The notes beneath the pieces are model-generated. The model had not been told where the DNA came from. It did no database searches and saw only the letters and a program-made list of their open reading frames with translations. Made by a program: the position numbers and the translations under genes. Shown here in pieces: positions 1 through 64,000 of a stretch of 64,000 nucleotides of DNA (positions are counted from its first letter, which is position 1; the number at the start of each line of letters is the position of its first letter). Source of the DNA: Clostridia bacterium (GTDB taxonomy: Bacteria > Bacillota > Clostridia > Lachnospirales > Lachnospiraceae); NCBI GenBank assembly GCA_029101305.1, contig JAQXQS010000194.1, positions 16,279 through 80,278 of the forward strand, read 5' to 3'.

Positions 1-697
1 TCCCAATCTGCCAACTGTGAAACTGCTCAAATACAGATTGTTCACAGGCCAGCATTCCCAAAACGAATACAGGCAAAAAGGAATATGCAGCTGTTCCACC
101 AGGAAATCCAATCCCAGCTATACGTGGAAACAGAAAAACCAGAAGCAGGGTAATTGTCCCACCCAGCTTGCGTATCAGATAAGCCAGAACCGGAACCAGA
201 ACAATGAAAACAACAGCAGCTCCCATATACCACCAGGCTCCCCGCAATGTTTTCGTTCCAAACAAATTGGAAACACCCACACAGTCCAGAACCACATTTA
301 CAAGCTTTTCCAGCCGGTTACTTCCCCACTTTGAGAAATTTATTTTTCCCACAATTGCCATGAGAATGTAAGCAATCACTGCAACAAACCAATAGCCAGA
401 CAAGGTAGAAATCAAATGTGTTTTCACCCAGCCAGATATCTTCTCTCTTCTTTTTTCCTCTCCCAGCTTCCTGTAACCATACATAAGACCATAACCAGAG
501 ACGAACGCAAAAAGAGCCACACATATCTTCGCCCACTGCGCAAGCCCAACTACCTGCGTTTCTGTAAATAATGGTGAAAAAACGGGCGTATATCTGGCAA
601 ATTTGTCTGCTGAACGGAAACAATGATGAAATACCATTAAGAATACCGCGATGCCTTTTAGTGCCAGGGATTCATCTCTGGTCAAAACCTTTTTCAT
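1..697 (-). CDS. Acyltransferase 3 family membrane protein, C-terminal part outside the window
   Basis: The frame is open from an ATG at 697 to the left edge (232 codons), so the C-terminus is missing. The protein begins MKKVLTRDESLALKGIAVF and continues with the 'MVFHHCF' segment typical of the acyltransferase_3 (OafA/WecH-type) family, where the early His is thought to be catalytic. Several hydrophobic segments follow (for example around residues 56-75 and 100-118), so this is an integral membrane enzyme that O-acylates surface glycans or exported intermediates. The start lies 2 bases after the stop of the ABC ATPase, implying one operon with the polysaccharide transporter. Family assignment is fairly secure; the substrate cannot be read from sequence. 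Confidence 0.75.
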   Translation of the reverse strand, partial: MKKVLTRDESLALKGIAVFLMVFHHCFRSADKFARYTPVFSPLFTETQVVGLAQWAKICVALFAFVSGYGLMYGYRKLGEEKRREKISGWVKTHLISTLSGYWFVAVIAYILMAIVGKINFSKWGSNRLEKLVNVVLDCVGVSNLFGTKTLRGAWWYMGAAVVFIVLVPVLAYLIRKLGGTITLLLVFLFPRIAGIGFPGGTAAYSFLPVFVLGMLACEQSVFEQFHSWQIG

Positions 698-699
698 AA

Positions 700-1440
700 T
701 CAGCCACCTATCATCTCACTGTATTGTTCCGCGATCGGATCAATATCCCCATATGCGATCAGCTGTCCTTTTTCCAGGATCATTGCCTTATTGCAAAGAC
801 GCTTCACCTGCTCCAGGGAATGGGATACGAAAAGCACAGTGACTCCGGAATCAAACATACTGAGGATCTTATTTTCACTTTTCTTTCGGAATTTGGCATC
901 ACCTACAGAAAGAACCTCATCCAGAATCAGAATCTTCGGCTCAACCACTGTAGCGATTGCAAAGCCCAGTCTGGATTTCATACCGGAAGAGTAATTCTTC
1001 ACAGGCACATCCATAAACTTCTGGAGTTCAGAAAATTCTACGATCTCATCGTATTTGCTGTCAATAAATTTCTTGGTATATCCAAGCATTGCACCGTAAA
1101 GATAAATGTTCTCTTTACCTGTGTACTGGGGATCAAAACCTGCGCCCAGCTCCAGAAGAGGAACGATCTTACCATGTTTGTCCACATGTCCCTCAGTCGG
1201 CTTAAACACACCTGAAATCACCTTCAGAAGAGTACTTTTTCCTGCTCCGTTCAGTCCCAGGATACCCACACGGTCCCCCTTCTCCACGGTGAAGCTTACG
1301 TTTTTTAAAGCCCAGAACTCATTGTACTGGATTTCTCTTTTGATTGTCTTAAATATATAGTCTTTTAAGCTGTCAACTTTCTCACGGCTTAAGCTGAATT
1401 TCATACTAACATTATCAACTTCTATAGCTGGCTTACCCAT
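700..1440 (-). CDS. ABC transporter ATP-binding protein for polysaccharide or teichoic acid export (Wzt/TagH type)
   Basis: A 246-residue nucleotide-binding subunit. Walker A reads GLNGAGKST (about residues 62-70), the signature is the YSSGM variant typical of Wzt/TagH/RfbE proteins rather than LSGGQ, and Walker B is ILILDEV. It has no long C-terminal carbohydrate-binding extension, so it resembles the short TagH/KpsT-like subunits. It would energise export of a lipid-linked glycan through the permease encoded just upstream (start at 2226, gap 9 bases). The ATG at 1440 follows an AAGGAG. It lies within an operon permease-ATPase-acyltransferase running off the left edge. The transported glycan is unknown. 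Confidence 0.9.
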   Translation of the reverse strand: MGKPAIEVDNVSMKFSLSREKVDSLKDYIFKTIKREIQYNEFWALKNVSFTVEKGDRVGILGLNGAGKSTLLKVISGVFKPTEGHVDKHGKIVPLLELGAGFDPQYTGKENIYLYGAMLGYTKKFIDSKYDEIVEFSELQKFMDVPVKNYSSGMKSRLGFAIATVVEPKILILDEVLSVGDAKFRKKSENKILSMFDSGVTVLFVSHSLEQVKRLCNKAMILEKGQLIAYGDIDPIAEQYSEMIGG

Positions 1441-1449
1441 ATTTTCTCC

Positions 1450-2226
1450 TTAAATATACAGAATAAAATTGTCCTGTTTCTTCTTAAAGCATACAAGTCC
1501 GATGATGGTGATCATCACGCTGAACGCAGTTGCATAAATAACATATGGCGCATACATCGGTTCTCCGAATATTGCAGAACGGAAAATCTGGATGTTGCAG
1601 TACAGCGGGTTAAATTTCAGGATCCAGGCCCATCCACTTTTTAACAGCTTACTTGGATAATAGAAAATCGCACAGGTGTACATGATCAACATCAGTCCAA
1701 CTGTCCAGAGATATTCAATGTCCCTGAAAAATACTCCGATGGTTGCAAGGAACATTCCGCTTCCGTAGGCTAAAATCAAAATCAGGATCAGTGCGACCGG
1801 AGCCTGAAGCAGATAAATAGTTGGCTTCACACCAAGAATAACACTTACGATTCCAAGTACCAGCAGGGAAATCAGGAATATAACATAGTTATAGATAACT
1901 GCTGAAAGTGGATACAGGTACTTCGGCACATACACTTTTTTGATCATTGCCGAGTTCGAACGGATGGACTTCAACGCCGCTTTGGTCGCATTGGAATAAA
2001 AAGTATACAAAAGACGTCCTGAAAGAATATACACAGGGAATGTCTTATCTGTATTTCCATACAGGGTTCCAAATACGATTGTCAGTACTACCATGGAAAG
2101 CAATGGCTCTAACATAGACCATAAAATACCAAGGTAGGAACGACGGTATTTCAGCTTGATTCCTTTTTTTACCAGCTCACTTAAAAGGAACTGATACTGT
2201 CTGAGATTATCAAAATATTTCTTCAT
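1450..2226 (-). CDS. ABC-2 type polysaccharide export permease (Wzm/TagG type)
   Basis: A 258-residue protein with about six hydrophobic segments and the N-terminal amphipathic stretch (YRRSYLGILWSMLEPLL) that marks the ABC2_membrane polysaccharide exporters. It forms the transmembrane half of the exporter with the ATPase downstream. The frame is also open from a GTG at 2232, but the ATG at 2226 has GGAG five bases upstream and is the better start. A promoter lies at 2314-2342, so this is probably the first gene of its operon. Confidence 0.88.
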   Translation of the reverse strand: MKKYFDNLRQYQFLLSELVKKGIKLKYRRSYLGILWSMLEPLLSMVVLTIVFGTLYGNTDKTFPVYILSGRLLYTFYSNATKAALKSIRSNSAMIKKVYVPKYLYPLSAVIYNYVIFLISLLVLGIVSVILGVKPTIYLLQAPVALILILILAYGSGMFLATIGVFFRDIEYLWTVGLMLIMYTCAIFYYPSKLLKSGWAWILKFNPLYCNIQIFRSAIFGEPMYAPYVIYATAFSVMITIIGLVCFKKKQDNFILYI

Positions 2227-2313
2227 ATTCACTCCATTGTATTTTTGTAACTGTATTTGGCTTTTCTAACAGATCCCAGATATCTGGAACTTTTGCTCGA
2301 AAAACCAACCTGT

Positions 2314-2342
2314 ATTGTAACATACTCTTCTAATGGTTGCAA
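2314..2342 (-). promoter_or_regulatory. Predicted sigma-A promoter for the polysaccharide exporter operon
   Basis: On the minus strand TTGCAA (2337-2342) is separated by 17 bases from TACAAT (2314-2319). It lies about 90 bases upstream of the permease start and beyond the end of larC, and separates the export operon from the lar genes. Confidence 0.65.
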
Positions 2343-2402
2343 TATGGGGATTTACAGCCTATTTTCCCTATTTTTGTTTTGCTCTTATTCTAAAAGTCCT
2401 CT

Positions 2403-3749
2403 TTACCATTCCAGATTTTTACTTGCATCAATAGTCATATGATAAGCTTCTGCGTAAGAGATTCCTGTTTTTCTGCAGATTTCTGCCAGACTTTCATACT
2501 CCGGATAACACTTCTGGGCGCCTTCCGGTCCGCATACTTTCACTTCTACTTCCCCGAACGGGATCATTACCTTTATTTTTTTCCTTGGTAAAATGGTGCG
2601 TTCCATTCTCACCCTGCGAATTCCTATGCTGGTGGTTTCTGCAAAAATAAGAGCTTCCATTCCAGGGATATCTTCTTCTTTACAGATTACTGTGAGCAGC
2701 CATGCCGGACGGTTTTTCTTCATATATACAGGTGTATAATGGACATCTCTTGCTCCTGCCTCGAACAGTTTTTCCATAACAAAGCCAAGGACTTCACCGC
2801 TGCAGTCGTCAATATTGGTTTCCAGTTTATAGATGTAATCGGCAGTTTCTTTTGAGGCTTCTACAGACTTACTTCTCTCTTCGGCCTGAATCAGCATGGC
2901 GCGGAGAATTCCGGGGCATTCATAGGTCCGCTTCCCGGCACCAATACCTGTTTTTTCGATCATAAAATTCTCTGGCAGTTTATCTGTAGTCCGTATTGCT
3001 GCCACGATTGCAGCTCCTGTAGGCGTAACCAGTTCCCCTTGTACCTGGGTAATTTTCACATTCAGTCCTGTCTGCTGTACAATATTGGCAACAGCCGGAA
3101 CAGGGACGGGCAAAATGCCGTGCTGGCAGCGGATCGTACCGGTTCCTTCATATAATACTGGCACGATCACCTCGGTAATTCCAAGATTGTCCAGGCAGAC
3201 TGCTGCTGACAGAATATCCACAATGGAATCCACAGATCCAACTTCATGGAAATGCACCTCTTCCACCGGAACATTGTGGGCCTTTGCCTCTGCTTTAGCC
3301 AGAATTTCAAAAATAGCAAGTGCTGTTTTCCTGGCACCACCTGTCATCTTCGCGCTGTTGATGATCTGGCGGATCTCATTCATGCCACGGTGCTGGTGCG
3401 GGTGATGATGTTCATGACTGTGTTCCTCTACATGGCTGTGTACGCGTTCATCACTATGTTCCTCTTCGTGGTCATGCCCGTATTCATGGCTATGTTTCCT
3501 TTCATGGCCATGCAGATACTCCATATCATGGTCATGTCCATCCAGCTCTTTATCCAGAATCACATCAAAATCACAGGCATCAATCCCGGACTTCTTCACC
3601 CTGCTTACTTTTATCTCAAATCCCTGTACCGGAAGGCTTTCCAGCACATCCATCAGCACCTTCTGGTCCGCTCCAAGATCCAGAAGTGCTGCTACTGTCA
3701 TATCTCCGCTGATTCCGGAGTAACACTCCAGATATAATGATTTTCCCAT
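2403..3749 (-). CDS. larC: Nickel insertion protein for nickel-pincer cofactor, LarC (unsplit)
   Basis: A 448-residue protein beginning MGKSLYLECYSGISGDM, the canonical LarC N-terminus. LarC is the CTP-dependent cyclometallase that inserts nickel into pyridinium-3,5-bisthiocarboxylate mononucleotide. A His/Asp/Glu-rich stretch (about residues 83-130, with many H-x-H units) is a likely nickel reservoir. The C-terminal LarC2 half (KLETNIDDCSGEVLGFV) is in the same frame, so no frameshift is needed, unlike in Lactobacillus plantarum. The frame opens earlier (3782), but the ATG at 3747-3749 has TGAGGAG seven bases upstream and fits the family start. It follows larB by 40 bases. larE and larA are not in the window. 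Confidence 0.93.
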   Translation of the reverse strand: MGKSLYLECYSGISGDMTVAALLDLGADQKVLMDVLESLPVQGFEIKVSRVKKSGIDACDFDVILDKELDGHDHDMEYLHGHERKHSHEYGHDHEEEHSDERVHSHVEEHSHEHHHPHQHRGMNEIRQIINSAKMTGGARKTALAIFEILAKAEAKAHNVPVEEVHFHEVGSVDSIVDILSAAVCLDNLGITEVIVPVLYEGTGTIRCQHGILPVPVPAVANIVQQTGLNVKITQVQGELVTPTGAAIVAAIRTTDKLPENFMIEKTGIGAGKRTYECPGILRAMLIQAEERSKSVEASKETADYIYKLETNIDDCSGEVLGFVMEKLFEAGARDVHYTPVYMKKNRPAWLLTVICKEEDIPGMEALIFAETTSIGIRRVRMERTILPRKKIKVMIPFGEVEVKVCGPEGAQKCYPEYESLAEICRKTGISYAEAYHMTIDASKNLEW

Positions 3750-3789
3750 AATTCTCCTCAACTGTTCATCCGTATAATACAAGTTTCAT

Positions 3790-4536
3790 TTATTTTCCAA
3801 GAGCCAGCCGGTTCATCTGGGTTGCCAGATACCCCGCACCATATCCATTGTCGATATTCACCGTTGCAATTCCATTTGCACAGGAATTGATCATGGTAAG
3901 AAGTGCCGACAATCCGTGGAAATTGGCCCCATAGCCAACAGAAGTAGGCACTGCGATCACCGGTCTGCTCACAAGCCCGCCCATCACACTGGCCAGGGCT
4001 CCCTCCATACCGGCAACTGCCACCACACAATTGGCGTCCTGGATGGTATCCAGCCTGGAAAACAGTCTGTGCATGCCACTGACACCTATATCATAGATCC
4101 GTTCCACATGGGTTCCAAAGTATTCTGCTGTCTGCGCAGCCTCCTCTGCCACCGGAATGTCCGCAGTACCGGCTGTGCACACAGCAACTTTTCCCTCATG
4201 AAGCTTATCTGGCTTCTCAATCTTCAAAATTCTGGAAATAGGGTCATACTGAACCTGGGGATATTTTTCCCGGACCAGTTCATACTGTTCCTTCGAGGCT
4301 CTCGTTCCCAGCACCTCCCCCTCTTCCAGATACAAACGCTCAAAAATCCGCAGCAGATGCTCATCCGCTTTATTACTACAGTAAATAACCTCTGCGAAAC
4401 CGGTGCGGGCCTTTCTCCCCGTATCCAGCTTGGCATAATCCATTTCCTTATAGCCATCCTGACGAATCAGGTTTTCTGCTGCTTTCGGGGAGAGTTCCCC
4501 TTTTTGGACCTGTGCAAGAATCTCTTCTAATGTCAT
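3790..4536 (-). CDS. larB: Pyridinium-3,5-biscarboxylic acid mononucleotide synthase LarB
   Basis: A 248-residue protein whose second half resembles AIR carboxylase (PurE-like): GTADIPVAEEAAQTAEYFG, then IYDIGVSGMHRL and an AGMEGALASVMGGLV loop. LarB carboxylates and hydrolyses nicotinic acid adenine dinucleotide to give the biscarboxylate precursor of the nickel-pincer cofactor used by lactate racemase and related LarA homologues. It is the first gene of a larB-larC operon, with a promoter at 4617-4645. The length matches the family. Confidence 0.92.
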   Translation of the reverse strand: MTLEEILAQVQKGELSPKAAENLIRQDGYKEMDYAKLDTGRKARTGFAEVIYCSNKADEHLLRIFERLYLEEGEVLGTRASKEQYELVREKYPQVQYDPISRILKIEKPDKLHEGKVAVCTAGTADIPVAEEAAQTAEYFGTHVERIYDIGVSGMHRLFSRLDTIQDANCVVAVAGMEGALASVMGGLVSRPVIAVPTSVGYGANFHGLSALLTMINSCANGIATVNIDNGYGAGYLATQMNRLALGK

Positions 4537-4616
4537 CTATAAACTCACTCCCTGCAATTTCATTTATAATTGGTCACCGTTCTAAAGTCTGGTAACCATA
4601 ATCGTTAATTGACACA

Positions 4617-4645
4617 ATTATAACGTTTTCTTTGCTTTTATTCAA
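4617..4645 (-). promoter_or_regulatory. Predicted sigma-A promoter of larBC
   Basis: TTGAAT (4640-4645) and TATAAT (4617-4622) on the minus strand with a 17-base spacer. The 80-base leader contains an interrupted 7-bp inverted repeat, GGTTACC...GGTGACC (4568-4594 region), whose role is unknown. Confidence 0.65.
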
Positions 4646-4650
4646 CCCAT

Positions 4651-4699
4651 ACTAAACGGACATGTCTGCTTTCGCAGACATCACCATGAATGAAAGTCT
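4651..4699. repeat. Dispersed repeat family C, copy 1
   Basis: Contains the hairpin TGTCTGC-TTTC-GCAGACA followed by TCACCATGAATGAAAGTC. Related copies are at 11596-11644 and 46221-46282. It lies intergenically between larB and the MMPL exporter. Confidence 0.7.
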
Positions 4700-4711
4700 A
4701 GCCTGTTTATA

Positions 4712-4748
4712 TAAAAAAATCCTGCCTCATTTAAAGAAGCAGGATTTT
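4712..4748 (-). terminator. Intrinsic terminator of the MMPL gene
   Basis: On the minus strand AATCCTGC and GCAGGATT pair around a 13-base loop, followed by a run of seven T. It lies 55 bases after the MMPL stop codon. Confidence 0.85.
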
Positions 4749-4804
4749 CGCTTAATTTGTCTGTCATAAGTTTCCAAACAGATCCATTTACTTTTTAAAC
4801 AGCT

Positions 4805-6892
4805 TTATTTACTCTTTGCAGCCTTCTTATCCCCAAGGAAACCAATGGAGGTCACACAGATCAGCTTATCAAAGATCATGAACATAGCTGGTAAGATGAA
4901 CAATACAACTACCATACTGATGATCGCACCACGCGCAAGCAGAGTACAGATAGAACCGATCATCTCAACCTGTGAATAACAGGAAACACCGAATGTTGCA
5001 GCAAAGAAGCTGAGTCCACTGCTGATGATGGACGGCATGCTGGTCTTATGGGCAATGCTGATTGCTTCCATCTTATTCTTGCCATGCTGTCTCTCTCTCT
5101 GATAACGGGTTGTCATCAGAATCGCGTAATCCACGGTAGCACCAAGCTGGATAGCACCAATAACGATACTTGCAACGAACGGAAGGCTGATTCCCTGATA
5201 GAACGGGATCGCCATATTTACAAAAATCGCGAACTCAATAACCGCAACCAAAATAATAGGAAGGGAAATTGATTTAAAGATGATCATGATGATCAGGAAA
5301 ATAGCTCCAATGGAAATTACATTTACACGAACCAGGTCGGCATCTGTGGTATCCTGAAGGTCCTTCATAAGTGGAGCTTCACCAATTACCATTGCAGTAT
5401 CATCATATTTCTTAACGATCTCATCAATAGCCTTGATCTGTGCATTTACCTCATCTGTAGCAGAACCATACTCGGAGCATACAAATGCAAGTTCATACTG
5501 GTCACCTTTGAAAATGCTCTTAAGATCATCCGGGATCATGGATTCCGGAACAGTCGGTCCGATCAGGGAATTCATACCCAGACTCCATTTTACACCATCG
5601 ACCTCATCGATCTCATTTAACATGTTCTGTTTCTGTTTGGAATCCATATTCTTATCTATCATAATCATATGGATATTTCCAACTGCGAAGGTCTTCTGCA
5701 GCTCATCATTTGCAATGTTACACTCCAAAGTGGATGGAAGAGATTCTGCAATGTTGTAATAAATCTGTGTGTGATTGTTTCCATAAATAGCAGGGAACAG
5801 AAGCACCAGGAAAATCACAGTCCATGCTTTATAATGCTTTGTAATAAAAGCGGACGGCTTATCCATTTTGCTGAACAGAAGCTTATGCTGTGTCTTTTCA
5901 ATTGGCTTGTCAAAGAACAATACCAGCGCAGGAAGAATCGTTACACAACAGATAACACCAATAACAACTCCCTTCGCCATAACAATACCAAGGTCACGTC
6001 CAAGGGCAAAAGTCATAACACAAAGTGCAACGAAACCGGCCACTGTGGTAACAGAGCTTCCTGCTACAGACTTAAAGGTATTGGCAATGGCATGACCCAT
6101 GGCACGGTCTTTTTCTCCAGGGAAACGCTTTTTGTTTTCTTCATAGCTGTTCAGAAGGAAAATGGAATAATCCATTGTAACTCCAAGCTGAAGTACAGCA
6201 GTAAGTGCCTGCGTAATATAGGAAGTCTCTCCTAAGATGATGTTGCTTCCCAGGTTATAAAGAATTGCAAGACCGATACTAAGCAGGAACAAAAACGGAA
6301 CTACAAAAGATCCGCTTGTCAGCTCCAGAACGATCAGACTGAGTACTGCTGCAATCACAACGTAAATTGGCAGCTCCTGCATGGCGATGTTCTTGATATC
6401 CGTAACAACACCTGTCATACCGCTTAAGAAACACTGCTCATTGGCAATCTTACGAAGCTCTGTGATAGCCTCCATGGAGCTGTCTGAAGACGTGGTATTG
6501 TCAAACAGTACCAGCATCATGGTAGCATCCCCGTTTATAAATACCTTTCTGTATTTCTCAGGAATCATCTCTACCGGAAGGGTAATGTCTGCTACATCAT
6601 CATACCAGAGAACATCTTTCACGTGTTCCACTTCGCTGAACTTATCTTCCAGCTTCTGGACATCCTTCATATCCATATTCTCCACGATTACCATGGAAAA
6701 GGCGCCCATTCCAAACTCATCAACCAGAATATCCTGTCCTTTCACAGTCTCAAGGGTATCTGGCAGGTAACTTAACAGATCATAATTAACTCTCGTCTCT
6801 GCGATTCCGATCACAGACGGGATTACCAGCAAAAGTCCGATAAGAAGAACCAGGACTTTATGCTTGGCTATCCATTTTCCTACTTTGACCAT
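4805..6892 (-). CDS. MMPL/RND family transporter
   Basis: A protein of about 695 residues with the RND/MMPL layout: an N-terminal membrane segment (about 11-31), a large extracellular loop (about 32-170), a five-to-six helix bundle, then a repeat of the same plan starting near residue 350. Paired motifs such as TQALTAVLQLGVTMDYSIFL and GAIQLGATVDYAILM carry the conserved Asp of the sterol-sensing-like core. It probably exports lipids, bile acids or drugs using the proton gradient; the substrate is unknown. The frame also has an ATG at 6901, but that abuts the AAGGAG directly, so the ATG at 6892 is preferred. The gene lies alone, with its own operator-like repeats and terminator. Confidence 0.85.
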   Translation of the reverse strand: MVKVGKWIAKHKVLVLLIGLLLVIPSVIGIAETRVNYDLLSYLPDTLETVKGQDILVDEFGMGAFSMVIVENMDMKDVQKLEDKFSEVEHVKDVLWYDDVADITLPVEMIPEKYRKVFINGDATMMLVLFDNTTSSDSSMEAITELRKIANEQCFLSGMTGVVTDIKNIAMQELPIYVVIAAVLSLIVLELTSGSFVVPFLFLLSIGLAILYNLGSNIILGETSYITQALTAVLQLGVTMDYSIFLLNSYEENKKRFPGEKDRAMGHAIANTFKSVAGSSVTTVAGFVALCVMTFALGRDLGIVMAKGVVIGVICCVTILPALVLFFDKPIEKTQHKLLFSKMDKPSAFITKHYKAWTVIFLVLLFPAIYGNNHTQIYYNIAESLPSTLECNIANDELQKTFAVGNIHMIMIDKNMDSKQKQNMLNEIDEVDGVKWSLGMNSLIGPTVPESMIPDDLKSIFKGDQYELAFVCSEYGSATDEVNAQIKAIDEIVKKYDDTAMVIGEAPLMKDLQDTTDADLVRVNVISIGAIFLIIMIIFKSISLPIILVAVIEFAIFVNMAIPFYQGISLPFVASIVIGAIQLGATVDYAILMTTRYQRERQHGKNKMEAISIAHKTSMPSIISSGLSFFAATFGVSCYSQVEMIGSICTLLARGAIISMVVVLFILPAMFMIFDKLICVTSIGFLGDKKAAKSK

Positions 6893-6928
6893 TGATGTCA
6901 TCTCCTTAACTCATTTCTTTCGTACTAT

Positions 6929-6992
6929 AGTATAAACCAAAATGACCAATAGTCAATATTTTTTTTGACAAAAATGAAAAATAGTCATTTTT
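6929..6992 (-). promoter_or_regulatory. Promoter and twin operator-like repeats of the MMPL gene
   Basis: TTGACT (6951-6956) and TATACT (6929-6934) on the minus strand are 16 bases apart. Two related elements with the consensus AAAA-TGA-nn-AATAGTCA lie at 6937-6960 and 6968-6991; the first is a near-palindrome TGAC-CAATA-GTCA covering the -35. Spacing is about 31 bp (three helical turns). The layout suggests a TetR-like repressor encoded elsewhere. Confidence 0.5.
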
Positions 6993-6993
6993 C

Positions 6994-9339
6994 TCAAAAT
7001 CCGATCAAAACGCCAACAATTTTTACCAAAAATGCCGCAATCCATGCGATCACACACTGGCCAACCACAACTCCTGCTGCCCATCTTCCACCAAGTTCAC
7101 GCTTCACGGAAGCTATGGCAGCAACGCAAGGTGTGTATAAAAGACAGAAAACCAGAAGGCTGATTGCTGCCAGCGGAGAAAGCACCTGTACAAGGGCTGC
7201 AGTGCTTCCAAACAAGATAGACAACGTGGAAACCACGCTCTCCTTTGCCATAAATCCGGTCACAAGTGCTGTGGAAAATCTCCAGTCTCCGAAGCCAAGC
7301 GGCTTGAATACCGGCGCGATGATTCCCGCCACAACAGCCAGAATACTGTCTTTGGAATCTGTCACAATATTCAGATGCAGATCAAAAGTCTGTAAGAACC
7401 AGATCACGATCGTTGCGACAAAAATAACCGTAAATGCTCTCTGCAGGAAATCCTTTGCCTTTTCCCAAAGAAGCTGTCCTACATTCTTCGCGCCAGGCAG
7501 ACGGTAGTTTGGAAGTTCCATAACGAAAGGCACTGCCTCCCCTTTGAAAAGTGTTTTTCCAAAGATCAGCGCCATCAGGATTCCCATGATAATTCCGCCA
7601 AAATAAAGTGACACCATCACCAGTGCCCCATATTTCGGGAAAAAAGCAGCTGTGAAAAAGGCATATATTGGAAGCTTTGCCGAGCAGCTCATAAACGGAG
7701 TAAGGAGAATGGTCATCTTACGGTCCCGCTCAGAGGGCAAAGTTCTGCTGGCCATAACGCCAGGCACGGTACAGCCAAAGCCTACCAGCATCGGTACAAT
7801 GCTTCGTCCGGAAAGTCCGATCTTACGGAGCAGCTTATCCATCACAAAGGCAACCCTTGCCATATATCCGCTGTCCTCCAGAAGTGACAGGAAGAAAAAC
7901 AAGGTTACAATGATGGGCAAAAAGCTGAGCACACTTCCCACACCGTTAAAAATACCGTCAATTACAAGTGAATGAAGCACACTGTTTACATTCCATGCCA
8001 CCATCGCCTGATTCACCACATTACAAAGCCAGGTAATTCCCATATCCAGAAGATTCGAAAGTCCCTGTCCGATCACGCTGAAGGTAAGCCAGAAGACCAG
8101 CGCCATAATGCCTGCAAAACATGGGATCGCCGTATATTTTCCTGTGAGGATCTTATCCATACGCTGGCTTCTTAAATGTTCTTTGCTTTCATGAGGCTTA
8201 ATCACCGTCTCATCGCAGACCTTCTCTATGAAATCAAAACGCATGTGCGCAATTGCAGCAGACCTGTCAAGACCACGCTCTGTCTCCATCTGCTTCACAA
8301 TGTGCTCCAGAGTTTCCTTCTCATTCTGATCAAGTCCCAGTTTTTCCAGGATCAGCTCATCTCCCTCTGCAAGCTTGCTGGCAGCAAAACGCACCGGAAT
8401 GTCTGCCTGCTGGGCATGGTCCTCGATCAGATGCATGATACCGTGAAGGCATCTGTGTACAGCCCCGCCATCGTCGTTTGCATCGCAGAAGTCAAGGCGT
8501 TTCGGCCTCTCCTGGTATTTTGCCACATGGACTGCATGAGCCACCAGCTCATCGATACCCTCATTCTTCGCCGCAGAAATAGGCACCACCGGAATCCCCA
8601 GTGCCTCCTCCATCTGGTTCACCAGCACAGAGCCGCCATTCTGCCTTACTTCATCCATCATATTCAAAGCCAGTACCATAGGCACATCCAGCTCCATCAG
8701 CTGCATGGTCAGATACAGATTACGCTCAATATTGGTCGCATCTACTATGTTGATGATTCCCTTTGGATGCTGCTCCAGGATAAAATTACGGGTGACGATC
8801 TCCTCGCTGGAATACGGAGACATGGAATAAATTCCTGGCAGATCCGTTACCAGGGTATTCTTTTTCCCACGGATGGAGCCATCCTTCCGGTCTACTGTTA
8901 CACCAGGAAAGTTACCCACATGCTGGTTGGAGCCGGTCAGCTGATTGAACAAAGTCGTCTTCCCGCAGTTCTGGTTTCCAGCCAGGGCAAAGGTAAGAAG
9001 TTCACTCTCCGGAAGCGGATGCTCATCTGCCTTTTCGTGATATTTGCCGCCCTCTCCAAGTCCCGGATGGGGAATCGCTTTGGAACGTTTCTTTGGCTTT
9101 ATTTCCTTCGCATCTCTTACATTATCAATTTCAATCTTCGCTGCATCTGCAAGGCGCAGCGTCAGCTCATAGCTGTGGATCCGCACTTCTACAGGATCCC
9201 CCATCGGTGCATATTTCACCATGGTCACATCTGCCATAGGGATGATTCCCATATCCAGAAAATGCTGTCTTAATGCGCCCTCTCCACCAACAGCCGTAAC
9301 TGTGGCAGTTTTCCCAATGGGAAGTTCTTTTAATGTCAT
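6994..9339 (-). CDS. feoB: Ferrous iron transporter FeoB with fused N-terminal FeoA domain
   Basis: A 781-residue fusion. Residues 1-75 form a FeoA (SH3-like) domain (GEGALRQHFLDMGIIP), then a short basic linker. Next comes the G domain with G1 GNQNCGKTT (about 121-129), G3 DLPG (166-169) and an NMMDE G4-type motif, followed by a polytopic membrane domain with Gate motifs (VGFGCTVPGVMASRT). It imports Fe2+ across the cytoplasmic membrane. In most bacteria FeoA is a separate protein; fused forms are known in clostridia. It is transcribed alone, divergent from mntP, with a promoter (9455-9483) and a Fur-type box (9423-9437). Confidence 0.96.
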   Translation of the reverse strand: MTLKELPIGKTATVTAVGGEGALRQHFLDMGIIPMADVTMVKYAPMGDPVEVRIHSYELTLRLADAAKIEIDNVRDAKEIKPKKRSKAIPHPGLGEGGKYHEKADEHPLPESELLTFALAGNQNCGKTTLFNQLTGSNQHVGNFPGVTVDRKDGSIRGKKNTLVTDLPGIYSMSPYSSEEIVTRNFILEQHPKGIINIVDATNIERNLYLTMQLMELDVPMVLALNMMDEVRQNGGSVLVNQMEEALGIPVVPISAAKNEGIDELVAHAVHVAKYQERPKRLDFCDANDDGGAVHRCLHGIMHLIEDHAQQADIPVRFAASKLAEGDELILEKLGLDQNEKETLEHIVKQMETERGLDRSAAIAHMRFDFIEKVCDETVIKPHESKEHLRSQRMDKILTGKYTAIPCFAGIMALVFWLTFSVIGQGLSNLLDMGITWLCNVVNQAMVAWNVNSVLHSLVIDGIFNGVGSVLSFLPIIVTLFFFLSLLEDSGYMARVAFVMDKLLRKIGLSGRSIVPMLVGFGCTVPGVMASRTLPSERDRKMTILLTPFMSCSAKLPIYAFFTAAFFPKYGALVMVSLYFGGIIMGILMALIFGKTLFKGEAVPFVMELPNYRLPGAKNVGQLLWEKAKDFLQRAFTVIFVATIVIWFLQTFDLHLNIVTDSKDSILAVVAGIIAPVFKPLGFGDWRFSTALVTGFMAKESVVSTLSILFGSTAALVQVLSPLAAISLLVFCLLYTPCVAAIASVKRELGGRWAAGVVVGQCVIAWIAAFLVKIVGVLIGF

Positions 9340-9422
9340 TTCTATTTTTCCTCTTTTCCCATATGTATGATGTCAGGAATCGTTCCGCAGGTGCGTTACT
9401 CTCCTGGCATTTTGTTTTTTAA

Positions 9423-9437
9423 TGATAAAGATTATCA
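9423..9437. promoter_or_regulatory. Fur-type operator for feoB
   Basis: The 15-mer TGATAAAGATTATCA matches the 7-1-7 Fur consensus TGATAATnATTATCA with one mismatch. It lies about 11-25 bases after the predicted feoB transcription start, a position compatible with iron-dependent repression. Confidence 0.75.
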
Positions 9438-9454
9438 TTAATATTACAAAAGTT

Positions 9455-9483
9455 AGTTTATTCTAATATTTTGAAGATGTCAA
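9455..9483 (-). promoter_or_regulatory. Predicted feoB promoter
   Basis: TTGACA (9478-9483), a 17-base spacer and TAAACT (9455-9460) on the minus strand. It is back-to-back with the mntP riboswitch promoter, about 20 bp away. Confidence 0.65.
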
Positions 9484-9501
9484 TATTATTGAGAAAAATT
9501 A

Positions 9502-9530
9502 TTGACAAACCTGTCCTCATCTGATAAAGT
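9502..9530 (+). promoter_or_regulatory. Predicted promoter of the mntP riboswitch transcript
   Basis: TTGACA (9502-9507), a 17-base spacer and TAAAGT (9525-9530). The predicted start, near 9537, falls just before the aptamer. Confidence 0.7.
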
Positions 9531-9540
9531 TACCACACAA

Positions 9541-9701
9541 GGTTTCCCCGTGAGGGAGTAGCAAGCGTATCAGATGCTTTTTTCCAAAAGGCAGCTGTCA
9601 CGTGGCAAGTCAACATACCGACCGTATGAATGTTATCATTGTACCGTATGCATAATATAGCTTTTCGATCTGGCTTGCATTAAATTGCGAGACTCATGTA
9701 T
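9541..9701 (+). ncRNA. yybP-ykoY Mn2+ riboswitch upstream of mntP
   Basis: The 5' core CGTGAGGGAGTAG (9549-9561) matches the GGGAGUAG loop of the class, GTCAACATACC (about 9608-9618) the central stem, and GCGAGACTCATG (9687-9698) the 3' CAAGAC-like loop. CGTGAG pairs with CTCATG to close P1. The second copy in this window (11776-11872, minus) shares the exact 13-mers CGTGAGGGAGTAG and GAGACTCATGTAT. P1's 3' strand is also the 5' arm of the terminator at 9692, so Mn2+ binding should antiterminate. Confidence 0.9.
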
Positions 9702-9735
9702 AACTTTACGCTATACATGGAGTTTGTCCTTTTTT
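9692..9735 (+). terminator. Riboswitch-controlled intrinsic terminator
   Basis: ACTCATGTATA pairs with TATACATGGAGT around a nine-base loop, followed by TTGTCC and six T. It is mutually exclusive with P1 of the Mn2+ aptamer. Confidence 0.8.
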
Positions 9736-9750
9736 AGAATGAATGTAGAT

Positions 9751-9790
9751 GACCCATATATAGCCCATGGTTATATACTGGGTCTTTTTT
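9751..9790 (+). terminator. Second intrinsic terminator before mntP
   Basis: GACCCATATATA and TATATACTGGGTC form a hairpin followed by TTTTTT. This is a second terminator between the riboswitch and mntP (start 9869), so mntP appears to lie behind two stops. Confidence 0.7.
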
Positions 9791-9868
9791 CGTGCCATGG
9801 ATTGTTCAGCAGTTTTCTGACCTTTTGACCCTGGCATCCCCAAATAATACTATGGAGGAATATAAAAA

Positions 9869-10453
9869 ATGAGTTACAGTTTTGTCTTTTTTCTGAACAG
9901 CGCTCTTCTGGGCGTCGGACTTGCGATGGATGCATTTTCAGTTTCTCTTGCCAATGGGCTCCATGAACCGAAAATGCGCATCCGGAAAATGTGCAGTATC
10001 GCCGGTGTTTTCGGTGCCTTCCAGGCATTCATGCCAATGGCCGGCTGGCTGTGCGTCCACACTATCGTAGAGTACTTCAAAGCCTTTGAAAAATTCATTC
10101 CCTGGATTGCCCTGATCCTGCTGGGTTACATCGGCGGTTCCATGCTGGTAAACGGAATCCGTGGAAACGGCGAGGATGAAGAAATTCCCGGCGTAGGTCC
10201 GAAAGCGCTTTTTATCCAGGGAGTTGCCACTTCCATCGACGCTCTGTCTGTTGGCTTCACCATTTCCGAATATGACTGGCTTATGGCTCTTGTCTGTTCC
10301 CTGATCATTGCCGTGGTTACCTTTTTTATCTGCATGGCAGGCTTATCACTGGGAAAACGCTTCGGGACAAAGCTTTCCACCAAAGCCGATATCCTTGGCG
10401 GTGTGATCCTGATTGCCATCGGACTGGAAATTTTTATCAGTAATCTGTTTTAA
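9869..10453 (+). CDS. mntP: Manganese efflux pump MntP
   Basis: A 194-residue membrane protein with six predicted helices and the paired conserved Asp motifs GLAMDAFSVSLANG (about residues 16-29) and SIDALSVGF, which characterise the MntP family. It exports Mn2+. GGAGG precedes the ATG by ten bases. It is controlled by the Mn2+ riboswitch at 9541-9701, which agrees with the assigned function. It is divergent from feoB and convergent with the CaCA exchanger. Confidence 0.94.
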   Translation: MSYSFVFFLNSALLGVGLAMDAFSVSLANGLHEPKMRIRKMCSIAGVFGAFQAFMPMAGWLCVHTIVEYFKAFEKFIPWIALILLGYIGGSMLVNGIRGNGEDEEIPGVGPKALFIQGVATSIDALSVGFTISEYDWLMALVCSLIIAVVTFFICMAGLSLGKRFGTKLSTKADILGGVILIAIGLEIFISNLF

Positions 10454-10465
10454 ATTATTTCTTAT

Positions 10466-10522
10466 AAAAAGAGCTTTCAATATATCTATTTATTTGCACA
10501 ATAGATAATTGAAAGCTTTTTT
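10466..10522. terminator. Bidirectional terminator between mntP and the CaCA exchanger
   Basis: AGCTTTCAATATATCTAT pairs with ATAGATAATTGAAAGCT around a short loop. A T-run follows on the plus strand (six T) and a shorter one on the minus strand (five T), so it can serve both convergent genes. Confidence 0.85.
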
Positions 10523-10537
10523 GAACAAATGCATACT

Positions 10538-10560
10538 AGAGCACGTTTGAAAAAGGCTCT
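10538..10560 (+). repeat. Dispersed repeat family A, copy 1
   Basis: AGAGCACGTTTGAAAAAGGC, continuing to TCT. Related copies lie at 14435, 15465, 21332 and 23796 (minus), always between genes. Confidence 0.6.
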
Positions 10561-10575
10561 AAACCGATGTATCTG

Positions 10576-11580
10576 CTACCGCATGATAATGTACCCACAG
10601 TAGATCAGATAGGCTGCTGCCATGATAATTCCTTCTCTACGGCTGATTTTTCTTCTGGTTCCTGCAAAGCTCCATACAAGTACTGTAAAGACCATAAGGA
10701 TCACAATATCAATGATATTTTCCCGGATCAGACCTACCGGACTGATAGTTGCCGAAATTCCCAGAACCATTAAAATGTTAAAAATATTGGAACCAACCGC
10801 ATTTCCAACTGCCATGTCTACTTCATTTTTTCTTGCTGCAACGATGGAGGTCACCAGCTCCGGAAGAGAAGTTCCCACTGATACAATAGTAAGTCCCACC
10901 AGCGTCTGGCTCATTCCAAGCTCAATGGCAATCCTGCTGGCCGTATCCACTGTAAGATCTCCGCCAAAAGCAATGGCAGCTGCGCCAATGATAAGAAAGA
11001 GAATGCTTTTTCCATAAGAAACCTCTTTCATATTTTCACATTCTTCTACACCTTCCACTTCAACCTTCTGTCCGGCTGCCCTTGCTTTCATTGCGCTACG
11101 CACCATTGTAAAAATATAACCGGCAAACAGCAGCAGAAAAATAATTCCATCCACATGTCCTAAGGTCATACCTGCTTTATCGCCAAGCCCCAGGATTCCC
11201 AGAACCAGCAGTAACAGTGCACAGCCAAGAGATAATGGGATATCTCTGGTTATTGTAGATTTCTGCACCATGATCGGTGTCAGGATGGAACAGACACCGA
11301 TTACAAACATCAGATTAAAAATATTAGAGCCTACCACATTACTCACTGCAAGCTCATTGTTCTGTACCAGGGAAGCCGTTACACTGACTGCTGTCTCCGG
11401 CAGTGAGGTTCCCATTGCCACAATGGTAAGTCCAATGATAATAGACGGAACCTTTAATTTCTTCGCAATACTGGAGCTTCCCTCCACGAACAGATCAGCG
11501 CCTTTTACAAGAAAGGCAAATCCTACTACCAGAAGCAGAACTACCGCTGCTACTGGAAGACCATTAATAAAATTCTCCAT
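10576..11580 (-). CDS. CaCA family cation/proton (or Na+) exchanger, YrbG-like; probable Mn2+ exporter
   Basis: A 334-residue membrane protein with two inverted alpha repeats, each carrying GTSLPE (MGTSLPETAVSVTAS and VGTSLPELVTSIVAAR) and a GSNIFN motif, the signature of Ca2+/cation antiporters. By family it would exchange Ca2+ for Na+ or H+. Its mRNA leader, however, holds a Mn2+ riboswitch (11776-11872), so I infer that the physiological substrate includes Mn2+. The frame opens at 11673, but the ATG at 11580 has AAGGAGA seven bases upstream and fits the family N-terminus. Confidence 0.88.
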   Translation of the reverse strand: MENFINGLPVAAVVLLLVVGFAFLVKGADLFVEGSSSIAKKLKVPSIIIGLTIVAMGTSLPETAVSVTASLVQNNELAVSNVVGSNIFNLMFVIGVCSILTPIMVQKSTITRDIPLSLGCALLLLVLGILGLGDKAGMTLGHVDGIIFLLLFAGYIFTMVRSAMKARAAGQKVEVEGVEECENMKEVSYGKSILFLIIGAAAIAFGGDLTVDTASRIAIELGMSQTLVGLTIVSVGTSLPELVTSIVAARKNEVDMAVGNAVGSNIFNILMVLGISATISPVGLIRENIIDIVILMVFTVLVWSFAGTRRKISRREGIIMAAAYLIYCGYIIMR

Positions 11581-11595
11581 AATCTTCTCCTTTTT

Positions 11596-11644
11596 CCTAA
11601 ACGGATATGTCTGCTTACGCAGACGCCACCATGATTGAAAGTCG
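11596..11644. repeat. Dispersed repeat family C, copy 2
   Basis: TGTCTGC-TTAC-GCAGACG hairpin followed by CCACCATGATTGAAAGTC. It lies in the leader of the CaCA gene, between the riboswitch terminator and the start codon. A GATTGTG...CACAATC hairpin follows at 11643-11676. Confidence 0.65.
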
Positions 11645-11742
11645 ATTGTGACCCGCCCTTGGCGCTCCCACAATCAACCATAGTAGTTACATTCTGTGAG
11701 GGAATAAAATCAGCCGGACTTTGGCTCGTTGCTCACGTAAAC

Positions 11743-11785
11743 AAAAAGACTCATGTATGCTCTTTAAAAAGCATACATGAGTCTC
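11743..11785 (-). terminator. Riboswitch-controlled terminator upstream of the CaCA gene
   Basis: On the minus strand AGACTCATGTATGC pairs perfectly with GCATACATGAGTCT around ten bases, followed by TTTTT. The 5' arm overlaps the P1 3' strand of the aptamer, as in the mntP leader. Confidence 0.9.
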
Positions 11786-11872
11786 ATTCTTTAAGATTTG
11801 CCAGGCACTGTCAAAATCCAATGCCGCGACTGTTGACAAACCACGCTGCTGCGCGAACTACTCCCTCACGAA
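11776..11872 (-). ncRNA. yybP-ykoY Mn2+ riboswitch upstream of the CaCA exchanger
   Basis: Minus-strand sequence carries CGTGAGGGAGTAG (11858-11870), TTTGTCAACAGTCGCGGC in the middle and GAGACTCATGTAT at the 3' end. The first and last motifs are identical to those in the mntP leader. P1 (CGTGAG/CTCATG) competes with the terminator at 11743-11785. The aptamer is about 95 nt, closer to the compact form of the class than the mntP copy. Confidence 0.88.
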
Positions 11873-11888
11873 CTTTATATGTGGGATT

Positions 11889-11917
11889 ACTATATCAAAT
11901 TGTTTTCATTCCGTCAA
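11889..11917 (-). promoter_or_regulatory. Predicted promoter of the CaCA riboswitch transcript
   Basis: TTGACG (11912-11917), a 17-base spacer and TATAGT (11889-11894) on the minus strand, ending about 15 bases before the aptamer. It begins immediately after the arsR stop codon. Confidence 0.75.
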
Positions 11918-11928
11918 GACTTATTTAA

Positions 11929-12300
11929 TCAATCCTCTTCAATATGCTCACGTCCCTGATCCATAATGGTCCGCACATGTTCATCTGCCAGGGAATAAAA
12001 AACAGATTTTCCCTCTCTCCGGCTCTTTACCAGTTTATTCTGCTTCAGAATACGAAGCTGATGGGAAATGGCAGATTGTGTCATATTTAAGACCTTCGCC
12101 AGATCGCACACGCAGACCTCTGCTTCAAAAAGCACAAACAGAATCCGGATTCTGGTAGAATCTCCGAACACTTTAAATAATTCTGCCAGATCATACAATT
12201 CATTTTCTTCTGGTATTGTATCATTTACGATCTGAAGCAGATTCTCATGGATTTCCCCACACTCACAGGTTTCAATCTCTTTATCCAAATCTTTTTTCAT
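11929..12300 (-). CDS. ArsR/SmtB family metal-responsive repressor (CadC/CzrA-like)
   Basis: A 123-residue winged-helix repressor: N-terminal CECGEIHENL, then LFKVFGDSTRIRILFVL, the EVCVCDLAKVLNMTQSAISHQLRIL recognition region and a C-terminal DEHVRTIMDQGREHIEE. The N-terminal CEC/H, the CVC of helix 3 and the C-terminal Asp/His pairs are the sites where CadC- and CzrA-type sensors bind Cd/Pb or Zn. It should release DNA when metal binds. It is the last gene of the HMA protein-P-type ATPase-arsR cluster, and the SmtB-type operator at 14772-14793 is its likely target. Confidence 0.88.
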   Translation of the reverse strand: MKKDLDKEIETCECGEIHENLLQIVNDTIPEENELYDLAELFKVFGDSTRIRILFVLFEAEVCVCDLAKVLNMTQSAISHQLRILKQNKLVKSRREGKSVFYSLADEHVRTIMDQGREHIEED

Positions 12301-12324
12301 TTCATCAACACCTCATTACAGACT

Positions 12325-12348
12325 CAGGGAGCTGCTCTTAGCTCCCTG
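12325..12348. other. Perfect hairpin between the ATPase gene and arsR
   Basis: CAGGGAGCT and AGCTCCCTG form a 9-bp stem with a six-base loop, with no T-run. It may stabilise mRNA or partly attenuate transcription between the two genes. Confidence 0.5.
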
Positions 12349-12380
12349 TAAACATCTCTTTTCCTAAACATCTCTTTTCC
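12349..12380. repeat. Perfect 16-bp tandem duplication
   Basis: TAAACATCTCTTTTCC occurs twice head to tail (12349-12364 and 12365-12380), directly after the ATPase stop. On the minus strand it reads GGAAAAGAGATGTTTA, which contains SD-like GGAAAAGAG. It looks like a recent slippage or duplication. Confidence 0.8.
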
Positions 12381-12382
12381 TA

Positions 12383-14275
12383 TCAAAGATTCTTCACAAA
12401 CAAGGTACGGATGGCATTCAGCACTGCAAGCACCATTACTCCCACATCTGCAAAAATCGCAACCCACATGTTTGCTATACCAAGCGCTCCAAGCACCAGG
12501 CAGATCAGCTTGACTCCGATTGCAAAATAAATATTCTCGTATACAATACGCATACATTTTTTCGCTATACGGATTGCTTTGGCAATCTTAACAGGATCAT
12601 CATCCATAAGCACCACATCCGCTGCTTCAATCGCAGCATCAGAACCAAGGGCACCCATGGCAATTCCTACATCTGCTCTTGAAAGAACCGGTGCATCATT
12701 GATTCCATCACCAACAAAGACAAGCTTCTCTTTCTCCTGCTTATTTGCCAGCAGCTCCTCAACCTTGGAAACCTTATCTGCCGGAAGAAGCTCACTGTGC
12801 ACTTCCCCGATTCCAAGCTCTGCTGCCACTGCCTCTGCCACCTTCTTCGAATCACCGGTAAGCATAACGGTCTTGGCAATACCTGCTTTCTTCAGATTCT
12901 CTATCGCCTCTTTAGCATGCGGCTTAACAATATCGGAAATCAGAATGTGACCTGCATATTTTCCATCCACAGCCATATGCACAACCGTTCCTACATGATG
13001 GCACTCTTTATATGCAATACCAAGGCGGTTCATCAGCTTGGTATTACCTGCTGCAACCTGTACTCCATCTACTTTTGCAACAACACCATTTCCGCCGATT
13101 TCTTCAATATCCGTCACACGGTTACGGTCAATGGGCTTCCCATATGCTTTCTGAAGGCTTTTGCTGATGGGATGGGAAGAGGAACACTCTGCATAAGCTG
13201 CATATTCCAGCAGCTTCTCGTCTTCCATCTCGTTATGATGGATGCCGCTTACCTCGAAAACGCCCTTTGTCATAGTTCCAGTTTTATCGAATACCACGAT
13301 TTTTGCCTGGGAAAGGGTTTCCAGATAGTTGGAGCCTTTTACCAGGACTCCCTGGTTGCTGGCACCACCGATTCCTGCAAAAAAGCTAAGCGGAATACTG
13401 ATCACAAGAGCACACGGGCAACTGATTACCAGGAACGTAAGGGCACGGTAGATCCAGTCTCCCCACTCTGGGGAAAGCCCCATAAACAACATTCTGCAAA
13501 GTGGCGGCAACACTGCAAGCGCCAAGGCGCTGTAGCAGACAGCCGGTGTATAATACTTGGCAAATTTGGAAATAAAGTTCTCAGATCTGGATTTCTTGGA
13601 ACTGGAATTCTCTACCAGATCCAGGATCTTGGAAACTGTGGACTCCCCAAATTCCTTTGTGGTACGGATTTTCAGCACACCTGTCATATTGATGCATCCA
13701 CTGATGACCTCTTCTCCAGCACGCGCATCTCTTGGAAGGCTCTCTCCGGTCAGGGCACTGGTGTTTAAAGTAGAGGTTCCTTCTTCTATGATTCCATCAA
13801 TCGGAACCTTTTCTCCCGGCTGAACCACAATGACAGTTCCAACTTCCACTTCATCCGGATCCACTTTTTCCAGCTTGCCATCCTGCTCAATGTTCGCATA
13901 ATCCGGACGGATGTCCATCAACTCACTGATATTTCTCCTGCTCTTTCCAACTGCATAGCTCTGGAAAAGCTCACCGATCTGATAAAACAGCATAACCGCT
14001 GTACCTTCCTGGTAATCCCCAAGAGCAATCGCTCCAATAGTGGCAACTGCCATCAGAAAGTTTTCATCAAATACCTGCCGGTTCTTAATTCCCTTAAATG
14101 CTTTTTTCAGAATGTCATAACCGATCACCAGATATGGGATCATGTACAATGCCATTCTAAAATAGCCTTCTACAGGAATAAAATGCAAAAGAACCAGAAG
14201 TACTATGGTAACAATGATTCTGACCAGAACTTTTTTCTGCTTCTTATTCATACTTTTACACATGCCCTGGGGCAT
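12383..14275 (-). CDS. Zn/Cd/Pb-type P1B heavy-metal ATPase (CadA/ZntA-like) without its own HMA domain
   Basis: About 630 residues. It shows the P-type ATPase core: TGES phosphatase loop (LTGESLPRDA), the CPC membrane motif (SCPCALVISIP), the phosphorylation site DKTGTMTKG, HP in SSSHPIS, and the hinge [14 protein letters not shown]. The CPCALV context and the ArsR-type regulator point to Zn2+/Cd2+/Pb2+ export rather than copper. There is no N-terminal metal-binding domain here; a separate HMA protein is encoded just upstream (14518-14736). The start is uncertain: AGGAGG is only two bases from the ATG at 14275, and in-frame ATGs follow at 14263 and 14251. Confidence 0.93.
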   Translation of the reverse strand: MPQGMCKSMNKKQKKVLVRIIVTIVLLVLLHFIPVEGYFRMALYMIPYLVIGYDILKKAFKGIKNRQVFDENFLMAVATIGAIALGDYQEGTAVMLFYQIGELFQSYAVGKSRRNISELMDIRPDYANIEQDGKLEKVDPDEVEVGTVIVVQPGEKVPIDGIIEEGTSTLNTSALTGESLPRDARAGEEVISGCINMTGVLKIRTTKEFGESTVSKILDLVENSSSKKSRSENFISKFAKYYTPAVCYSALALAVLPPLCRMLFMGLSPEWGDWIYRALTFLVISCPCALVISIPLSFFAGIGGASNQGVLVKGSNYLETLSQAKIVVFDKTGTMTKGVFEVSGIHHNEMEDEKLLEYAAYAECSSSHPISKSLQKAYGKPIDRNRVTDIEEIGGNGVVAKVDGVQVAAGNTKLMNRLGIAYKECHHVGTVVHMAVDGKYAGHILISDIVKPHAKEAIENLKKAGIAKTVMLTGDSKKVAEAVAAELGIGEVHSELLPADKVSKVEELLANKQEKEKLVFVGDGINDAPVLSRADVGIAMGALGSDAAIEAADVVLMDDDPVKIAKAIRIAKKCMRIVYENIYFAIGVKLICLVLGALGIANMWVAIFADVGVMVLAVLNAIRTLFVKNL

Positions 14276-14434
14276 GGCCTCCTTTTTGTATATTTGTAAC
14301 TATCAGGCCCGGCATTTGTCTTTGCTTTAATCCAGGCATTGTTCTGAGCTTTCGTCCAAATTTTCCGCTCTCATACTGCAGCAATCCGCTTCTTTGATAC
14401 AATTACGGATTCTGGCTGCAATGTCCAGACAGCC

Positions 14435-14460
14435 TAAAGCGTGTTTGAAAAAAGCTCTGG
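14435..14460 (+). repeat. Dispersed repeat family A, copy 2
   Basis: AAAGCGTGTTTGAAAAAAGC followed by TCTGG, in the 240-base gap between the HMA protein gene and the ATPase gene. Nothing else recognisable is in that gap. Confidence 0.6.
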
Positions 14461-14517
14461 AGCCTGGAGCACTGCAGCTTTTCTTCTTATTACTATCGCT
14501 GTATCCAGCATTTTTTC

Positions 14518-14736
14518 TTATAAGAAGATTTCGCAGTCATCCTCCACCTTCTTACAGTTCTTCAGAACTTCCTGCATAACACTCTTCGGCTCCTGTCCAT
14601 CTTCAAACTCAACGATCATCTTCAGAGTCATGAAGTTCACAGTTGCATCCTTCACACCAGCTGTGTTCTTAGCAGCTTCCTCCATCTTGTTTGCACAGTT
14701 CGCACAGTCAACGTCGAGTTTGTAAGTTTTTTTCAT
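14518..14736 (-). CDS. Stand-alone HMA-domain metal-binding protein
   Basis: A 72-residue protein with a single ferredoxin-like HMA fold: MKKTYKLDVDCANCANKM carries the Cys-x2-Cys metal site (DCANC), and the C-terminus is DDCEIFL. It is the detached N-terminal domain or chaperone of the Zn/Cd ATPase encoded downstream. The frame opens at 14814, but the ATG at 14736 has AAGGAGA at good spacing. It is the first gene after the ArsR-type operator. Confidence 0.88.
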   Translation of the reverse strand: MKKTYKLDVDCANCANKMEEAAKNTAGVKDATVNFMTLKMIVEFEDGQEPKSVMQEVLKNCKKVEDDCEIFL

Positions 14737-14771
14737 GGTAGTGATCTCCTTTTTGAAAATGTTCTCTTTTT

Positions 14772-14793
14772 CATATGAACAATTATTCATATG
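14772..14793. promoter_or_regulatory. SmtB/ArsR-type operator
   Basis: CATATGAACAATTATTCATATG is palindromic at 20 of 22 positions and contains the TGAA-n6-TTCA core of SmtB/CzrA/ZiaR operators. It lies at about +3 to +24 relative to the predicted start, so bound repressor would block transcription. Confidence 0.8.
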
Positions 14794-14802
14794 TTTGTTT
14801 CT

Positions 14803-14830
14803 ATTATAGCACACAGTTTCATTCTGTCAA
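14803..14830 (-). promoter_or_regulatory. Predicted promoter of the HMA-ATPase-arsR cluster
   Basis: TTGACA (14825-14830), 16 bases, then an extended -10 TGCTATAAT (TATAAT at 14803-14808) on the minus strand. Both hexamers are perfect matches. Confidence 0.8.
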
Positions 14831-14989
14831 TAGTTTTTGGACAAAATGCTTTTGATAAAATGATATCATGATTTTTTACTTTTTACTCTATTCAATTCTT
14901 ACATTTTCATGTATAATAGACCAGATTAGTTCTTATACATATTATTATCCGAAGATAATAAACCTTAATACAACCAAAGGAGATCAACC

Positions 14990-15466
14990 ATGAAAAGTTA
15001 CCTGATCGTTTTCTTTATTTCCATGGTTCCGCTGATCGAGCTTCGTGGAGCCATTCCTTATGCAGTGGGTTTCGGACTTCCACTGCTTCCCTCTTACATC
15101 GTTGCCATCATTGGCAATATGCTTCCAGTACCATTCATCTATTTCTTTGCACGTAAGGTTCTGGAATGGGGCAAAGATAAACCTGTGATCGGACGTTTCT
15201 TCACCTTCTGCCTGGAAAAAGGGGAAAAAGGCGGAAAAGCTCTTCAGGCCAAAGCAGGCCGCGGATTGTTTATCGCACTTCTGCTTTTCGTAGGTATCCC
15301 GCTTCCCGGCACAGGAGCATGGACGGGCACTTTAGCTGCCAGCCTTCTTGACATGGACTTTAAGTCCAGCATCCTCGCAGTTATGCTCGGGGTTCTTCTT
15401 GCCGGTGTGATCATGGGCGCGGCAAGTGCAGGACTGTTTGGAGCATTGTTCGCAGTTTTCGCCTAG
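14990..15466 (+). CDS. Small multidrug export protein family (COG2426-like) membrane protein
   Basis: A 158-residue protein with four to five hydrophobic segments. It begins MKSYLIVFFISMVPLIELRGAIP and contains the conserved PLPGTGAWTGTLAASLL loop of the PF06695 family. Members are annotated as putative small multidrug exporters, but no substrate has been firmly shown; a distant link to DedA-like membrane proteins is possible. AAAGGAG precedes the ATG by seven bases. It is a single-gene unit ended by the hairpin at 15561-15624. Confidence 0.8.
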   Translation: MKSYLIVFFISMVPLIELRGAIPYAVGFGLPLLPSYIVAIIGNMLPVPFIYFFARKVLEWGKDKPVIGRFFTFCLEKGEKGGKALQAKAGRGLFIALLLFVGIPLPGTGAWTGTLAASLLDMDFKSSILAVMLGVLLAGVIMGAASAGLFGALFAVFA

Positions 15467-15494
15467 AGCATATTTGATGTTTGAAAAAGGCTTT
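15465..15494 (+). repeat. Dispersed repeat family A, copy 3
   Basis: AGAGCATATTTGATGTTTGA followed by AAAAGGCTTT, overlapping the stop codon of the preceding gene; it carries a short internal insertion relative to the other copies. Confidence 0.5.
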
Positions 15495-15560
15495 CTGCAA
15501 GATCTGGTATCCATGAATTTTTATGCAACCATGCTGACGTCTGAATTTTTCTAATAATTC

Positions 15561-15624
15561 AAAAGAAGCATATGATGTTTACCATTGTTTTCCTTTGGTA
15601 ACCCCATATGCTTCCTTTTTATTT
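15561..15624. terminator. Bidirectional terminator between the exporter and PAS genes
   Basis: GAAGCATATG (15565-15574) pairs with CATATGCTTC (15605-15614), with an inner TTTACC/GGTAA stem. CCTTTTTATTTT follows on the plus strand and TTTTGAATT on the minus strand. Confidence 0.8.
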
Positions 15625-15656
15625 TAACAAATCTTTTACCAATCCATTCCCAACGG

Positions 15657-16031
15657 TCACTGGAATTTATAAAATGGCTCCTCATCCCTTGTCCGGTACT
15701 CATGCTTTTCATAATAGCCGAGCAATGTGCCGTCTTCATCCCGAAGAGCTACCATATACACATCTTTTACCTGTTTTTCATTATAGAAAGTATGAATCCG
15801 GTTATGCTCCCTGCTTTCCTGAAACCATCCCACTACTTTTTCGATCATCTCCCTTGACTGAGGATTATGACAGTTCATAAGGCTTTTTCCAACCAGTTTT
15901 TCACCGCCCCATTTGTGATAACTGTGAATAGCAGCCGGATTCATGTAAATAATCTGGTGCTCCAGATTACAGATCACTACAGAAGCGTTATCCTGATCAA
16001 TGATACTTTTAAAATATAAGTTCAAATCCAT
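15657..16031 (-). CDS. Small stand-alone PAS domain protein
   Basis: A 124-residue protein that is essentially one PAS domain: IDQDNASVVICNLEHQIIYMNPAA, then LVGKSLMNCHNP and a C-terminal DEDGTLLGYYEKHEYR strand. No output domain follows, so it may act as a soluble sensor or an antagonist of another PAS protein; its ligand is unknown. It is the third gene of the regulator-lyase-PAS operon, with its ribosome site inside the end of the lyase gene (gap 3 bases). Confidence 0.8.
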   Translation of the reverse strand: MDLNLYFKSIIDQDNASVVICNLEHQIIYMNPAAIHSYHKWGGEKLVGKSLMNCHNPQSREMIEKVVGWFQESREHNRIHTFYNEKQVKDVYMVALRDEDGTLLGYYEKHEYRTRDEEPFYKFQ

Positions 16032-16034
16032 AAT

Positions 16035-17273
16035 CTAAATTTCCTCTCTTTTGTGAAACACATATTTATCAAGCCGGTCAAATGCTTCCTTCACTCTTGA
16101 CAGCGGAAGGGCCAGGTTCATACGGATTGCATACTCTCCATGGAATGGTCTTCCATCCTGCCACATAACCCCTGCCTCAAGGCCAGATTGCTCCAGTTCA
16201 TCCATGGTTTTCCCATGCGCTTTACACCACTTCTCACAATCCAGAAACAACATGTAAGTTCCCTGTGGACGAGACACTTCCACTCCTTCGAAATGCTCTT
16301 CAATGTAATCGCAGGCATATTCCACATTTTGGGTAAGCACCTGGCAAAGCTCATCCACCCACTCATATCCCTCTGGCTGGTAAGCTCCGATCAGCGCATA
16401 CATGGAAAGCAGATTCATATCATTATAATGGCTAAGGCTGGATTCCTTATCCACTCTGTCCCGCAGCCAGGAATTATAGATAATATGATAGCTTCCAATC
16501 AGTCCTGCAAGATTAAAGGTCTTGGACGGTGCATACATGGCGATGGTCCTGTTTCTTGCATCCTCTGAAATCATCTGGGTTGGAATATGCTTATTATCTC
16601 CCAGGATCAGATCCGACCAGATCTCATCAGAGACCACATACACATCATACTTCTTGAAAAGCTCCATGGCTTTTTCCAGCTCCCAGCGCTCCCATACCCT
16701 GCCAGTAGGATTGTGGGGACTGCACATAATACAGGCATGAATGCGGTTCTCCACGATTTTCTTCTCCATATCTGCATAGTCCATACGCCACACATGATCT
16801 TCATCTTTTTTCAGCTGGCTGTGTACAATATGATAGCCGTTATTGGTCAACGCACCTGTAAATCCCACATAAGTAGGAGAATGCACCAGCACACTGTCCC
16901 CTTTGGAGCACAGCACGTTCAATGCACTGACTACTCCGCCAAGCACACCATTTTCATAACCAATACACGCTTTCGTAAGCCCGGTTACCTGGTTTCTGTT
17001 CTCCTGCCATTTTATGATTTCCTGGAAATATTCCTCCCTTGGGGAAAAATAACCAAATGCCGGGTGTGCAGTTCTCTCTACGATTGCCTTCTGCACGGTA
17101 GGCACGGTTGGGAAATTCATGTCAGCGACCCACATGGGAATCCAATCCATTCCTTCCTTCAATGTCGCTCCTGCAAAATATTCATGATTAAAGCATCCTT
17201 CTATATAAGGTGCATCCACTGCGATGGCATCCTTTCCCTCACGGTTCAGAATACTGGTAAAATCGTATTTCAT
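16035..17273 (-). CDS. PLP-dependent MalY/PatB family C-S lyase (cystathionine beta-lyase)
   Basis: A 412-residue fold-type I aminotransferase-like enzyme. NPTGRVW and the PLP-lysine region APSKTFNLAGLIGSY identify it as the MalY/PatB group, which splits cystathionine or cysteine to give homocysteine or H2S, pyruvate and ammonia. AGGAGG of its ribosome site lies within the last codons of the upstream regulator gene, so the two are translationally coupled. Linkage to an HcpR-like regulator and hcp hints at a role under nitrosative or sulfur stress, which is inference. Confidence 0.88.
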   Translation of the reverse strand: MKYDFTSILNREGKDAIAVDAPYIEGCFNHEYFAGATLKEGMDWIPMWVADMNFPTVPTVQKAIVERTAHPAFGYFSPREEYFQEIIKWQENRNQVTGLTKACIGYENGVLGGVVSALNVLCSKGDSVLVHSPTYVGFTGALTNNGYHIVHSQLKKDEDHVWRMDYADMEKKIVENRIHACIMCSPHNPTGRVWERWELEKAMELFKKYDVYVVSDEIWSDLILGDNKHIPTQMISEDARNRTIAMYAPSKTFNLAGLIGSYHIIYNSWLRDRVDKESSLSHYNDMNLLSMYALIGAYQPEGYEWVDELCQVLTQNVEYACDYIEEHFEGVEVSRPQGTYMLFLDCEKWCKAHGKTMDELEQSGLEAGVMWQDGRPFHGEYAIRMNLALPLSRVKEAFDRLDKYVFHKREEI

Positions 17274-17276
17274 CTT

Positions 17277-17942
17277 CTATTCCTCCTGTTCCAGATAATG
17301 GATCTGGTTTCTGTTTACTTCAATGATCCCTTCTTTTCGCATTTTCCCAAGCTCATTTGACAATGCGCTTCTGTCCACACCCAGGTAGTCTGCAAGCTCC
17401 TGCCGGTTGAAGGGAATAATGAACCGGCTGCTGCCCTGCTGCACCATTTCCTGGGAGAAATAAGAAAGCAGCCTTCCACGGATAGACTTTGGCGCTGTGT
17501 GAAGACTTCGCCTGGAAAGCTCCAGGTTCTTTTTCGCCATAACCATCAGCATGTTCCGGATCAGCTTCTCATGGCATGGACAGGTATCCGGACAGGTGTG
17601 AAAAATTTTCCCAACTTCCAGAAAAAGGATCTGACAATCCTCCGCAGCAGTTACCCCTATAAGCAGTTTTTCCCCTGGAATGCAGGCATAAGTTTCCCCG
17701 AAAACCTGTCCTGGCGCAATCCGGTTCAGGATACTTTTATTTCCCATCATATCAATATTCTCAATATGAACGCTGCCTGTCAGCACAAGTCCCATAGCTT
17801 TCAGCTGATCCCCCACCTGACAGATAGTGCTTCCCTTGGCATAGCTCTGAGGTGTTGCATTTAAACAGGAAAGCATATGCTCTGTCTCCTCTGGACTGGT
17901 TCCCTGAAAGAGAAACGTCCTGGAAAGAAATTCATAATTCAT
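17277..17942 (-). CDS. Crp/Fnr family regulator, HcpR-like
   Basis: A 221-residue regulator with an N-terminal cyclic-nucleotide-type beta barrel (about 20-110), a Cys-rich turn HTCPDTCPCHEK (about residues 115-126) and a C-terminal Crp-type helix-turn-helix (NRQELADYLGVDRSALSNELGKM). It is divergent from hcp, as HcpR is in many anaerobes, where HcpR responds to nitric oxide or nitrite and activates hcp. A perfect palindrome between the two genes (17955-17970) is the likely site. AAAGGAG precedes the ATG. The effector is inferred from context only. Confidence 0.8.
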   Translation of the reverse strand: MNYEFLSRTFLFQGTSPEETEHMLSCLNATPQSYAKGSTICQVGDQLKAMGLVLTGSVHIENIDMMGNKSILNRIAPGQVFGETYACIPGEKLLIGVTAAEDCQILFLEVGKIFHTCPDTCPCHEKLIRNMLMVMAKKNLELSRRSLHTAPKSIRGRLLSYFSQEMVQQGSSRFIIPFNRQELADYLGVDRSALSNELGKMRKEGIIEVNRNQIHYLEQEE

Positions 17943-17954
17943 TTTTTCTCCTTT

Positions 17955-17970
17955 TGTTGTTATAACAACA
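17955..17970. promoter_or_regulatory. Predicted HcpR/Fnr-type operator between regulator gene and hcp
   Basis: TGTTGTTATAACAACA is a perfect 16-bp palindrome. Its centre (17962.5) lies at -41.5 from the predicted hcp start at 18004, the classical activating position for Crp/Fnr proteins, and 20 bp from the regulator's own start codon. Confidence 0.75.
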
Positions 17971-17991
17971 TACTTGTTGGTTGAATTATAT

Positions 17992-17997
17992 TATAGT
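17992..17997 (+). promoter_or_regulatory. Predicted hcp -10 element without a good -35
   Basis: TATAGT lies at 17992-17997; 17 bases upstream there is no recognisable -35, which fits an activator-dependent promoter served by the palindrome at 17955-17970. Confidence 0.6.
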
Positions 17998-18058
17998 ACA
18001 GGTACGAAGTCAAGAACAGAAACTTATCTTATAAAATCATTCAGGAGGTTATTATATT

Positions 18059-19660
18059 ATGGAACAGAATATGTTTTGTTTTCAATGTGAACAGACTGCC
18101 GGATGTACCGGCTGTACAGGTGCCAGAGGGGTCTGTGGAAAAACTGCCGATACCGCACGGCTTCAGGATGAACTTACAGGAGCACTGATCGGGCTCGCCC
18201 ATGCAGCAGATGCCAATGCACCACTGGCAGAATCCACCTGGAAATTAATGGTGGAAGGTCTTTTTGCAACACTGACAAACGTAAGTTTCGACGATAAAGC
18301 CATCCAGGAGCTTACCAGCCGCGTTCATCAGGAAAAAGCCCGTCTTCATCCAGACTGCCTCAGCTGCGCTTCTCCCTGTGGTCACAATGACGATTATGAC
18401 ATGAAGCTTCTCTGGAATGCCCAGGAGGATATCCGTTCCCTGAAATCCCTGATTCTCTTTGGAATCCGCGGAATGGCAGCGTACGCCTATCATGCCATGA
18501 CCCTTGGTTATACAGATACCGAGGTAAACGAATTTTTTGGAAAAGCACTCTTTTCCCTTGGAGAAGACTGGGATATGGATCTGCTTCTTCCTATTGTAAT
18601 GGAAGTTGGAAAATATAATCTTTCCTGTATGGAACTTCTGGACCGTGCGAATACCAGCACTTACGGTACACCTTCTCCTGTAACCGTTCCGCTTACTGTA
18701 GAAAAAGGTCCGTTTATCGTGATCACTGGTCACGATCTCCACGATCTGAAGCTTCTTCTGGAGCAGACAGAAGGAAAAGGCATCAACATTTATACCCATG
18801 GCGAAATGCTTCCCTGCCACGCATATCCGGAGCTAAAAAAATACAGCCACTTAAAAGGAAATTTCGGTACTGCATGGCAGAACCAGCAAAAAGAATTTGC
18901 TGATCTTCCAGCACCTGTTCTTTTCACCACCAACTGTTTAATGCCACCAAAAGAAAGCTATATTGACCGTGTCTTTACCACCGGAACCGTTACCTTCCCG
19001 GGAACCGTTCATATTGATGAAGAAAAAGACTTCACGCCAGTTATCCAGCGTGCCATTGAGCTTGGTGGATATAAGGAAGATCAGCACTTTACCGGAATCA
19101 ATGGTGGTACTTCCCTTACCACCGGCTTCTCACATGGCACCATCCTTGGTGTGGCAGATCAGGTGATCGATGCTGTAAAATCAGGTACCATCCGTCACTT
19201 CTTCCTGGTAGCAGGCTGTGATGGTGCTCGAAGTGGACGTAATTATTACACAGATTTTGTAAAACAGACACCTGCGGATTCCGTTATCCTTACCCTTGCC
19301 TGCGGAAAATACCGTTTTAACGATCTGGAGCTTGGAACCATCGGTAATCTTCCAAGACTGATGGATATGGGACAGTGTAATGACGCTTATGGTGCCATCA
19401 AAGTTGCCATAGCCCTGGCAGAGGCTTTTCACTGTGGTGTCAATGAGCTTCCTCTTTCCATGGTACTCTCCTGGTATGAGCAGAAAGCAGTTTCCATCCT
19501 GCTTACCCTTTTACACCTTGGAATCAAGAATATCCGTCTCGGCCCTACACTGCCGGCATTTCTTTCCAAAAATGTATTAAATTATCTTGTAGATAATTTC
19601 GGAATTGCTGCGATCACTACACCAGAGGAAGACTTAAGAACATTGCTGCAGAATGTATAA
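18059..19660 (+). CDS. hcp: Hybrid-cluster protein (hydroxylamine reductase / NO-detoxifying)
   Basis: A 533-residue protein beginning MEQNMFCFQCEQTAGCTGCTGARGVCGK, the N-terminal cysteine set that holds the cubane cluster. Downstream are the hybrid-cluster ligand motifs HGEMLPCHAYPELK, FTTNCLMPP, VAGCDGARSGRNYYTDF and LTLACGKYRFN. Hcp reduces hydroxylamine in vitro and is thought to reduce NO to N2O. CAGGAGG precedes the ATG. It heads an operon with the ferredoxin-type protein 29 bases downstream, which is likely its electron donor. Confidence 0.97.
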   Translation: MEQNMFCFQCEQTAGCTGCTGARGVCGKTADTARLQDELTGALIGLAHAADANAPLAESTWKLMVEGLFATLTNVSFDDKAIQELTSRVHQEKARLHPDCLSCASPCGHNDDYDMKLLWNAQEDIRSLKSLILFGIRGMAAYAYHAMTLGYTDTEVNEFFGKALFSLGEDWDMDLLLPIVMEVGKYNLSCMELLDRANTSTYGTPSPVTVPLTVEKGPFIVITGHDLHDLKLLLEQTEGKGINIYTHGEMLPCHAYPELKKYSHLKGNFGTAWQNQQKEFADLPAPVLFTTNCLMPPKESYIDRVFTTGTVTFPGTVHIDEEKDFTPVIQRAIELGGYKEDQHFTGINGGTSLTTGFSHGTILGVADQVIDAVKSGTIRHFFLVAGCDGARSGRNYYTDFVKQTPADSVILTLACGKYRFNDLELGTIGNLPRLMDMGQCNDAYGAIKVAIALAEAFHCGVNELPLSMVLSWYEQKAVSILLTLLHLGIKNIRLGPTLPAFLSKNVLNYLVDNFGIAAITTPEEDLRTLLQNV

Positions 19661-19689
19661 ATTTTTTCTGCAAACAGAAAGGAAAAATC

Positions 19690-20406
19690 ATGATCAGAAA
19701 AATCATTCATATTGATGAAGAAAAATGTAATGGCTGCGGGCTTTGTGCCCGTGCCTGCCACGAAAGTGCCATCGGAATCATAGATGGCAAAGCAAAACTG
19801 CTTCGCGAAGATTACTGTGACGGACTGGGAGACTGCCTTCCCGCCTGTCCCACAAACGCCATTTCCTTCGTGGAACGGGAAGCAGCTGCTTATGATGAAG
19901 CAGCAGTCCTGGAAAATAAGAAAAAACTGGCTGAAACTCCAGGTCACACTGGTTGTCCAGGCAGTATGGCAAGACGTATTCAAAAAAACGGGCACTCAGA
20001 AGACTCTGCCACCCCTATTATGAATGCCACTACTGTATCTGAATCCAAGCTTCAGCAGTGGCCCGTACAGATCAAGCTTGTCCCTGTCCATGCTCCATAT
20101 TTTGACAACGCAGACCTTCTTATTGCAGCTGACTGTACAGCCTATGCCTATGCCAATTTCCACCAGGATTTTATAAAAGGAAAAATCACTTTGATCGGAT
20201 GCCCGAAGCTTGACGCTGTCGATTACAGTGAAAAGCTGACCCAGATCATCCGCCAGAATAATATCAAAAGCGTAACCATCGTACGCATGGAAGTTCCCTG
20301 CTGCGGCGGTATCCAGCATGCAACGGTAAATGCCATGAAAGCAAGCGGTAAATTTCTCCCATGGCAGGTTTATACCATTTCTACAGATGGAAGAATCATT
20401 TCCTGA
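19690..20406 (+). CDS. 4Fe-4S ferredoxin-type protein associated with Hcp
   Basis: A 238-residue protein with two cluster motifs, CNGCGLCARACHESAI (from about residue 14) and CDGLGDCLPACPTNAI, followed by a region with further cysteines (DCTAYAYANF, IGCPKLDAVDY, VPCCGGIQHA). Such proteins are commonly encoded next to hcp in Clostridia and probably pass electrons to it. AAAGGAAA precedes the ATG at 19690. The C-terminal domain (about 110-238) is not a plain ferredoxin and may bind an extra cluster. Confidence 0.9.
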   Translation: MIRKIIHIDEEKCNGCGLCARACHESAIGIIDGKAKLLREDYCDGLGDCLPACPTNAISFVEREAAAYDEAAVLENKKKLAETPGHTGCPGSMARRIQKNGHSEDSATPIMNATTVSESKLQQWPVQIKLVPVHAPYFDNADLLIAADCTAYAYANFHQDFIKGKITLIGCPKLDAVDYSEKLTQIIRQNNIKSVTIVRMEVPCCGGIQHATVNAMKASGKFLPWQVYTISTDGRIIS

Positions 20407-20436
20407 TTTGTAACTGTTCAGAGCCAAGCGGATTTT
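20407..20436. repeat. Dispersed repeat family B, solo terminal copy
   Basis: GTAACTGTTCAGAGCCAAGC followed by GGATTTT is identical to the right end of the complete element at 32173-32317. It directly follows the ferredoxin stop codon and overlaps the end of the HAD gene. Confidence 0.8.
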
Positions 20437-21232
20437 ATAACTCTAATATCATTTTCAAAACATTTATAACACTGTCCGGGCCAGGCTTCTCCAGCACATA
20501 TCTGGCAGCCTGCTTTGCCTCTTCCCGGGCAGTGGTAACTGCATAACTTTTTCCAGCTTCCAGAAGCATACTTACATCATTGCAGTTATCTCCAAATGCT
20601 ACTACTTCTTCTTTCTTCGTAATATTCAGACGTTCACAGAGCTTCTGAAGGGCATTTCCCTTTCCGGAATGCACATCCACGAAATCTACCCAGTAATTCC
20701 CGGAAGCCATGATCTGGATCTTATCTCCGAAATGTTCCTTTGCGATCCTTGCTCCTACGGCAGCATCCACTTGTTCGTTATACATAGCAACCTTTGTCAT
20801 AGTCTCCGGTGCATCCAGCACATCAGCCACTTCATTTACATGAAGCTTATATCCCTCACGCAGCTTCTTCACAAAAGCCTGGTCTGCCCTCTCCACATAC
20901 GCCTGGGCGCTGCCTGCAGTCATAAAAGAAGCCCCCTCCTGGCCTCTCACATATTCGACTACTTCTTTCAGAATATCTGCCGGAATAGCCATCTTCTCGA
21001 TTACTTTTCCCTGATAAGAAATAATCCCACCATTTCCTGCAATAAAATAAATGTCATCCTTCACAGGTGCAAATACTCTTTCAATGCTGTCGTATTCTCT
21101 TCCACTTACCGCGGCGAAAACAATCCCTTTTGCTTTTAATTTACGGATAATGTCATAGATTTCCGGATTAATATCCATAGTTCCTTCTTTCAGAAGTGTA
21201 CCATCCAGATCTGACGCGATCAGTTTTATCAT
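20435..21232 (-). CDS. Cof-type HAD-IIB family phosphatase
   Basis: A 265-residue protein with HAD motif I DLDGTLL, motif II region SGREYDS, and motif IV GDNCNDVSML. The cap insert and length fit the Cof/YidA subfamily, which dephosphorylates sugar phosphates and cofactors with broad specificity. It is convergent with the hcp operon and probably monocistronic. The physiological substrate cannot be assigned. Confidence 0.88.
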   Translation of the reverse strand: MIKLIASDLDGTLLKEGTMDINPEIYDIIRKLKAKGIVFAAVSGREYDSIERVFAPVKDDIYFIAGNGGIISYQGKVIEKMAIPADILKEVVEYVRGQEGASFMTAGSAQAYVERADQAFVKKLREGYKLHVNEVADVLDAPETMTKVAMYNEQVDAAVGARIAKEHFGDKIQIMASGNYWVDFVDVHSGKGNALQKLCERLNITKKEEVVAFGDNCNDVSMLLEAGKSYAVTTAREEAKQAARYVLEKPGPDSVINVLKMILEL

Positions 21233-21253
21233 ACCCTAACCTCTTTTCTCTAT

Positions 21254-21303
21254 ATAAAAATCCACAGAATTTTCAGCTTCTTCCAGTGGAAATCCTGTGG
21301 ATC
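21254..21303 (-). terminator. Terminator of the fructose operon
   Basis: On the minus strand ATCCACAGGATTT pairs with AAATTCTGTGGAT, followed by TTTTTATATA. It lies after deoR, the last gene of the operon. Confidence 0.75.
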
Positions 21304-21331
21304 ATTATACTATGAAATTCTATGATTATCC

Positions 21332-21354
21332 AGAGCGTGTTTGAAAAAGACTGT
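21332..21354 (+). repeat. Dispersed repeat family A, copy 4
   Basis: AGAGCGTGTTTGAAAAAGAC followed by TGT, between deoR and the terminator of the fru operon. Confidence 0.6.
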
Positions 21355-21370
21355 CTATAAGACATAAATT

Positions 21371-22135
21371 TTACTTATGAACAATAGTTTCTTTCGGCAC
21401 CTCTATGATATTCGCACATTCCTCATATCCTGCCGGAATTTTATCTGTAATCACAGTGGAACTGTAGAAATCTGCAAAAGTCACGGAACTGATATTATCA
21501 AACTTGGAGCTGTCACAAAGCACGTATCGTTCTCTGCACTGCTCCATAGCTGCTGCCTTCACCGCAGCCTCATTGGCATCCGGTGTGGTACAACCGCTCT
21601 TTTTGGTGATTCCATTAGTTCCGAAGAACCCTTTGGTAAAGTGATACCCGCGCAAGGTATTCATGGCCTGATTGCCGATTACTGCCTCTGTCGAGCTTTT
21701 CAGCTCCCCGCCTACAAGAAAAACCTTGAAGCCTCTTCCAGCCAATGTCTGGGCATGTACTACTGCATTGGTAACAAACACCGCTCTGGTGACCTGGAGA
21801 AATTTCAGCATGTCTGCCGTGGTCGTACCGGCATCAATATAAACAAAGTCCTCATCCTGGATCAGCCCTGCCGCATATCTGGCAATCCTGTGCTTCTCCT
21901 CTAACTTCAGTCCCATTTTTTCTGCAACTGAATATTCGTATGCCGTCACACGCTCTTTTAGTTCTACCGCACCACCGAAAACCTTCTCCAGCTTGCCTTC
22001 TTTATCCAGTGCTGTAATGTCTCTTCGTACTGTTGATTCTGATGTATCCAGAAGATCCTTTACTTCTGTGACTGTAATGCTGCCTTTTTCCCGCAGAAGT
22101 TTCAGGATGATCTCATGTCGCTGTTGTGTTAACAT
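21371..22135 (-). CDS. DeoR family transcriptional regulator of the fructose operon
   Basis: A 254-residue regulator with the DeoR N-terminal helix-turn-helix (TVTEVKDLLDTSESTVRRDI) and a C-terminal sugar-phosphate sensor domain (YIDAGTTTADM near residue 100, KGFFGTNGI). By context it should respond to fructose 1-phosphate or fructose 1,6-bisphosphate and repress the fru genes. It is unusual in being the last gene of the operon; its ATG overlaps the end of ptsI by 7 bases. Confidence 0.88.
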   Translation of the reverse strand: MLTQQRHEIILKLLREKGSITVTEVKDLLDTSESTVRRDITALDKEGKLEKVFGGAVELKERVTAYEYSVAEKMGLKLEEKHRIARYAAGLIQDEDFVYIDAGTTTADMLKFLQVTRAVFVTNAVVHAQTLAGRGFKVFLVGGELKSSTEAVIGNQAMNTLRGYHFTKGFFGTNGITKKSGCTTPDANEAAVKAAAMEQCRERYVLCDSSKFDNISSVTFADFYSSTVITDKIPAGYEECANIIEVPKETIVHK

Positions 22136-23778
22136 TCTTTTCCCGCCTTATAATCTGTAACATTCGTTTCCAGAATAATCTTACGAAGTGGCAGAATGCT
22201 TCCAGGTGAAACCGAAAGCTCATCCACCCCCATTGCAAGAAATTCTTTGGTAAGTGACTGGTCAGCACCAAGTTCCCCACAGATTCCAGCCCAGATGCCA
22301 GCCTTATGGGCATTCTCCACAACCATGGAGATCATGCGAAGCACTGCAGGATGATGAGGATCAAAAAACTGATCCAGCTGCGGATTCTGCCGGTCAATTG
22401 CCATAGTGTACTGACTCAGATCATTCGTTCCAATACTGAAGAAATCCACTTCCTTTGCCAGATCATCACTGATGATCGCAGCCGCCGGAGTCTCGATCAT
22501 AATTCCCTGCTCCGGATTTCCGAACTCCACGCCCTGACTTGTCAGCTCTGTCTTCACTTCTTCTACGCTTTCTTTAATCTTACGAACTTCCTGTACGCTG
22601 GTGATCATGGGATACATGATCGCAATTTTGCCAAATGCACTGGCACGGAACAATGCACGAAGCTGTGTCTTAAAAATCTCCGGTCTGGTGAGGCCGATAC
22701 GGATTGCCCTGCAGCCAAGTGCCGGATTCTCCTCATGCTCCATATGGAACTAATCACACTGTTTATCCGCTCCAATATCAAGGGTACGGATGATCACTCT
22801 CTTGCCAGCCATTGTCTGTGCAACCTGTCTGTAAATCTGGAACTGCTCTTCTTCCGTAGGAAAATCTTCTTTCTCCAGATAAATAAACTCACTTCTGAAA
22901 AGACCGATCCCACCGGCATCATTCTGGATCACAGTCGCCAGATCCTTGATGTTTCCAATATTAGCGTACAACATCACTTTCTGTCCGTCAAGTGTAATGT
23001 TCTCTTTTCCCTTCAAAGTCTGAAGAAGCTGTTTTCTGGCAAGATCTTCTTCCTGGCGTTTCCTCATTTCCTCTAATGTCGCCTGGTCTGGATCTACATA
23101 AAGGATTCCTTTCCCTCCATCTACGATTCCAAGTTTCCCATCCAGATCATCATCCAGGGACATGGATGTATTCACAAGTGCCGGAATTGCCATCGTCCTC
23201 GCCAGAATCGCAGTATGGGAATTCAGCGATCCCTTTACAGTAACAAAAGAAAGAACTTTATCTTTATCCATCTGTACCGTTTCTGACGGTGCCAGATCCA
23301 AGGCTATGATGATTTTCGGTTCATCCCCATCCAGTGTGCCTGCCTCTTCTCCATTTAAAATAGTGAGAAGGCGCTCTGAGATATCCCGTACATCCGCAGC
23401 ACGTTCTCTCATATAATCATCATCCATAGCAGAAAACATCTGTGCATAATTATCACCAGTAGTCGCTACAGCGTACTCTGCATTCACTCCCTGGCTGCGG
23501 ATAATATTTTCCACAGATTCATTATACCCATCATCTTCCATCATCATCTGATGAACTTCAAAAATCGCAGCATTGGCTTCTCCCACTTCTTTTAGGGCTT
23601 TATCATAAAGCCCCTGCAGCTGTCTGATTCCCTCTGCTTTCGCTTTCTCATAGCGTGCCATTTCCTGATCCGGATCATCTACTTTTACCCGTTTCACCTG
23701 CTGCTCTTTTTTCTGATAGACACTGATCTTACCGATGGCGATACCGCTAAAAACACTTTTTCCGTTATATATCTGCAT
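22129..23778 (-). pseudogene. ptsI: PTS enzyme I interrupted by an in-frame amber codon
   Basis: Enzyme I transfers phosphate from PEP to HPr. The start is taken as the ATG at 23778, with GGGAG seven bases upstream (MQIYNGKSVFSGIAIGK). The phospho-accepting His is in GSLNSHTAILAR (about residue 188). After IIRTLDIGADKQCD a TAG (22750-22752) interrupts the frame at about codon 343. The same frame then continues FHMEHEENPALGCRAIRIGL to 22129, including the PEP-binding CGELGAD region. Homologues have Tyr at the TAG, so a single base change in a TAT/TAC codon explains it. The upstream fragment alone lacks the catalytic C-terminal domain. Sequencing error, true nonsense mutation and suppression all remain possible. 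Confidence 0.9.
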
Positions 23779-23795
23779 TTTCATTCTCCCACTGA

Positions 23796-23820
23796 AAGTC
23801 TTTTTCAAACACGCTCTAAA
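23796..23820 (-). repeat. Dispersed repeat family A, copy 5
   Basis: On the minus strand TTTAGAGCGTGTTTGAAAAA followed by GACTT. It lies in the leader of ptsI, between ptsH and ptsI, inside an operon. Confidence 0.65.
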
Positions 23821-23901
23821 CTTTCCTGTAACTGCCCGGGGCCAATTACACTTACCAGATAAGAAAAAGAGACACACCAGCAGGCATGTCCCCTTTCTAA
23901 C

Positions 23902-24159
23902 TTACAGAGTTTCCTGCATGAATTTGCTTACAGCTTCATATGCAGCATCTTCGTCTTCACCGTCAAAAGTAAGGGTAACTTCATCCCCTTTCTTTACTGC
24001 CAGTCCCATAACTCCGAAGATTGCCTTGCAATTCATAGCTTTTCCGCCTTTTGCGATCTTAATGTCAGAAGAAAATGCCTTTACTGCTTTTACAAGCTCT
24101 CCTGCTGGACGGGCATGGATTCCTTCTGGATCTGTTACTACATATTTAAACTCTCTCAT
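23902..24159 (-). CDS. ptsH: HPr family phosphocarrier protein lacking the regulatory Ser46
   Basis: An 85-residue HPr. The catalytic His15 is present (DPEGIHARPAG). The regulatory helix reads MNCKAIFGVMGLA, placing Ala at position 46 where Bacillus HPr has the Ser phosphorylated by HPr kinase. This carrier can therefore relay phosphate to the fructose EII but should not form HPr-Ser-P for CcpA-type control. It lies between fruA and ptsI in the fru operon. CGGAGG precedes the ATG. Confidence 0.93.
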   Translation of the reverse strand: MREFKYVVTDPEGIHARPAGELVKAVKAFSSDIKIAKGGKAMNCKAIFGVMGLAVKKGDEVTLTFDGEDEDAAYEAVSKFMQETL

Positions 24160-24310
24160 GATTTTTTCCTCCGTTTTTTAACTTATTTGTTTTCTTGTCT
24201 TATTTATTTGATTACTTTACTTTTTCGTTTATTCAATTTCCAGTTCGTTTCATTCATAACTATTTATTATTTGTTTATATCCAATTTTACTTCCTGTGTC
24301 AATTCATTTT

Positions 24311-26224
24311 TCAGGCATTTTTCTTCTTTAATATTCCAAGCAGCACTGCCGAAACCACAGTTCCAACGACCAAGGCGATCACATACTGTACTGCATTTCC
24401 CATTACCGGTACCACAAAGATTCCACCATGTGGTGCCATTAAAGTACATCCAAATGCCATGGACATCGCTCCTGCAAGTCCAGATCCTATGATACAGGCC
24501 GGAAGCACGTGAAGCGGATCTGCTGCTGCAAAAGGAATCGCTCCCTCTGTAATAAAAGCAAGTCCCATAATAAAGTTCGTAGGGCCGGATTCCCTTTCCT
24601 CTTTCGTAAATCTGTCTTTAAAAAGGAGGGTAGCAAGTGCGATGGCGCATGGCGGAACCATACCGCCAACCATGACAGCTGCCATAATATCATAATTGCC
24701 AGCTGCGATTGCAGCAGTTCCAAACACATAAGCAGCCTTATTAAAAGGACCACCCATATCGATTGCCATCATACCGCCAAGGATCAGGCCAAGAACGATC
24801 TTGCTGGAGCTTCCCATAGAGGTAAGTCCATTGTTCAGGGCTGTATTGATACCGCCCATGACAGGCTCAACGACAAACATCATTAAAATTCCCATTACCA
24901 GAATACCCACAACCGGATAAATCAGAACCGGGGCAATCTTCTCCAGGGCTTCTGGAAGCTTCTCACATATCTTGCGAAGTCCCAGAATAATATAACCGGC
25001 AGCAAAACCTGCTACCAGGGCTCCAAGGAAGCCTGACGTTCCGCTATGCGCCATCATTCCACCTACAAAGCCAAGTGCAAGCGCCGGTCTGTCACCGATT
25101 GCCATTGCAATAAACCCTGCAAGAACCGGAAGCATAAAGCCAAATGCTGTATCACCAATCTGCTTGAACATTGCAGCGGCTGGCGTGATCGTACCGAAGT
25201 TGGCCCGCTGGGCTACATCAAGGGCATTCATATCTACCATAAGACCATCGATCAGAAATGCAATGGCAATCAGAATACCACCGCCAACAACGAATGGAAG
25301 CATATGGGAAACACCATTCATCAGCTGTGTATAAATCTTATGGCCTACACCGCCCCCGGACTTACTCTGGCTCTTAGCTGCTGCAGACGCATTTCCACTA
25401 TGATATACCGGTGCATTACCAGACATAGCCAGCTCGATCAATTCATCCGCTTTATTGATTCCGTCTGATACCTGACGCTGGATTACCTTCTTGCCATCAA
25501 AACGATCCATGGGAACCTGTGCATCTGCTGCAACGATAATACAATCTGCATCCTGAATCTCCTGGTCCGTAAGCACATTCTTGGCACCGCCAGAGCCTCG
25601 CGTCTCAATCTTCACAAAACAGTTCTTCGCCTTAGCTGCCTTCTCAATCCCCTCTGCAGCCATATAAGTATGCGCAATTCCCGTAGGACAGGAAGTGACT
25701 GCCAGAATCTTAAACTGGTCGTCCTTAGCTTCGCCCATATCTGCCAGACGCTCATCTACACTCTTCTTCTCCTCGTCCGCCTGGTCAATGATCGACAGGA
25801 ATTCTTCTGGTGTCTTCGCATTGCGGAGACTTCTGGTAAATTCTTCATCCATCAGCATCATGGAAAGCTTACTCAGTACATCCAGATGTACATTATCCTC
25901 TGTATTGGGCGCCGCGATCAGGAATAAAAGAGTAACCGGCTCTCCATCCAGGGAATCAAAATCAACTCCTCCAGGAATTATCATAGCTGCCAGTCCAGGC
26001 TTCTTAACTGCATCACATTTCCCATGAGGAATTGCAATTCCCTCGCCAATTCCGGTCGTGCTCTCTTCCTCTCTTGCATAAACCTGCTTACGGTATGCTT
26101 CCTGGTCATCAATCTTACCACTCTTTGCCATAAGAGCAACTGCTGCGTCCAGAGTCTGGGATTTATCAGTGGGTGCAGCATTCAATGAAATACTTCTTAC
26201 ATCCAGTAAATCTGTGATCCTCAT
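24311..26224 (-). CDS. fruA: PTS fructose transporter subunit IIABC
   Basis: About 637 residues in the order EIIA-EIIB-EIIC. The EIIA phospho-His lies in GIAIPHGKCD (about residue 67), the EIIB phospho-Cys in AVTSCPTGIAHTYMAAE (about residue 179), and the EIIC membrane domain starts near residue 295 (GVGHKIYTQLMNGVSHMLPFVVGGG). It takes up fructose as fructose 1-phosphate. The frame also has an ATG at 26233 one base after AGGAGG; the ATG at 26224 has ten-base spacing and is preferred. It lies between fruK and ptsH, and 150 AT-rich bases separate it from ptsH with no clear signal in them. Confidence 0.95.
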   Translation of the reverse strand: MRITDLLDVRSISLNAAPTDKSQTLDAAVALMAKSGKIDDQEAYRKQVYAREEESTTGIGEGIAIPHGKCDAVKKPGLAAMIIPGGVDFDSLDGEPVTLLFLIAAPNTEDNVHLDVLSKLSMMLMDEEFTRSLRNAKTPEEFLSIIDQADEEKKSVDERLADMGEAKDDQFKILAVTSCPTGIAHTYMAAEGIEKAAKAKNCFVKIETRGSGGAKNVLTDQEIQDADCIIVAADAQVPMDRFDGKKVIQRQVSDGINKADELIELAMSGNAPVYHSGNASAAAKSQSKSGGGVGHKIYTQLMNGVSHMLPFVVGGGILIAIAFLIDGLMVDMNALDVAQRANFGTITPAAAMFKQIGDTAFGFMLPVLAGFIAMAIGDRPALALGFVGGMMAHSGTSGFLGALVAGFAAGYIILGLRKICEKLPEALEKIAPVLIYPVVGILVMGILMMFVVEPVMGGINTALNNGLTSMGSSSKIVLGLILGGMMAIDMGGPFNKAAYVFGTAAIAAGNYDIMAAVMVGGMVPPCAIALATLLFKDRFTKEERESGPTNFIMGLAFITEGAIPFAAADPLHVLPACIIGSGLAGAMSMAFGCTLMAPHGGIFVVPVMGNAVQYVIALVVGTVVSAVLLGILKKKNA

Positions 26225-26244
26225 TTCTTCCATTCCTCCTGGTC

Positions 26245-27153
26245 TTATCCTATGATCTGCTGATAAACAGCCTGAATCTCCTCACGGGTAGCCAGATTCT
26301 CCGAAAATGCACTGGCGCTTCCTGCTGCAATTCCCATATGGAATGCATACTCATAATCCTGCTTCTCCATATAACCTGCCATAAATCCGGCTACCATGGA
26401 ATCTCCGGCTCCAACACCATTGATCAGCTTCCCTCTCGGAGCTGGCTCCTCATATACCTTACCATTCTCTGCAATCAGTACTGCACCTTCTCCAGCCATG
26501 GAAATCAGTACATTAACAGCGCCTAATTCCTGCAGCTTCTTACCGTATGGGATAACAGACTGACGTGTCTCAAGCTTCACACCGAAAATCTCGCCCAGCT
26601 CATGGTTATTCGGCTTAATGAGAAATGGATGATAGGGAAGAACCTTCATCAGAAGATCCCGTGTCGCATCTACTGCAATCCTCACTCCTCTGCCGTCCAG
26701 CATCGCCATAATCTTCTGATAGGCATCATCCGGCATAGAAGATGGAATACTTCCGGAAAGAAACAGTACATCTCCCTCTCCCAATTCTCCCAGCTGTTTC
26801 ATCAGAAGCTCTACCTTATCCTTGCCAATCCTTGGTCCCTGTCCATTGATCTCAGTACCGTCTATACTCTTCAGCTTCAGATTGATTCTGGAAAAGCCTT
26901 CGCCCACCTGGATAAAACCATTCTTCACACCCATCTCTTCTAAGCGTCTGGTGATCTCCTCTCCTGTAAATCCTGCGGTAAATCCAAGGGCTGTGCTCTC
27001 AATTCCAAGATTCCTCAGAACTGTGGAGACATTAATTCCCTTGCCGCCTGGCAAGAGCATCTCCGAACTGGTGCGATTGGTAAGACCAAGCTGGAAGTCC
27101 TCTACCGACACAATATAATCCAAAGAGGGATTAAAAGTTACCGTGTAAATCAT
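26245..27153 (-). CDS. fruK: 1-phosphofructokinase
   Basis: A 302-residue PfkB-family kinase: N-terminal TVTFNPSLDYIVSV, glycine motif LLPGGKGINVSTVLRNLG, and the C-terminal catalytic NGVGAGDSMVAGF containing the base Asp. It phosphorylates fructose 1-phosphate to fructose 1,6-bisphosphate. It is the first gene of the fru operon, with AGGAGG before the ATG and the promoter at 27199-27227. Confidence 0.94.
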   Translation of the reverse strand: MIYTVTFNPSLDYIVSVEDFQLGLTNRTSSEMLLPGGKGINVSTVLRNLGIESTALGFTAGFTGEEITRRLEEMGVKNGFIQVGEGFSRINLKLKSIDGTEINGQGPRIGKDKVELLMKQLGELGEGDVLFLSGSIPSSMPDDAYQKIMAMLDGRGVRIAVDATRDLLMKVLPYHPFLIKPNNHELGEIFGVKLETRQSVIPYGKKLQELGAVNVLISMAGEGAVLIAENGKVYEEPAPRGKLINGVGAGDSMVAGFMAGYMEKQDYEYAFHMGIAAGSASAFSENLATREEIQAVYQQIIG

Positions 27154-27198
27154 TTCTGCCTCCTGCTTATTTTTGCTTGTTTTTGATTTGTTGTGCTT

Positions 27199-27227
27199 AT
27201 TATACTTTCATATATAGTCAAAGTCAA
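27199..27227 (-). promoter_or_regulatory. Predicted promoter of the fructose operon
   Basis: TTGACT (27222-27227), a 17-base spacer and TATAAT (27199-27204) on the minus strand. The surroundings contain several ATTGA/TCAAT units and an AATCTT...AAGATT inverted repeat (27229-27246), possible DeoR-type operator elements. Confidence 0.75.
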
Positions 27228-27270
27228 TCAATCTTTTTCACAAGATTGACGTTTGATTTTATTAAGATTG

Positions 27271-27280
27271 CACAATTGTG
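27271..27280. promoter_or_regulatory. Palindrome upstream of the fructose promoter
   Basis: CACAATTGTG is a perfect 10-bp palindrome about 45 bp upstream of the -35, within the longer imperfect AATCACAATTGTGCAATC. It may be a regulator site; no protein can be assigned. Between here and 27485 I see nothing else. Confidence 0.35.
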
Positions 27281-27489
27281 ATTTATTTTGACCGAGTTTG
27301 CATTTTCGTTTTCGCTCAGGTTCATAAGCACTCCATGTATGAATATTCACTGCTTTCTTTAGTAATACCCACCTGAATCCTTTCTTACTCTTGTAAAATT
27401 ATTTTTATTTCGCTTTACAATAATGTGTATCTTTGTATCTTGCTATTTCTCAACCAAAAAGAATCCTGCTGACGGAATTTCCTATTGCA

Positions 27490-27536
27490 TAAAAAATGCA
27501 GTTCCAGACTTTTCAGCCCGAAATCTGCATTTTTTA
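27490..27536. terminator. Terminator downstream of the large ABC protein gene
   Basis: AAAAAATGCAG (27491-27501) and CTGCATTTTTT (27525-27535) pair, giving T-runs on either strand. It lies about 45 bases after the stop of the gene at 27580-31323. Confidence 0.8.
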
Positions 27537-27579
27537 TTCATATTCAAATCCGTCACCCAGAAGCGTGTGCAAAAAAATC

Positions 27580-30500
27580 TTAATCCGTCCGGAGTGCGGT
27601 TACCGGATCACTTTTAGCTGCCTTTCTTGATGGAATCAAACCACCAAGCAGCGTCAGCACAACACTCAGTCCGATCAGGATCACCGCCGCCACTGGTGGA
27701 AGCGCTGCTTTTACGTTCACACCGTTAGCCACTGATCGGATAATACGGTTGGCAGGAATCAGGAGCAACAACGTGATTCCGATTCCCATAGCCCCTGCAC
27801 AAAAACCAATAATAAAGGTTTCCGCATTAAATACCTGCGACACATTATGCCTGGAAGCACCAATGGCACGTAAGATACCGATTTCTTTTTTCCTCTCAAG
27901 AACACTGATATAAGTAATAACACCGATCATAATAGAAGAAACCACAAGGGAAATTGCCACAAATGCCACCAGCACATAACTGATAATATTTACAATATCC
28001 GTTACCGAAGACATTAAAGTTCCCACAAGGTCTGTGTAGGTGATCACTTTTTCATCCTCCCCAGCGGCCTCCATGTCTGCATTGTACTGATCCAGGATAT
28101 TGACGATCTCTGACTTGCATTCAAAGTCCTTCGGATAAATATTAATGCCGCCAGGAACCATCAGATCAGCATAACCAAGCTTTTTCAGATTGCCGTCATA
28201 GGAAGCGCTGTCGGATGACAACAGAGACATCATAAGCTCAGAAAGATCATCCTCATTCATATTCATCTGAATCGCCTTGGCAAATGCCTCCGGATCGATC
28301 TGGAATGCATCCTCCATACCACTCATGCCGCTTCCAAGTCCACTCATTGCCTGTCCCATGGCAGATGTGATACTGGAAGTTACACTGGTCATCACGGACT
28401 GCAGTGCATCCTGCATACCGGAACTGATATTTCCCATCATCTGCTCCATTGCAGTCTGGATTCCCTTTGTCAGCTGCTTTTCCACCTGTCCCATCACATC
28501 TGTAAATTTAGACTCAATGCCCTTGGTGATCGCATCGGAAAAAGAGGTCATCATAGTTTTCATATATGTTTCCATTGCCTGGGAAAACTGCTTCTGCACC
28601 TCACTGGTATCCACCATTGCCGTAAGTCCATTCAGCAGACGGCTTCTGGCATCGTCTGTCTGCATATATTCCATAAAATATGTGACCAGGTTTGCCGGAT
28701 CCGGAAGTTCATTTTTCTTCGCATATTCCGGATAAGCTGCCACAACATCCTGTAAAAGCAGATCCTGGATCTGTTTCGTGGTGATATTTACTGTCACACT
28801 GGTTTTGATCAGATTTTCTGCTTCCTGCTTTATCTGCTGCTGGATCTCTGCCTGGCTAAGAAACGCCAGAAGGCTGGCTGCATCTGTCTGCTGGATTCCA
28901 TTTGCCTTTACATACTCCTGATACTGGTTCATCAGGCCCACAGCTATCGCGATCACCTTCTCTGATGAAACATCCACCGTTACATTCTTTTTTACAAGCT
29001 CCTGCAAATCCTTGCTCAGACGATCGTTCATTTCCTTAGAAGTAAGGTACTGCTTCAGGGCAGCCTGCATTTTGTTCTGGTCTGCCTCCGGCTTTCCTTT
29101 GATGCTCTCCTGATAACCAGCCATAACATCCTTCAACAATGCATTTATCTGTTCTTCTGTAAAATTAAATTTTACTGCTTTCAGTGCCTCGCTCATATCC
29201 GGCATCTGGTCTGCCGGCAGGCTTTTCATAATTTCTTCCGGATCGATCATATCCGAAAAATCCAGGTTCAGATCATCCATCTTAATCAGTCCGGAAAAAT
29301 CTGGCATACTGCTTTCATCCAGTCCCAGATTTCCTGACAGACCTGACATATCAGGCATATCTACATTCAGGTCAGACAACCCGGACATACTGGAAAGATC
29401 CATATTGAATCCACTGGTATCGATTTTGAAAGCTTCCTGCAGCGCATCCGCATTAATAGAAAACAGGGATTCCATATCGAACTTACTGTTTTCATCCTCT
29501 TCTTTTCCAAATTCTTCCCCTGTGAAAACATTGATCTTTTCATCCGCCAGCTGCTGTTTTACAATTTCACTGGAAGCAGCCTTTTCGATCACATGATTTG
29601 TAAGAGCATGGGTATAACAGATTCCTGCTGTCAGCATGGATGCAGTTGCGCCCTCTACCGGCTTCACGATTCCCACAATCGTGAGATCTTCCCCGTTTTT
29701 CACCAGTTTTTTCATATAAGAGGTATTGTCCGATTTATCTTTCCAGACTTTATATTCCTCATCATATTCATAATAATCAGTGCTGCTCACAAGCTTGAAC
29801 TTCGTTCCCAAGATCTGGTCATAGGTATAGGGGCCTGTATTTTCCGGGGTTTCCACCGACTCTTCTGCCATAAATTTCTGCACCATATCATCCAGCTCCC
29901 TGCTGTCCCGCAACCCCAGTGTATATTGCAGAAAATCACTGATATCTCCCTGTGAAGTGAGCACCAGCACACATTCATTATATTTCTCAGGCCATCTTCC
30001 CGCTTTCACATCATACTGATCCTGGTACAGCTCTGCATCTTCTGGCATTTCATAAAATACATCCGTACTCATGGTAGAAGACATGATGCTGTTTGAAGAG
30101 CCAGAGCCAAGACCCATAGCGGAAAAAGATTTATCCGGATTTACCTGACGGAAACCATCCTTCTCTTCCCGGAAAATCTGAGGAGAAACAGAATAAGTGT
30201 ACTCAACCGAATTGGCATATTGGGAAATCCCACTGTCCTCACTGTCCAGATAGTTTTTTAAAGATTCCAGGTCATTGGAATTCATTTTGGAAAACATATT
30301 GGTGACCATCTGGGCCACCCCGACTTCTCCATCTTTTTTCTCACTCTGGGCAGTCGCTGCCCCCATCATCATGGATGTAAGATCCACTCCTGTACTCTGG
30401 ATCTGCAACGGATATTCTGAAAGAGTCTCTTCCTCCATATCCGTAATATATTTATCCACGCCATTTGATATGGAAAGAATCAGTGCGATACCGATAATTC

Positions 30501-31323
30501 CTATGGAACCAGCGAAGGATGTAAGCAGGGTCCTTGCCTTCTTCGTCTTTAAATTCTCAAAGCTGAGGGAAAGTGCCGTAAAAAAGGACATGGAAGACTT
30601 TCCCATATTTTTGTGGACTGGTGGTGCCATTTTTTCACTGTCAATCACAAACGGATCTGTATCTGACAGGATCCTTCCATCCTTTACCGTAACGATCCTG
30701 GTCGCATAAAGCTTCGCAAGCTCCGGATTATGGGTAACCATAACCACCAGGCGCTCTTTGGCAACCTCCTGTAACAGGTCCATAACCTGGACACTGGTAT
30801 CTGAATCCAATGCTCCTGTCGGTTCATCGGCAAGAAGTATTTCCGGATCATTTACAAGAGCCCTGGCAATGGCTACTCGCTGCATCTGTCCGCCTGACAT
30901 CTGACTTGGTCTTTTATGAAGCTGGGCACCAAGTCCCACCTTTTCCAGAGCCTCTTTTGCCCGCCGTCTCCGTTCCCCTTTGGAAACACCGGAAATGGTA
31001 AGGGCAAGCTCTACATTTGCCAGAACCGTCTGATGGGGAATCAGATTATAGCTCTGGAACACAAATCCGATGGTATGGTTACGGTAGGAATCCCAGTCCC
31101 TGTCCTTATATTTCTTTGTAGAAATCCCATTGATGATCAGGTCACCACTGTCATACCGGTCCAGGCCACCGATGATATTCAGAAGAGTGGTCTTTCCCGA
31201 ACCACTGGGGCCAAGAATCGCCACAAATTCATTGTCACGAAGGCTGAGGCTGACCCCGTCAAGTGCCCGCTGCACCAGATTCCCAGTTCTGTATTCTTTG
31301 TGTATGTCTTTGATCTGAAGCAC
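27580..31323 (-). CDS. MacB-like ABC protein, ATPase fused to FtsX-type permease with giant extracellular insert
   Basis: 1247 residues. Residues 1-225 are a LolD/MacB-type ATPase (Walker A LGPSGSGKTT, signature MSGGQMQRVAIARAL, Walker B ILLADEPTGALD). A first membrane helix lies near 265-290 (TLLTSFAGSIGIIGIALIL). About 800 extracellular residues follow, rich in Met, Asp and Gln, including a DMSGL/DFSGL-type run (about 650-700) and long helical stretches. Three membrane helices end the protein, with the FtsX motif LERKKEIGILRAIGASR. Such machines transmit force rather than transport; targets include peptides, lipids or cell-wall hydrolases. The start is GTG at 31323 with AAAGGAAG upstream. 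The insert is far larger than in typical MacB proteins (about 650 residues in total). Confidence 0.88.
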   Translation of the reverse strand: MLQIKDIHKEYRTGNLVQRALDGVSLSLRDNEFVAILGPSGSGKTTLLNIIGGLDRYDSGDLIINGISTKKYKDRDWDSYRNHTIGFVFQSYNLIPHQTVLANVELALTISGVSKGERRRRAKEALEKVGLGAQLHKRPSQMSGGQMQRVAIARALVNDPEILLADEPTGALDSDTSVQVMDLLQEVAKERLVVMVTHNPELAKLYATRIVTVKDGRILSDTDPFVIDSEKMAPPVHKNMGKSSMSFFTALSLSFENLKTKKARTLLTSFAGSIGIIGIALILSISNGVDKYITDMEEETLSEYPLQIQSTGVDLTSMMMGAATAQSEKKDGEVGVAQMVTNMFSKMNSNDLESLKNYLDSEDSGISQYANSVEYTYSVSPQIFREEKDGFRQVNPDKSFSAMGLGSGSSNSIMSSTMSTDVFYEMPEDAELYQDQYDVKAGRWPEKYNECVLVLTSQGDISDFLQYTLGLRDSRELDDMVQKFMAEESVETPENTGPYTYDQILGTKFKLVSSTDYYEYDEEYKVWKDKSDNTSYMKKLVKNGEDLTIVGIVKPVEGATASMLTAGICYTHALTNHVIEKAASSEIVKQQLADEKINVFTGEEFGKEEDENSKFDMESLFSINADALQEAFKIDTSGFNMDLSSMSGLSDLNVDMPDMSGLSGNLGLDESSMPDFSGLIKMDDLNLDFSDMIDPEEIMKSLPADQMPDMSEALKAVKFNFTEEQINALLKDVMAGYQESIKGKPEADQNKMQAALKQYLTSKEMNDRLSKDLQELVKKNVTVDVSSEKVIAIAVGLMNQYQEYVKANGIQQTDAASLLAFLSQAEIQQQIKQEAENLIKTSVTVNITTKQIQDLLLQDVVAAYPEYAKKNELPDPANLVTYFMEYMQTDDARSRLLNGLTAMVDTSEVQKQFSQAMETYMKTMMTSFSDAITKGIESKFTDVMGQVEKQLTKGIQTAMEQMMGNISSGMQDALQSVMTSVTSSITSAMGQAMSGLGSGMSGMEDAFQIDPEAFAKAIQMNMNEDDLSELMMSLLSSDSASYDGNLKKLGYADLMVPGGINIYPKDFECKSEIVNILDQYNADMEAAGEDEKVITYTDLVGTLMSSVTDIVNIISYVLVAFVAISLVVSSIMIGVITYISVLERKKEIGILRAIGASRHNVSQVFNAETFIIGFCAGAMGIGITLLLLIPANRIIRSVANGVNVKAALPPVAAVILIGLSVVLTLLGGLIPSRKAAKSDPVTALRTD

Positions 31324-31448
31324 AGATTACTTCCTTTCTATTAACATGATGTCAACTAATCCCACTGTAACATATCTATTTGTCACAGAATGTACCCCAT
31401 TATAACCTTAAAATGTGAACATATTGTGACTTAAAATGAACCATTCTC

Positions 31449-31477
31449 TTGAAATTCAACCATTCCTATCGTATAAT
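31449..31477 (+). promoter_or_regulatory. Predicted promoter of the FMN reductase gene
   Basis: TTGAAA (31449-31454), a 17-base spacer and TATAAT (31472-31477). It is divergent from the ABC protein gene. Confidence 0.7.
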
Positions 31478-31577
31478 AAGGAAATACATTACCACTTTAG
31501 AGAGATGATGTGCACAGACTGCATTGGAATTTCACACATACAGTCTGATATCATGAACTTCAGAAAGGATGAAAAAA

Positions 31578-32144
31578 ATGAAGGTTTTACTTTTAAACGG
31601 CAGTCCGCGTAAAGAAGGCTGCACCTTCACTGCACTTAGTGAAGTCGCAAAAACACTGAACAACAATGGAATTGACACTGAGATTTTCCAGGCCGGAAAT
31701 CCAGATACAGATAATGTAAAAGCCGCCGCGGCGAAATTAAAGGAGGCGGACGCTCTGGTGGTAGGTTCCCCGGTATACTGGGCTTCCCCATCCGGACAGA
31801 TCATCGAATTTATGGATAAGCTATGCTCCATGGCTGGAAAAGACATGCTTCACAAACCGGCAGCAGCGGTTGCCTCCGCAAGAAGAGCCGGAACTACCGC
31901 CACTCTTGATGTACTCCAGAAATATTTCAGCTACCACGAAATGCCACTGGTATCTGCCAACTACTGGAACATGGTACATGGCAATACCCCTGCCGAAGTA
32001 GCCAAGGATGAAGAGGGTCTTCAGATCATGCGTACCCTTGGAAACAATATGGCATGGCTTCTGAAATGCCTGGAAGCAGGAAAAGCAGCCGGAATTGCCA
32101 CTCCACAGGCCGAAGATAAAATCAAGACTAATTTTATCCGTTAA
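31578..32144 (+). CDS. NAD(P)H-dependent FMN reductase / flavodoxin-like oxidoreductase
   Basis: A 188-residue flavodoxin-fold protein. LLNGSPRKEGCTFTALSEVAKTL is the FMN-phosphate binding loop, and SPVYWASPSGQIIEFMDKL is typical of the iron-sulfur flavoprotein/FMN_red group. It likely reduces quinones, nitro compounds or iron chelates. An upstream ATG at 31569 abuts the AAAGG; the ATG at 31578 has eight-base spacing and is preferred. It is a monocistronic gene followed by the family B element. Confidence 0.85.
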   Translation: MKVLLLNGSPRKEGCTFTALSEVAKTLNNNGIDTEIFQAGNPDTDNVKAAAAKLKEADALVVGSPVYWASPSGQIIEFMDKLCSMAGKDMLHKPAAAVASARRAGTTATLDVLQKYFSYHEMPLVSANYWNMVHGNTPAEVAKDEEGLQIMRTLGNNMAWLLKCLEAGKAAGIATPQAEDKIKTNFIR

Positions 32145-32172
32145 TAGTGCATATCCTGATTTTCAATTTTCA

Positions 32173-32317
32173 GTAACTGTTCAGAGCCAACCTCCAAAAT
32201 GCGACCCATTTCGTCGGTGTGGCGTATCCGCCAAATGGATTTATGTGCAAAAGTGTTCATTCATGCAAGCATGATTCACACTTTTGCACAAAAATCCGCT
32301 TGGCTCTGAACAGTTAC
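32173..32317. mobile_element. Complete 145-bp MITE-like element (repeat family B)
   Basis: GTAACTGTTCAGAGCCAA (32173-32190) and its exact reverse complement TTGGCTCTGAACAGTTAC (32300-32317) form 18-bp perfect terminal inverted repeats. A nested perfect arm pair, TGTGCAAAAGTGT...ACACTTTTGCACA, fills the right half, so the whole can fold into a double hairpin. No coding capacity. Partial copies occur at 20407, 34664, 47376 and 58680. Confidence 0.8.
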
Positions 32318-32351
32318 AATTTTCACTATAAAACTTCCAGAGAGGTATTTT

Positions 32352-33749
32352 ATGCTGCAAATAATCGAAACTATTAATACAGCTGTAAATAATTTTATCT
32401 GGGGCGTTCCTGCCATGGTCTGTATTTTCGGAGTTGGTCTTTACCTGAGTATCCGCACCAATTTCCTTCAGATCCGCAAGTTCCCCTACGCGATCAAAAC
32501 TACCCTCGGACGTATCTTTCGCAAGCGTGATGCTTCCGACGGTGCTATCACTCCTTTCCAGGCTGTGTGTACAGCTCTGGCCGCCACAGTTGGTACCGGT
32601 AATATTGCCGGTGTAGCAGGCGCTATCGCCATTGGTGGCCCGGGTGCCATATTCTGGATGTGGGTTTCCGCACTGTTTGGCATGTGTACCAAATATGCCG
32701 AGGTTACCCTGGCTGTCCACTTCCGTGAGATTAACGCAAACGGTGAGCTGGTAGGCGGTCCTATGTATTACATTAAAAATGGCCTTGGGAAAAAATGGCA
32801 CTGGCTGGCTTATCTGTTCGCTGCTTTCGGTGTACTCACCGTATTCGGAACCGGTAATGCCACACAGGTAAATACTATTACCACCGCTATTAATTCTGCC
32901 TTAATGAATTATAATATCATTAACGAAAATGCAGTTCCTACCTCCAATCTGATCATCGGTATCGTGATCGCAGTTCTCATTGCCATGATCCTTCTTGGCG
33001 GAATCAAACGTATCGGTCAGGTTACAGAAAAGCTGGTTCCATTTATGGCTCTGCTTTACATCATCCTCGGATTCGGAGTGATCATTCTGAACATCCAGAA
33101 TGTGCCATCTGTGTTTGCTTCTATTTTCCATGGTGCTTTCCAGCCCTCCGCAGTGACCGGTGGAATTGTAGGAAGTATGTTCCTCAGTTTGAAAAAGGGT
33201 GTATCCCGTGGTATTTTCTCCAACGAAGCTGGTCTTGGTACCGGATCCATCGCGCATGCCTGCGCAGATACCAAGAAGCCTGTAAAACAGGGTATGTTCG
33301 GTATTTTTGAAGTATTTACAGACACCATCGTGATCTGTACTCTTACTGCACTTGTTATCCTTTGCAGTGGTGTTCCCATTGCTTACGGAGAGGCCGCAGG
33401 CGCAGAACTGACAATTTCAGGCTTCACTTCTACATACGGAAGCTGGGTATCTATTATCACAGCTGTTGCCATGTGCTGTTTCGCATTTTCCACAGCACTT
33501 GGATGGGGACTTTACGGCGCCCGCTGTATCGAATTCCTGTTTTCTGAAAAAGTGATCAAACCATTTATGGTTGCTTATTCCCTGGTTGCCATCCTTGGTG
33601 CAACTGCAAATCTTGGCCTGATGTGGAACATTGCAGAGACCTTTAATGGTCTTATGGCAATCCCGAACCTGATTGCCTTGTTCCTGCTTTCCGGCACAGT
33701 CGTGAAGCTGACTAAGGAATATTTCGCCGGAGAAGGCAGAAACAGCTAA
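32352..33749 (+). CDS. Alanine/glycine:cation symporter (AGCS family)
   Basis: A 465-residue transporter with about 10-11 hydrophobic segments. It shows AGCS signatures: TNFLQIRKFPYAI near the N-terminus, FQAVCTALAATVGTGNIAGVAGAIAIGGPGAIFWMWVSA (sodium and amino-acid binding region) and IFSNEAGLGTGSIAHA. It imports alanine or glycine with Na+ or H+. GAGAGG precedes the ATG. Single gene, terminated at 33824-33868. Confidence 0.94.
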   Translation: MLQIIETINTAVNNFIWGVPAMVCIFGVGLYLSIRTNFLQIRKFPYAIKTTLGRIFRKRDASDGAITPFQAVCTALAATVGTGNIAGVAGAIAIGGPGAIFWMWVSALFGMCTKYAEVTLAVHFREINANGELVGGPMYYIKNGLGKKWHWLAYLFAAFGVLTVFGTGNATQVNTITTAINSALMNYNIINENAVPTSNLIIGIVIAVLIAMILLGGIKRIGQVTEKLVPFMALLYIILGFGVIILNIQNVPSVFASIFHGAFQPSAVTGGIVGSMFLSLKKGVSRGIFSNEAGLGTGSIAHACADTKKPVKQGMFGIFEVFTDTIVICTLTALVILCSGVPIAYGEAAGAELTISGFTSTYGSWVSIITAVAMCCFAFSTALGWGLYGARCIEFLFSEKVIKPFMVAYSLVAILGATANLGLMWNIAETFNGLMAIPNLIALFLLSGTVVKLTKEYFAGEGRNS

Positions 33750-33823
33750 CAGCTCCACTCACATTTTTGTAAAACCGCTTGTTCCGGATTAAAATTGGTT
33801 TCAGTTCAAAATTGATTTCGGTT

Positions 33824-33868
33824 CAAAAAAAGAGGGCTATCCCAAAACAATGGGATGGTCCTCCTTTT
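33824..33868. terminator. Bidirectional terminator after the symporter and the secreted 218-aa protein
   Basis: GAGGGCTATCCCA pairs with TGGGATGGTCCTC around AAACAA, flanked by A- and T-runs. Just before it, an 18-bp imperfect tandem repeat (AAAATTGRTTTCRGTTC, 33790-33824) is present. Confidence 0.85.
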
Positions 33869-33911
33869 TTAATTCCAGATTCTTCACATTTATGCTCTTT
33901 ACCAGCTGCAA

Positions 33912-34568
33912 TCAATCTTTTGTTTCTTCTGTTGTATCCTCTGCAGCCTTTTCATCTGCTGTATTTGCAGCTTCTTCTTTGGCATCAGAAGCTTCTTCAC
34001 CTTCTTCCTCACCGATCACAACTGCATTTTTCTCTTCCTCAGTCTGCTCTTTTGCATCTGTAACGCTTACCTTATGGTCGTACCATTTGCCCTTTGTACC
34101 AAGGATTGCAAGATCAAACTCCTCATCCAGTTTTTCCACCGGAATATTAAATCCATAAACCTCCTCAGAGATTCCATCACTGTAAGTTACAGTATCTGTA
34201 GTTGGTGCGATCAGCTTAGCGCCGTCTTTCTGGGCATCTTCTGCTGTTCCAAGGAAAAGGTTTACGATGTTCTTGGAAACAAGGCTGATATGAACGGTCA
34301 TTTTGCCATCCTTAACAGTAAGAGTGGCTCTGCCATTGCAGGCCTCATTCACATGGAACATACCGCTGTCTGTATCAAACTCTACACCATATACACCGTC
34401 TTCCAGCTCACTGTCTGTGCTGTCTGCATCCTTGGAGTCTTCTGCTGCCTCTGTTGTCTCGGTATTCTCTTCTGTGACTTCTGTCTCTGCCCATACTGGA
34501 GCAACTGTCCCTACTGTCATGGCAGACATGCTTACTGCAGTTAATAAAACAACTAATGAACGCTTCAT
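33912..34568 (-). CDS. Secreted protein with one NEAT-like beta domain
   Basis: 218 residues: a signal peptide ending near TVAPVWA|E, an acidic linker (26-55), a beta-rich domain (about 55-170) and an acidic, Ala/Glu-rich tail. The domain runs DGVYGVEFDTDSG...ATLTVKDGKMTVHISL...LFLGTAEDA...YGFNIPVEKLDEEF...KWYDHKVSV. This resembles NEAT haem-binding domains in outline, but the family is not certain. The same LFLGT-xxxA and F-x-[IM]P pattern recurs four times in the 1323-residue protein at 36675-40646. It lies downstream of the exported CbiK gene and may share its cobalamin-riboswitch transcript. No LPxTG, lipobox or membrane anchor is visible. Confidence 0.7.
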   Translation of the reverse strand: MKRSLVVLLTAVSMSAMTVGTVAPVWAETEVTEENTETTEAAEDSKDADSTDSELEDGVYGVEFDTDSGMFHVNEACNGRATLTVKDGKMTVHISLVSKNIVNLFLGTAEDAQKDGAKLIAPTTDTVTYSDGISEEVYGFNIPVEKLDEEFDLAILGTKGKWYDHKVSVTDAKEQTEEEKNAVVIGEEEGEEASDAKEEAANTADEKAAEDTTEETKD

Positions 34569-34663
34569 AATAATTCTCCTTTTTATTTTTCATTTTGAAA
34601 CTCTTTAGAACCAACCGAAAAATTTCGATTCCATCAGTGACATATACCCGTCCCATATATTTC

Positions 34664-34683
34664 TGGCTCTGAACAGTTACAAA
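34664..34683. repeat. Dispersed repeat family B, right-end copy
   Basis: TGGCTCTGAACAGTTAC matches the right end of the 32173-32317 element. The preceding 60 bases (from about 34607, GAACCAACC...) look like a diverged left half. It separates cbiK from the 218-residue protein gene. Confidence 0.7.
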
Positions 34684-34785
34684 TGATATTGCTCAAACAG
34701 CTGCTTCGGAAACACGCTTCACAATTCACATGCTCCAACAGCAGCTGTCCAAGTTCTTATTTTTCTAAAGCATCAATTATCCTGA

Positions 34786-36054
34786 TTATTTCGCAATTGA
34801 ATCAATAGCAGCCTGTGTATGTGCTACATACAGATCCTCAACTGCAGCGATTCTTCCAAGACCTGCGATCTGGCAGTCAATGCTGTCAAATTCTCCGGAA
34901 GCCTCGAACATGCTCTTCCAGGAATCGTCATCATCACCAGCCATATCGTTGTTTGCATGGTCACCAGCAACAACCATCAACGGACGAAGAACAACTTTCT
35001 TGAATCCGGCATCTTTTACTTTATTGATAACTTCCTCACAAGCAGTATCCTCTGGCTCACCTTCTACAGTACCGATAAATGCGTTTGTGAAACCAAGCTC
35101 ATTCATCTGTGTCTGCATCTGGTCATAAGTAACATTTGCTCCATGAGAAGTTCCATGTCCCATGAATACAAATGCTGTTCCATCTTCTGCAGCTGCTTCC
35201 ATGCTGTCATATCCAGCTTCTTTTACAGCTTCATCTGTGATTGCCTGTGCAACAGCAGCCTTGTCATCGTTGATAACAGTAGCGTCATCTCCAACCTCAC
35301 CAAGCATTGGCTCAGCGATTGCTACAGACTCAAATTTATCTTTATACTCATCAATAGCTTCTACCATCTCATCGTACTCAGCGCCATGCATAAGGTGTGT
35401 AGGCTGAACAACCAGATTCTTAACACCGTTTGCTACTGCACGGTCAAGTGCCTGCTGCATGTTATCAATTGCCTCATCATCTCTTGCCTGTACATGGTTG
35501 ATGATGATCTGAGCGGTAAATGCTCTTCTTACAGACCAATCCGGGAATGCATCTGCAAGTTTATCCTCGATTCCTTTGATGTCCTCTGCACGGCTGTCAT
35601 TGAAGGAAGTACCAAAGCTTACTACAAGAAGCTCATTCTCACCGATCTCATCCTGGTTACGAGGATCATCTTTGGAAGCATCACCTGTGTCACGTCCGAA
35701 ATACTCTGGGCTTGCTTCTTCGCCTTCTACCAGCTCTTTCTGTGCATCTGTAAGAGCATCCCATGCTTCTTTTGCTTCTTTGCACTGTGCATCTGTGTCG
35801 TCATTTCTTTCCTGAACATAGATGGCATCAATAAGAGCTGCAACTTTATCTGCTGCTTCCTTGTCTGCATCAGCAGTATCATCTGTTGCTTCTGCATCAT
35901 CTGCTGCCTCAGCATCGTCAGTAGCCTCAGCGTCATCTGCTGTCTCCTCAGTTGCTTCTTCTGTCTCTGCAAATGCAACAGATCCTGTTGCTACAGTCAT
36001 GCTTGCAGCCATGGAAGTTGCAAGAAGCAGTGCTAATAAAGTTTTTCTTTTCAT
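34786..36054 (-). CDS. cbiK: Exported anaerobic cobalt chelatase CbiK-type protein
   Basis: 422 residues: a Sec signal peptide (MKRKTLLALLLATSMAASM, cleavage near AFA|ETEE), an acidic linker (30-66), a helical segment (67-112, AWDALTDAQKELVEG), then the chelatase domain (about 140-422). The chelatase motifs are LLVVSFGTSFNDSRAEDI, VVQPTHLMHGAEYDEM (His220), FMGHGTSHGANVTY (His300/His304) and LRPLMVVAGDHANNDMAGDD, the CbiK signature. CbiK inserts Co2+ into sirohydrochlorin, normally in the cytoplasm; exported forms are known in Desulfovibrio. The frame opens at 36099, but the ATG at 36054, after AGAGGAAAAAG, starts the signal peptide. The gene lies behind a cobalamin riboswitch. Confidence 0.9.
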   Translation of the reverse strand: MKRKTLLALLLATSMAASMTVATGSVAFAETEEATEETADDAEATDDAEAADDAEATDDTADADKEAADKVAALIDAIYVQERNDDTDAQCKEAKEAWDALTDAQKELVEGEEASPEYFGRDTGDASKDDPRNQDEIGENELLVVSFGTSFNDSRAEDIKGIEDKLADAFPDWSVRRAFTAQIIINHVQARDDEAIDNMQQALDRAVANGVKNLVVQPTHLMHGAEYDEMVEAIDEYKDKFESVAIAEPMLGEVGDDATVINDDKAAVAQAITDEAVKEAGYDSMEAAAEDGTAFVFMGHGTSHGANVTYDQMQTQMNELGFTNAFIGTVEGEPEDTACEEVINKVKDAGFKKVVLRPLMVVAGDHANNDMAGDDDDSWKSMFEASGEFDSIDCQIAGLGRIAAVEDLYVAHTQAAIDSIAK

Positions 36055-36136
36055 TTCTTTTTCCTCTTTTTTCCTGTATTTCCGGATTGAATCATGCATA
36101 AGGATCCCGCCCTACAGGGCCTTTTATGTATAAACA

Positions 36137-36165
36137 TAAAAAGCAGCCACATTTCTGCAGCTGCA
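36137..36165 (-). terminator. Possible riboswitch-linked terminator upstream of cbiK
   Basis: On the minus strand GCAGC and GCTGC pair around a 12-base loop, followed by TTTTTATG. It lies between the cobalamin aptamer and the cbiK start, so it may be the expression platform. A small GCCCTGTAGGGC hairpin follows nearer the ribosome site. Confidence 0.6.
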
Positions 36166-36224
36166 CCTTCCTCATAAACACATCTCCTGAAAACAGGACT
36201 TCTATGTATTGCTATGAGAATACA

Positions 36225-36410
36225 GGTTCTGTGTACCGCAGACCTAAGATTCCACGCCAAGGCAGTTCTCCTGACTTCGATCAACACTGCTCCCCCTTCC
36301 CTTTTTGGTGGGCTCTGAAGCAGCTCCCTTACACAGTGACGGCATCGTTCCGGATTCACACCAGATTCTCTTTTGCGCATCATGTCCATGATGCAACCTT
36401 CGCGCTATAA
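36225..36410 (-). ncRNA. Cobalamin riboswitch upstream of cbiK
   Basis: Minus-strand signatures are AAAAGAGAATCTGGTGTGAA followed by TCCGG (about 36350-36375), CCGTCACTGTGTAAGGGAG in the core, and the B12 box AAGTCAGGAGAACTGCC (36261-36277). Order and spacing match the cobalamin riboswitch class. By class, binding of adenosyl- or aquo-cobalamin should switch off expression of the exported CbiK. Confidence 0.92.
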
Positions 36411-36412
36411 CG

Positions 36413-36435
36413 ATTATACATATTCGACTCGGATA
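36413..36435 (-). promoter_or_regulatory. Predicted promoter of the cobalamin riboswitch
   Basis: TATAAT at 36413-36418 (minus) with a weak TTAACT-like -35 sixteen bases upstream. The adjacent 150 bases (36440-36590) are very AT-rich, with no other signal seen. Confidence 0.5.
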
Positions 36436-36593
36436 GTTAATAGATACCATATTTTTATGTATTTTTTTTGAATAAATTATGTATTTTTTATGAATTAGGG
36501 TCAAATTTCTACATTTTATCTTTTAAATAAGTAACTGGCAAATATACAACTTTTATACGCCAAAATGTGGCACTTTTTTCATCTAACATAGTC

Positions 36594-36639
36594 TAAAAAA
36601 ATGATCTGCAACCCATCAACAGGTTACAGACCATTTTTC
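36594..36639. terminator. Terminator of the 1323-residue surface protein gene
   Basis: On the minus strand AAATGGTCTGTAACC pairs with GGGTTGCAGATCATTT around a short loop, followed by seven T. It lies about 40 bases after the stop codon. Confidence 0.85.
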
Positions 36640-36674
36640 TCACTCAGGACTTCTTAATCATCCATCGTCCCTTA

Positions 36675-39600
36675 TTATTTTTTAATTTTAATTGTGATTG
36701 TTGCTTTCTTGTTTGTTCCGTCAAGAGATCTGACAGTAATCTTCACTGTACCTTTCTTTCCTTTGAATGTTTTTACAACACCATTGGAAGATACCGTTGC
36801 AAGCTTGGTATTGCTGGAGCTCCATGCAACCTTTTTATTTGCATTCTTGGTTGCAGTCACCTTTGCTTTCAGTTTCAGGCTCTTACCAGCTTTTACGGTC
36901 TTATTTCCGGAAATCGCAAGCTTCTTAACATAACCTTTGGTGCAGGTCAGCTTAATGGATCCATATACCTTGCTGCCGTCTTTTGCGGTTGCTGTGATAA
37001 CAACGCTCTTTCCGCCAGCTTTCTTCTTCATGGTTACAACACCATTTGCATTTACAGTTGCAACCTTGGTATTGCTGGATTTCCAGGTAACTGCCTTGTT
37101 TGCTGCATTAGCAGGAGCTGTTTTTACCTGAAGCTGTACTTTCTTGCCTGCTGCTATCTTCGTGGAAGTCTTAGCACTTAAGGTTACCTTGGTAACCAGA
37201 ATCGGAAGTGCCGGAATTGTCTTCTGGGCTACCAGGATTTCTCCGCATACGGAGCATTTCTTTCCCTCTGTCAGACCGGTATGTCCCTGGGTAGCCGGAA
37301 CTGCCGGAATCACAACCTCTTTGTGGCCAGTTGCTTTCACTAATTTACGTGCTTTCAGAATTGTACCGCATACAGAGCACTTCTTGCCTTCACTCCAGCC
37401 ATCCTTGGTACAGGTTGCTGCGATTGCCGGAAGAATTTCTTCCTTATGACCAAGTGCCGGAATCACTTCCTGGGCTTTTATGATTTCTCCGCAAACGGAG
37501 CACTTGATACCTTCGGTAAGTCCGGTTCTGGTGCAGGTTGCTGCTTTTGCTGGAAGTGTTTCATAGGTGTGGACTGCGATCTGGCACTCTGCCTTAAATT
37601 CACCAGTTACAGCTGTGATCGTTGCCTTTCCTTCTGCTACAGCTGTTACGGTACCATCTTCTGCTACTGTCAGCACCTTTTCATCGCTGCTTGTCCAGGT
37701 AACATCCCGATAAGTTGCATTTGCAGGCTCTACGCTGGCAACAAGGACTACTTTGCTACCTGCATCCAGAGTCGTCTCTGTCTGATCCAGTTTGATACCT
37801 GTGGTCTTAATGTATTTCTGTAATTTTCCAGAACTGAATGTGATTGTCTGCTGTGTCCATTTCTTTCTTGCTGTTGCATAAGAGCTGAATGTAATCTCAT
37901 TTGCAAAACCACTGATCGGCATAGTGAACTGGTATGCCTCAGTTTTTCCATCACTGCTAGTAACTAATTCCCCGTTATTATCTGGAAGAATCATGTTTGG
38001 ATCATCATCTGCTGCTTTCTTTGCTGCACTGGATGTTCCAAGGAAAAGTTTTCCATATGCCTTACTGCTTCCAATGAAACGGGCTTTTGCTACACCATTT
38101 TCTACAATGATCTTAAGGTCCAGAACATCCATACCTTTGTTTGTAACCGTTGCCTCTGATAAATATTCTCCATCTTCAACAAGCTTCAGCTCATTCAGAG
38201 CAGCTTTGATAGCAGCAGCCTGCTCATCTCTTTTTGCAAAATCTTTTCCATCTGGATCTGCTGCTGAAACAGCTGCTTTTACTTTTTCGGCAGACTCTGC
38301 AGTATATAATGATAAATCAGAAGGAACTTCTTTTAAAGCAGCCTTCAAATCATCCTTTTTGAAAACAACATTTACAGTGTTTCCGTCTTCTTTACGGTCA
38401 ATTTTGCCAGTATATTCCCATTCTCCAGTTGGAGTAAATGTGTACTGATTTCCATTTCTTACACCAGTCACTGTATAGTAACCATCACGTACAACCTTAA
38501 TCGTATAAGTCTTGGTCGCATCGAGTTCTTCGAACTCAAGCATAGTCTTGGAATCTGCAACTGCCTGAACTACATTTCCCTCTTCATCTGTAGCGGTTGC
38601 AACTACGTCTGTGATATTCTTGGTCTGTGCAGTACCATTTGCAAGCAGTGCCTGAATGGTGTATGTGAAAGTCTTTTTCACAACTGTAACCGTACAGTTA
38701 GCACTTACATTACCAGCTGTTACTGTGATCACAGCAGTTCCTGCTCCCACAGCCGTCACCTTACCATCTGTTACAGTGGCAACCTTTTCGTCACTGCTGC
38801 TCCATACAATAGCATCACTTGTGTCTGCCGGTGTTACGGTAGCTGTCAGATCAAAGCTCTCGCCTTCAATCAGTTCTTTTGCATCTACATCCAGCTTCAC
38901 CTCTGTTGCAGGTTTATGAGCTACCACTTTTACAGTTCCGTTTTTCTTGCTGACTGTAAATACGCGCTCATACCATGCCTTATTCTTTACAGAATAGAAG
39001 GATAAAACAACCGGTTTTTCTAAATAATTCAGAATAGTAGCACCACCAGTTGCATTCTCTTTCATCAGTACAGAAGCCTTTTTATCGGTAATCGGAATTG
39101 TACTCTCTGCCTTAGCTGCTTCTTCTGCACTTCCTACATAAATTGCACTAAAACTGGTGCTTCCCATTGTAAGTTCCAGTGTTTCTTTATAACCATTGGA
39201 GTTCGGACCACCAACTGTATGTAAAGATGCATTGGAAATAGTGAACATTTTCACCTTATTATCCACACTTAAAGATACTGTATGATCAAAGTCACCAGCA
39301 GTCAGCGTCTTTGCACTATAATCAATCACTACCTGGCGTGGATAAAATACCTTATCTATCGTAGCAGTTCCATCATCATAATTTTTCAGCTTGTTTTTGG
39401 AAATAGAAACCAGGCTAAGCTTGGTCTCGCCATCAGAAACCGGAATTTCAAACTGATAACCAGCTTCTGTCTTCTCAAACTTTATCCAGTTATCTCTGTT
39501 ATTTCCGTTAGCAACAGCATCTTCATAAGTGCCTTTAAACAGATATTCATATCCTGTGCTGCTAAGTGTAAGAAGAAGCTTCTGTCCACTTTCGGATTTC

Positions 39601-40646
39601 TGAAGGACAGCTTTAGTCACTTTGAACATTCCAGTTGTATTGGTAACTGCGAGTTCAGTAGTTTCTACTGGAACTACTTTCAGTACCAGCGCTTTCACTG
39701 CTGCATTCAGATTCTCTGCCATTTTATCTACTTCAGCCTGTTTATCCTTGGCCAAATCTCGTACAATGGCATCCTTCGCTGCTGTTACAGCTGCTACGGA
39801 TTCGTCTGTATAAACAGACAGGTCAGCTGGAATTGCTGCAATGGCTGCATCTACTGCAGTATAGTCTGCTTTTTCTGTAACCGTAGCCGGTAAAATATTA
39901 ATGTCGGAAGATACCGCCGGACTTTCAGTTGATTCCTTTAATGAGGAGATATCAAATGTCAAAGTCTGAATTTTGCTAAATGTCTTACCTGAAATAACAT
40001 TCCCATCCTGTACATAATCTCCTTTAATCATGCAAAAATGTAATGTATCATTCAATGACGTCAACGGAATTGTAAACCAATGATCATCTTCTCCATTTCC
40101 TTTATACCATGGCACAGCATGCGAATTTGCAACATTTGGATCATCTGTAAGTGCAAGAATCTCTCTATTATGACTTGTCTGATGCATTCTTACAAGATAA
40201 GTTCCATCACTTTGCAACGTAACAATCACACTGTCCATTGCATACATTCCACCTACATTGCCATCTGAATTAAGGACTTGTACTGTAGCCGAATAAGCTT
40301 TTCCTACTATAGTATCCTCTGCATTCTTAAGTTCATCTGTTGCACTTTCCTCCAGACCAGATAAAAAACCAGCTTCTTCTCCGTCAGAAAAACCAGCAAT
40401 CTCATCCATTCCGGTCTCTTCATTGTCCACAGTGCCTTCTACTTCACCTGTGTACACGTCACCAATCTCTGCTGGTGTTTCATCTGTAATAAACTGCTCG
40501 CCCTCCTGCGAATCTGCAGTTTCCCAAACATCTGAGAATCCATTTTCTTCTGCTTCTGCGCTAACCGTAAGTGCAGCAGCCGGGGAACCTACTGTCATGG
40601 TAGCAGCAAGAAGCAGTGCTAAAATCTTTGTTCTTCTTTGCTTCAT
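36675..40646 (-). CDS. Giant secreted surface protein with four NEAT-like domains and Big_2 repeats
   Basis: 1323 residues: a signal peptide (MKQRRTKILALLLAATMTV...), an acidic stretch to about 100, then four related beta domains (about 115-245, 330-455, 460-575 and 855-975). Each carries variants of [LFY]-x-G-[ST]-xxxA and F-x-[IM]P. Helical FIVAR-like segments lie between them (DAAIAAIPADLSVYTDESV; ALKEVPSDLSLYTAESAEK). Big_2 Ig-like domains (VTWTSSDEKVLTV; TWKSSNTKVATVNANG; AWSSSNTKLATVSSNG) and three Cys-x2-Cys KCSVCG repeats with GHKE spacers follow. It ends in Big_2 with no sortase motif. It is probably a cell-wall associated ligand-binding or adhesive protein. The four-domain kinship with the 218-residue protein next to cbiK suggests a shared ligand, possibly a tetrapyrrole; that is inference. 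Confidence 0.8.
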   Translation of the reverse strand: MKQRRTKILALLLAATMTVGSPAAALTVSAEAEENGFSDVWETADSQEGEQFITDETPAEIGDVYTGEVEGTVDNEETGMDEIAGFSDGEEAGFLSGLEESATDELKNAEDTIVGKAYSATVQVLNSDGNVGGMYAMDSVIVTLQSDGTYLVRMHQTSHNREILALTDDPNVANSHAVPWYKGNGEDDHWFTIPLTSLNDTLHFCMIKGDYVQDGNVISGKTFSKIQTLTFDISSLKESTESPAVSSDINILPATVTEKADYTAVDAAIAAIPADLSVYTDESVAAVTAAKDAIVRDLAKDKQAEVDKMAENLNAAVKALVLKVVPVETTELAVTNTTGMFKVTKAVLQKSESGQKLLLTLSSTGYEYLFKGTYEDAVANGNNRDNWIKFEKTEAGYQFEIPVSDGETKLSLVSISKNKLKNYDDGTATIDKVFYPRQVVIDYSAKTLTAGDFDHTVSLSVDNKVKMFTISNASLHTVGGPNSNGYKETLELTMGSTSFSAIYVGSAEEAAKAESTIPITDKKASVLMKENATGGATILNYLEKPVVLSFYSVKNKAWYERVFTVSKKNGTVKVVAHKPATEVKLDVDAKELIEGESFDLTATVTPADTSDAIVWSSSDEKVATVTDGKVTAVGAGTAVITVTAGNVSANCTVTVVKKTFTYTIQALLANGTAQTKNITDVVATATDEEGNVVQAVADSKTMLEFEELDATKTYTIKVVRDGYYTVTGVRNGNQYTFTPTGEWEYTGKIDRKEDGNTVNVVFKKDDLKAALKEVPSDLSLYTAESAEKVKAAVSAADPDGKDFAKRDEQAAAIKAALNELKLVEDGEYLSEATVTNKGMDVLDLKIIVENGVAKARFIGSSKAYGKLFLGTSSAAKKAADDDPNMILPDNNGELVTSSDGKTEAYQFTMPISGFANEITFSSYATARKKWTQQTITFSSGKLQKYIKTTGIKLDQTETTLDAGSKVVLVASVEPANATYRDVTWTSSDEKVLTVAEDGTVTAVAEGKATITAVTGEFKAECQIAVHTYETLPAKAATCTRTGLTEGIKCSVCGEIIKAQEVIPALGHKEEILPAIAATCTKDGWSEGKKCSVCGTILKARKLVKATGHKEVVIPAVPATQGHTGLTEGKKCSVCGEILVAQKTIPALPILVTKVTLSAKTSTKIAAGKKVQLQVKTAPANAANKAVTWKSSNTKVATVNANGVVTMKKKAGGKSVVITATAKDGSKVYGSIKLTCTKGYVKKLAISGNKTVKAGKSLKLKAKVTATKNANKKVAWSSSNTKLATVSSNGVVKTFKGKKGTVKITVRSLDGTNKKATITIKIKK

Positions 40647-40661
40647 TTTTCTCCTCCTTCA

Positions 40662-40689
40662 TAAAAAAAGCCCTCTTATTATAAGAGGG
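40662..40689 (-). terminator. Terminator hairpin in the leader of the giant surface protein gene
   Basis: On the minus strand CCCTCTTAT and ATAAGAGGG form a hairpin followed by seven T, ending just before the AAGGAGGAG ribosome site. Such placement implies attenuation controlled by the 200-nt leader. Confidence 0.8.
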
Positions 40690-40890
40690 TACGTTAAAAG
40701 ATAATGCATTCCATAAAGTCTTTCAAACAAACTTATGATTCGTGCATTAACAATTTAATGTAAGCCATAACGCCCCTGAGATACCGCCTACATTATAAGA
40801 CACCTTTAAAAAGACCCGACTTTACGGTGGCAAGGACGCCGCTGCGGAAATAAACCGCATTCCATTTAAACGCGCTTTTTTTGTCTTTAT
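40690..40890 (-). promoter_or_regulatory. Structured 5' leader of unknown class upstream of the giant surface protein
   Basis: The leader can form GCGG-TTTATTT-CCGC, GGC-GTCCTT-GCC, ACC...GGT and AATGTAGGC...GGCTTACATT stems before the terminator at 40662-40689. No B12 box, GEMM or other riboswitch core could be recognised. It could be an unassigned riboswitch or a protein-binding leader. Confidence 0.45.
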
Positions 40891-40891
40891 T

Positions 40892-40920
40892 ATCATACTA
40901 TAAATTTCCAGAAGAATCAA
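40892..40920 (-). promoter_or_regulatory. Predicted promoter of the giant surface protein leader
   Basis: TTGATT (40915-40920), a 17-base spacer and TATGAT (40892-40897) on the minus strand. Confidence 0.6.
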
Positions 40921-40949
40921 TTCTTTTCAAAGAATCTCCTAAATCACTA

Positions 40950-40978
40950 TTGACAAATACCCCTTAGGGGTATATATT
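40950..40978 (+). promoter_or_regulatory. Predicted csoR-copA promoter
   Basis: TTGACA (40950-40955), 17 bases and TATATT (40973-40978). The first CsoR-type operator fills the spacer exactly. Confidence 0.75.
40957..40973. promoter_or_regulatory. CsoR-type copper operator 1
   Basis: ATACCCC-TTA-GGGGTAT, a perfect inverted repeat lying between -35 and -10. Confidence 0.8.
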
Positions 40979-40993
40979 ATTCTTGTATTTCAG

Positions 40994-41010
40994 ATACCCC
41001 ACAGGGGTAT
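40994..41010. promoter_or_regulatory. CsoR-type copper operator 2
   Basis: ATACCCC-ACA-GGGGTAT, the same inverted repeat as operator 1, 37 bp downstream (centre to centre) and past the transcription start. Confidence 0.8.
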
Positions 41011-41124
41011 TTAATACTTTTACCTACTAACAACCGCCGAGAAATGTATCTCTCATATATGTCAGACTACGCTTCCCGTCAGGTTCATTTACTATAATAT
41101 CTACCATTAGAAAGGAGTCTGCCT

Positions 41125-41490
41125 ATGCCAGCCAATCATACAGTTTCCTCCCAAGTCGAGGAAGCCAACCCCTCCCAAGCTTCCTCCCAGCAGGTCTGTT
41201 CCTGCTGCTGCACCAAGCACACCGACCGCACCGAAGCCGAACGCAAGAAGCTTGTCAACCGCCTGAAGCGTATTGAAGGCCAGATAAGGGGCATTATAGG
41301 AATGCTGGAGAATGATGCTTACTGTAACGACATCCTGATCCAGTCTGCCGCAGTCAATGCTGCTGTGAATGCCTTTAATAAAGAACTTCTTGCCAACCAT
41401 ATCCGCACCTGCGTTGCCAGGGACATCCGGGAGGGAAAGGACGAGACCATCGATGAGCTGGTTGCAACATTGCAGAAATTAATGAAATGA
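41125..41490 (+). CDS. csoR: CsoR family copper-sensing repressor
   Basis: A 121-residue all-helical regulator of the CsoR/RcnR family (RLKRIEGQIRGIIGMLENDAYCNDIL). The copper ligand pattern Cys-x(n)-His-x3-Cys is present: Cys in AYCND, His and Cys in LLANHIRTC. An N-terminal extension with CSCCCTKH may add metal sites. Copper binding should release it from the twin operators upstream and derepress copA. GGAG precedes the ATG by seven bases. It is the first gene of the csoR-copA operon. Confidence 0.92.
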   Translation: MPANHTVSSQVEEANPSQASSQQVCSCCCTKHTDRTEAERKKLVNRLKRIEGQIRGIIGMLENDAYCNDILIQSAAVNAAVNAFNKELLANHIRTCVARDIREGKDETIDELVATLQKLMK

Positions 41491-41497
41491 GATACCA

Positions 41498-41556
41498 GGA
41501 TGGCAAAGGGAAATGTTATTCGTGCTTGCACGAAAAGACATTTCACCTTGCCATCC
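41498..41556 (+). other. Intercistronic hairpin 1
   Basis: GGATGGCAA (41498-41506) pairs with TTGCCATCC (41548-41556), with inner AAATGT/ACATTT and apical CGTGC-TT-GCACG stems. There is no T-run, so it is not a plain terminator. Confidence 0.75.
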
Positions 41557-41558
41557 GC

Positions 41559-41612
41559 CACACATGAGGAAGTAGCGATTTACGAAGTAAATCAGCGGAT
41601 TCCTCATGTGTG
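41559..41612 (+). other. Intercistronic hairpin 2
   Basis: CACACATGAGGAA (41559-41571) pairs perfectly with TTCCTCATGTGTG (41600-41612); apical GATTTAC-GAA-GTAAATC. Confidence 0.8.
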
Positions 41613-41614
41613 CA

Positions 41615-41647
41615 GGACTGCGGGAACACGTATGTGCGAAGCAGTCC
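41615..41647 (+). other. Intercistronic hairpin 3
   Basis: GGACTGC (41615-41621) pairs with GCAGTCC (41641-41647), with an inner ACA-CGTA-TGT. It ends 20 bases before the copA ribosome site. Confidence 0.7.
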
Positions 41648-41685
41648 GTAGGTATCGGAGTAGCTTATAGAAGGAGGAATTTATT

Positions 41686-44340
41686 ATGGAACAATACAAC
41701 GTCACCGGCATGAGCTGTGCAGCCTGCAGCGCCCGTGTAGAAAAAGCCGTAAACAAGGTTCCCGGCGTTACATCCTGCTCGGTCAGCCTGCTTACCAATT
41801 CCATGGGCGTAGAAGGAACTGCCACAGCTTCTGCCATTATCTCTGCCGTAGAAGAAGCCGGATACGGCTGCAGCCTTAAAGGAGCCGCCGGCCAGAAGGA
41901 ATCCGTTTCCGATGCAGAGAAGGCCCTGGAGGATCATGAGACCCCCATTCTTAAGAAGCGTCTCATCGCATCCGTAGGCTTTCTCCTGGTACTTATGTAC
42001 TTCTCCATGGGGCACATGATGTGGGGCTGGCCTCTTCCCGCCTGGTTTAATGACAACCACATCGCCATGGGACTGGTCCAGCTGCTTCTCGCCGGAATCG
42101 TCATGGTCATCAACCAGAAATTTTTCATCAGCGGTTTCAAAAGCCTGTGGCACCGCTCTCCCAACATGGACACCCTGGTAGCCCTTGGCTCCATGGCATC
42201 CTTTGTATGGAGTGTTTACGCATTATTTGCCATGACAAGAGCCCAGGTAGACGGCAATTCAGAGCTTGTCATGCACTACATGATGGAATTTTACTTTGAG
42301 TCCGCAGCTATGATCCTGACTCTGATCACCGTTGGAAAAATGCTGGAAGCCCGCTCCAAAGGAAAAACCACCGATGCCCTGAAGGGTCTTATGAAGCTTG
42401 CCCCAAAGACAGCTGTTGTCATCCGGAATGGACAGGAAACTACCGTTCCCATCGACCAGGTGGTAAAAGGTGATGTCTTCGTGGTACGCCCTGGGGAAAA
42501 CATTCCGGTTGACGGCGTGATCATAGAAGGTTCCAGTGCCGTTAATGAATCCGCTCTCACCGGAGAAAGTATCCCCGTAGACAAAGCAGCCGGAGATCTT
42601 GTCTCTGCAGCCACCGTAAACCAGTCCGGTTTCATTAAATGCGAAGCCACCCGTGTTGGTGAGGACACTACCCTCTCCCAGATCATCAAAATGGTCAGTG
42701 ATGCCGCTGCCACCAAAGCTCCCATTGCCAAAATCGCAGACCGCGTTTCCGGAGTTTTCGTACCAGCTGTTATCACCATTGCCATTGTTACCACCATTAT
42801 CTGGCTGCTCACCGGCCATGAATTTGGATATGCCCTTGCAAGAGGAATTTCCGTACTTGTGATCAGCTGCCCCTGTGCCCTTGGCCTTGCTACCCCGGTA
42901 GCCATTATGGTTGGAAATGGAATGGGCGCCAAAAACGGTATTCTTTTTAAAACCGCAGTTTCCCTTGAGGAGGCTGGCAAGATCCAGATCGTTGCCCTTG
43001 ACAAAACCGGCACCATCACCAGTGGTCAGCCCCAGGTGACCGATATCCTTCCCGCTGACGGCGTATCTGAAAATGATCTTCTCACCTTCGCCTATGCCCT
43101 TGAGAAAAAAAGCGAGCATCCGCTTGCAAAAGCAGTTCTGGAAAAAGCTTCTGACCTTGGACTTTTGTCCCCTGATGTTACCAGCTTCCAGGCCCTTCCC
43201 GGAAATGGACTTTCTGCACAGCTTGGTACTTCCACTCTGATCGGAGGAAGCATGAAATACATCAGCACACTGGTATCTGTTTCCCCTGCCCTTCTCTCCC
43301 AGGCCGAAAAACTGGCAGAAGCAGGAAAAACGCCTCTCCTTTTTGCAAAGGATGGCAAGCTTCTTGGAATCATCGCAGTCGCTGATGTGATCAAACCAGA
43401 CAGTGCACAGGCTGTAAAAGAGCTGCAGAATATGGGAATCCACGTAGTTATGCTTACCGGTGATAACGAGCGCACAGCCAGGGCAATCGGTGCACAGGCT
43501 GGTGTAGACCAGGTTATCGCAGGTGTCCTCCCAGACGGAAAAGAAAGCGTCATCCGATCCCTGAAAGAAAAAGGCAAGGTTGCCATGGTAGGTGACGGTA
43601 TCAATGATGCACCTGCACTTACCAGAGCTGACATCGGCATTGCCATCGGTGCCGGAACAGATGTAGCCATTGACGCGGCAGATGTGGTTCTTATGAAAAG
43701 CCAGCTTTCTGATGTGCCTGCTGCCATCCGCCTTAGCCGCGCTACTCTCCGTAACATCCATGAGAATCTTTTCTGGGCATTCTTCTACAATGTGATCGGT
43801 ATTCCACTGGCAGCCGGTGTATGGATTCCGATTTTCGGCTGGACTTTAAACCCGATGTTTGGTGCCGCAGCTATGAGTCTTTCCAGCTTCTGCGTGGTTA
43901 CCAATGCACTGAGACTGAATCTGTTTAAGATTCATGACGCCACCAAAGATAAAAAGCTAAAAAAACAAGTCTCATTTGAACCAGTAAAAGAGACCGTTTC
44001 TGGCAAAAGTGTAAATAAAGATGTAAATAATAAAGAAACAGCTTCAACGATTAATAACAGTTGCCCGGTTTCCCGCAGCAACGATATTAATAACAATATT
44101 AACAAAAAGGAGAATGATACCATGGTTAAAGTAACAGTCAATGTAACAGGAATGATGTGTGGTCATTGTGAAGCACACGTAAACAAAGCAGTTCAGGAAG
44201 CATTCGGGGTACAGGATGTTGTTTCCTCCCACGATGCCGGAACCACTATTTTCACCGCACCGGAAAAAGTAGACGAAGAGAAAATCCGCCAGGTTATCAA
44301 AGACGCCGGATATGAAGTAACCGGCATCACACAGGAATAA
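41686..44340 (+). CDS. copA: Copper-exporting P1B ATPase with C-terminally fused CopZ domain
   Basis: 884 residues. An N-terminal HMA domain carries Cys11-x2-Cys14 (GMSCAAC). The ATPase core has TGES, the CPC motif (Cys395-Pro-Cys397, [11 protein letters not shown]), phosphorylation Asp439 (DKTGTIT), SEHPLA and [10 protein letters not shown]. It pumps Cu+ out of the cell. After the last membrane helices comes an Asn/Lys-rich linker (about 755-812), then a second HMA domain with Cys825-x2-Cys828 (GMMCGHC) that looks exactly like a stand-alone CopZ. An AAGGAG and ATG sit at the linker/domain junction. AGGAGG precedes the main ATG. Confidence 0.96.
44122..44340 (+). CDS. copZ: Copper chaperone CopZ, probable internal translation product of copA
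   Basis: A 72-residue HMA domain in the same frame as the 3' end of copA, beginning [22 protein letters not shown] at 44107-44112 with nine-base spacing to the ATG at 44122 is a good ribosome site, so a free chaperone may be made as well as the fused form. A free CopZ would deliver Cu+ to CopA and possibly to CsoR. Whether internal initiation occurs is inference from the ribosome site. Confidence 0.6.
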
Positions 44341-44354
44341 AAAAGCGCACACGT

Positions 44355-44394
44355 AAGGGCATTCGGGAAACTATTTTCACCGAATGCCCTTTTT
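44355..44394 (+). terminator. Terminator of csoR-copA
   Basis: AAGGGCATTCGG pairs with CCGAATGCCCTT around a 14-base loop, followed by TTTTATT. Confidence 0.9.
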
Positions 44395-44502
44395 ATTAAT
44401 AGATCACAAGAGACCGCCCGGCTTTTCATATGTTCTTTTTTTCATATTTACGCCTAAATTTTCCACAGAAATGTTGATTTTTCACGAATCTTCATCCTTG
44501 CA

Positions 44503-44531
44503 TTGAAATTCCCATTTTTTTTCAGTATAAT
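44503..44531 (+). promoter_or_regulatory. Predicted pgi promoter
   Basis: TTGAAA (44503-44508), a 17-base spacer and TATAAT (44526-44531); the leader is about 100 bases. An AGGAGG precedes the pgi start. Confidence 0.75.
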
Positions 44532-44641
44532 GACAGTAATGTGGACTTCCCAATAGGAAGCCTTTACGAGATCCCGGAGCCTTTTAATAAAACATTTTAA
44601 ATCCACTCTGGTCTCAACCATTTATAAGGAGGAATTATATT

Positions 44642-46225
44642 ATGGCAACATGGAAAAATCTTGACACACTTGATTCTTTTGCCAGACTGAACAGTCTTAA
44701 GAACCACGTAGACATTGCAGCAGCTCTGTCAGGGGAAGAAGGTGGCAAGCGTGTAGCTGATTATAGTACAAAGATGGCAGCAGGTCTGACTTACAACTAT
44801 GCAGCCAAACAGGTTGACGAAACTGTTTTAAATGCACTTGCACAGCTGGCTGACGAGGCGCAGCTGATCGACAAGTTCCAGGAATTATACAATGGTGCTG
44901 TGATCAATACAGGAGAGAACCGTATGGTTCTTCATCATCTGGCACGCAGACAGCTTGGCGATCCTGTTGTTGTAGACGGTGTAGACAAGCGTGAGTTCTA
45001 TGTTGCCCAGCAGAAGAAGGCAGCTGATTTCGCTAATAAGGTTCATGCAGGTGAGATCACCAATGAAGCTGGCGAGAAATTTACCACTGTTGTCCAGATC
45101 GGTATCGGCGGAAGTGACCTTGGTCCACGTGCCCTTTACATCGCACTTGAGAACTGGGCGAAGGCAAATAACACCTTTAAGATGGAAGCGAAATTCATCA
45201 GCAACGTTGACCCGGATGATGCAGCTGCAGTCCTTGCTTCTGTAGATCTTGCACACTCCTTATTCATCGTTGTATCCAAGTCCGGTACTACCCTTGAGAC
45301 ACTGACCAACGAAGCATTTGTAAAAGACGCCCTGACTAAGGCAGGATTAAATCCGTCCAAGCATATGCTTGCAGTTACAAGTGAGACCTCACCTCTTGCA
45401 AAGAGCGAGGATTACCTGACTGCAATCTTCATGGACGATTATATCGGCGGCCGCTACTCTTCTGTTTCCGGTGTAGGCGGAGCGATCCTTTCCCTTGCAT
45501 TCGGCCCGGAAGTATTTGCACAGCTGCTTGATGGCGCAGCAGCTGAGGATCAGCTTGCTACCAACCGTAACCTTATGGAGAACCCGGATATGCTGGATGC
45601 CCTTATCGGTATCTATGAGCGAAATGTACAGGGCTATCCTTCCACCGCTGTTCTTCCATACTCACAGGCATTAAGCCGTTTCCCTGCACACCTTCAGCAG
45701 TGTGATATGGAGTCCAATGGTAAAACTGTCAACCGTTTCGGTGAGCCTGTAAACTATGTGACCGGTCCGGTTATCTTCGGTGAGCCAGGAACCAACGGAC
45801 AGCATTCCTTCTACCAGTTATTACATCAGGGTTCTGACATCATCCCGCTTCAGTTTATCGGCTTTAAGAAGAGCCAGCTCGGCGTAGATGTTGACATTGA
45901 GAACAGCACCAGCCAGCAGAAGCTTTGCGCGAACGTTGCAGCACAGATTGTTGCATTCGCCTGCGGTAAAGAGGATGAGAACCTGAATAAGAACTTCAAG
46001 GGTGGACGTCCATCCAGCATTATCATCGGCGAAGAGCTCACACCAGCTTCCCTTGGCGCATTACTTGCTCACTTTGAGAACAAGATCATGTTCCAGGGCT
46101 TCGTATGGAACCTGAACAGCTTCGATCAGGAAGGTGTACAGCTTGGTAAAGTTCTTGCGAAACGTGTGCTTGCACACAATACAGATGGTGCTCTTAAAGT
46201 ATTCAGTGATCTTCTGAATATCTAA
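44642..46225 (+). CDS. pgi: Glucose-6-phosphate isomerase
   Basis: A 527-residue enzyme interconverting glucose 6-phosphate and fructose 6-phosphate. It shows GIGGSDLGPRALYIAL (phosphate loop), VVSKSGTTLETLTNEAF, the catalytic region GGRYSSVSGVGGAI, and the C-terminal catalytic Lys region. AAGGAGG precedes the ATG by nine bases. It is monocistronic with its own promoter and terminator, and is expressed next to copper genes without obvious functional link. Confidence 0.96.
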   Translation: MATWKNLDTLDSFARLNSLKNHVDIAAALSGEEGGKRVADYSTKMAAGLTYNYAAKQVDETVLNALAQLADEAQLIDKFQELYNGAVINTGENRMVLHHLARRQLGDPVVVDGVDKREFYVAQQKKAADFANKVHAGEITNEAGEKFTTVVQIGIGGSDLGPRALYIALENWAKANNTFKMEAKFISNVDPDDAAAVLASVDLAHSLFIVVSKSGTTLETLTNEAFVKDALTKAGLNPSKHMLAVTSETSPLAKSEDYLTAIFMDDYIGGRYSSVSGVGGAILSLAFGPEVFAQLLDGAAAEDQLATNRNLMENPDMLDALIGIYERNVQGYPSTAVLPYSQALSRFPAHLQQCDMESNGKTVNRFGEPVNYVTGPVIFGEPGTNGQHSFYQLLHQGSDIIPLQFIGFKKSQLGVDVDIENSTSQQKLCANVAAQIVAFACGKEDENLNKNFKGGRPSSIIIGEELTPASLGALLAHFENKIMFQGFVWNLNSFDQEGVQLGKVLAKRVLAHNTDGALKVFSDLLNI

Positions 46226-46302
46226 ACAAACATGTTTGCTTACGCAGACATCACCATAGCAGACATCACCATAAATGAAAATTTTTACATTTTCATTTAT
46301 GG
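46221..46302. repeat. Dispersed repeat family C, copy 3, with adjoining perfect hairpin
   Basis: TGTTTGC-TTAC-GCAGACA followed by TCACCATA, then a 13-bp tandem repeat of GCAGACATCACCATA type. A perfect 14-bp inverted repeat, CCATAAATGAAAAT...ATTTTCATTTATGG, lies at 46269-46302. Confidence 0.7.
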
Positions 46303-46323
46303 AATTCATACACACAGCGAGCC

Positions 46324-46362
46324 AAACGGCAATTGCGGAAAATTCTGTAATTGCCGTTTTTA
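46324..46362 (+). terminator. Terminator of pgi
   Basis: AAACGGCAATT pairs with AATTGCCGTTT around a 14-base loop, with a T-run ending the stem. Confidence 0.85.
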
Positions 46363-46423
46363 TATTCTCAAAATATTCTACATACTTGTGATTTCAAATT
46401 TCCTCACGCATTCGAAGCCACAC

Positions 46424-46469
46424 AAAAAAAAGCTACCGTCAATTACAATCCAGCAATTAACCGTAGCCT
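46424..46469 (-). terminator. Terminator of the small HATPase-like gene
   Basis: On the minus strand GCTACGGTTAATTGC pairs with GTAATTGACGGTAGC (with wobbles), followed by eight T. It is convergent with the pgi terminator. From 46470 to 46581 nothing is recognised. Confidence 0.75.
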
Positions 46470-46581
46470 TTCCTTTTATCATTCTATTATAACTCATCGC
46501 ATCTTCTTCGCCGCCAGTCAAACCAGTTCCAAAGATACTTTACGTGTCGTAAATACAATGCATTTTACTCTCTAAATTTTA

Positions 46582-46947
46582 TTACGCCATCTGCACTCCC
46601 CAGCGTTTTTCGCCAGCAGCTCTCGCATCTGCATTTCCAGCTACGAAAAAGCTTCTGTTTCTCCAGGTTCCTGCTCCATTATCCATATAATTGATTTTCG
46701 CACCATCAGATGCTCTCTCTACCTGGATCCGCATTTCCATAGGAACTACCGCGCTATGCATCAGGCTGTTTTTCACAAGCTCATCCAGTTCCACTGCCAG
46801 CTGATTCTTGTCTGCATACACATATATTTTTTCTTCTGCCAGGTCAGCCTCCAGCCATTCCTGTCCTTTTGTGAAATATTTCTGTCTTGCCTTTACAAAT
46901 TCATCTATAAAACTGTTGACTTCTATTTTCTGTAATGTCTTTCTCAT
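46582..46947 (-). CDS. Short histidine-kinase-like ATPase domain protein, probably truncated
   Basis: 121 residues. The middle (ADKNQLAVELDELVKNSLMHS, then INYMDNGAGT) matches the N box and G1 box of GHKL ATPases, as in sensor kinases or anti-sigma factors. After DNGAG the sequence (WRNRSFFVAGNADARAAGEKRWGVQMA) no longer fits the family, and the ATP lid and G2 box are absent. It is therefore either a degenerated fragment or a divergent ATP-binding protein. A strong AAGGAGG seven bases before the ATG and its own terminator argue that it is still expressed. Confidence 0.55.
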   Translation of the reverse strand: MRKTLQKIEVNSFIDEFVKARQKYFTKGQEWLEADLAEEKIYVYADKNQLAVELDELVKNSLMHSAVVPMEMRIQVERASDGAKINYMDNGAGTWRNRSFFVAGNADARAAGEKRWGVQMA

Positions 46948-47049
46948 AAAAAAGCCTCCTTGCTTTTTCTGCCTGTATCAGTTCTCTTACTTTTTTCTTT
47001 TCTGAAAGACATTATAGTCTCCTATGTTAAATTTCAGGTATTGCTAATG

Positions 47050-47301
47050 TTAAACATATTTAAAATTATTTAACATTGTGTAATGTGTTTTTTTACTTTT
47101 GGCCGATTTCTGACCGGTTCTGTTGTTATACCGACGGGTCAGTTCCAGTACGATTACCACTCCATATAAAAGAAACTGGAATCCAACTACATGGCCCGAA
47201 AAATCCATATAAGGATTGTAATAATCTAATATCTTCGTTACCATGCACACCAGACTGCAAACTACACAGATATGAAGTAATATTCCTCTTATTCCGCTCA
47301 T
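47050..47301 (-). CDS. Small membrane protein of unknown function
   Basis: 83 residues with two hydrophobic segments (about 5-24 and 37-55) and a basic C-terminal tail (TRRYNNRTGQKSAKSKK). AGGAGG seven bases before the ATG supports translation. It is not recognised. It sits between the phosphodiester glycosidase gene and the small HATPase-like gene on the same strand. Confidence 0.55.
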   Translation of the reverse strand: MSGIRGILLHICVVCSLVCMVTKILDYYNPYMDFSGHVVGFQFLLYGVVIVLELTRRYNNRTGQKSAKSKKTHYTMLNNFKYV

Positions 47302-47375
47302 GATAATTCCTCCTGTTCGTTATTCCTACCATTTATTTCTAATATCCAATGCTTTCCATTTATTCCCGCAAAAAT

Positions 47376-47460
47376 TTGTAATGCTTCAGAGCCAGCCTCC
47401 CCCCTTCGCATTTCGTCGCTGTGGCTGATCTGCCAAATGGATTTGTTTTCTAAAATTTGT
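47376..47460. repeat. Dispersed repeat family B, left-half copy
   Basis: Tracks the left half of the 32173-32317 element: TGCTTCAGAGCCAGCCTCC, CATTTCGTCG, CTGTGGC, and CCAAATGGATTT. It abuts the stop codon of the phosphodiester glycosidase gene. Confidence 0.7.
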
Positions 47461-48573
47461 TTACAACATAGTCTTGTCCAGGATAAAAATCCCATCTGCG
47501 ATCTCATGCTCCGGCTTATACGGATGATTGGCCGTAGTCCCATTAAATGTCATAAATGAACAGTGCCCTCCATCCAGATTATATGCTTTTTTACAGCCAA
47601 GATCTTCAAATACCTTTGCCATCTCATCCAGAAACATTCCTCTTGTAGTGCTCTGTCTTCCATCTACCAGAAGCAGGCAGTAATGTCCAGGTTCGTAATA
47701 CCCCAGTGCCGTTCTTGGATGGGACTGGCGGATATAATCCCAGGTAATGAAGCTGCTCTTTGCTTTTCCATTATCATCCAGAAGACTGGGCCCAAAGATC
47801 CAGCTCTGATAAGCGCCCCTCTGGATCAGCTGCTGGGTATCCACCTGTCCCGGCGGGTAAATATCCACTGTTCCATCCCAATTCAGCACACAGGTTTCTG
47901 CAGTTGCCTGTTTATTTCTGTAGATCACGCCATTCCGGATAATGGTTCCATTGTCCTTGTGCCTGTCATTGCTGTAAGAATCTCCATTTACAGCCAGTAC
48001 CGATTTCATCCGGTCTGACATATCCGAAAGCTTCTCTGTATATCCTACCCCATAAGTATCCTGGGCAAAAGCAGTCTGAAGCTGATGAATGTCTCCTACA
48101 TAAATATCTGCCAGTACATAAGATGTTTCCGTACCATATTTCAAGTGCTTTCCGTAATTGGAGTAGTCCTTTTTCCCTGTATCATAATTGTAATAGGACA
48201 ACTGGATAGACAGATCCGGACTTGTATAAGAAGTATCTGTTGCCACAACCTGATCCGTAAATTTATCTGCAAATTTCTGGTGCCAGTCCTCTGTACTATA
48301 TACCTGGTCTGTCACCTGAAGATGATCCGGATTCCCCGTCTCTCCCTGTTGCAGCTGACTTTCCACACTTCCGGCACCTCCATTTGCTTCTACAAGCAAA
48401 GAAGAACTGTCTCCTGTTTCCACCCCTGAATTCTGAACAGTCTGGCTGCTCTGGTTTACAGATACCGCCTTTATCCTCTTCTGCGGAACTTTGTAATACA
48501 CGATCCACACCACCAGAAGAATCACCGCTGCCGCTGCTACATCCCCCATCAGACATAAAATTCTTTTTTTCAT
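47461..48573 (-). CDS. Phosphodiester glycosidase family (NAGPA-like) membrane-anchored protein
   Basis: 370 residues: an N-terminal membrane anchor (about 5-27), a Ser/Gln/Gly-rich extracellular linker, then the NAGPA/DUF2233 domain (about 150-370) with VNGDSYSNDRHKDNG, RTALGYYEPGHYCLLLVDGRQ and the hallmark AYNLDGGHCSFMTFNG. The family hydrolyses sugar phosphodiesters and is often linked to exopolysaccharide or wall-polymer editing. Its ATG overlaps the stop of the GT2 gene (ATGA), so the two are co-translated. Confidence 0.88.
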   Translation of the reverse strand: MKKRILCLMGDVAAAAVILLVVWIVYYKVPQKRIKAVSVNQSSQTVQNSGVETGDSSSLLVEANGGAGSVESQLQQGETGNPDHLQVTDQVYSTEDWHQKFADKFTDQVVATDTSYTSPDLSIQLSYYNYDTGKKDYSNYGKHLKYGTETSYVLADIYVGDIHQLQTAFAQDTYGVGYTEKLSDMSDRMKSVLAVNGDSYSNDRHKDNGTIIRNGVIYRNKQATAETCVLNWDGTVDIYPPGQVDTQQLIQRGAYQSWIFGPSLLDDNGKAKSSFITWDYIRQSHPRTALGYYEPGHYCLLLVDGRQSTTRGMFLDEMAKVFEDLGCKKAYNLDGGHCSFMTFNGTTANHPYKPEHEIADGIFILDKTML

Positions 48574-49646
48574 GCTTTCATCTGTCCATTCACAAGTTCT
48601 TTATTCTCAAGGCCATCGCCTTTTTCCTTTCGGAAAATAATAAAATTCTGTACCAGCCAGCTGATGCAAAACAGCAGGCACTCTGTACACAGCTTTGCAG
48701 GATATACGGAAAAGCCCGCCACCTGCACAAATCCTGTAAGGATCACATTATTCACACACAGGATAAAAACTGCCAGGGCAAAATACTGAAATGCGCTTTT
48801 CACATGATGTTCTGTGTGAAAAACAAAAATACAATTCATACTGTAATTGTAAAATGCGCTTACCATCCTGGCGAGAACATTTGCCCCAAGTACCCATGGC
48901 GCCGTATGCGGGAAAAGTACCATCAAAAGGGAAAACAACAGATAATCCAGAAGGAAGCTGGAAAAAGAGGACATCGTGAATTTCAGAATATCCTTATAAA
49001 TCCTTACCGAATCCCGCACCGCCCTGAAATGGGAAGTGGAATTTTCCCTGTCTCTGTAAATGGTATGAATTGGAATTTCCTCAAATGGTACACCGATTCT
49101 TGCCAGCACCAGAAGGACATTTGTCTCATATTCATAGCGTTCCCCTTTAATACTGAGCAGGCTGTTGATAATGTTTGCCGTAAATGCCCGCAGCCCTGTC
49201 TGGGTATCGGACACATGCACACCGCTTGCCAGATAAAAAATATCTCTTGTGATCTTATTTCCCATTCTGGATTTCAGCGGCATTTCTTTTCCCACATTTC
49301 TGCATCCAAGCACCAGTGTCTTAGGATTTTCCCGTGCACATACCAGAAGCTTTCTCATATCTTCCGGCAAATGCTGTCCATCACAATCCATTACTCCGAT
49401 TACATCCACATCCCGCATTTCCTTTTGGATATAGGAAAGTGCTGTTTTTATGGCAGCTCCCTTTCCCCGGTTTTCCTCGTGATGTAATACAGTACAAATG
49501 TCTCCGACCTGTTCAAACAAAGGTGCATATTCCGTTCCACTTCCATCATCTACTACAACGATCCTGCACCCGGAATTCCATAAATCATCTGCAATCTGTA
49601 CAATGGTTTCATCCGGCTTATATGCCGGTAAAATTACAGCGTTCAT
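48570..49646 (-). CDS. Glycosyltransferase family 2 fused to GtrA-like membrane domain
   Basis: 358 residues. The N-terminal half is a DPM1-like GT2 (ILPAYKPDETI, VVVDDGSGTEY, GVMDCDGQHLPEDM with DxDGQ, and DTQTGLRAF). The C-terminal half (about 230-345) has four hydrophobic segments of the GtrA type (LLDYLLFSLLM; ARMVSAFYNYSMNCIFVF). It probably links a sugar to polyprenyl phosphate and flips or presents it. Together with the DUF368 translocase upstream and the phosphodiester glycosidase downstream it suggests a small envelope-glycan modification operon. Confidence 0.88.
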   Translation of the reverse strand: MNAVILPAYKPDETIVQIADDLWNSGCRIVVVDDGSGTEYAPLFEQVGDICTVLHHEENRGKGAAIKTALSYIQKEMRDVDVIGVMDCDGQHLPEDMRKLLVCARENPKTLVLGCRNVGKEMPLKSRMGNKITRDIFYLASGVHVSDTQTGLRAFTANIINSLLSIKGERYEYETNVLLVLARIGVPFEEIPIHTIYRDRENSTSHFRAVRDSVRIYKDILKFTMSSFSSFLLDYLLFSLLMVLFPHTAPWVLGANVLARMVSAFYNYSMNCIFVFHTEHHVKSAFQYFALAVFILCVNNVILTGFVQVAGFSVYPAKLCTECLLFCISWLVQNFIIFRKEKGDGLENKELVNGQMKA

Positions 49647-49707
49647 ATTTTCATCCCCTTGTCTTTACAACTCTCTATTATCAGTTATTTTTTCCTGCAC
49701 ATTTTCA

Positions 49708-50613
49708 TTAGCATTTACTCTTTTTCACAAAAGCTTCATTACCTTCCACTCTTTTATCCCTTATGATCTGCATTCCCAGAACCAGAAGTACCCCCACAAT
49801 AGCAGCCAGGATCTGAAAACTATTCACATTCATTGCCGCCTGCGGTGTTTTTAAAGTGGTCGGTCCCATTACAATGGCATAAAAGGAACCGATCATCATT
49901 CCAAGAATGGCATATACCGTCTGTGTGCGGAATTTTTCCAGGCAGATGCGGATCAGCTTTACTACTGTTACCGCTCCAGCCACCACACCACAGCCAAAGA
50001 ACGCCAGCGCCGGGATATAAGAAAGCTGCAGGGATAAGACACCTTTTATTGCTGTGATCACCGGAATGTATGCTCCAAAGATCAGAAGCAATGTAGATCC
50101 GGAAATTCCAGGAAGAAACATGGCGGAAATTGCAGCCATTCCAATGAAAAACAACCGGATTCCAAGTCCCAGGGAAAAGCCTCCAAGATCCATAGAGGAT
50201 GTTCCAAGCTTACCATTTGCAAAGGTAATTCCTGCAACCAGAGCAATTCCTGCTATACAAAAGAGAATTCCCTTTCCCAATTCCCGGAAGCTTTCTTTTT
50301 CTTCCATTATGATCAGCGGAATAGCTCCTGCTATAAAGCCAAGGAACAGAGAACTTACCATGTAAATATGACTTTCAAACAAAGAGGACAAAAGTACCAC
50401 AGCCATCCCCATGCCAATGATCCAGCCCAGTCCCAGGCGGAGCAGATAGCGAAGAGCCCCTTTCTTCTCCTCCATTTTTCCATATACAAGAGCGTCAATA
50501 GAGCCAATGAAATTATCATAAAATCCCATAATGAACGCTACTGTTCCTCCTGATACCCCTGGCACACTGTCTGCCAGCGCCATACAAAATCCATTAATAC
50601 CATCTTTTAACAT
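49708..50613 (-). CDS. DUF368 family polyprenyl-phosphate translocase (PopT-like)
   Basis: About 301 residues with eight to nine hydrophobic segments and the DUF368 N-terminus DGINGFCMALADSVPGVSGGTVAFIMGFYD plus the repeat-related FLPGISGSTLLLIFGAY. Members of this family recycle undecaprenyl phosphate across the membrane. A role in lipid-carrier supply fits the neighbouring GT2. The ATG at 50613 is preferred over the TTG at 50616; its AGGAGG lies eight bases upstream, inside the 3' arm of a terminator-like hairpin (50622-50678). Confidence 0.9.
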   Translation of the reverse strand: MLKDGINGFCMALADSVPGVSGGTVAFIMGFYDNFIGSIDALVYGKMEEKKGALRYLLRLGLGWIIGMGMAVVLLSSLFESHIYMVSSLFLGFIAGAIPLIIMEEKESFRELGKGILFCIAGIALVAGITFANGKLGTSSMDLGGFSLGLGIRLFFIGMAAISAMFLPGISGSTLLLIFGAYIPVITAIKGVLSLQLSYIPALAFFGCGVVAGAVTVVKLIRICLEKFRTQTVYAILGMMIGSFYAIVMGPTTLKTPQAAMNVNSFQILAAIVGVLLVLGMQIIRDKRVEGNEAFVKKSKC

Positions 50614-50614
50614 C

Positions 50615-50678
50615 AAAAAAACCTCCTGTTCATTTAACTGTAGTAATCATACCAATCACAGTTAAATAAACAGGAGGG
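50615..50678 (-). terminator. Long hairpin: terminator of the two-component operon and SD-sequestering arm of DUF368
   Basis: On the minus strand CCTCCTGTTTATTTAACTGT pairs with ACAGTTAAATGAACAGGAGG (one mismatch) around 16 bases, followed by seven T. The 3' arm's AGGAGG is the ribosome site of the DUF368 gene. Confidence 0.85.
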
Positions 50679-50755
50679 TTCTTTCTAAACGAAATATAAA
50701 CAATGTATTAATTGGACTCTCTCTTTTATAAAAATGTTATTTTTGTTATTTTTCA

Positions 50756-51523
50756 TTACTCTTTATTCATACGATACCCTGCGCCCCACACAGTCTCCAG
50801 GATTTTCGGGTTCTTATAATCATCTTCGATTTTTTCCCGGATTCGGTTAATATGTACCATTACAGTGGCACTGTCTCCCATATAATCATAGCCCCAGATT
50901 TTCTCAAACAGCTGCTCCTTGGAAAACACAATATTCGGGTTCTGGGCAAAAAATTTCAGCAGTTCGAATTCCCGGTTGGGAAAACGGATTTCTTTATCCC
51001 CTTTGTACACTTTCCAGCTGTTTGTCAGGATGCGCAGCCCATGAATCCGGATTTCCCCTGTATCTGCACTTTCTTTTTCCCCAGAAGCAGCTTCTGTGGA
51101 AAATTTCTCTTTTAGTCTCTCATATTGCCGCAGATTTGCATTCACCCTTGCGACCAGCTCTGCCGGATCGAAGGGTTTGGCAATGTAGTCATCTGCACCC
51201 AGGCCCAGCCCCCGGATCTTATCCACAGATTCTGTACGGGCAGTGACCATAAGTACCGGAATATCCAGCTTTTCCCGGATTTCCTTACAGATCTCATAGC
51301 CACTTTTCCCTGGGAGCATCAGATCCAGAAGGACCAGGTCATAATCCCTTTTCTCTAATTCACCGGCTACCTGATTGCCATCTGCAATGATCGTTGTATC
51401 AAAGCCAGCAAGCTGCAGATACGCATCTTCGATCATGCTGATGTCTTCGTCATCCTCCACGATGAGGATTCTGGCCTGGGACTTTATTTTACTTTCTGTT
51501 TTATTTTCTATTTTCTGATTCAT
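50756..51523 (-). CDS. OmpR/PhoB family response regulator
   Basis: 255 residues: a receiver domain with the acidic pair EDDED, phospho-Asp in YDLVLLDLMLPGKSG and Lys in YIAKPFDP, and a C-terminal winged helix (FPNREFELLKFFAQNPNIVFSKEQLFEKIWGYDY). It is preceded by a 16-residue Lys/Glu-rich extension. It is encoded after its kinase, with a 140-base gap that holds no clear signal. Target genes are unknown; possible autoregulation sites precede the kinase gene. Confidence 0.92.
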   Translation of the reverse strand: MNQKIENKTESKIKSQARILIVEDDEDISMIEDAYLQLAGFDTTIIADGNQVAGELEKRDYDLVLLDLMLPGKSGYEICKEIREKLDIPVLMVTARTESVDKIRGLGLGADDYIAKPFDPAELVARVNANLRQYERLKEKFSTEAASGEKESADTGEIRIHGLRILTNSWKVYKGDKEIRFPNREFELLKFFAQNPNIVFSKEQLFEKIWGYDYMGDSATVMVHINRIREKIEDDYKNPKILETVWGAGYRMNKE

Positions 51524-51663
51524 TTTCTTTTTCCTTAATCTCTTCTTATATCCACTTTTTTCAACATTTTACATATTATTATTTCATAACACTGCCATTA
51601 TAGCCTCCAAAATAATCAAAGCTGTTCGAAACCATAATTCAACATTCCTGATTATTATAAAAA

Positions 51664-52830
51664 TCATGCCTTGGATAATGGAAGGTCGATCAAGACCTGG
51701 AAGCCTTCATCACTTTCGGCCCGCACATTACCACCCATGGCCTGAACCAGATATTTCACAATATAAAGGCCAAGCCCGTTTCCTTCTTTCTTATTTCTGG
51801 ATTCATCTCCACGGTAGAACTCCTCAAACACATTCGGAAGCTTCTCTTTTTCAATTCCCACTCCATTATCCCTGACGCAAAGACAGATTCCACCTTTTGT
51901 CCTTGTCACGGCTATTTCGATTCGCACAGGGCTGACCTCCGCATATTTCAGGCTGTTTCCGATCAGATTGTCAATCACACGGGTAAATTGCACCTGATCA
52001 ATATACACCCAGATTTCCTTCTCCAGAAGTCTTGTCTCCAGCACTGCCGCTTCCGGTTGTAAAACAGTCCTCTTTTCTTCCACATAATTTTCCAGCCAGG
52101 AATTCAGCTCTGTTTTCTTTAATTCCAGAGGCACATTGCCGCTTTCCATTCTGGAAAGATAAAACAGCTGATTTAAAAGCCCGTCCATATCTTCTGTCCT
52201 TTTGTACGCTGCCTGGAGAAATTTTTCCTGCAGCTGTGGTGTGGCCGCTACTCCATCCAGCACTCCCTTCACAGAACCGCGAATCGCCGTAAGGGGTGTG
52301 CGCAGATCATGGGAAATTCCAGCGATCATGTCTGTCCGCGCCTTCTCATACTTCCGGTTCTTCTCCCGCTCTTCCAGAAGATGAATCTGCATATCATTAA
52401 AGGAAGCGCATACATTCTGAAACTCCAGGTCTCCTTTGCAAACGACCGGTGTAGTCAGGTCGTTTTCCTGGATTCGTCCAGCCCCTTCTCCCAGGGCATC
52501 TAACGGCTCCATAATGTGTGCCGTCAGTCTCCCAGTAAAAATCTGACTGACCAGAAGCAGCACTCCGATACACAGAAGGCCATCTAATCCGAAATAAAGA
52601 AAGAACTGCTCCCTGTGAATGGTCCAGCCTTCCAGAATTTCATCCAGGCCGCCCTCCTGCTCTATGTTTTCCGTATTCTGCACAGAGAGGAACAGTTCTT
52701 CCTCCACCGATTCCGCATACATTTTTACAATCACAAGATTTATTGCCAAAAAAAGAACCAGTGTTGTCAGTACCATCACTGTGTTAGACAGAAAAATTCT
52801 TTTCCTCACACTTGTAACCTTTTCAGACAT
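51664..52830 (-). CDS. Sensor histidine kinase
   Basis: 388 residues: two membrane helices (about 12-34 and 74-98) enclosing a short extracellular loop of about 40 residues, then HAMP, HisKA with the phospho-His in GISHDLRTPLTAIRG, and HATPase with DNLIGNSLKYAEV, DNGVGIEKEKLPNVFEEF and GNGLGLYIVK. The small sensor loop is typical of intramembrane or envelope-stress kinases of Firmicutes. Its ribosome site lies in the 3' arm of the hairpin at 52836-52864. Confidence 0.93.
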   Translation of the reverse strand: MSEKVTSVRKRIFLSNTVMVLTTLVLFLAINLVIVKMYAESVEEELFLSVQNTENIEQEGGLDEILEGWTIHREQFFLYFGLDGLLCIGVLLLVSQIFTGRLTAHIMEPLDALGEGAGRIQENDLTTPVVCKGDLEFQNVCASFNDMQIHLLEEREKNRKYEKARTDMIAGISHDLRTPLTAIRGSVKGVLDGVAATPQLQEKFLQAAYKRTEDMDGLLNQLFYLSRMESGNVPLELKKTELNSWLENYVEEKRTVLQPEAAVLETRLLEKEIWVYIDQVQFTRVIDNLIGNSLKYAEVSPVRIEIAVTRTKGGICLCVRDNGVGIEKEKLPNVFEEFYRGDESRNKKEGNGLGLYIVKYLVQAMGGNVRAESDEGFQVLIDLPLSKA

Positions 52831-52835
52831 AGAAA

Positions 52836-52867
52836 AATCCCCTTTCGCTTTCTGAAAGGGGATTATA
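52836..52867 (-). promoter_or_regulatory. Promoter -10 and leader hairpin of the kinase gene
   Basis: TATAAT at 52862-52867 on the minus strand has no good -35. AATCCCCTTTC pairs with GAAAGGGGATT directly downstream, followed by TTTTC and the ATG at 52830, so the GGGG ribosome site is buried. Two TTTAACA repeats (about 52879 and 52902) upstream are possible regulator sites. Confidence 0.6.
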
Positions 52868-52964
52868 ATAGTTTTTGTTAAATTTCTGGTATGTGGAATG
52901 TTAAATTAAGATTAAGTGGGTGCTAAATTATTTATAAATTAACGTCACCCAACCGCTCCCATCA

Positions 52965-53945
52965 TTAATCTATTCCATACTCTTTAAGTAACTTATTACG
53001 AAACGCTTCGTCATCAAATGACCGTTTCAAATCCTCAATGCGATTATCTCTCAGTAAAAATTTCGTAAGTCTTTGTTCTCGTTCTGCACCAATCCGGATT
53101 CCTTTTGTAATTCCCTCTGTTCTTGCCTCTTCTTGTAGCCCTAGAATTCCTGCACAAACATCCACTTTTTCTTCCTCATCTTCCCGTTCGATTCTCATTC
53201 CTGTCATCTCCTCCATTACTCTGGTTGCTTTTATGTCCATACTTTTAAATGCTACGTTAGTTTCCACAAGTTCTTTCAGTTTCTTTGTATCTTTCGAGTA
53301 TTTGATAAACTGCATTACTTCTCGAAAACTAGAAGTAAAATGTTCTATCTCCTCTTCACTCATTTCACCTGGCGCAATCAGATTAATTCTATAGTCTGGA
53401 ACCAAAGATAATATCTTTTCGTCCTGAACAACTAACATCTCATGCAATGATCTGGGAGCAACCCAGTCGTCTGCTCCGAAATACACAACCACAGTTATAA
53501 CTGGCAGCAACCTGTCCTCTCTGTAAAACCCAGAAAGAAATTCTGAAGAATCCGGCTTCTTCTCGTCAGAATTCTTTTTCCTCAATGCTCTCCTATGTGA
53601 AGACTCTGCTTTCTGTACCTGTGCAGCATATTCCAAGGAATCATATACCATGTTTTTCACAGGCATTGCATAATGAACTCTGGACTGATTCTCCACTCCC
53701 AACAGCAGATACACTGCATTTTCATCTTCCATAGCACTAAGAATCTTAAATACATCCCGGTACTTTTGATAAGGTACCGCTGTTCCATCTGCTCCATAGG
53801 GTATAATCACGTTCGCTGTATCCAGTTCTTTCAGTTTCTTAGGCTCAATAACCTTTTCTCCCTGGTAAATCATATGGTTGAACACATCTGCAAATACCTC
53901 TGTGTCCTCCATGTACTCTTTTGTGATGATATCCTTTCTTCCCAT
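52965..53945 (-). CDS. Rpn/YhgA-like PD-(D/E)XK nuclease family protein
   Basis: About 326 residues. ADVFNHMIYQGEKVI, LLGVENQSRVHYAMPVKNMVYDSLEYA and the VITVVVYFGADDWVAPRSLHEML segment match the Rpn recombination-promoting nuclease / putative transposase family; GVENQS is the equivalent of the E-x-Q nuclease site. Such genes are multicopy in gut Firmicutes and are linked to RecA-independent recombination. The frame opens at a GTG at 53957, but the ATG at 53945 with AGAAGG upstream is preferred. Isolated gene with a strong terminator beyond it on the other side (54141-54189). Confidence 0.82.
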   Translation of the reverse strand: MGRKDIITKEYMEDTEVFADVFNHMIYQGEKVIEPKKLKELDTANVIIPYGADGTAVPYQKYRDVFKILSAMEDENAVYLLLGVENQSRVHYAMPVKNMVYDSLEYAAQVQKAESSHRRALRKKNSDEKKPDSSEFLSGFYREDRLLPVITVVVYFGADDWVAPRSLHEMLVVQDEKILSLVPDYRINLIAPGEMSEEEIEHFTSSFREVMQFIKYSKDTKKLKELVETNVAFKSMDIKATRVMEEMTGMRIEREDEEEKVDVCAGILGLQEEARTEGITKGIRIGAEREQRLTKFLLRDNRIEDLKRSFDDEAFRNKLLKEYGID

Positions 53946-54140
53946 GGATTTCACCACCTTCTATGTTTTGTTTTTTCAGAAGAGCTTATGTATATCTGTT
54001 ACTCTTATGATATCTATAAGATAACATATCTCACCGTCTTTTTAAAGGAAAAGATTTTCTAAAAGAATAAATATTATTTAATAAGTTTTACAAAAATTTA
54101 ATTATTTCTGGAATCACATATCACAAGACCCCAGATGAGT

Positions 54141-54189
54141 AAAAAGAGAATCTCTAACACATGAATGTGCATCAGAGATTCTCTTTTTC
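54141..54189. terminator. Strong bidirectional terminator
   Basis: AAAAAGAGAATCTCT and AGAGATTCTCTTTTT form a perfect 15-bp stem around an 18-base loop. It separates the Rpn gene from the gene remnant at 54240. From 53946 to 54140 only AT-rich sequence is seen. Confidence 0.9.
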
Positions 54190-54239
54190 GGACCGTTAAT
54201 AACCGTTTAAGGCTTATAATTATCACATTCCTGAAACTG

Positions 54240-55439
54240 TTATTTGTCCTGTACGATGAAATAATATGGTACCGTTAACAATTTCTGATTATTCTTTGTA
54301 ACGGTTATAAGCAATTGATAACTACCAGCCGCAGTGATTCCTCCAAGGCTAAATTCATTATCTCCCTGCATCACGCTTGCATCCAGGAAGTTACCACTAT
54401 AGCCATTTACTCCTTTCTGCTGAATCGTTGCATGAACAGTACTATCTGAAGGAATATCCTTCATTGTTATGGTTAGCTTTAGTTTATCTGTTATTTTCAG
54501 GATTTTCTGTGTTCCTGCGATTTTCAACGAAGGAGTTGGCGTATCGGCAATTTTCAATGAAAGATCATTTATCACCGCTTCTGTTTCGTATTCTGCTGCC
54601 TGTGGCAGATCCGAAACCGTTTCAACTGCATCCCCTACGCAGAGTTTTGCCTCTACAGGATACGTTTTTCCTCTTTGTGATGCCAGTTCAGACTCCAGTG
54701 ACAGACTCACTATATCACTCTGTTCCCATCCAAGCGGGACTACAAATATATCGTTATTATTTTTCCTGTATGTATAGGTCTTATCGCTCTCTTTAATAAT
54801 CAATTTTGCATCTGCCGGAAATTGTGTATCACTTGCAGCACTTACTTTTAATATCAGATTTTTACGATTCCATCTGCAGCCCCCATTATTGTTCGGTGCA
54901 GTTATCTGGAGATTTTCTGCTGTTCCCCTCAGTCCAAATATTCCTTTCGCCTCCATCTTTATCGCCACAGAAGCCTTGACTGAATCGGTTGATTCTGTGT
55001 CCTTATGCATATACGCCAAGGTTACGTTTAAAGAATCAGAAGATATTCCACTTGCTGCTTTTGAAAAATCAAAAACAAAGCGATACTCTTGATTTTTCCC
55101 ATAATTATAAGAAAAGCTTCCAGCAACTCCCATTTTATTGAAATCAGATAACTGGATTGTTGTTCCTGACGGATGATTATTGTACCAATACGCACCATTT
55201 GTCTGCATAATGATCGTTGTTCCGCTTGGAAGTTCCTCACTTAATTCCAAAGATGGCTGCGATGAATATACGTCGCCAAGTTTCTGTATTGTATACATTA
55301 CAGTAAATGCATCATCTCTGGCTGCATTGCATGTGTCGCTTCCCTGAAATGTTCCGAATTGCTGTCCAGCAGTACATTTTCCCTCAACACTAACTCCTAC
55401 TGCTGCAGATTTTATCTGATATTTTACAATAACACTCGC
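54240..55439 (-). pseudogene. 5'-truncated gene for a beta-rich secreted or surface protein
   Basis: The frame is open from 55439 to a stop at 54240 (399 codons), but the first ATG is codon 48 (55298) and has no ribosome site. Codons 1-47 contain no ATG, GTG or TTG yet read like protein (SVIVKYQIKSAAVGVSVEG... TFQGSDTCNAARDDAFTV). The 352 residues after the ATG look like a beta-sandwich extracellular protein (TPSLKIAGTQKILKITDKLKLTITMKD; AAGSYQLLITVTKNN). No signal peptide is present. I interpret it as the 3' part of a larger surface-protein gene whose 5' end was lost in a deletion that also truncated the upstream gene. Confidence 0.6.
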
Positions 55440-56806
55440 TTATCCTTCTGCTTTAATACCTCTTCTGCATTTCGAAGACCATGAAAACCTACAAAAAGCT
55501 CCGGTCTTCTATCAAGTACTCTGTCAAGAACCGTTTCTGCAAAATAGGCTACCATCTGGGAATGCAGATAAGTAGTCAGATGACGGGTAACGACAAACCG
55601 GTACAGGCGTTCAATTTTTTCTTCCGGAGAGGGAATATAACGGTAAAATTCCGGCTCGAATCCAAGCACCCAGAGTCCGTTATTTAACGAATATGCAAAA
55701 TTCCTGTCATGGGTATACTTGCGGATAAAAGACTCGATAATATCTGTATATTTCAGCAAAATCTGCTTCTGCTCTTGTGCGGAAAGCCCTGCCTTCGGCA
55801 GAAGAACAAGAATCTCTTCCGTATAGGTTGTATAAAAGGAAATAATATCGTCTTCTCTTGTTTTCAAAAGCGGGGCACGCTTATCCACATAGGAATCCAA
55901 AGTGGAAAGAGCCTCCCTTGGAGCAATCTTGTTATGATCCAGCAGGTATTCTATATGGGTAATCAAAAGATCCGAGGAGCATTCAAGCAGTTCCTTATCT
56001 TTCGCAGCTTCCCGCTTAAATTCCGCTTCGCTTCGCACTTCCATCCATTCTACCATTTGTGGCGTGGCACTGACATGGTTATTTCGATAGATATTGTAAG
56101 ATTCTGTTTCAAACCGTGCGATAAAACGATCCAGAATAGCCACGCTTCTCTCCGACTCCGGCAGCTTCATATAAGCAAGAAAATCCGGACTGTTACGAAG
56201 TTCCTTTGCATCTAACCAATAGCTATAGGCTTCGTCCATGGTAATGGTAAGCAGACAGGTTTCAACCATCAGAACGTTTGCATATGCAACTGCCAGATCA
56301 CGATAGATCAGATGGCGCTCTTTGGGATCAACCAGTTTCGCCAGTTCAAACAGTTTGCGATAACAATCCATGGAAGCATCTCCATAGCCCTGGTGAATAA
56401 TCCTTGAAACTTCAAGATTCACAAATGCCAGACATAAATATAAAAAGATCAGATGTACATAATCTTTCTTTTCTTCATAATGTGGAAGAAGCAGACGAAC
56501 CAGCTCCTGAAGCAGGAACATATCGCCGTAAGCGCTTACATACAAAGCTCTTGTATACTCAAGCAAAACATCATAATCCTCATCTGAAGGGCTTGTATCC
56601 AGTTCCCCTTTCATCCAGCTCAAAAGCTGCTTTTGCTCAAGCTGGTTTTTCTGGTAGAATTCCAGTGTCACTACAGAGCGCTCCTGAAAACGCTGCAGGC
56701 GTTCTTCCGGGGAGAGTGCACTGTGAAGTGCCTTCCCCATTTCTTCATACTTCTTTGAACGCTCACTGATATTTTTAAAAATAGAAACTGCCTCTTCGAT
56801 GTTCAT
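55424..56806 (-). CDS. C-terminally truncated HD-domain signalling protein
   Basis: 460 residues, helical and TPR-like (KKYEEMGKALHSALSPEERLQRF; LLQELVRLLLPHYEEKKDYVHLIFLYLCLAF). It ends LTTYLHSQMVAYFAETVLDRVLDRRPELFVGFHGLRNAEEVLKQKDKRVLL, which in homologues as I recall them leads into an HD phosphohydrolase domain (FIRNAALCHDIGK-like). That domain is absent, so the gene looks cut after residue 460. It overlaps the following remnant by 16 bases. The frame opens at 56821; the ATG at 56806 has GAGGGG at six-base spacing. A possible cyclic-nucleotide role for the full-length form is inference. Confidence 0.6.
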   Translation of the reverse strand: MNIEEAVSIFKNISERSKKYEEMGKALHSALSPEERLQRFQERSVVTLEFYQKNQLEQKQLLSWMKGELDTSPSDEDYDVLLEYTRALYVSAYGDMFLLQELVRLLLPHYEEKKDYVHLIFLYLCLAFVNLEVSRIIHQGYGDASMDCYRKLFELAKLVDPKERHLIYRDLAVAYANVLMVETCLLTITMDEAYSYWLDAKELRNSPDFLAYMKLPESERSVAILDRFIARFETESYNIYRNNHVSATPQMVEWMEVRSEAEFKREAAKDKELLECSSDLLITHIEYLLDHNKIAPREALSTLDSYVDKRAPLLKTREDDIISFYTTYTEEILVLLPKAGLSAQEQKQILLKYTDIIESFIRKYTHDRNFAYSLNNGLWVLGFEPEFYRYIPSPEEKIERLYRFVVTRHLTTYLHSQMVAYFAETVLDRVLDRRPELFVGFHGLRNAEEVLKQKDKRVLL

Positions 56807-56862
56807 ATAAAAGCCCCTCAATACTCTTTATCGTCTAGATTTTGTATTTCTTTTTAAATACT

Positions 56863-57834
56863 CTAGCACCTTAAATCAAGATATGCAACCTCTTCTGTTG
56901 AAATTTCCAGATTAAATGCCTCCACATTTTTTATCATTCTCTCATTTCTGGACATACTTGCAGCTGCAAAAGTATTAATCGGTTGGGCAAAAATCCAGCT
57001 CATTGCGATCTGTGGCACTGTCACATTATATTTTTCCGCCAACAGCTCACATCTTTTTAACCGCTCAAAATTATCCTCGCATGCATATCCTTTTACCGCA
57101 GGGGAATCCAGGAAATCCTGCACACGATCTTTATCTGTACTTTTCATTTTACCGGAAAAAAGTCCTCTTCCCAGAGAAGAATACGCGATCACAGGCATCT
57201 GGTTCTTCTCATACCAGGCTCTTGCTTCTTCATTCTCCGGACCGGATATGGTTACACAGCCGCCTCCCCAGGGATCCTGAGCCTGTCGTGCAAGGCCAAA
57301 GTTAGGGCTGGATACGGAAAAAGAAATCAGATTATGCTTGTATGCATATTCATTGGCTTCCTCAATCCGGGTATGCGTCCAGTTGGAACCTCCGAAAGCG
57401 CCAATTTTGCCCTCAGAATGCATGGCATTAAACACCTCTACTGGTACTGCCACATCCGTCTCCGGATCATCTCTGTGAAGCAGATAGATATCAATATAAT
57501 CTGTCTTTAATTCTTTTAATGACTTCTCCAGGTCTTTTCGCATGGCTTTTTCATTTACTCTCTTGCGGCCGAATATATCTGGATGTGCGCACTTGCTTAA
57601 GATTACCACTTCATCTCTTTTTCCGCTTTTTTCCAGCCAGTTTCCAAGAGAGCGCTCCGCATGCATATAATTCCTGGCCGTATCAAACGCATTGATTCCA
57701 TTGGTAAGTGCTGCTTCAAAAACTTCAGTTCCATCCTTACCATTCTGGATGAGTGGAAATGCAGTACCTGCAAAAATTCTTGATACTTTCTTGTTTACAT
57801 AGGGAATGTCTGTGTAGAATGTATTTTTTTCCAT
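56863..57834 (-). CDS. Aldo/keto reductase
   Basis: A 323-residue NADPH-dependent TIM-barrel oxidoreductase. The tetrad Asp and Tyr are in FDTARNYMHAERSLG, Lys in VVILSKCAH, and His in YLLHRDDPE. The family reduces aldehydes, ketones and sugars; the substrate is unknown. It has its own start with a weak AAGGAA ribosome site and lies in line with the neighbours, so operon membership is unclear. Confidence 0.9.
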   Translation of the reverse strand: MEKNTFYTDIPYVNKKVSRIFAGTAFPLIQNGKDGTEVFEAALTNGINAFDTARNYMHAERSLGNWLEKSGKRDEVVILSKCAHPDIFGRKRVNEKAMRKDLEKSLKELKTDYIDIYLLHRDDPETDVAVPVEVFNAMHSEGKIGAFGGSNWTHTRIEEANEYAYKHNLISFSVSSPNFGLARQAQDPWGGGCVTISGPENEEARAWYEKNQMPVIAYSSLGRGLFSGKMKSTDKDRVQDFLDSPAVKGYACEDNFERLKRCELLAEKYNVTVPQIAMSWIFAQPINTFAAASMSRNERMIKNVEAFNLEISTEEVAYLDLRC

Positions 57835-57869
57835 AATTTATGTTCCTTACTTTTCAAATTTGTCAGAGC

Positions 57870-58640
57870 CTATTTACCAATCGTAAATTCCACTGCATGC
57901 TTCCGCTTCCAGATTGGAAATAAATTACGTTGGCACACGTAATTCTCCCGTTCTTTAATCGCAATCGCCTGAAAGAATGTTCTCCACATCTTAGTGTACG
58001 AATCTTCATAGTCTTCTGTTTTCCTAAGTGTTTCAAACTCGCTGTCAGTCAGATATCGTAAATAATTGCTTCCATCTTTCGGGTGTACACAGGCAGTCTT
58101 ACGGTTATCGTCAATGATCATCCAGTATTCTGATGGCATGCGGTCTGCAAAGTGTCTCCCCACCAGCATGATCACATCGTTTTTGGGTTCCAGGTGACTG
58201 ACATAAACCTGATTATCCATTGACTGAAACCTGGCAAATTCCCGAAAATGATGACTCTCATTGCTGACCCTGCGACGAAGCTCTAACATCCGCATTACAT
58301 GTGGATTGGAATATTGTTCCAACACCGTCTTTCCTACCGCGAAGCCAACCCGCAGAAAATTATAAATAATCTGCAATGCATCCTCCTGGACAGCCAACGT
58401 GGCATAGTATACATCCAGATATGCTTCCTCTGAAATATCTCTGCGGATAGAACGGATCACCTTCTCAGCCTTCCCGCAGTCTCTATCCACATGAATATAT
58501 TCATCAAACATCGTCTGCTGAAATACAGGTTCTTTTCTTAATTGTACCTGATCGTGTCCTATCCGTAAAGCTTCCGCCCATGCATCATAAATACAGGTCA
58601 TAATATCCTCAAGCCTGTCCTGGCAAGTAAATATCTTCAT
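57870..58640 (-). CDS. TIGR03915/DUF4130 family putative DNA repair protein
   Basis: 256 residues. The N-terminus (MKIFTCQDRLEDIMTCIYDAW) and central ELRRRVSNESHHFREFARFQSM match the DUF4130 family, which is almost always paired with the radical SAM protein encoded upstream (58740-60266). The biochemical reaction is not established; a role in DNA repair or base modification is the standing hypothesis. GGAGAG precedes the ATG. A family B repeat (58680-58740) fills the 99-base gap between the two genes. Confidence 0.88.
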   Translation of the reverse strand: MKIFTCQDRLEDIMTCIYDAWAEALRIGHDQVQLRKEPVFQQTMFDEYIHVDRDCGKAEKVIRSIRRDISEEAYLDVYYATLAVQEDALQIIYNFLRVGFAVGKTVLEQYSNPHVMRMLELRRRVSNESHHFREFARFQSMDNQVYVSHLEPKNDVIMLVGRHFADRMPSEYWMIIDDNRKTACVHPKDGSNYLRYLTDSEFETLRKTEDYEDSYTKMWRTFFQAIAIKERENYVCQRNLFPIWKRKHAVEFTIGK

Positions 58641-58679
58641 TGCTTTTCTCTCCGACTATTCTTGTTCCCATATAAAACA

Positions 58680-58740
58680 GTAACGGTTCATGGCCAGCCT
58701 CCATAATGCGACCCATTTCGTCAGTGTGACGTATCCGCTT
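58680..58740. repeat. Dispersed repeat family B, left-half copy
   Basis: GTAACGGTTCATGGCCAGCC, then ATAATGCGACCCATTTCGTC, AGTGTGACGTATCCGC: nearly the left half of the 32173 element. It lies in the gap between the radical SAM gene and the DUF4130 gene. Confidence 0.8.
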
Positions 58741-60266
58741 CATCCAATTCCAAAATCAGCCAGTGACATCTGCGTAAATGTCTCATTAACATGCCTGGCA
58801 TTCCATATCTCCACATGATCAGCACTGGTCAGCTGACGTACAATATAAGCTTCTTCAATGGGTGTATGATACATCTGCTTCCCTCCACAGGTGATAAAAT
58901 AATGCGCTCTTTTTAACACAACGCCCATTTTCTTCAGACTGATAAAATCCAGCTTGCCATGACGTCTGGCATAAGTGATGCGATCAGCGGATTTCGGTCC
59001 GATTCCAGGCACTCTCAGCAACATAGCGTAGCTTGCCTTCTCTACTTCTACCGGAAACTGCTCCAGATGTCTCAGTGCCCAGTCACATTTGGGATCTACC
59101 AGCTCATTGAAATTAGGTCTGTCTTCTGATAATAGTTCCCCCACCTGAAATCCATAAAAACGAAGCAGCCAGTCTGCCTGATACAGCCTGTGCTCCCGCA
59201 AAAGAGGTGCTGGTGTTCCAGGCTTCGGCAAAGCTGTATCTTCATTCAAAGGAATATATGCTGAATAAAAAACCCTTTTCAGATCAAAGCCCTGATATAG
59301 TTGCTGCGTCGTATTCAATAAGGTATAATCACTTTCGCCTGTAGCGCCAATGATCATCTGGGTACTCTGTCCTGCAGGCGCAAAACTGCGCTTCAATCTG
59401 GACATATCATGTGGAGCCAGCTGACAGGCATTATTCCAAGTCAGCAGACCATCCAGGTTTTCATTCTTTTTATTAAAATACAAATCCTGGCTTTTCTTAT
59501 CTTCTGTTTGCATTACAGCCTTCGCATTATCCAGCTTTCTGGAAAATAATCGCTTTGATTCTTCTGAAAAAATACCGTTATTCAGATATTGATTTCCACG
59601 GCTTCTTTCCATATATGCTGATTTACCAATTGCCATGCGATGTGCTGCAATGGTATTCTGGACTTTCCCCATTGGATTCAGGATGGTACCCATTGTCTTA
59701 TTCGGTGCAAGTGTCTTAAGCCCGGCCTCTGTAGGAAGCTCCAGATTAATACTGATTCGGTCTGCAAGGTAACCAGCTGCAGCAAGCAGCTCATCTGAAG
59801 CTCCAGGAATGGTCTTCACATGAATATATCCATTAAAATGATATCTGGTACGCAAAAGAAGCAATGTTTCACACATCTTCTCCATAGTATAAGTGGGGTT
59901 TTTCAAAACTCCGGAACTCAAGAAAAGACCTTCTATATAGTTCCGCTTATAAAATTCCACCGTCAGTTCGCAGATTTCTTCTGGTGTAAACGTAGCACGC
60001 TTCACATCATTACTGGCACGATTGATGCAGTATTTACAATCGTAAGCGCAATGATTCGTCATCAATATTTTTAACAAAGAAATACATCTGCCATCTGCTG
60101 CAAAACTGTGACAAATGCCACATGCCTCTGCATTGCCCAGTTCTCCTTTCTTTCCCCGGCGGCTTGATCCGCTTGAGGTACATGCAACATCATATTTCGC
60201 CGCATCTGCCAGAATCTGTAGTTTCTCCTGTGTGGTATATCTGTTGTCTATAATATCTCTGTTCAT
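58740..60266 (-). CDS. Radical SAM protein, putative DNA modification/repair (TIGR03916 type)
   Basis: About 508 residues. The radical SAM cluster motif Cys-x3-Cys-x2-Cys is in TNHCAYDCKYCINRAS, with additional N-terminal cysteines (NAEACGICHSF). A C-terminal helix-hairpin-helix (LLRVPGIGPKSADRITYARR) suggests DNA binding. It is paired with the DUF4130 gene downstream. The frame opens at 60347, but conserved sequence begins MNRDIIDNRYTTQEKLQIL at the ATG at 60266. No ribosome site is visible, and the predicted transcription start coincides with that ATG. Two LexA-type boxes lie over and above the promoter. Confidence 0.92.
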   Translation of the reverse strand: MNRDIIDNRYTTQEKLQILADAAKYDVACTSSGSSRRGKKGELGNAEACGICHSFAADGRCISLLKILMTNHCAYDCKYCINRASNDVKRATFTPEEICELTVEFYKRNYIEGLFLSSGVLKNPTYTMEKMCETLLLLRTRYHFNGYIHVKTIPGASDELLAAAGYLADRISINLELPTEAGLKTLAPNKTMGTILNPMGKVQNTIAAHRMAIGKSAYMERSRGNQYLNNGIFSEESKRLFSRKLDNAKAVMQTEDKKSQDLYFNKKNENLDGLLTWNNACQLAPHDMSRLKRSFAPAGQSTQMIIGATGESDYTLLNTTQQLYQGFDLKRVFYSAYIPLNEDTALPKPGTPAPLLREHRLYQADWLLRFYGFQVGELLSEDRPNFNELVDPKCDWALRHLEQFPVEVEKASYAMLLRVPGIGPKSADRITYARRHGKLDFISLKKMGVVLKRAHYFITCGGKQMYHTPIEEAYIVRQLTSADHVEIWNARHVNETFTQMSLADFGIG

Positions 60267-60272
60267 ATTTTC

Positions 60273-60301
60273 ATTATACAAACAAGCGTTCTGTTTTACA
60301 A
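60273..60301 (-). promoter_or_regulatory. Predicted promoter of the radical SAM repair pair
   Basis: TTGTAA (60296-60301), a 17-base spacer and TATAAT (60273-60278) on the minus strand. The predicted +1 is 60266, the A of the start codon. Confidence 0.7.
60279..60292. promoter_or_regulatory. LexA/DinR-type box 1
   Basis: CAAACAAGCGTTCT matches CRAACnnnnGTTYG with one mismatch and lies in the promoter spacer. Confidence 0.65.
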
Positions 60302-60311
60302 GTCTTTTTTT

Positions 60312-60325
60312 CGAACATTTGTTTG
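60312..60325. promoter_or_regulatory. LexA/DinR-type box 2
   Basis: CGAACATTTGTTTG fits CRAACnnnnGTTYG exactly. It is 33 bp from box 1 (centre to centre), and the two halves form a larger inverted repeat with flanking TATAAT sequences. Confidence 0.7.
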
Positions 60326-60381
60326 TATAATGATATGTATCCAGCATAACTTAAAAGCCAGCCTACAGAATTTCCCCCGTC

Positions 60382-62304
60382 TTATACCCAGTTCGTACTG
60401 CTTGAATTATTTTTATCCAGCCGGTAACTAGAATTGAATCTATCAACTTTACGGAATCCTGCTGTATCCATACATTCTCCAGCGATAGCTTTAACCTCAA
60501 TTTTGCCTTTCAACGGCACACAGAATTGGAAAATATGTTCTCCTGTTTGTTCTGAAAACTTTTTTCCATTAACATACAAAGTGACTTTCTTCTGATTGGA
60601 GTAGATTTTTATTTTAATTTTCTTCTCTATCCGGTCAATAAAACGCTTAGAACAGATGTGAACAAATTTTTCATCACTCCACCACGCCTTATAAAGATAG
60701 AAGCTATCCTTTCGCGTCTTTCTGTCAAAGGTAACCAGACCCTTATGATTCATTCCCGGTTCGCCGCCCTGATCACGTGCATCGGATGCGAAATCATACA
60801 TCGTCCAGACATGGGTCGCCCAAAGCCATTTATGACGTTCGAAGCAGCGCAGCATATACTCGTGATACTTTACCTGATACTCTTCTGTCTGGTCACCGCG
60901 ATGAGGGTGTGTACTGTGAAGATTCGGCATTCCTTCAGCGCCGTATTCAGAGAACCCCAATACCCGTTCCGGATAAATCCAATGAAAAAGATTCAGCCAT
61001 AAGTCATTCAGGAACAGCCCGGGAACATACCAGCCAAGATAAAGGTTCCAACTGACAATATCCGTGATGTGCGCCACAGGATTAAATGGACTGCACATGG
61101 CATAACAGGCCAGCGTAGTGAGACGCGTTGGGTCTATTTTATGACACAGATCGTTTAGCTCATGATGGTTTGCCAACATGCCTGCCTTATCTTTTGTTGA
61201 AATCGTAATTTCGTTAGAGATTCCCCAGCAGATAATACTGGGATGATTGTAATTCTGATAAAGAAGTTCTTTCATCTGAATGATGGTATTTTCGCAACCA
61301 TTGGGCAGATGTTCAGAAATATAAGGGATTTCAGCCCAGACAACCATACCATATTTGTCGCAAAGATCATAGAAGTACTGATCATGCTGATAATGGGAAA
61401 GCCGGATCGTATTTGCCCCCATCTCCCGAATAAGTGCCATATCTTCGTCATGCATTTCATGGGTAATCGCATTTCCCAGCCCCTTACGGTCCTGGTGACG
61501 GGAAACTCCATGAAGTGGATAGGACTTCCCATTCAAAAAGAATCCCTTCTTAGAGTCTACCGAAAAAGTGCGAATACCAACCTTCGTCTGCACTTCATCT
61601 TCAATTTTCCCCTTATTTAGTAAACGGACAACACAGGTATAAAGATATGGATCCTTGACGCCATTCCAAAGATGCGGATTTTCGAGACGTAATGTGACAT
61701 TCTCTCCCACTTTCTTTCCAACCTGCTCCCCGCTGGCATCCAGCAATTCCACTTCAACGGTTCCTTCGCCTTCAATTGTTGTGGAAACAGACACTTCTGC
61801 TGTTCCATTTTTGACGCAAGGACTGATTTTTACCCCAGTATCGCCAAAATGTCCAAGAGCAATGTGATTCCTGCTGACGATCAAAAGAGTGACATCCCGG
61901 TAAATTCCACCGTAGAAGGTGAAATCTGCTTTCTGTGGGTAAACATGATCATTGGTACTGTTGTCTACTTTAACAATAAGCTGATTATCAGTTTCAAGAA
62001 AATCAGTAATTTGAATCCGGAATGTGGAATATCCACCATCATGGGTACAGATGGACTGACCATTCAGCCAGACGTCTGCGCTGGAATTGACACCATCAAA
62101 TTGCAGCCACACCTGCTGGGTGGCTGCATCAAATTCCGGAACTGTAAATGTAGTGGCGTAGGTACAGGTTCCACGCCTGTAATTATTCCCGCCATTCTGA
62201 CCGTCCTTGGCATTCCAGGTGTGCGGCAATGTCACAAAAGAGAGATTCCCTGTGGTATCTGTAAATTTCCAGCAGGATGTTGCTAAAGATATTTTTGTTC
62301 TCAT
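60382..62304 (-). CDS. Glycoside hydrolase family 2 enzyme (beta-galactosidase or beta-glucuronidase type)
   Basis: 640 residues: an N-terminal jelly-roll sugar-binding domain (FVTLPHTWN; FDGVNSSADVWLNG), an Ig-like domain (about 165-245), then the TIM barrel. The acid/base Glu365 is in CWGISNEI and the nucleophile Glu453 in LGFSEYGAEGMPNLHS. No signal peptide is present, so it acts on sugars taken into the cell. Substrate specificity (galactoside versus glucuronide) cannot be settled by eye. It is adjacent to a LacI regulator and likely controlled by it. Confidence 0.93.
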   Translation of the reverse strand: MRTKISLATSCWKFTDTTGNLSFVTLPHTWNAKDGQNGGNNYRRGTCTYATTFTVPEFDAATQQVWLQFDGVNSSADVWLNGQSICTHDGGYSTFRIQITDFLETDNQLIVKVDNSTNDHVYPQKADFTFYGGIYRDVTLLIVSRNHIALGHFGDTGVKISPCVKNGTAEVSVSTTIEGEGTVEVELLDASGEQVGKKVGENVTLRLENPHLWNGVKDPYLYTCVVRLLNKGKIEDEVQTKVGIRTFSVDSKKGFFLNGKSYPLHGVSRHQDRKGLGNAITHEMHDEDMALIREMGANTIRLSHYQHDQYFYDLCDKYGMVVWAEIPYISEHLPNGCENTIIQMKELLYQNYNHPSIICWGISNEITISTKDKAGMLANHHELNDLCHKIDPTRLTTLACYAMCSPFNPVAHITDIVSWNLYLGWYVPGLFLNDLWLNLFHWIYPERVLGFSEYGAEGMPNLHSTHPHRGDQTEEYQVKYHEYMLRCFERHKWLWATHVWTMYDFASDARDQGGEPGMNHKGLVTFDRKTRKDSFYLYKAWWSDEKFVHICSKRFIDRIEKKIKIKIYSNQKKVTLYVNGKKFSEQTGEHIFQFCVPLKGKIEVKAIAGECMDTAGFRKVDRFNSSYRLDKNNSSSTNWV

Positions 62305-62375
62305 AATTTATAAAACCATTTCCTGATATTCAGCATAAACTTCACTTTTCCTTCAGATTAATATAATTACCTTTT

Positions 62376-62404
62376 ATTATACTGAGAAATCCGTTTCCAG
62401 GCAA
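62376..62404 (-). promoter_or_regulatory. Predicted GH2 promoter with LacI-type operator
   Basis: TTGCCT (62399-62404), a 17-base spacer and TATAAT (62376-62381) on the minus strand. The spacer contains GGAAACGGATTTCTC, an imperfect palindrome with the central CG of LacI/CcpA-type operators. Confidence 0.6.
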
Positions 62405-62470
62405 TGTCGTATTTTGACGATCATGCTGATATGATAAATTTCTTCTGCCCTCCCTGTTATTCTTGGAAAT

Positions 62471-63505
62471 TCAGATAGGACAAGACTGACGGAATATGAT
62501 TTTCTGATTCAAAATAATATTCTCTGGATTTTTCTTATTTAATAATCCAAAAATTAATTGCCAGGATTTTTCACCAAGTTCCGCCTGATCTTGGTGAACT
62601 GTCGTTAAACTTGGAAAAATATTTTCGGATATTTCCAGATTATCCCAGCCAATAATTGCCATGTCTTCAGGAATCCGAATTCCAGCCTCTTTCAGTGCAC
62701 GTATTGCACCGATGGCAGATAGATCGGAAGATGTAATCCACAGTTTAGGAAGCTGGGCAATATCACTTGTTTGAAGGATTTCTTTCATGTAAGCGTAACC
62801 ATTGCGCAGATGATCTTTGGTCAGTCTTTCAGATAAAAAGATATGATCTTCTCTGTAAGGAATTCCATTCTCTTTCAAAGCTTCCCGAAAACTGTCAAAA
62901 CGGGTAATCAGATTATTTAATATCAACGGTTCACTGAAGTACCCAATAGATGAATATCCTTTCTTTCTGGCATAAGCAATAATCTGAGACATAACTACAT
63001 GATTATCAAAACAGATATATGAAATATTTTTGTGATTACTCATACAATCTGCATAAACAATGCGAATATTTTTTTCCAGAAGCTTATCTGCCTGAGAATC
63101 GTCTAAAAAGCCACAAAGAACCACAGCGGCTTCCGCATAATTACGAATCAGGATTTGTACATTCTGTTTTTCTTTTTCGGGAGAATATGAATTTTCTAAT
63201 ATCAGAACCGTATATCCGTTCTTGTACGCAAGCTGCGTAAATACACTTGCCGTTTTTGCAAAAAAATGGTTTGTCAGATCCGGGACAAAAAGGCCAATAA
63301 TCCGACTTCTTTTGGAACGCATATATTGTGCCATAGGATTTGGTGAATATCCCATCTCTTTGATCACACGCCAAACTTCTTCTTTGGTCTTTTCAGAAAT
63401 CGAAGCAGTTCCATTAATCACATGAGAAACTGTACCGATCGTTACGCCTGCTGCCGCCGCAACTTCTTTCATTGTAACTTTCTTCTTATCTGCCAATGTG
63501 CTCAC
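62471..63505 (-). CDS. LacI family transcriptional regulator
   Basis: About 344 residues: an N-terminal helix-turn-helix with hinge (TMKEVAAAAGVTIGTVSHVINGTASISEKTKEEV) and a periplasmic-binding-like effector domain (SRIIGLFVPDLTNHFFAKTA; MAIIGWDNLEISE). It probably represses the GH2 gene. The frame opens at a GTG (63505) next to the stop of the upstream gene; a TTG at 63496 with AGGTG upstream is an equally good start, so the first residues are uncertain. Confidence 0.92.
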   Translation of the reverse strand: MSTLADKKKVTMKEVAAAAGVTIGTVSHVINGTASISEKTKEEVWRVIKEMGYSPNPMAQYMRSKRSRIIGLFVPDLTNHFFAKTASVFTQLAYKNGYTVLILENSYSPEKEKQNVQILIRNYAEAAVVLCGFLDDSQADKLLEKNIRIVYADCMSNHKNISYICFDNHVVMSQIIAYARKKGYSSIGYFSEPLILNNLITRFDSFREALKENGIPYREDHIFLSERLTKDHLRNGYAYMKEILQTSDIAQLPKLWITSSDLSAIGAIRALKEAGIRIPEDMAIIGWDNLEISENIFPSLTTVHQDQAELGEKSWQLIFGLLNKKNPENIILNQKIIFRQSCPI

Positions 63506-64000
63506 CTACTCAAAATCAAAATGGTATCCGGCAGTTTCCCGGCACTGATCCAATATCCGTATAACTGCCAGAGAACTGTCTAATGGAACCATTTTACTCT
63601 CAGTAAGACCTTTTTTCAAGCAATCCATAACTTCCTGTGCTTCAAATTCATATCCATTTTTAATAAATGGTTCTTCAATTGATTCCAAAACATGATTATC
63701 AAAATCAAGAAGTTCTGCTTTCTGTGCCTGAAAAAAGTATTCCTCCTGCATAGTAATCCTTCCTTTCGTCCCCAGCAGATAGAGGGAAACCATCTTTTCA
63801 GAACCAAGACCGCAGGAAAGATGGGCAAATCCACCATCCGGATATTCCAATACAATAGAATCCAGATAATCCACACCGCTTTCACCAATAACCGTATGAT
63901 CAATCACGCGTGAAGGTTCATCCCCCAACATTGCACAGGCATAACTAACCGGATAAAATCCAAGATCCAAAAATGCACCTCCTGCAATTTCTTTTTTGTA
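63506..64000 (-). CDS. Gfo/Idh/MocA family oxidoreductase, C-terminal part (gene continues past the window)
   Basis: 165 codons are open to the right edge, so the NAD-binding N-terminus is missing. The sequence (GGAFLDLGFYPVSYACAMLGDEP, then ALLD-type and YLLGTKGRITMQEEYFFQ) matches the C-terminal substrate domain of Gfo/Idh/MocA dehydrogenases acting on sugars or inositols. It ends directly before the LacI gene (no gap), implying an operon of sugar oxidoreductase, LacI and possibly GH2. Confidence 0.88.
   Translation of the reverse strand, partial: YKKEIAGGAFLDLGFYPVSYACAMLGDEPSRVIDHTVIGESGVDYLDSIVLEYPDGGFAHLSCGLGSEKMVSLYLLGTKGRITMQEEYFFQAQKAELLDFDNHVLESIEEPFIKNGYEFEAQEVMDCLKKGLTESKMVPLDSSLAVIRILDQCRETAGYHFDFE

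Follow-up and report, generated by a model that had tools for sequence, protein, structure and literature searches.

An exported CbiK-type chelatase with NEAT-fold partners behind cobalamin riboswitches: a candidate system for salvage of tetrapyrrole precursors

Several described CbiK-type chelatases provide points of comparison for the locus reported here. Salmonella CbiK (PDB 1qgo, 2xwp) carries H145, H207 and E89, which we take to be its metal-site residues. The Desulfovibrio chelatase 2xvx is presumably a periplasmic CbiK, while the accessible text of a review assigns FetB (PDB 9b86) to Porphyromonas gingivalis and has it act on porphyrins outside the cytoplasm. On the genomic side, the accessible part of one survey describes tetrapyrrole precursor salvagers, mostly Firmicutes, which have kept the corrin pathway and lost early tetrapyrrole genes (Shelton et al., PMC6461909); P. 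gingivalis is reported there to lack the steps to precorrin-2 and yet to possess the corrin pathway. In the accessible text of a review on the subject, precorrin-2 salvagers amount to 0.6% of genomes. The existence of such salvagers was predicted from the genes that they lack, and the accessible part of PMC6461909 names no machinery for ring uptake. In the literature that we searched, which covered few subscription papers and preprints, nothing was found that combines CbiK with a cobalamin riboswitch and a signal peptide, or CbiK with a NEAT domain, and titles and abstract openings of related work mention no such exported system; as coverage of these two kinds of source was thin, this absence is no proof of novelty.

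The window, i.e. the whole stretch of 64,000 nucleotides analysed here, contains three genes for secreted proteins on its minus strand (Table 1). One of them, hereafter K, had been predicted to encode an exported CbiK-type chelatase with a signal peptide and an acidic linker behind a cobalamin riboswitch, and each of these features held. The N-terminus is signal-peptide-like (MKRKTLLALLLATSMAASMTVATGSVAFA) and is followed by a linker with 38 D/E in 104 residues (32-135), and residues 142-417 match the Pfam CbiK domain (PF06180), scoring 246.7 bits where 26.2 would suffice (the tabulated length is counted from the ATG at 36054; taking the longest frame would give 437 aa). Sequence comparison identifies H300, H366 and E226 of K as counterparts of H145, H207 and E89 of Salmonella CbiK, respectively, and the motif around these residues is kept in all 83 exported sequences of our tree set. 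As K scores below the cut-off of the NCBIfam equivalog NF047852 (sirohydrochlorin cobaltochelatase; 201 of 400 bits), we call it a CbiK-type chelatase and do not file it as that equivalog. The riboswitch ahead of K scores well above its gathering threshold.

Table 1. Features of the locus in the window.
Feature	Coordinates	Strand	Evidence
Putative AdoCbl-class riboswitch match RF01482, P0003 leader	40757..40890	-	45.3 bits, gathering 50, model 1-149/149
Terminator-like hairpin ahead of P0003	40671..40689	-	consensus scan
P0003, 1323-aa secreted protein: NEAT-fold domains and four Big_2 stretches	36675..40646	-	
P0003 first domain copy, doubtful (aa 117-212)	40011..40298	-	E 1.4 in set search, 0.0019 with the protein searched alone
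P0003 NEAT-fold copy (aa 329-425)	39372..39662	-	E 1.6e-17
P0003 NEAT-like copy (aa 453-561)	38964..39290	-	E 2.2e-12
P0003 NEAT-like copy (aa 823-933)	37848..38180	-	E 1.8e-16
Cobalamin riboswitch RF00174 ahead of K	36244..36416	-	74.3 bits, gathering 31.5
Terminator-like hairpin between RF00174 riboswitch and K	36143..36164	-	consensus scan
K (422 aa), exported CbiK-type chelatase with signal peptide, acidic linker and CbiK domain	34786..36054	-	
N, 218-aa secreted protein	33912..34568	-	
NEAT-fold domain of N (aa 55-165)	34074..34406	-	structure comparison

The second secreted protein, N (P0001), was expected to carry a single NEAT-like domain. Structure comparison places this domain in the NEAT fold and not in an unrelated one. 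A PDB search with N alone returned one match only, a chance one. Since the Pfam NEAT cut-off (PF05031) is not reached (15.3 of 32.8 bits for N, no match for P0003), we term these domains NEAT-fold rather than members of the Pfam family. Heme-binding NEAT domains generally carry a YxxxY motif on their last strand, the Tyr of which ligates heme. The consensus of the domains studied here has no YxxxY, which makes heme a less likely ligand; A-type rows carry WYDHxV, and His is the commonest residue at the Tyr column of the other rows.

For the third protein, P0003, the original prediction listed four domain copies, of which three are confident and the one nearest the N-terminus is weak. It also placed only part of the trio under cobalamin control; this is correct for the K side, but it missed a match in the P0003 leader to the AdoCbl model RF01482. 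This match is full-length (E 3.5e-7 over the 511 bases searched), although below the gathering score, hence its absence from the first Rfam listing, and the leader probably holds an AdoCbl-class riboswitch, as judged from sequence. A strong P0003 match near K was found in a single relative (L068, 383 bits), so that we do not retain P0003 as a gene-by-gene conserved neighbour of K. In L068, the region ahead of the P0003-like gene (14200-14960) contains only a riboswitch facing the other way, and the evidence for cobalamin control of P0003 therefore comes from nowhere but the window; a blastn search with its leader found no similar leader in the relatives' loci.

Loci from relatives support the association between K, N and cobalamin control. 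The usual operon consists of a riboswitch, K, N, a binding protein, a FecCD permease and an ATPase, and is found among others in records named Blautia, Faecalibacterium, Gemmiger, Butyrivibrio and Eubacterium ramulus. N is present in 78 of the 80 named loci, and the complete order in 56 of the 70 that offer 6 kb of downstream sequence. A single frame covers K and N in 28 of the 80 loci, and N and the binding protein in 29. Co-occurrence at this level, together with the fusions, rules out a chance adjacency of K and N. A riboswitch precedes K in 20/20 close loci, in 77/80 named loci (nhmmer; missed in L149, L180 and L199), in all but one (L231) of 20 HemC-negative loci searched with nhmmer, and in 9/9 HemC-negative loci scanned with Rfam. 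The nhmmer profile was built from 46 matches, nine of them from the same 20 HemC-negative loci, and the locus sets overlap, since part of the named loci and of the other genomes counted come from identical records. A separate scan found the riboswitch in 11 of 17 sources; among the six others, three (L097, L103 and L104) are truncated close to K by the end of their contig, two (L106 and L108) hold other CbiK copies, and L109 contains N only. NEAT-repeat genes without K nearby also lie behind cobalamin riboswitches (L112, L114-L117, L120 and L121; about 2.3 kb ahead in L122), while no cobalamin riboswitch was found in loci L113 and L119.

The window was said to contain no dedicated importer. 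This is confirmed, but an importer adjoins K in most relatives, and the window genome carries one on another contig (C169, locus L112), behind a further cobalamin riboswitch, with Peripla_BP_2 (142.3 bits), FecCD (259.5) and ABC_tran (101.2) in one gene run, all over cut-off. The seven long importer ATPases that we picked are all fused to corrin enzymes: four to CbiA-type proteins, two to CbiD and one to a tetrapyrrole methylase plus methyltransferase. Of the 19 HemC-positive loci with exported K that were read, 17 have N close by and 14 the binding protein; cbi/cob genes lie 3' of K in only two of these 19 and in three of the first relatives' 45 loci.

Among 150 genera, exported K occurs in 47 of the 88 with CbiD and in none of the 62 without it. 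Within the CbiD-positive genera, non-exported CbiK is found in 52 of 62 that have HemC, against two of 26 that lack it, and 20 of these 26 have exported K. Fisher tests were run on these counts as corrected by reading the flanks: a score of at least 380 bits initially gave 48 genera with exported K, and G111 (no signal, no N), the second copy of G115, G132, G187, G146 and G220 were moved to the non-exported class, leaving 47. For most non-exported CbiK rows the assignment follows from score, seven having been inspected for signals, and weak or broken copies could be missed at the CbiK search threshold (E 1e-20). A signal was recognized by eye in 19 of 20 HemC-negative loci (the printed stretch of L231 begins inside the protein) and in the window K, and a script recognized one in 19 of the 20 HemC-positive loci that were fetched (the exception being G111), seven further HemC-positive genomes being counted as exported by score only. 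The script also found it in 76 of the 80 named loci; the other four comprise two with N ahead of K, one with a signal-like stretch after a GTG and one K-K tandem. In a tree of K from a quick search, which leaves 46 of its 108 inner branches open, the exported state requires three changes and the HemC state 16; we draw no further conclusion from this tree.

The same pattern is seen in relatives that have CbiD and lack HemC. Exported K is present in 10 of 11, and searches of all 11 gave no HemB, no CobA above its cut-off, no non-exported CbiK and no CbiX separate from K. A signal is visible in eight of the ten, the other two being truncated by the start of their contig; one of the ten, G076, belongs to another family. 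The corrin gene set was read in G042, also one of the ten, which keeps CbiL, CbiD, CbiF, CbiG, CbiH, CbiJ-E-T and CbiA. Judging by gene content, these ten relatives, but not the window genome, have the pattern of a precorrin-2-type precursor salvager. The distribution thus points to corrin synthesis rather than to uptake of heme or finished B12.

The explanation that we consider best, at roughly even chances, is that K, N and the importer are repressed by B12 and salvage precursors of the tetrapyrrole kind for corrin synthesis. When cobalamin is low, the riboswitches would permit expression; extracellular NEAT-fold domains would trap a ring near the level of sirohydrochlorin, and exported, ATP-independent CbiK would insert cobalt outside the cell. 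The cobalt-tetrapyrrole would then pass to the BtuF/FecB-like binding protein, and the FecCD permease with its ATPase would bring it into the cell, so that cobalt-factor II could enter the corrin pathway at CbiL. The original prediction of extracellular capture and metallation is thus partly supported: sequence comparisons and counts bear out the export signals, catalytic residues, NEAT fold, K-N pairing and riboswitch matches, to which they add the operon, fusions and co-distribution, whereas the ligand, extracellular cobalt insertion, transfer between the components, import and the direction of the B12 response are what we infer. More tentatively, and a little short of an even chance, extracellular cobalt insertion into a scavenged tetrapyrrole may be an early step of B12 synthesis, with Co-sirohydrochlorin handed to corrin-specialised NEAT-fold domains and a dedicated importer; gut bacteria would then have corrin synthesis in common at the level of sirohydrochlorin. 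Many gut bacteria carry such a B12-controlled exported set, which probably serves to catch B12 building blocks, add cobalt outside and import the product; this could explain how bacteria unable to make the ring may nonetheless produce B12. As the window genome also has HemB, HemC, CobA and non-exported CbiK, salvage would be a supplementary route there. Some genomes fit precursor salvage poorly. In nine HemC-positive genera exported K is the sole CbiK detected, and in eight of them no separate CbiX was seen either, which leaves the loading of cobalt onto sirohydrochlorin of their own making unaccounted for. No CbiK was found in the CbiD-positive, HemC-negative genera G127, G171, G202 and G214, nor in G003; G146 and G220 have signal-less CbiK only. 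Among close relatives, G021 and G056 (72% complete) are HemC-positive and carry CbiK in exported form only, while searches of G033 and G049 (78% and 77% complete) gave exported K but no CbiD.

Homology of the importer alone does not tell corrinoids, heme and precursors apart. Its permease best matches the NCBIfam BtuC model (210.7 of 334 bits, below cut-off), and a corrinoid ATPase model is among the best matches of its ATPase. This would suit capture of finished B12 or other cobamides, in which NEAT-fold surface binders, in a role likened to that of BtuG/BtuH of Bacteroides, would feed a BtuFCD-type importer and K would merely bind corrinoids or tetrapyrroles; the cobalamin riboswitches, including those ahead of NEAT-repeat genes without K nearby, agree with it. 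We nevertheless consider this less likely and put simple B12 uptake aside, provisionally, because exported K is absent from all 62 CbiD-negative genera, where B12 salvage would be most useful; in addition, K keeps its chelatase residues and is retained where HemC was lost. Acquisition of heme or iron in the manner of Isd or FetB, in which K would take out or replace the heme metal, is highly improbable: the NEAT fold, a weak match between the binding protein and IsdE, a heme protein, and FetB, a close solved relative of K annotated in PDB as heme-binding and termed a porphyrin chelatase in the accessible review text, are outweighed by control through cobalamin rather than iron, confinement to CbiD-positive genera, fusions to corrin enzymes and a domain consensus without YxxxY. 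Least probable of all is scavenging of extracellular Co2+ by K and its linker, the ring being incidental, which accords with the acidity of the linker, the riboswitch control and the link to corrin synthesis, but explains neither the NEAT-fold partners nor why non-exported CbiK is almost missing where HemC was lost.

Salmonella CbiK has the same domain as K (E 5.4e-39), with His and Glu at the same positions, but K differs from it by its export, its acidic linker and its NEAT-fold partners. FetB (E 4e-37) and the Desulfovibrio enzyme (E 1.7e-28) are CbiK-type like K; we know of no NEAT-fold partners or cobalamin riboswitch for the former, and of no link to NEAT-fold proteins, an importer or a riboswitch for the latter. 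Unlike the role proposed for K, FetB is described, in the review text available, with manganese and protoporphyrin. Compared with Isd-type NEAT hemophores and Listeria Hbp2, the system is under cobalamin instead of iron control, its domain consensus differs at the heme-ligating motif, and it is coupled to a chelatase and to corrin synthesis. If our reading is right, the NEAT fold extends from heme to probable corrin precursors, a biosynthetic metal insertion takes place outside the cell, and genome-based calls of B12 prototrophy must count imported rings. Finally, the ten HemC-negative relatives resemble the precursor salvagers in the accessible part of PMC6461909, with corrin genes kept and early tetrapyrrole genes lost, and the operon of K, N and importer offers a genetically testable candidate for ring uptake in such bacteria.

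The exported CbiK-type chelatase (K) is encoded behind a cobalamin riboswitch, with N, a secreted protein with one NEAT-fold domain, downstream and P0003, another secreted protein, upstream, as in the original prediction, which is confirmed with corrections. K starts with a signal-peptide-like stretch, followed by an acidic linker (38 of 104 residues) and a full CbiK domain, in which the residues of the Salmonella CbiK metal site, H145, H207, and E89, have H300, H366, and E226 as their counterparts. A second CbiK, without signal, is encoded on a different contig of the same genome.

Elements of the K locus in the window, in minus-strand order
Feature	Position	Strand	Remarks
Probable AdoCbl-class riboswitch	40757-40890	-	45.3 bits (gathering 50), E 3.5e-7
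Terminator-like hairpin		-	
P0003, secreted protein	36675-40646	-	1323 aa
Cobalamin riboswitch	36244-36416	-	74.3 bits
Terminator-like hairpin	36164-36143	-	
K, exported chelatase	34786-36054	-	
N, secreted protein	33912-34568	-	

Residues 1046-1140 of P0003 (window 37227-37511) contain KCSVCG three times, with weak zinc-ribbon-like matches, and these repeats may be metal-binding knuckles. Two GC-rich ATACCCC..GGGGTAT palindromes (40957-41012) precede plus-strand frames resembling a CsoR-type regulator and a copper ATPase (41125-44340, judged by eye), and are probably part of this unit rather than of the P0003 gene. A Clostridiales-1 RNA (RF01699, 106.4 bits; 41490-41657) separates the two frames, and a second one occurs at another locus (L116, 13449-13630).

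Among 98 relatives, K and N orthologues are mostly adjacent, and are followed 3' by an importer in the order Peripla_BP_2 binding protein, FecCD permease, ABC ATPase. Among 80 named loci, the best of 567 confirmed candidates (chiefly Lachnospiraceae; Faecalibacterium, Gemmiger, Pseudoflavonifractor, and a single Spirochaetaceae MAG are also represented), N is present in 78, in 75 of them at most 1.5 kb downstream of K; the gene set is complete in 56 of the 70 loci with 6 kb available, and a stop-free frame is common to K and N in 28/80 and to N and the binding protein in 29/80. A riboswitch precedes K in 20/20 close loci, in 11/17 further sources (misses being mostly cut loci or other loci), in 9/9 HemC-negative loci, and, by nhmmer, in 77 of the best 80. 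One 1090-aa frame (L199:867-4136, +) joins two tandem CbiK stretches to an N domain.

The window genome itself encodes a transporter of this operon type on contig C169, where a separate cobalamin riboswitch precedes it and the leading gene product (836 aa) carries the domain in three copies; we infer that this transporter serves K. At other loci, NEAT-repeat genes follow cobalamin riboswitches both beside K (L068) and away from it (L114, L115, L116, L117, L120, L121), none being found for L113 and L119. Those of L114-L117 are very large (1301-1484 aa), remote from K, and constitute a separate NEAT-fold family under B12 regulation. The C-terminal part of three NEAT-repeat proteins (L112:3679-6189, -; L084:4820-8284, -; L120:11674-14283, +) resembles by eye the N-terminal half of the adjoining binding protein.

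The distribution of K points to corrin synthesis. In a set of 150 genera from the family, each represented by a single genome of at least 92% completeness, exported K occurs in 47/88 genera with the corrin-synthesis marker CbiD against 0/62 without (Fisher p 1.4e-14); within the CbiD-positive genera, non-exported CbiK is found in 52/62 with the early tetrapyrrole marker HemC against 2/26 without (p 1.3e-11), and exported K in 20/26 without HemC against 27/62 with it (p 0.005), all p values overstating independence because the genera are related. Exceptions are nine HemC-positive genera with exported K and no further CbiK found (eight also without separate CbiX), four CbiD-positive HemC-negative genera plus G003 with no CbiK found, and two such genera with signal-less CbiK only. 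Many non-exported CbiK frames of relatives span 557-573 aa; in genome G161, one 577-aa open frame (contig C2, 39285-40931) matches both HemC and CbiK and thus is probably a HemC-CbiK fusion.

Among the 98 relatives, 11 carry CbiD with HemC not found (ten of the genus and G076, from another family), and 10 of these have exported K, the sole CbiK/CbiX-type chelatase found: HemB, CobA above cut-off, non-exported CbiK, and CbiX apart from K were detected in 0/11. HemB and CobA were both present in the 7 HemC-positive genomes of the same 18-genome test. One of the ten, G042 (99% complete), retains CbiL, CbiD, CbiF, CbiG, CbiH, CbiJ-E-T, and CbiA. Such genomes could start the corrin pathway only from a ring near the sirohydrochlorin stage. 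Relatives that do not fit the pattern are G021 and G056 (HemC-positive, CbiK only as exported K) and the drafts G033 (78%) and G049 (77%), with exported K and CbiD not found.

Scored over stretches of unequal length, cbi/cob genes follow K on its strand in 11/20 HemC-negative loci (upstream 0/20), 2/19 HemC-positive loci, 3/45 loci of first relatives, and 30 of the best 80 of 567 (upstream 4/80). N is near K in 20/20 HemC-negative and 17/19 HemC-positive loci, and the binding protein in 17/20 and 14/19. The K-N-importer run of one HemC-negative genus leads, without change of strand, into genes matching CobU, CobS, CobC, CbiB, CobD, CbiC, CbiD, CbiF, CbiG, and CbiH. Seven long importer ATPases, selected by hand, are fused to a CbiA-type synthase (4), CbiD (2), or a tetrapyrrole methylase plus methyltransferase (1).

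The proposed extracellular tetrapyrrole or corrinoid function is partly supported, and extended by this distribution. The simplest account is that a ring near the sirohydrochlorin stage would be captured outside the cell, receive cobalt there, and then be imported. Uptake of B12 through N and the importer is a less likely but live rival. An excerpt of PMC8123684 describes CbiK/X as ATP-independent, which makes extracellular work possible. Extracellular cobalt insertion followed by import would be a bold, testable proposal.

Precursor salvagers were defined by Shelton et al., with ALA dependence confirmed in three species (PMC6461909, in part), and precorrin-2 salvagers are put at 0.6% of genomes in an extract of a review; the available portions of both name no ring uptake machinery. 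The parts of the present system are known, and their arrangement appears to be new.
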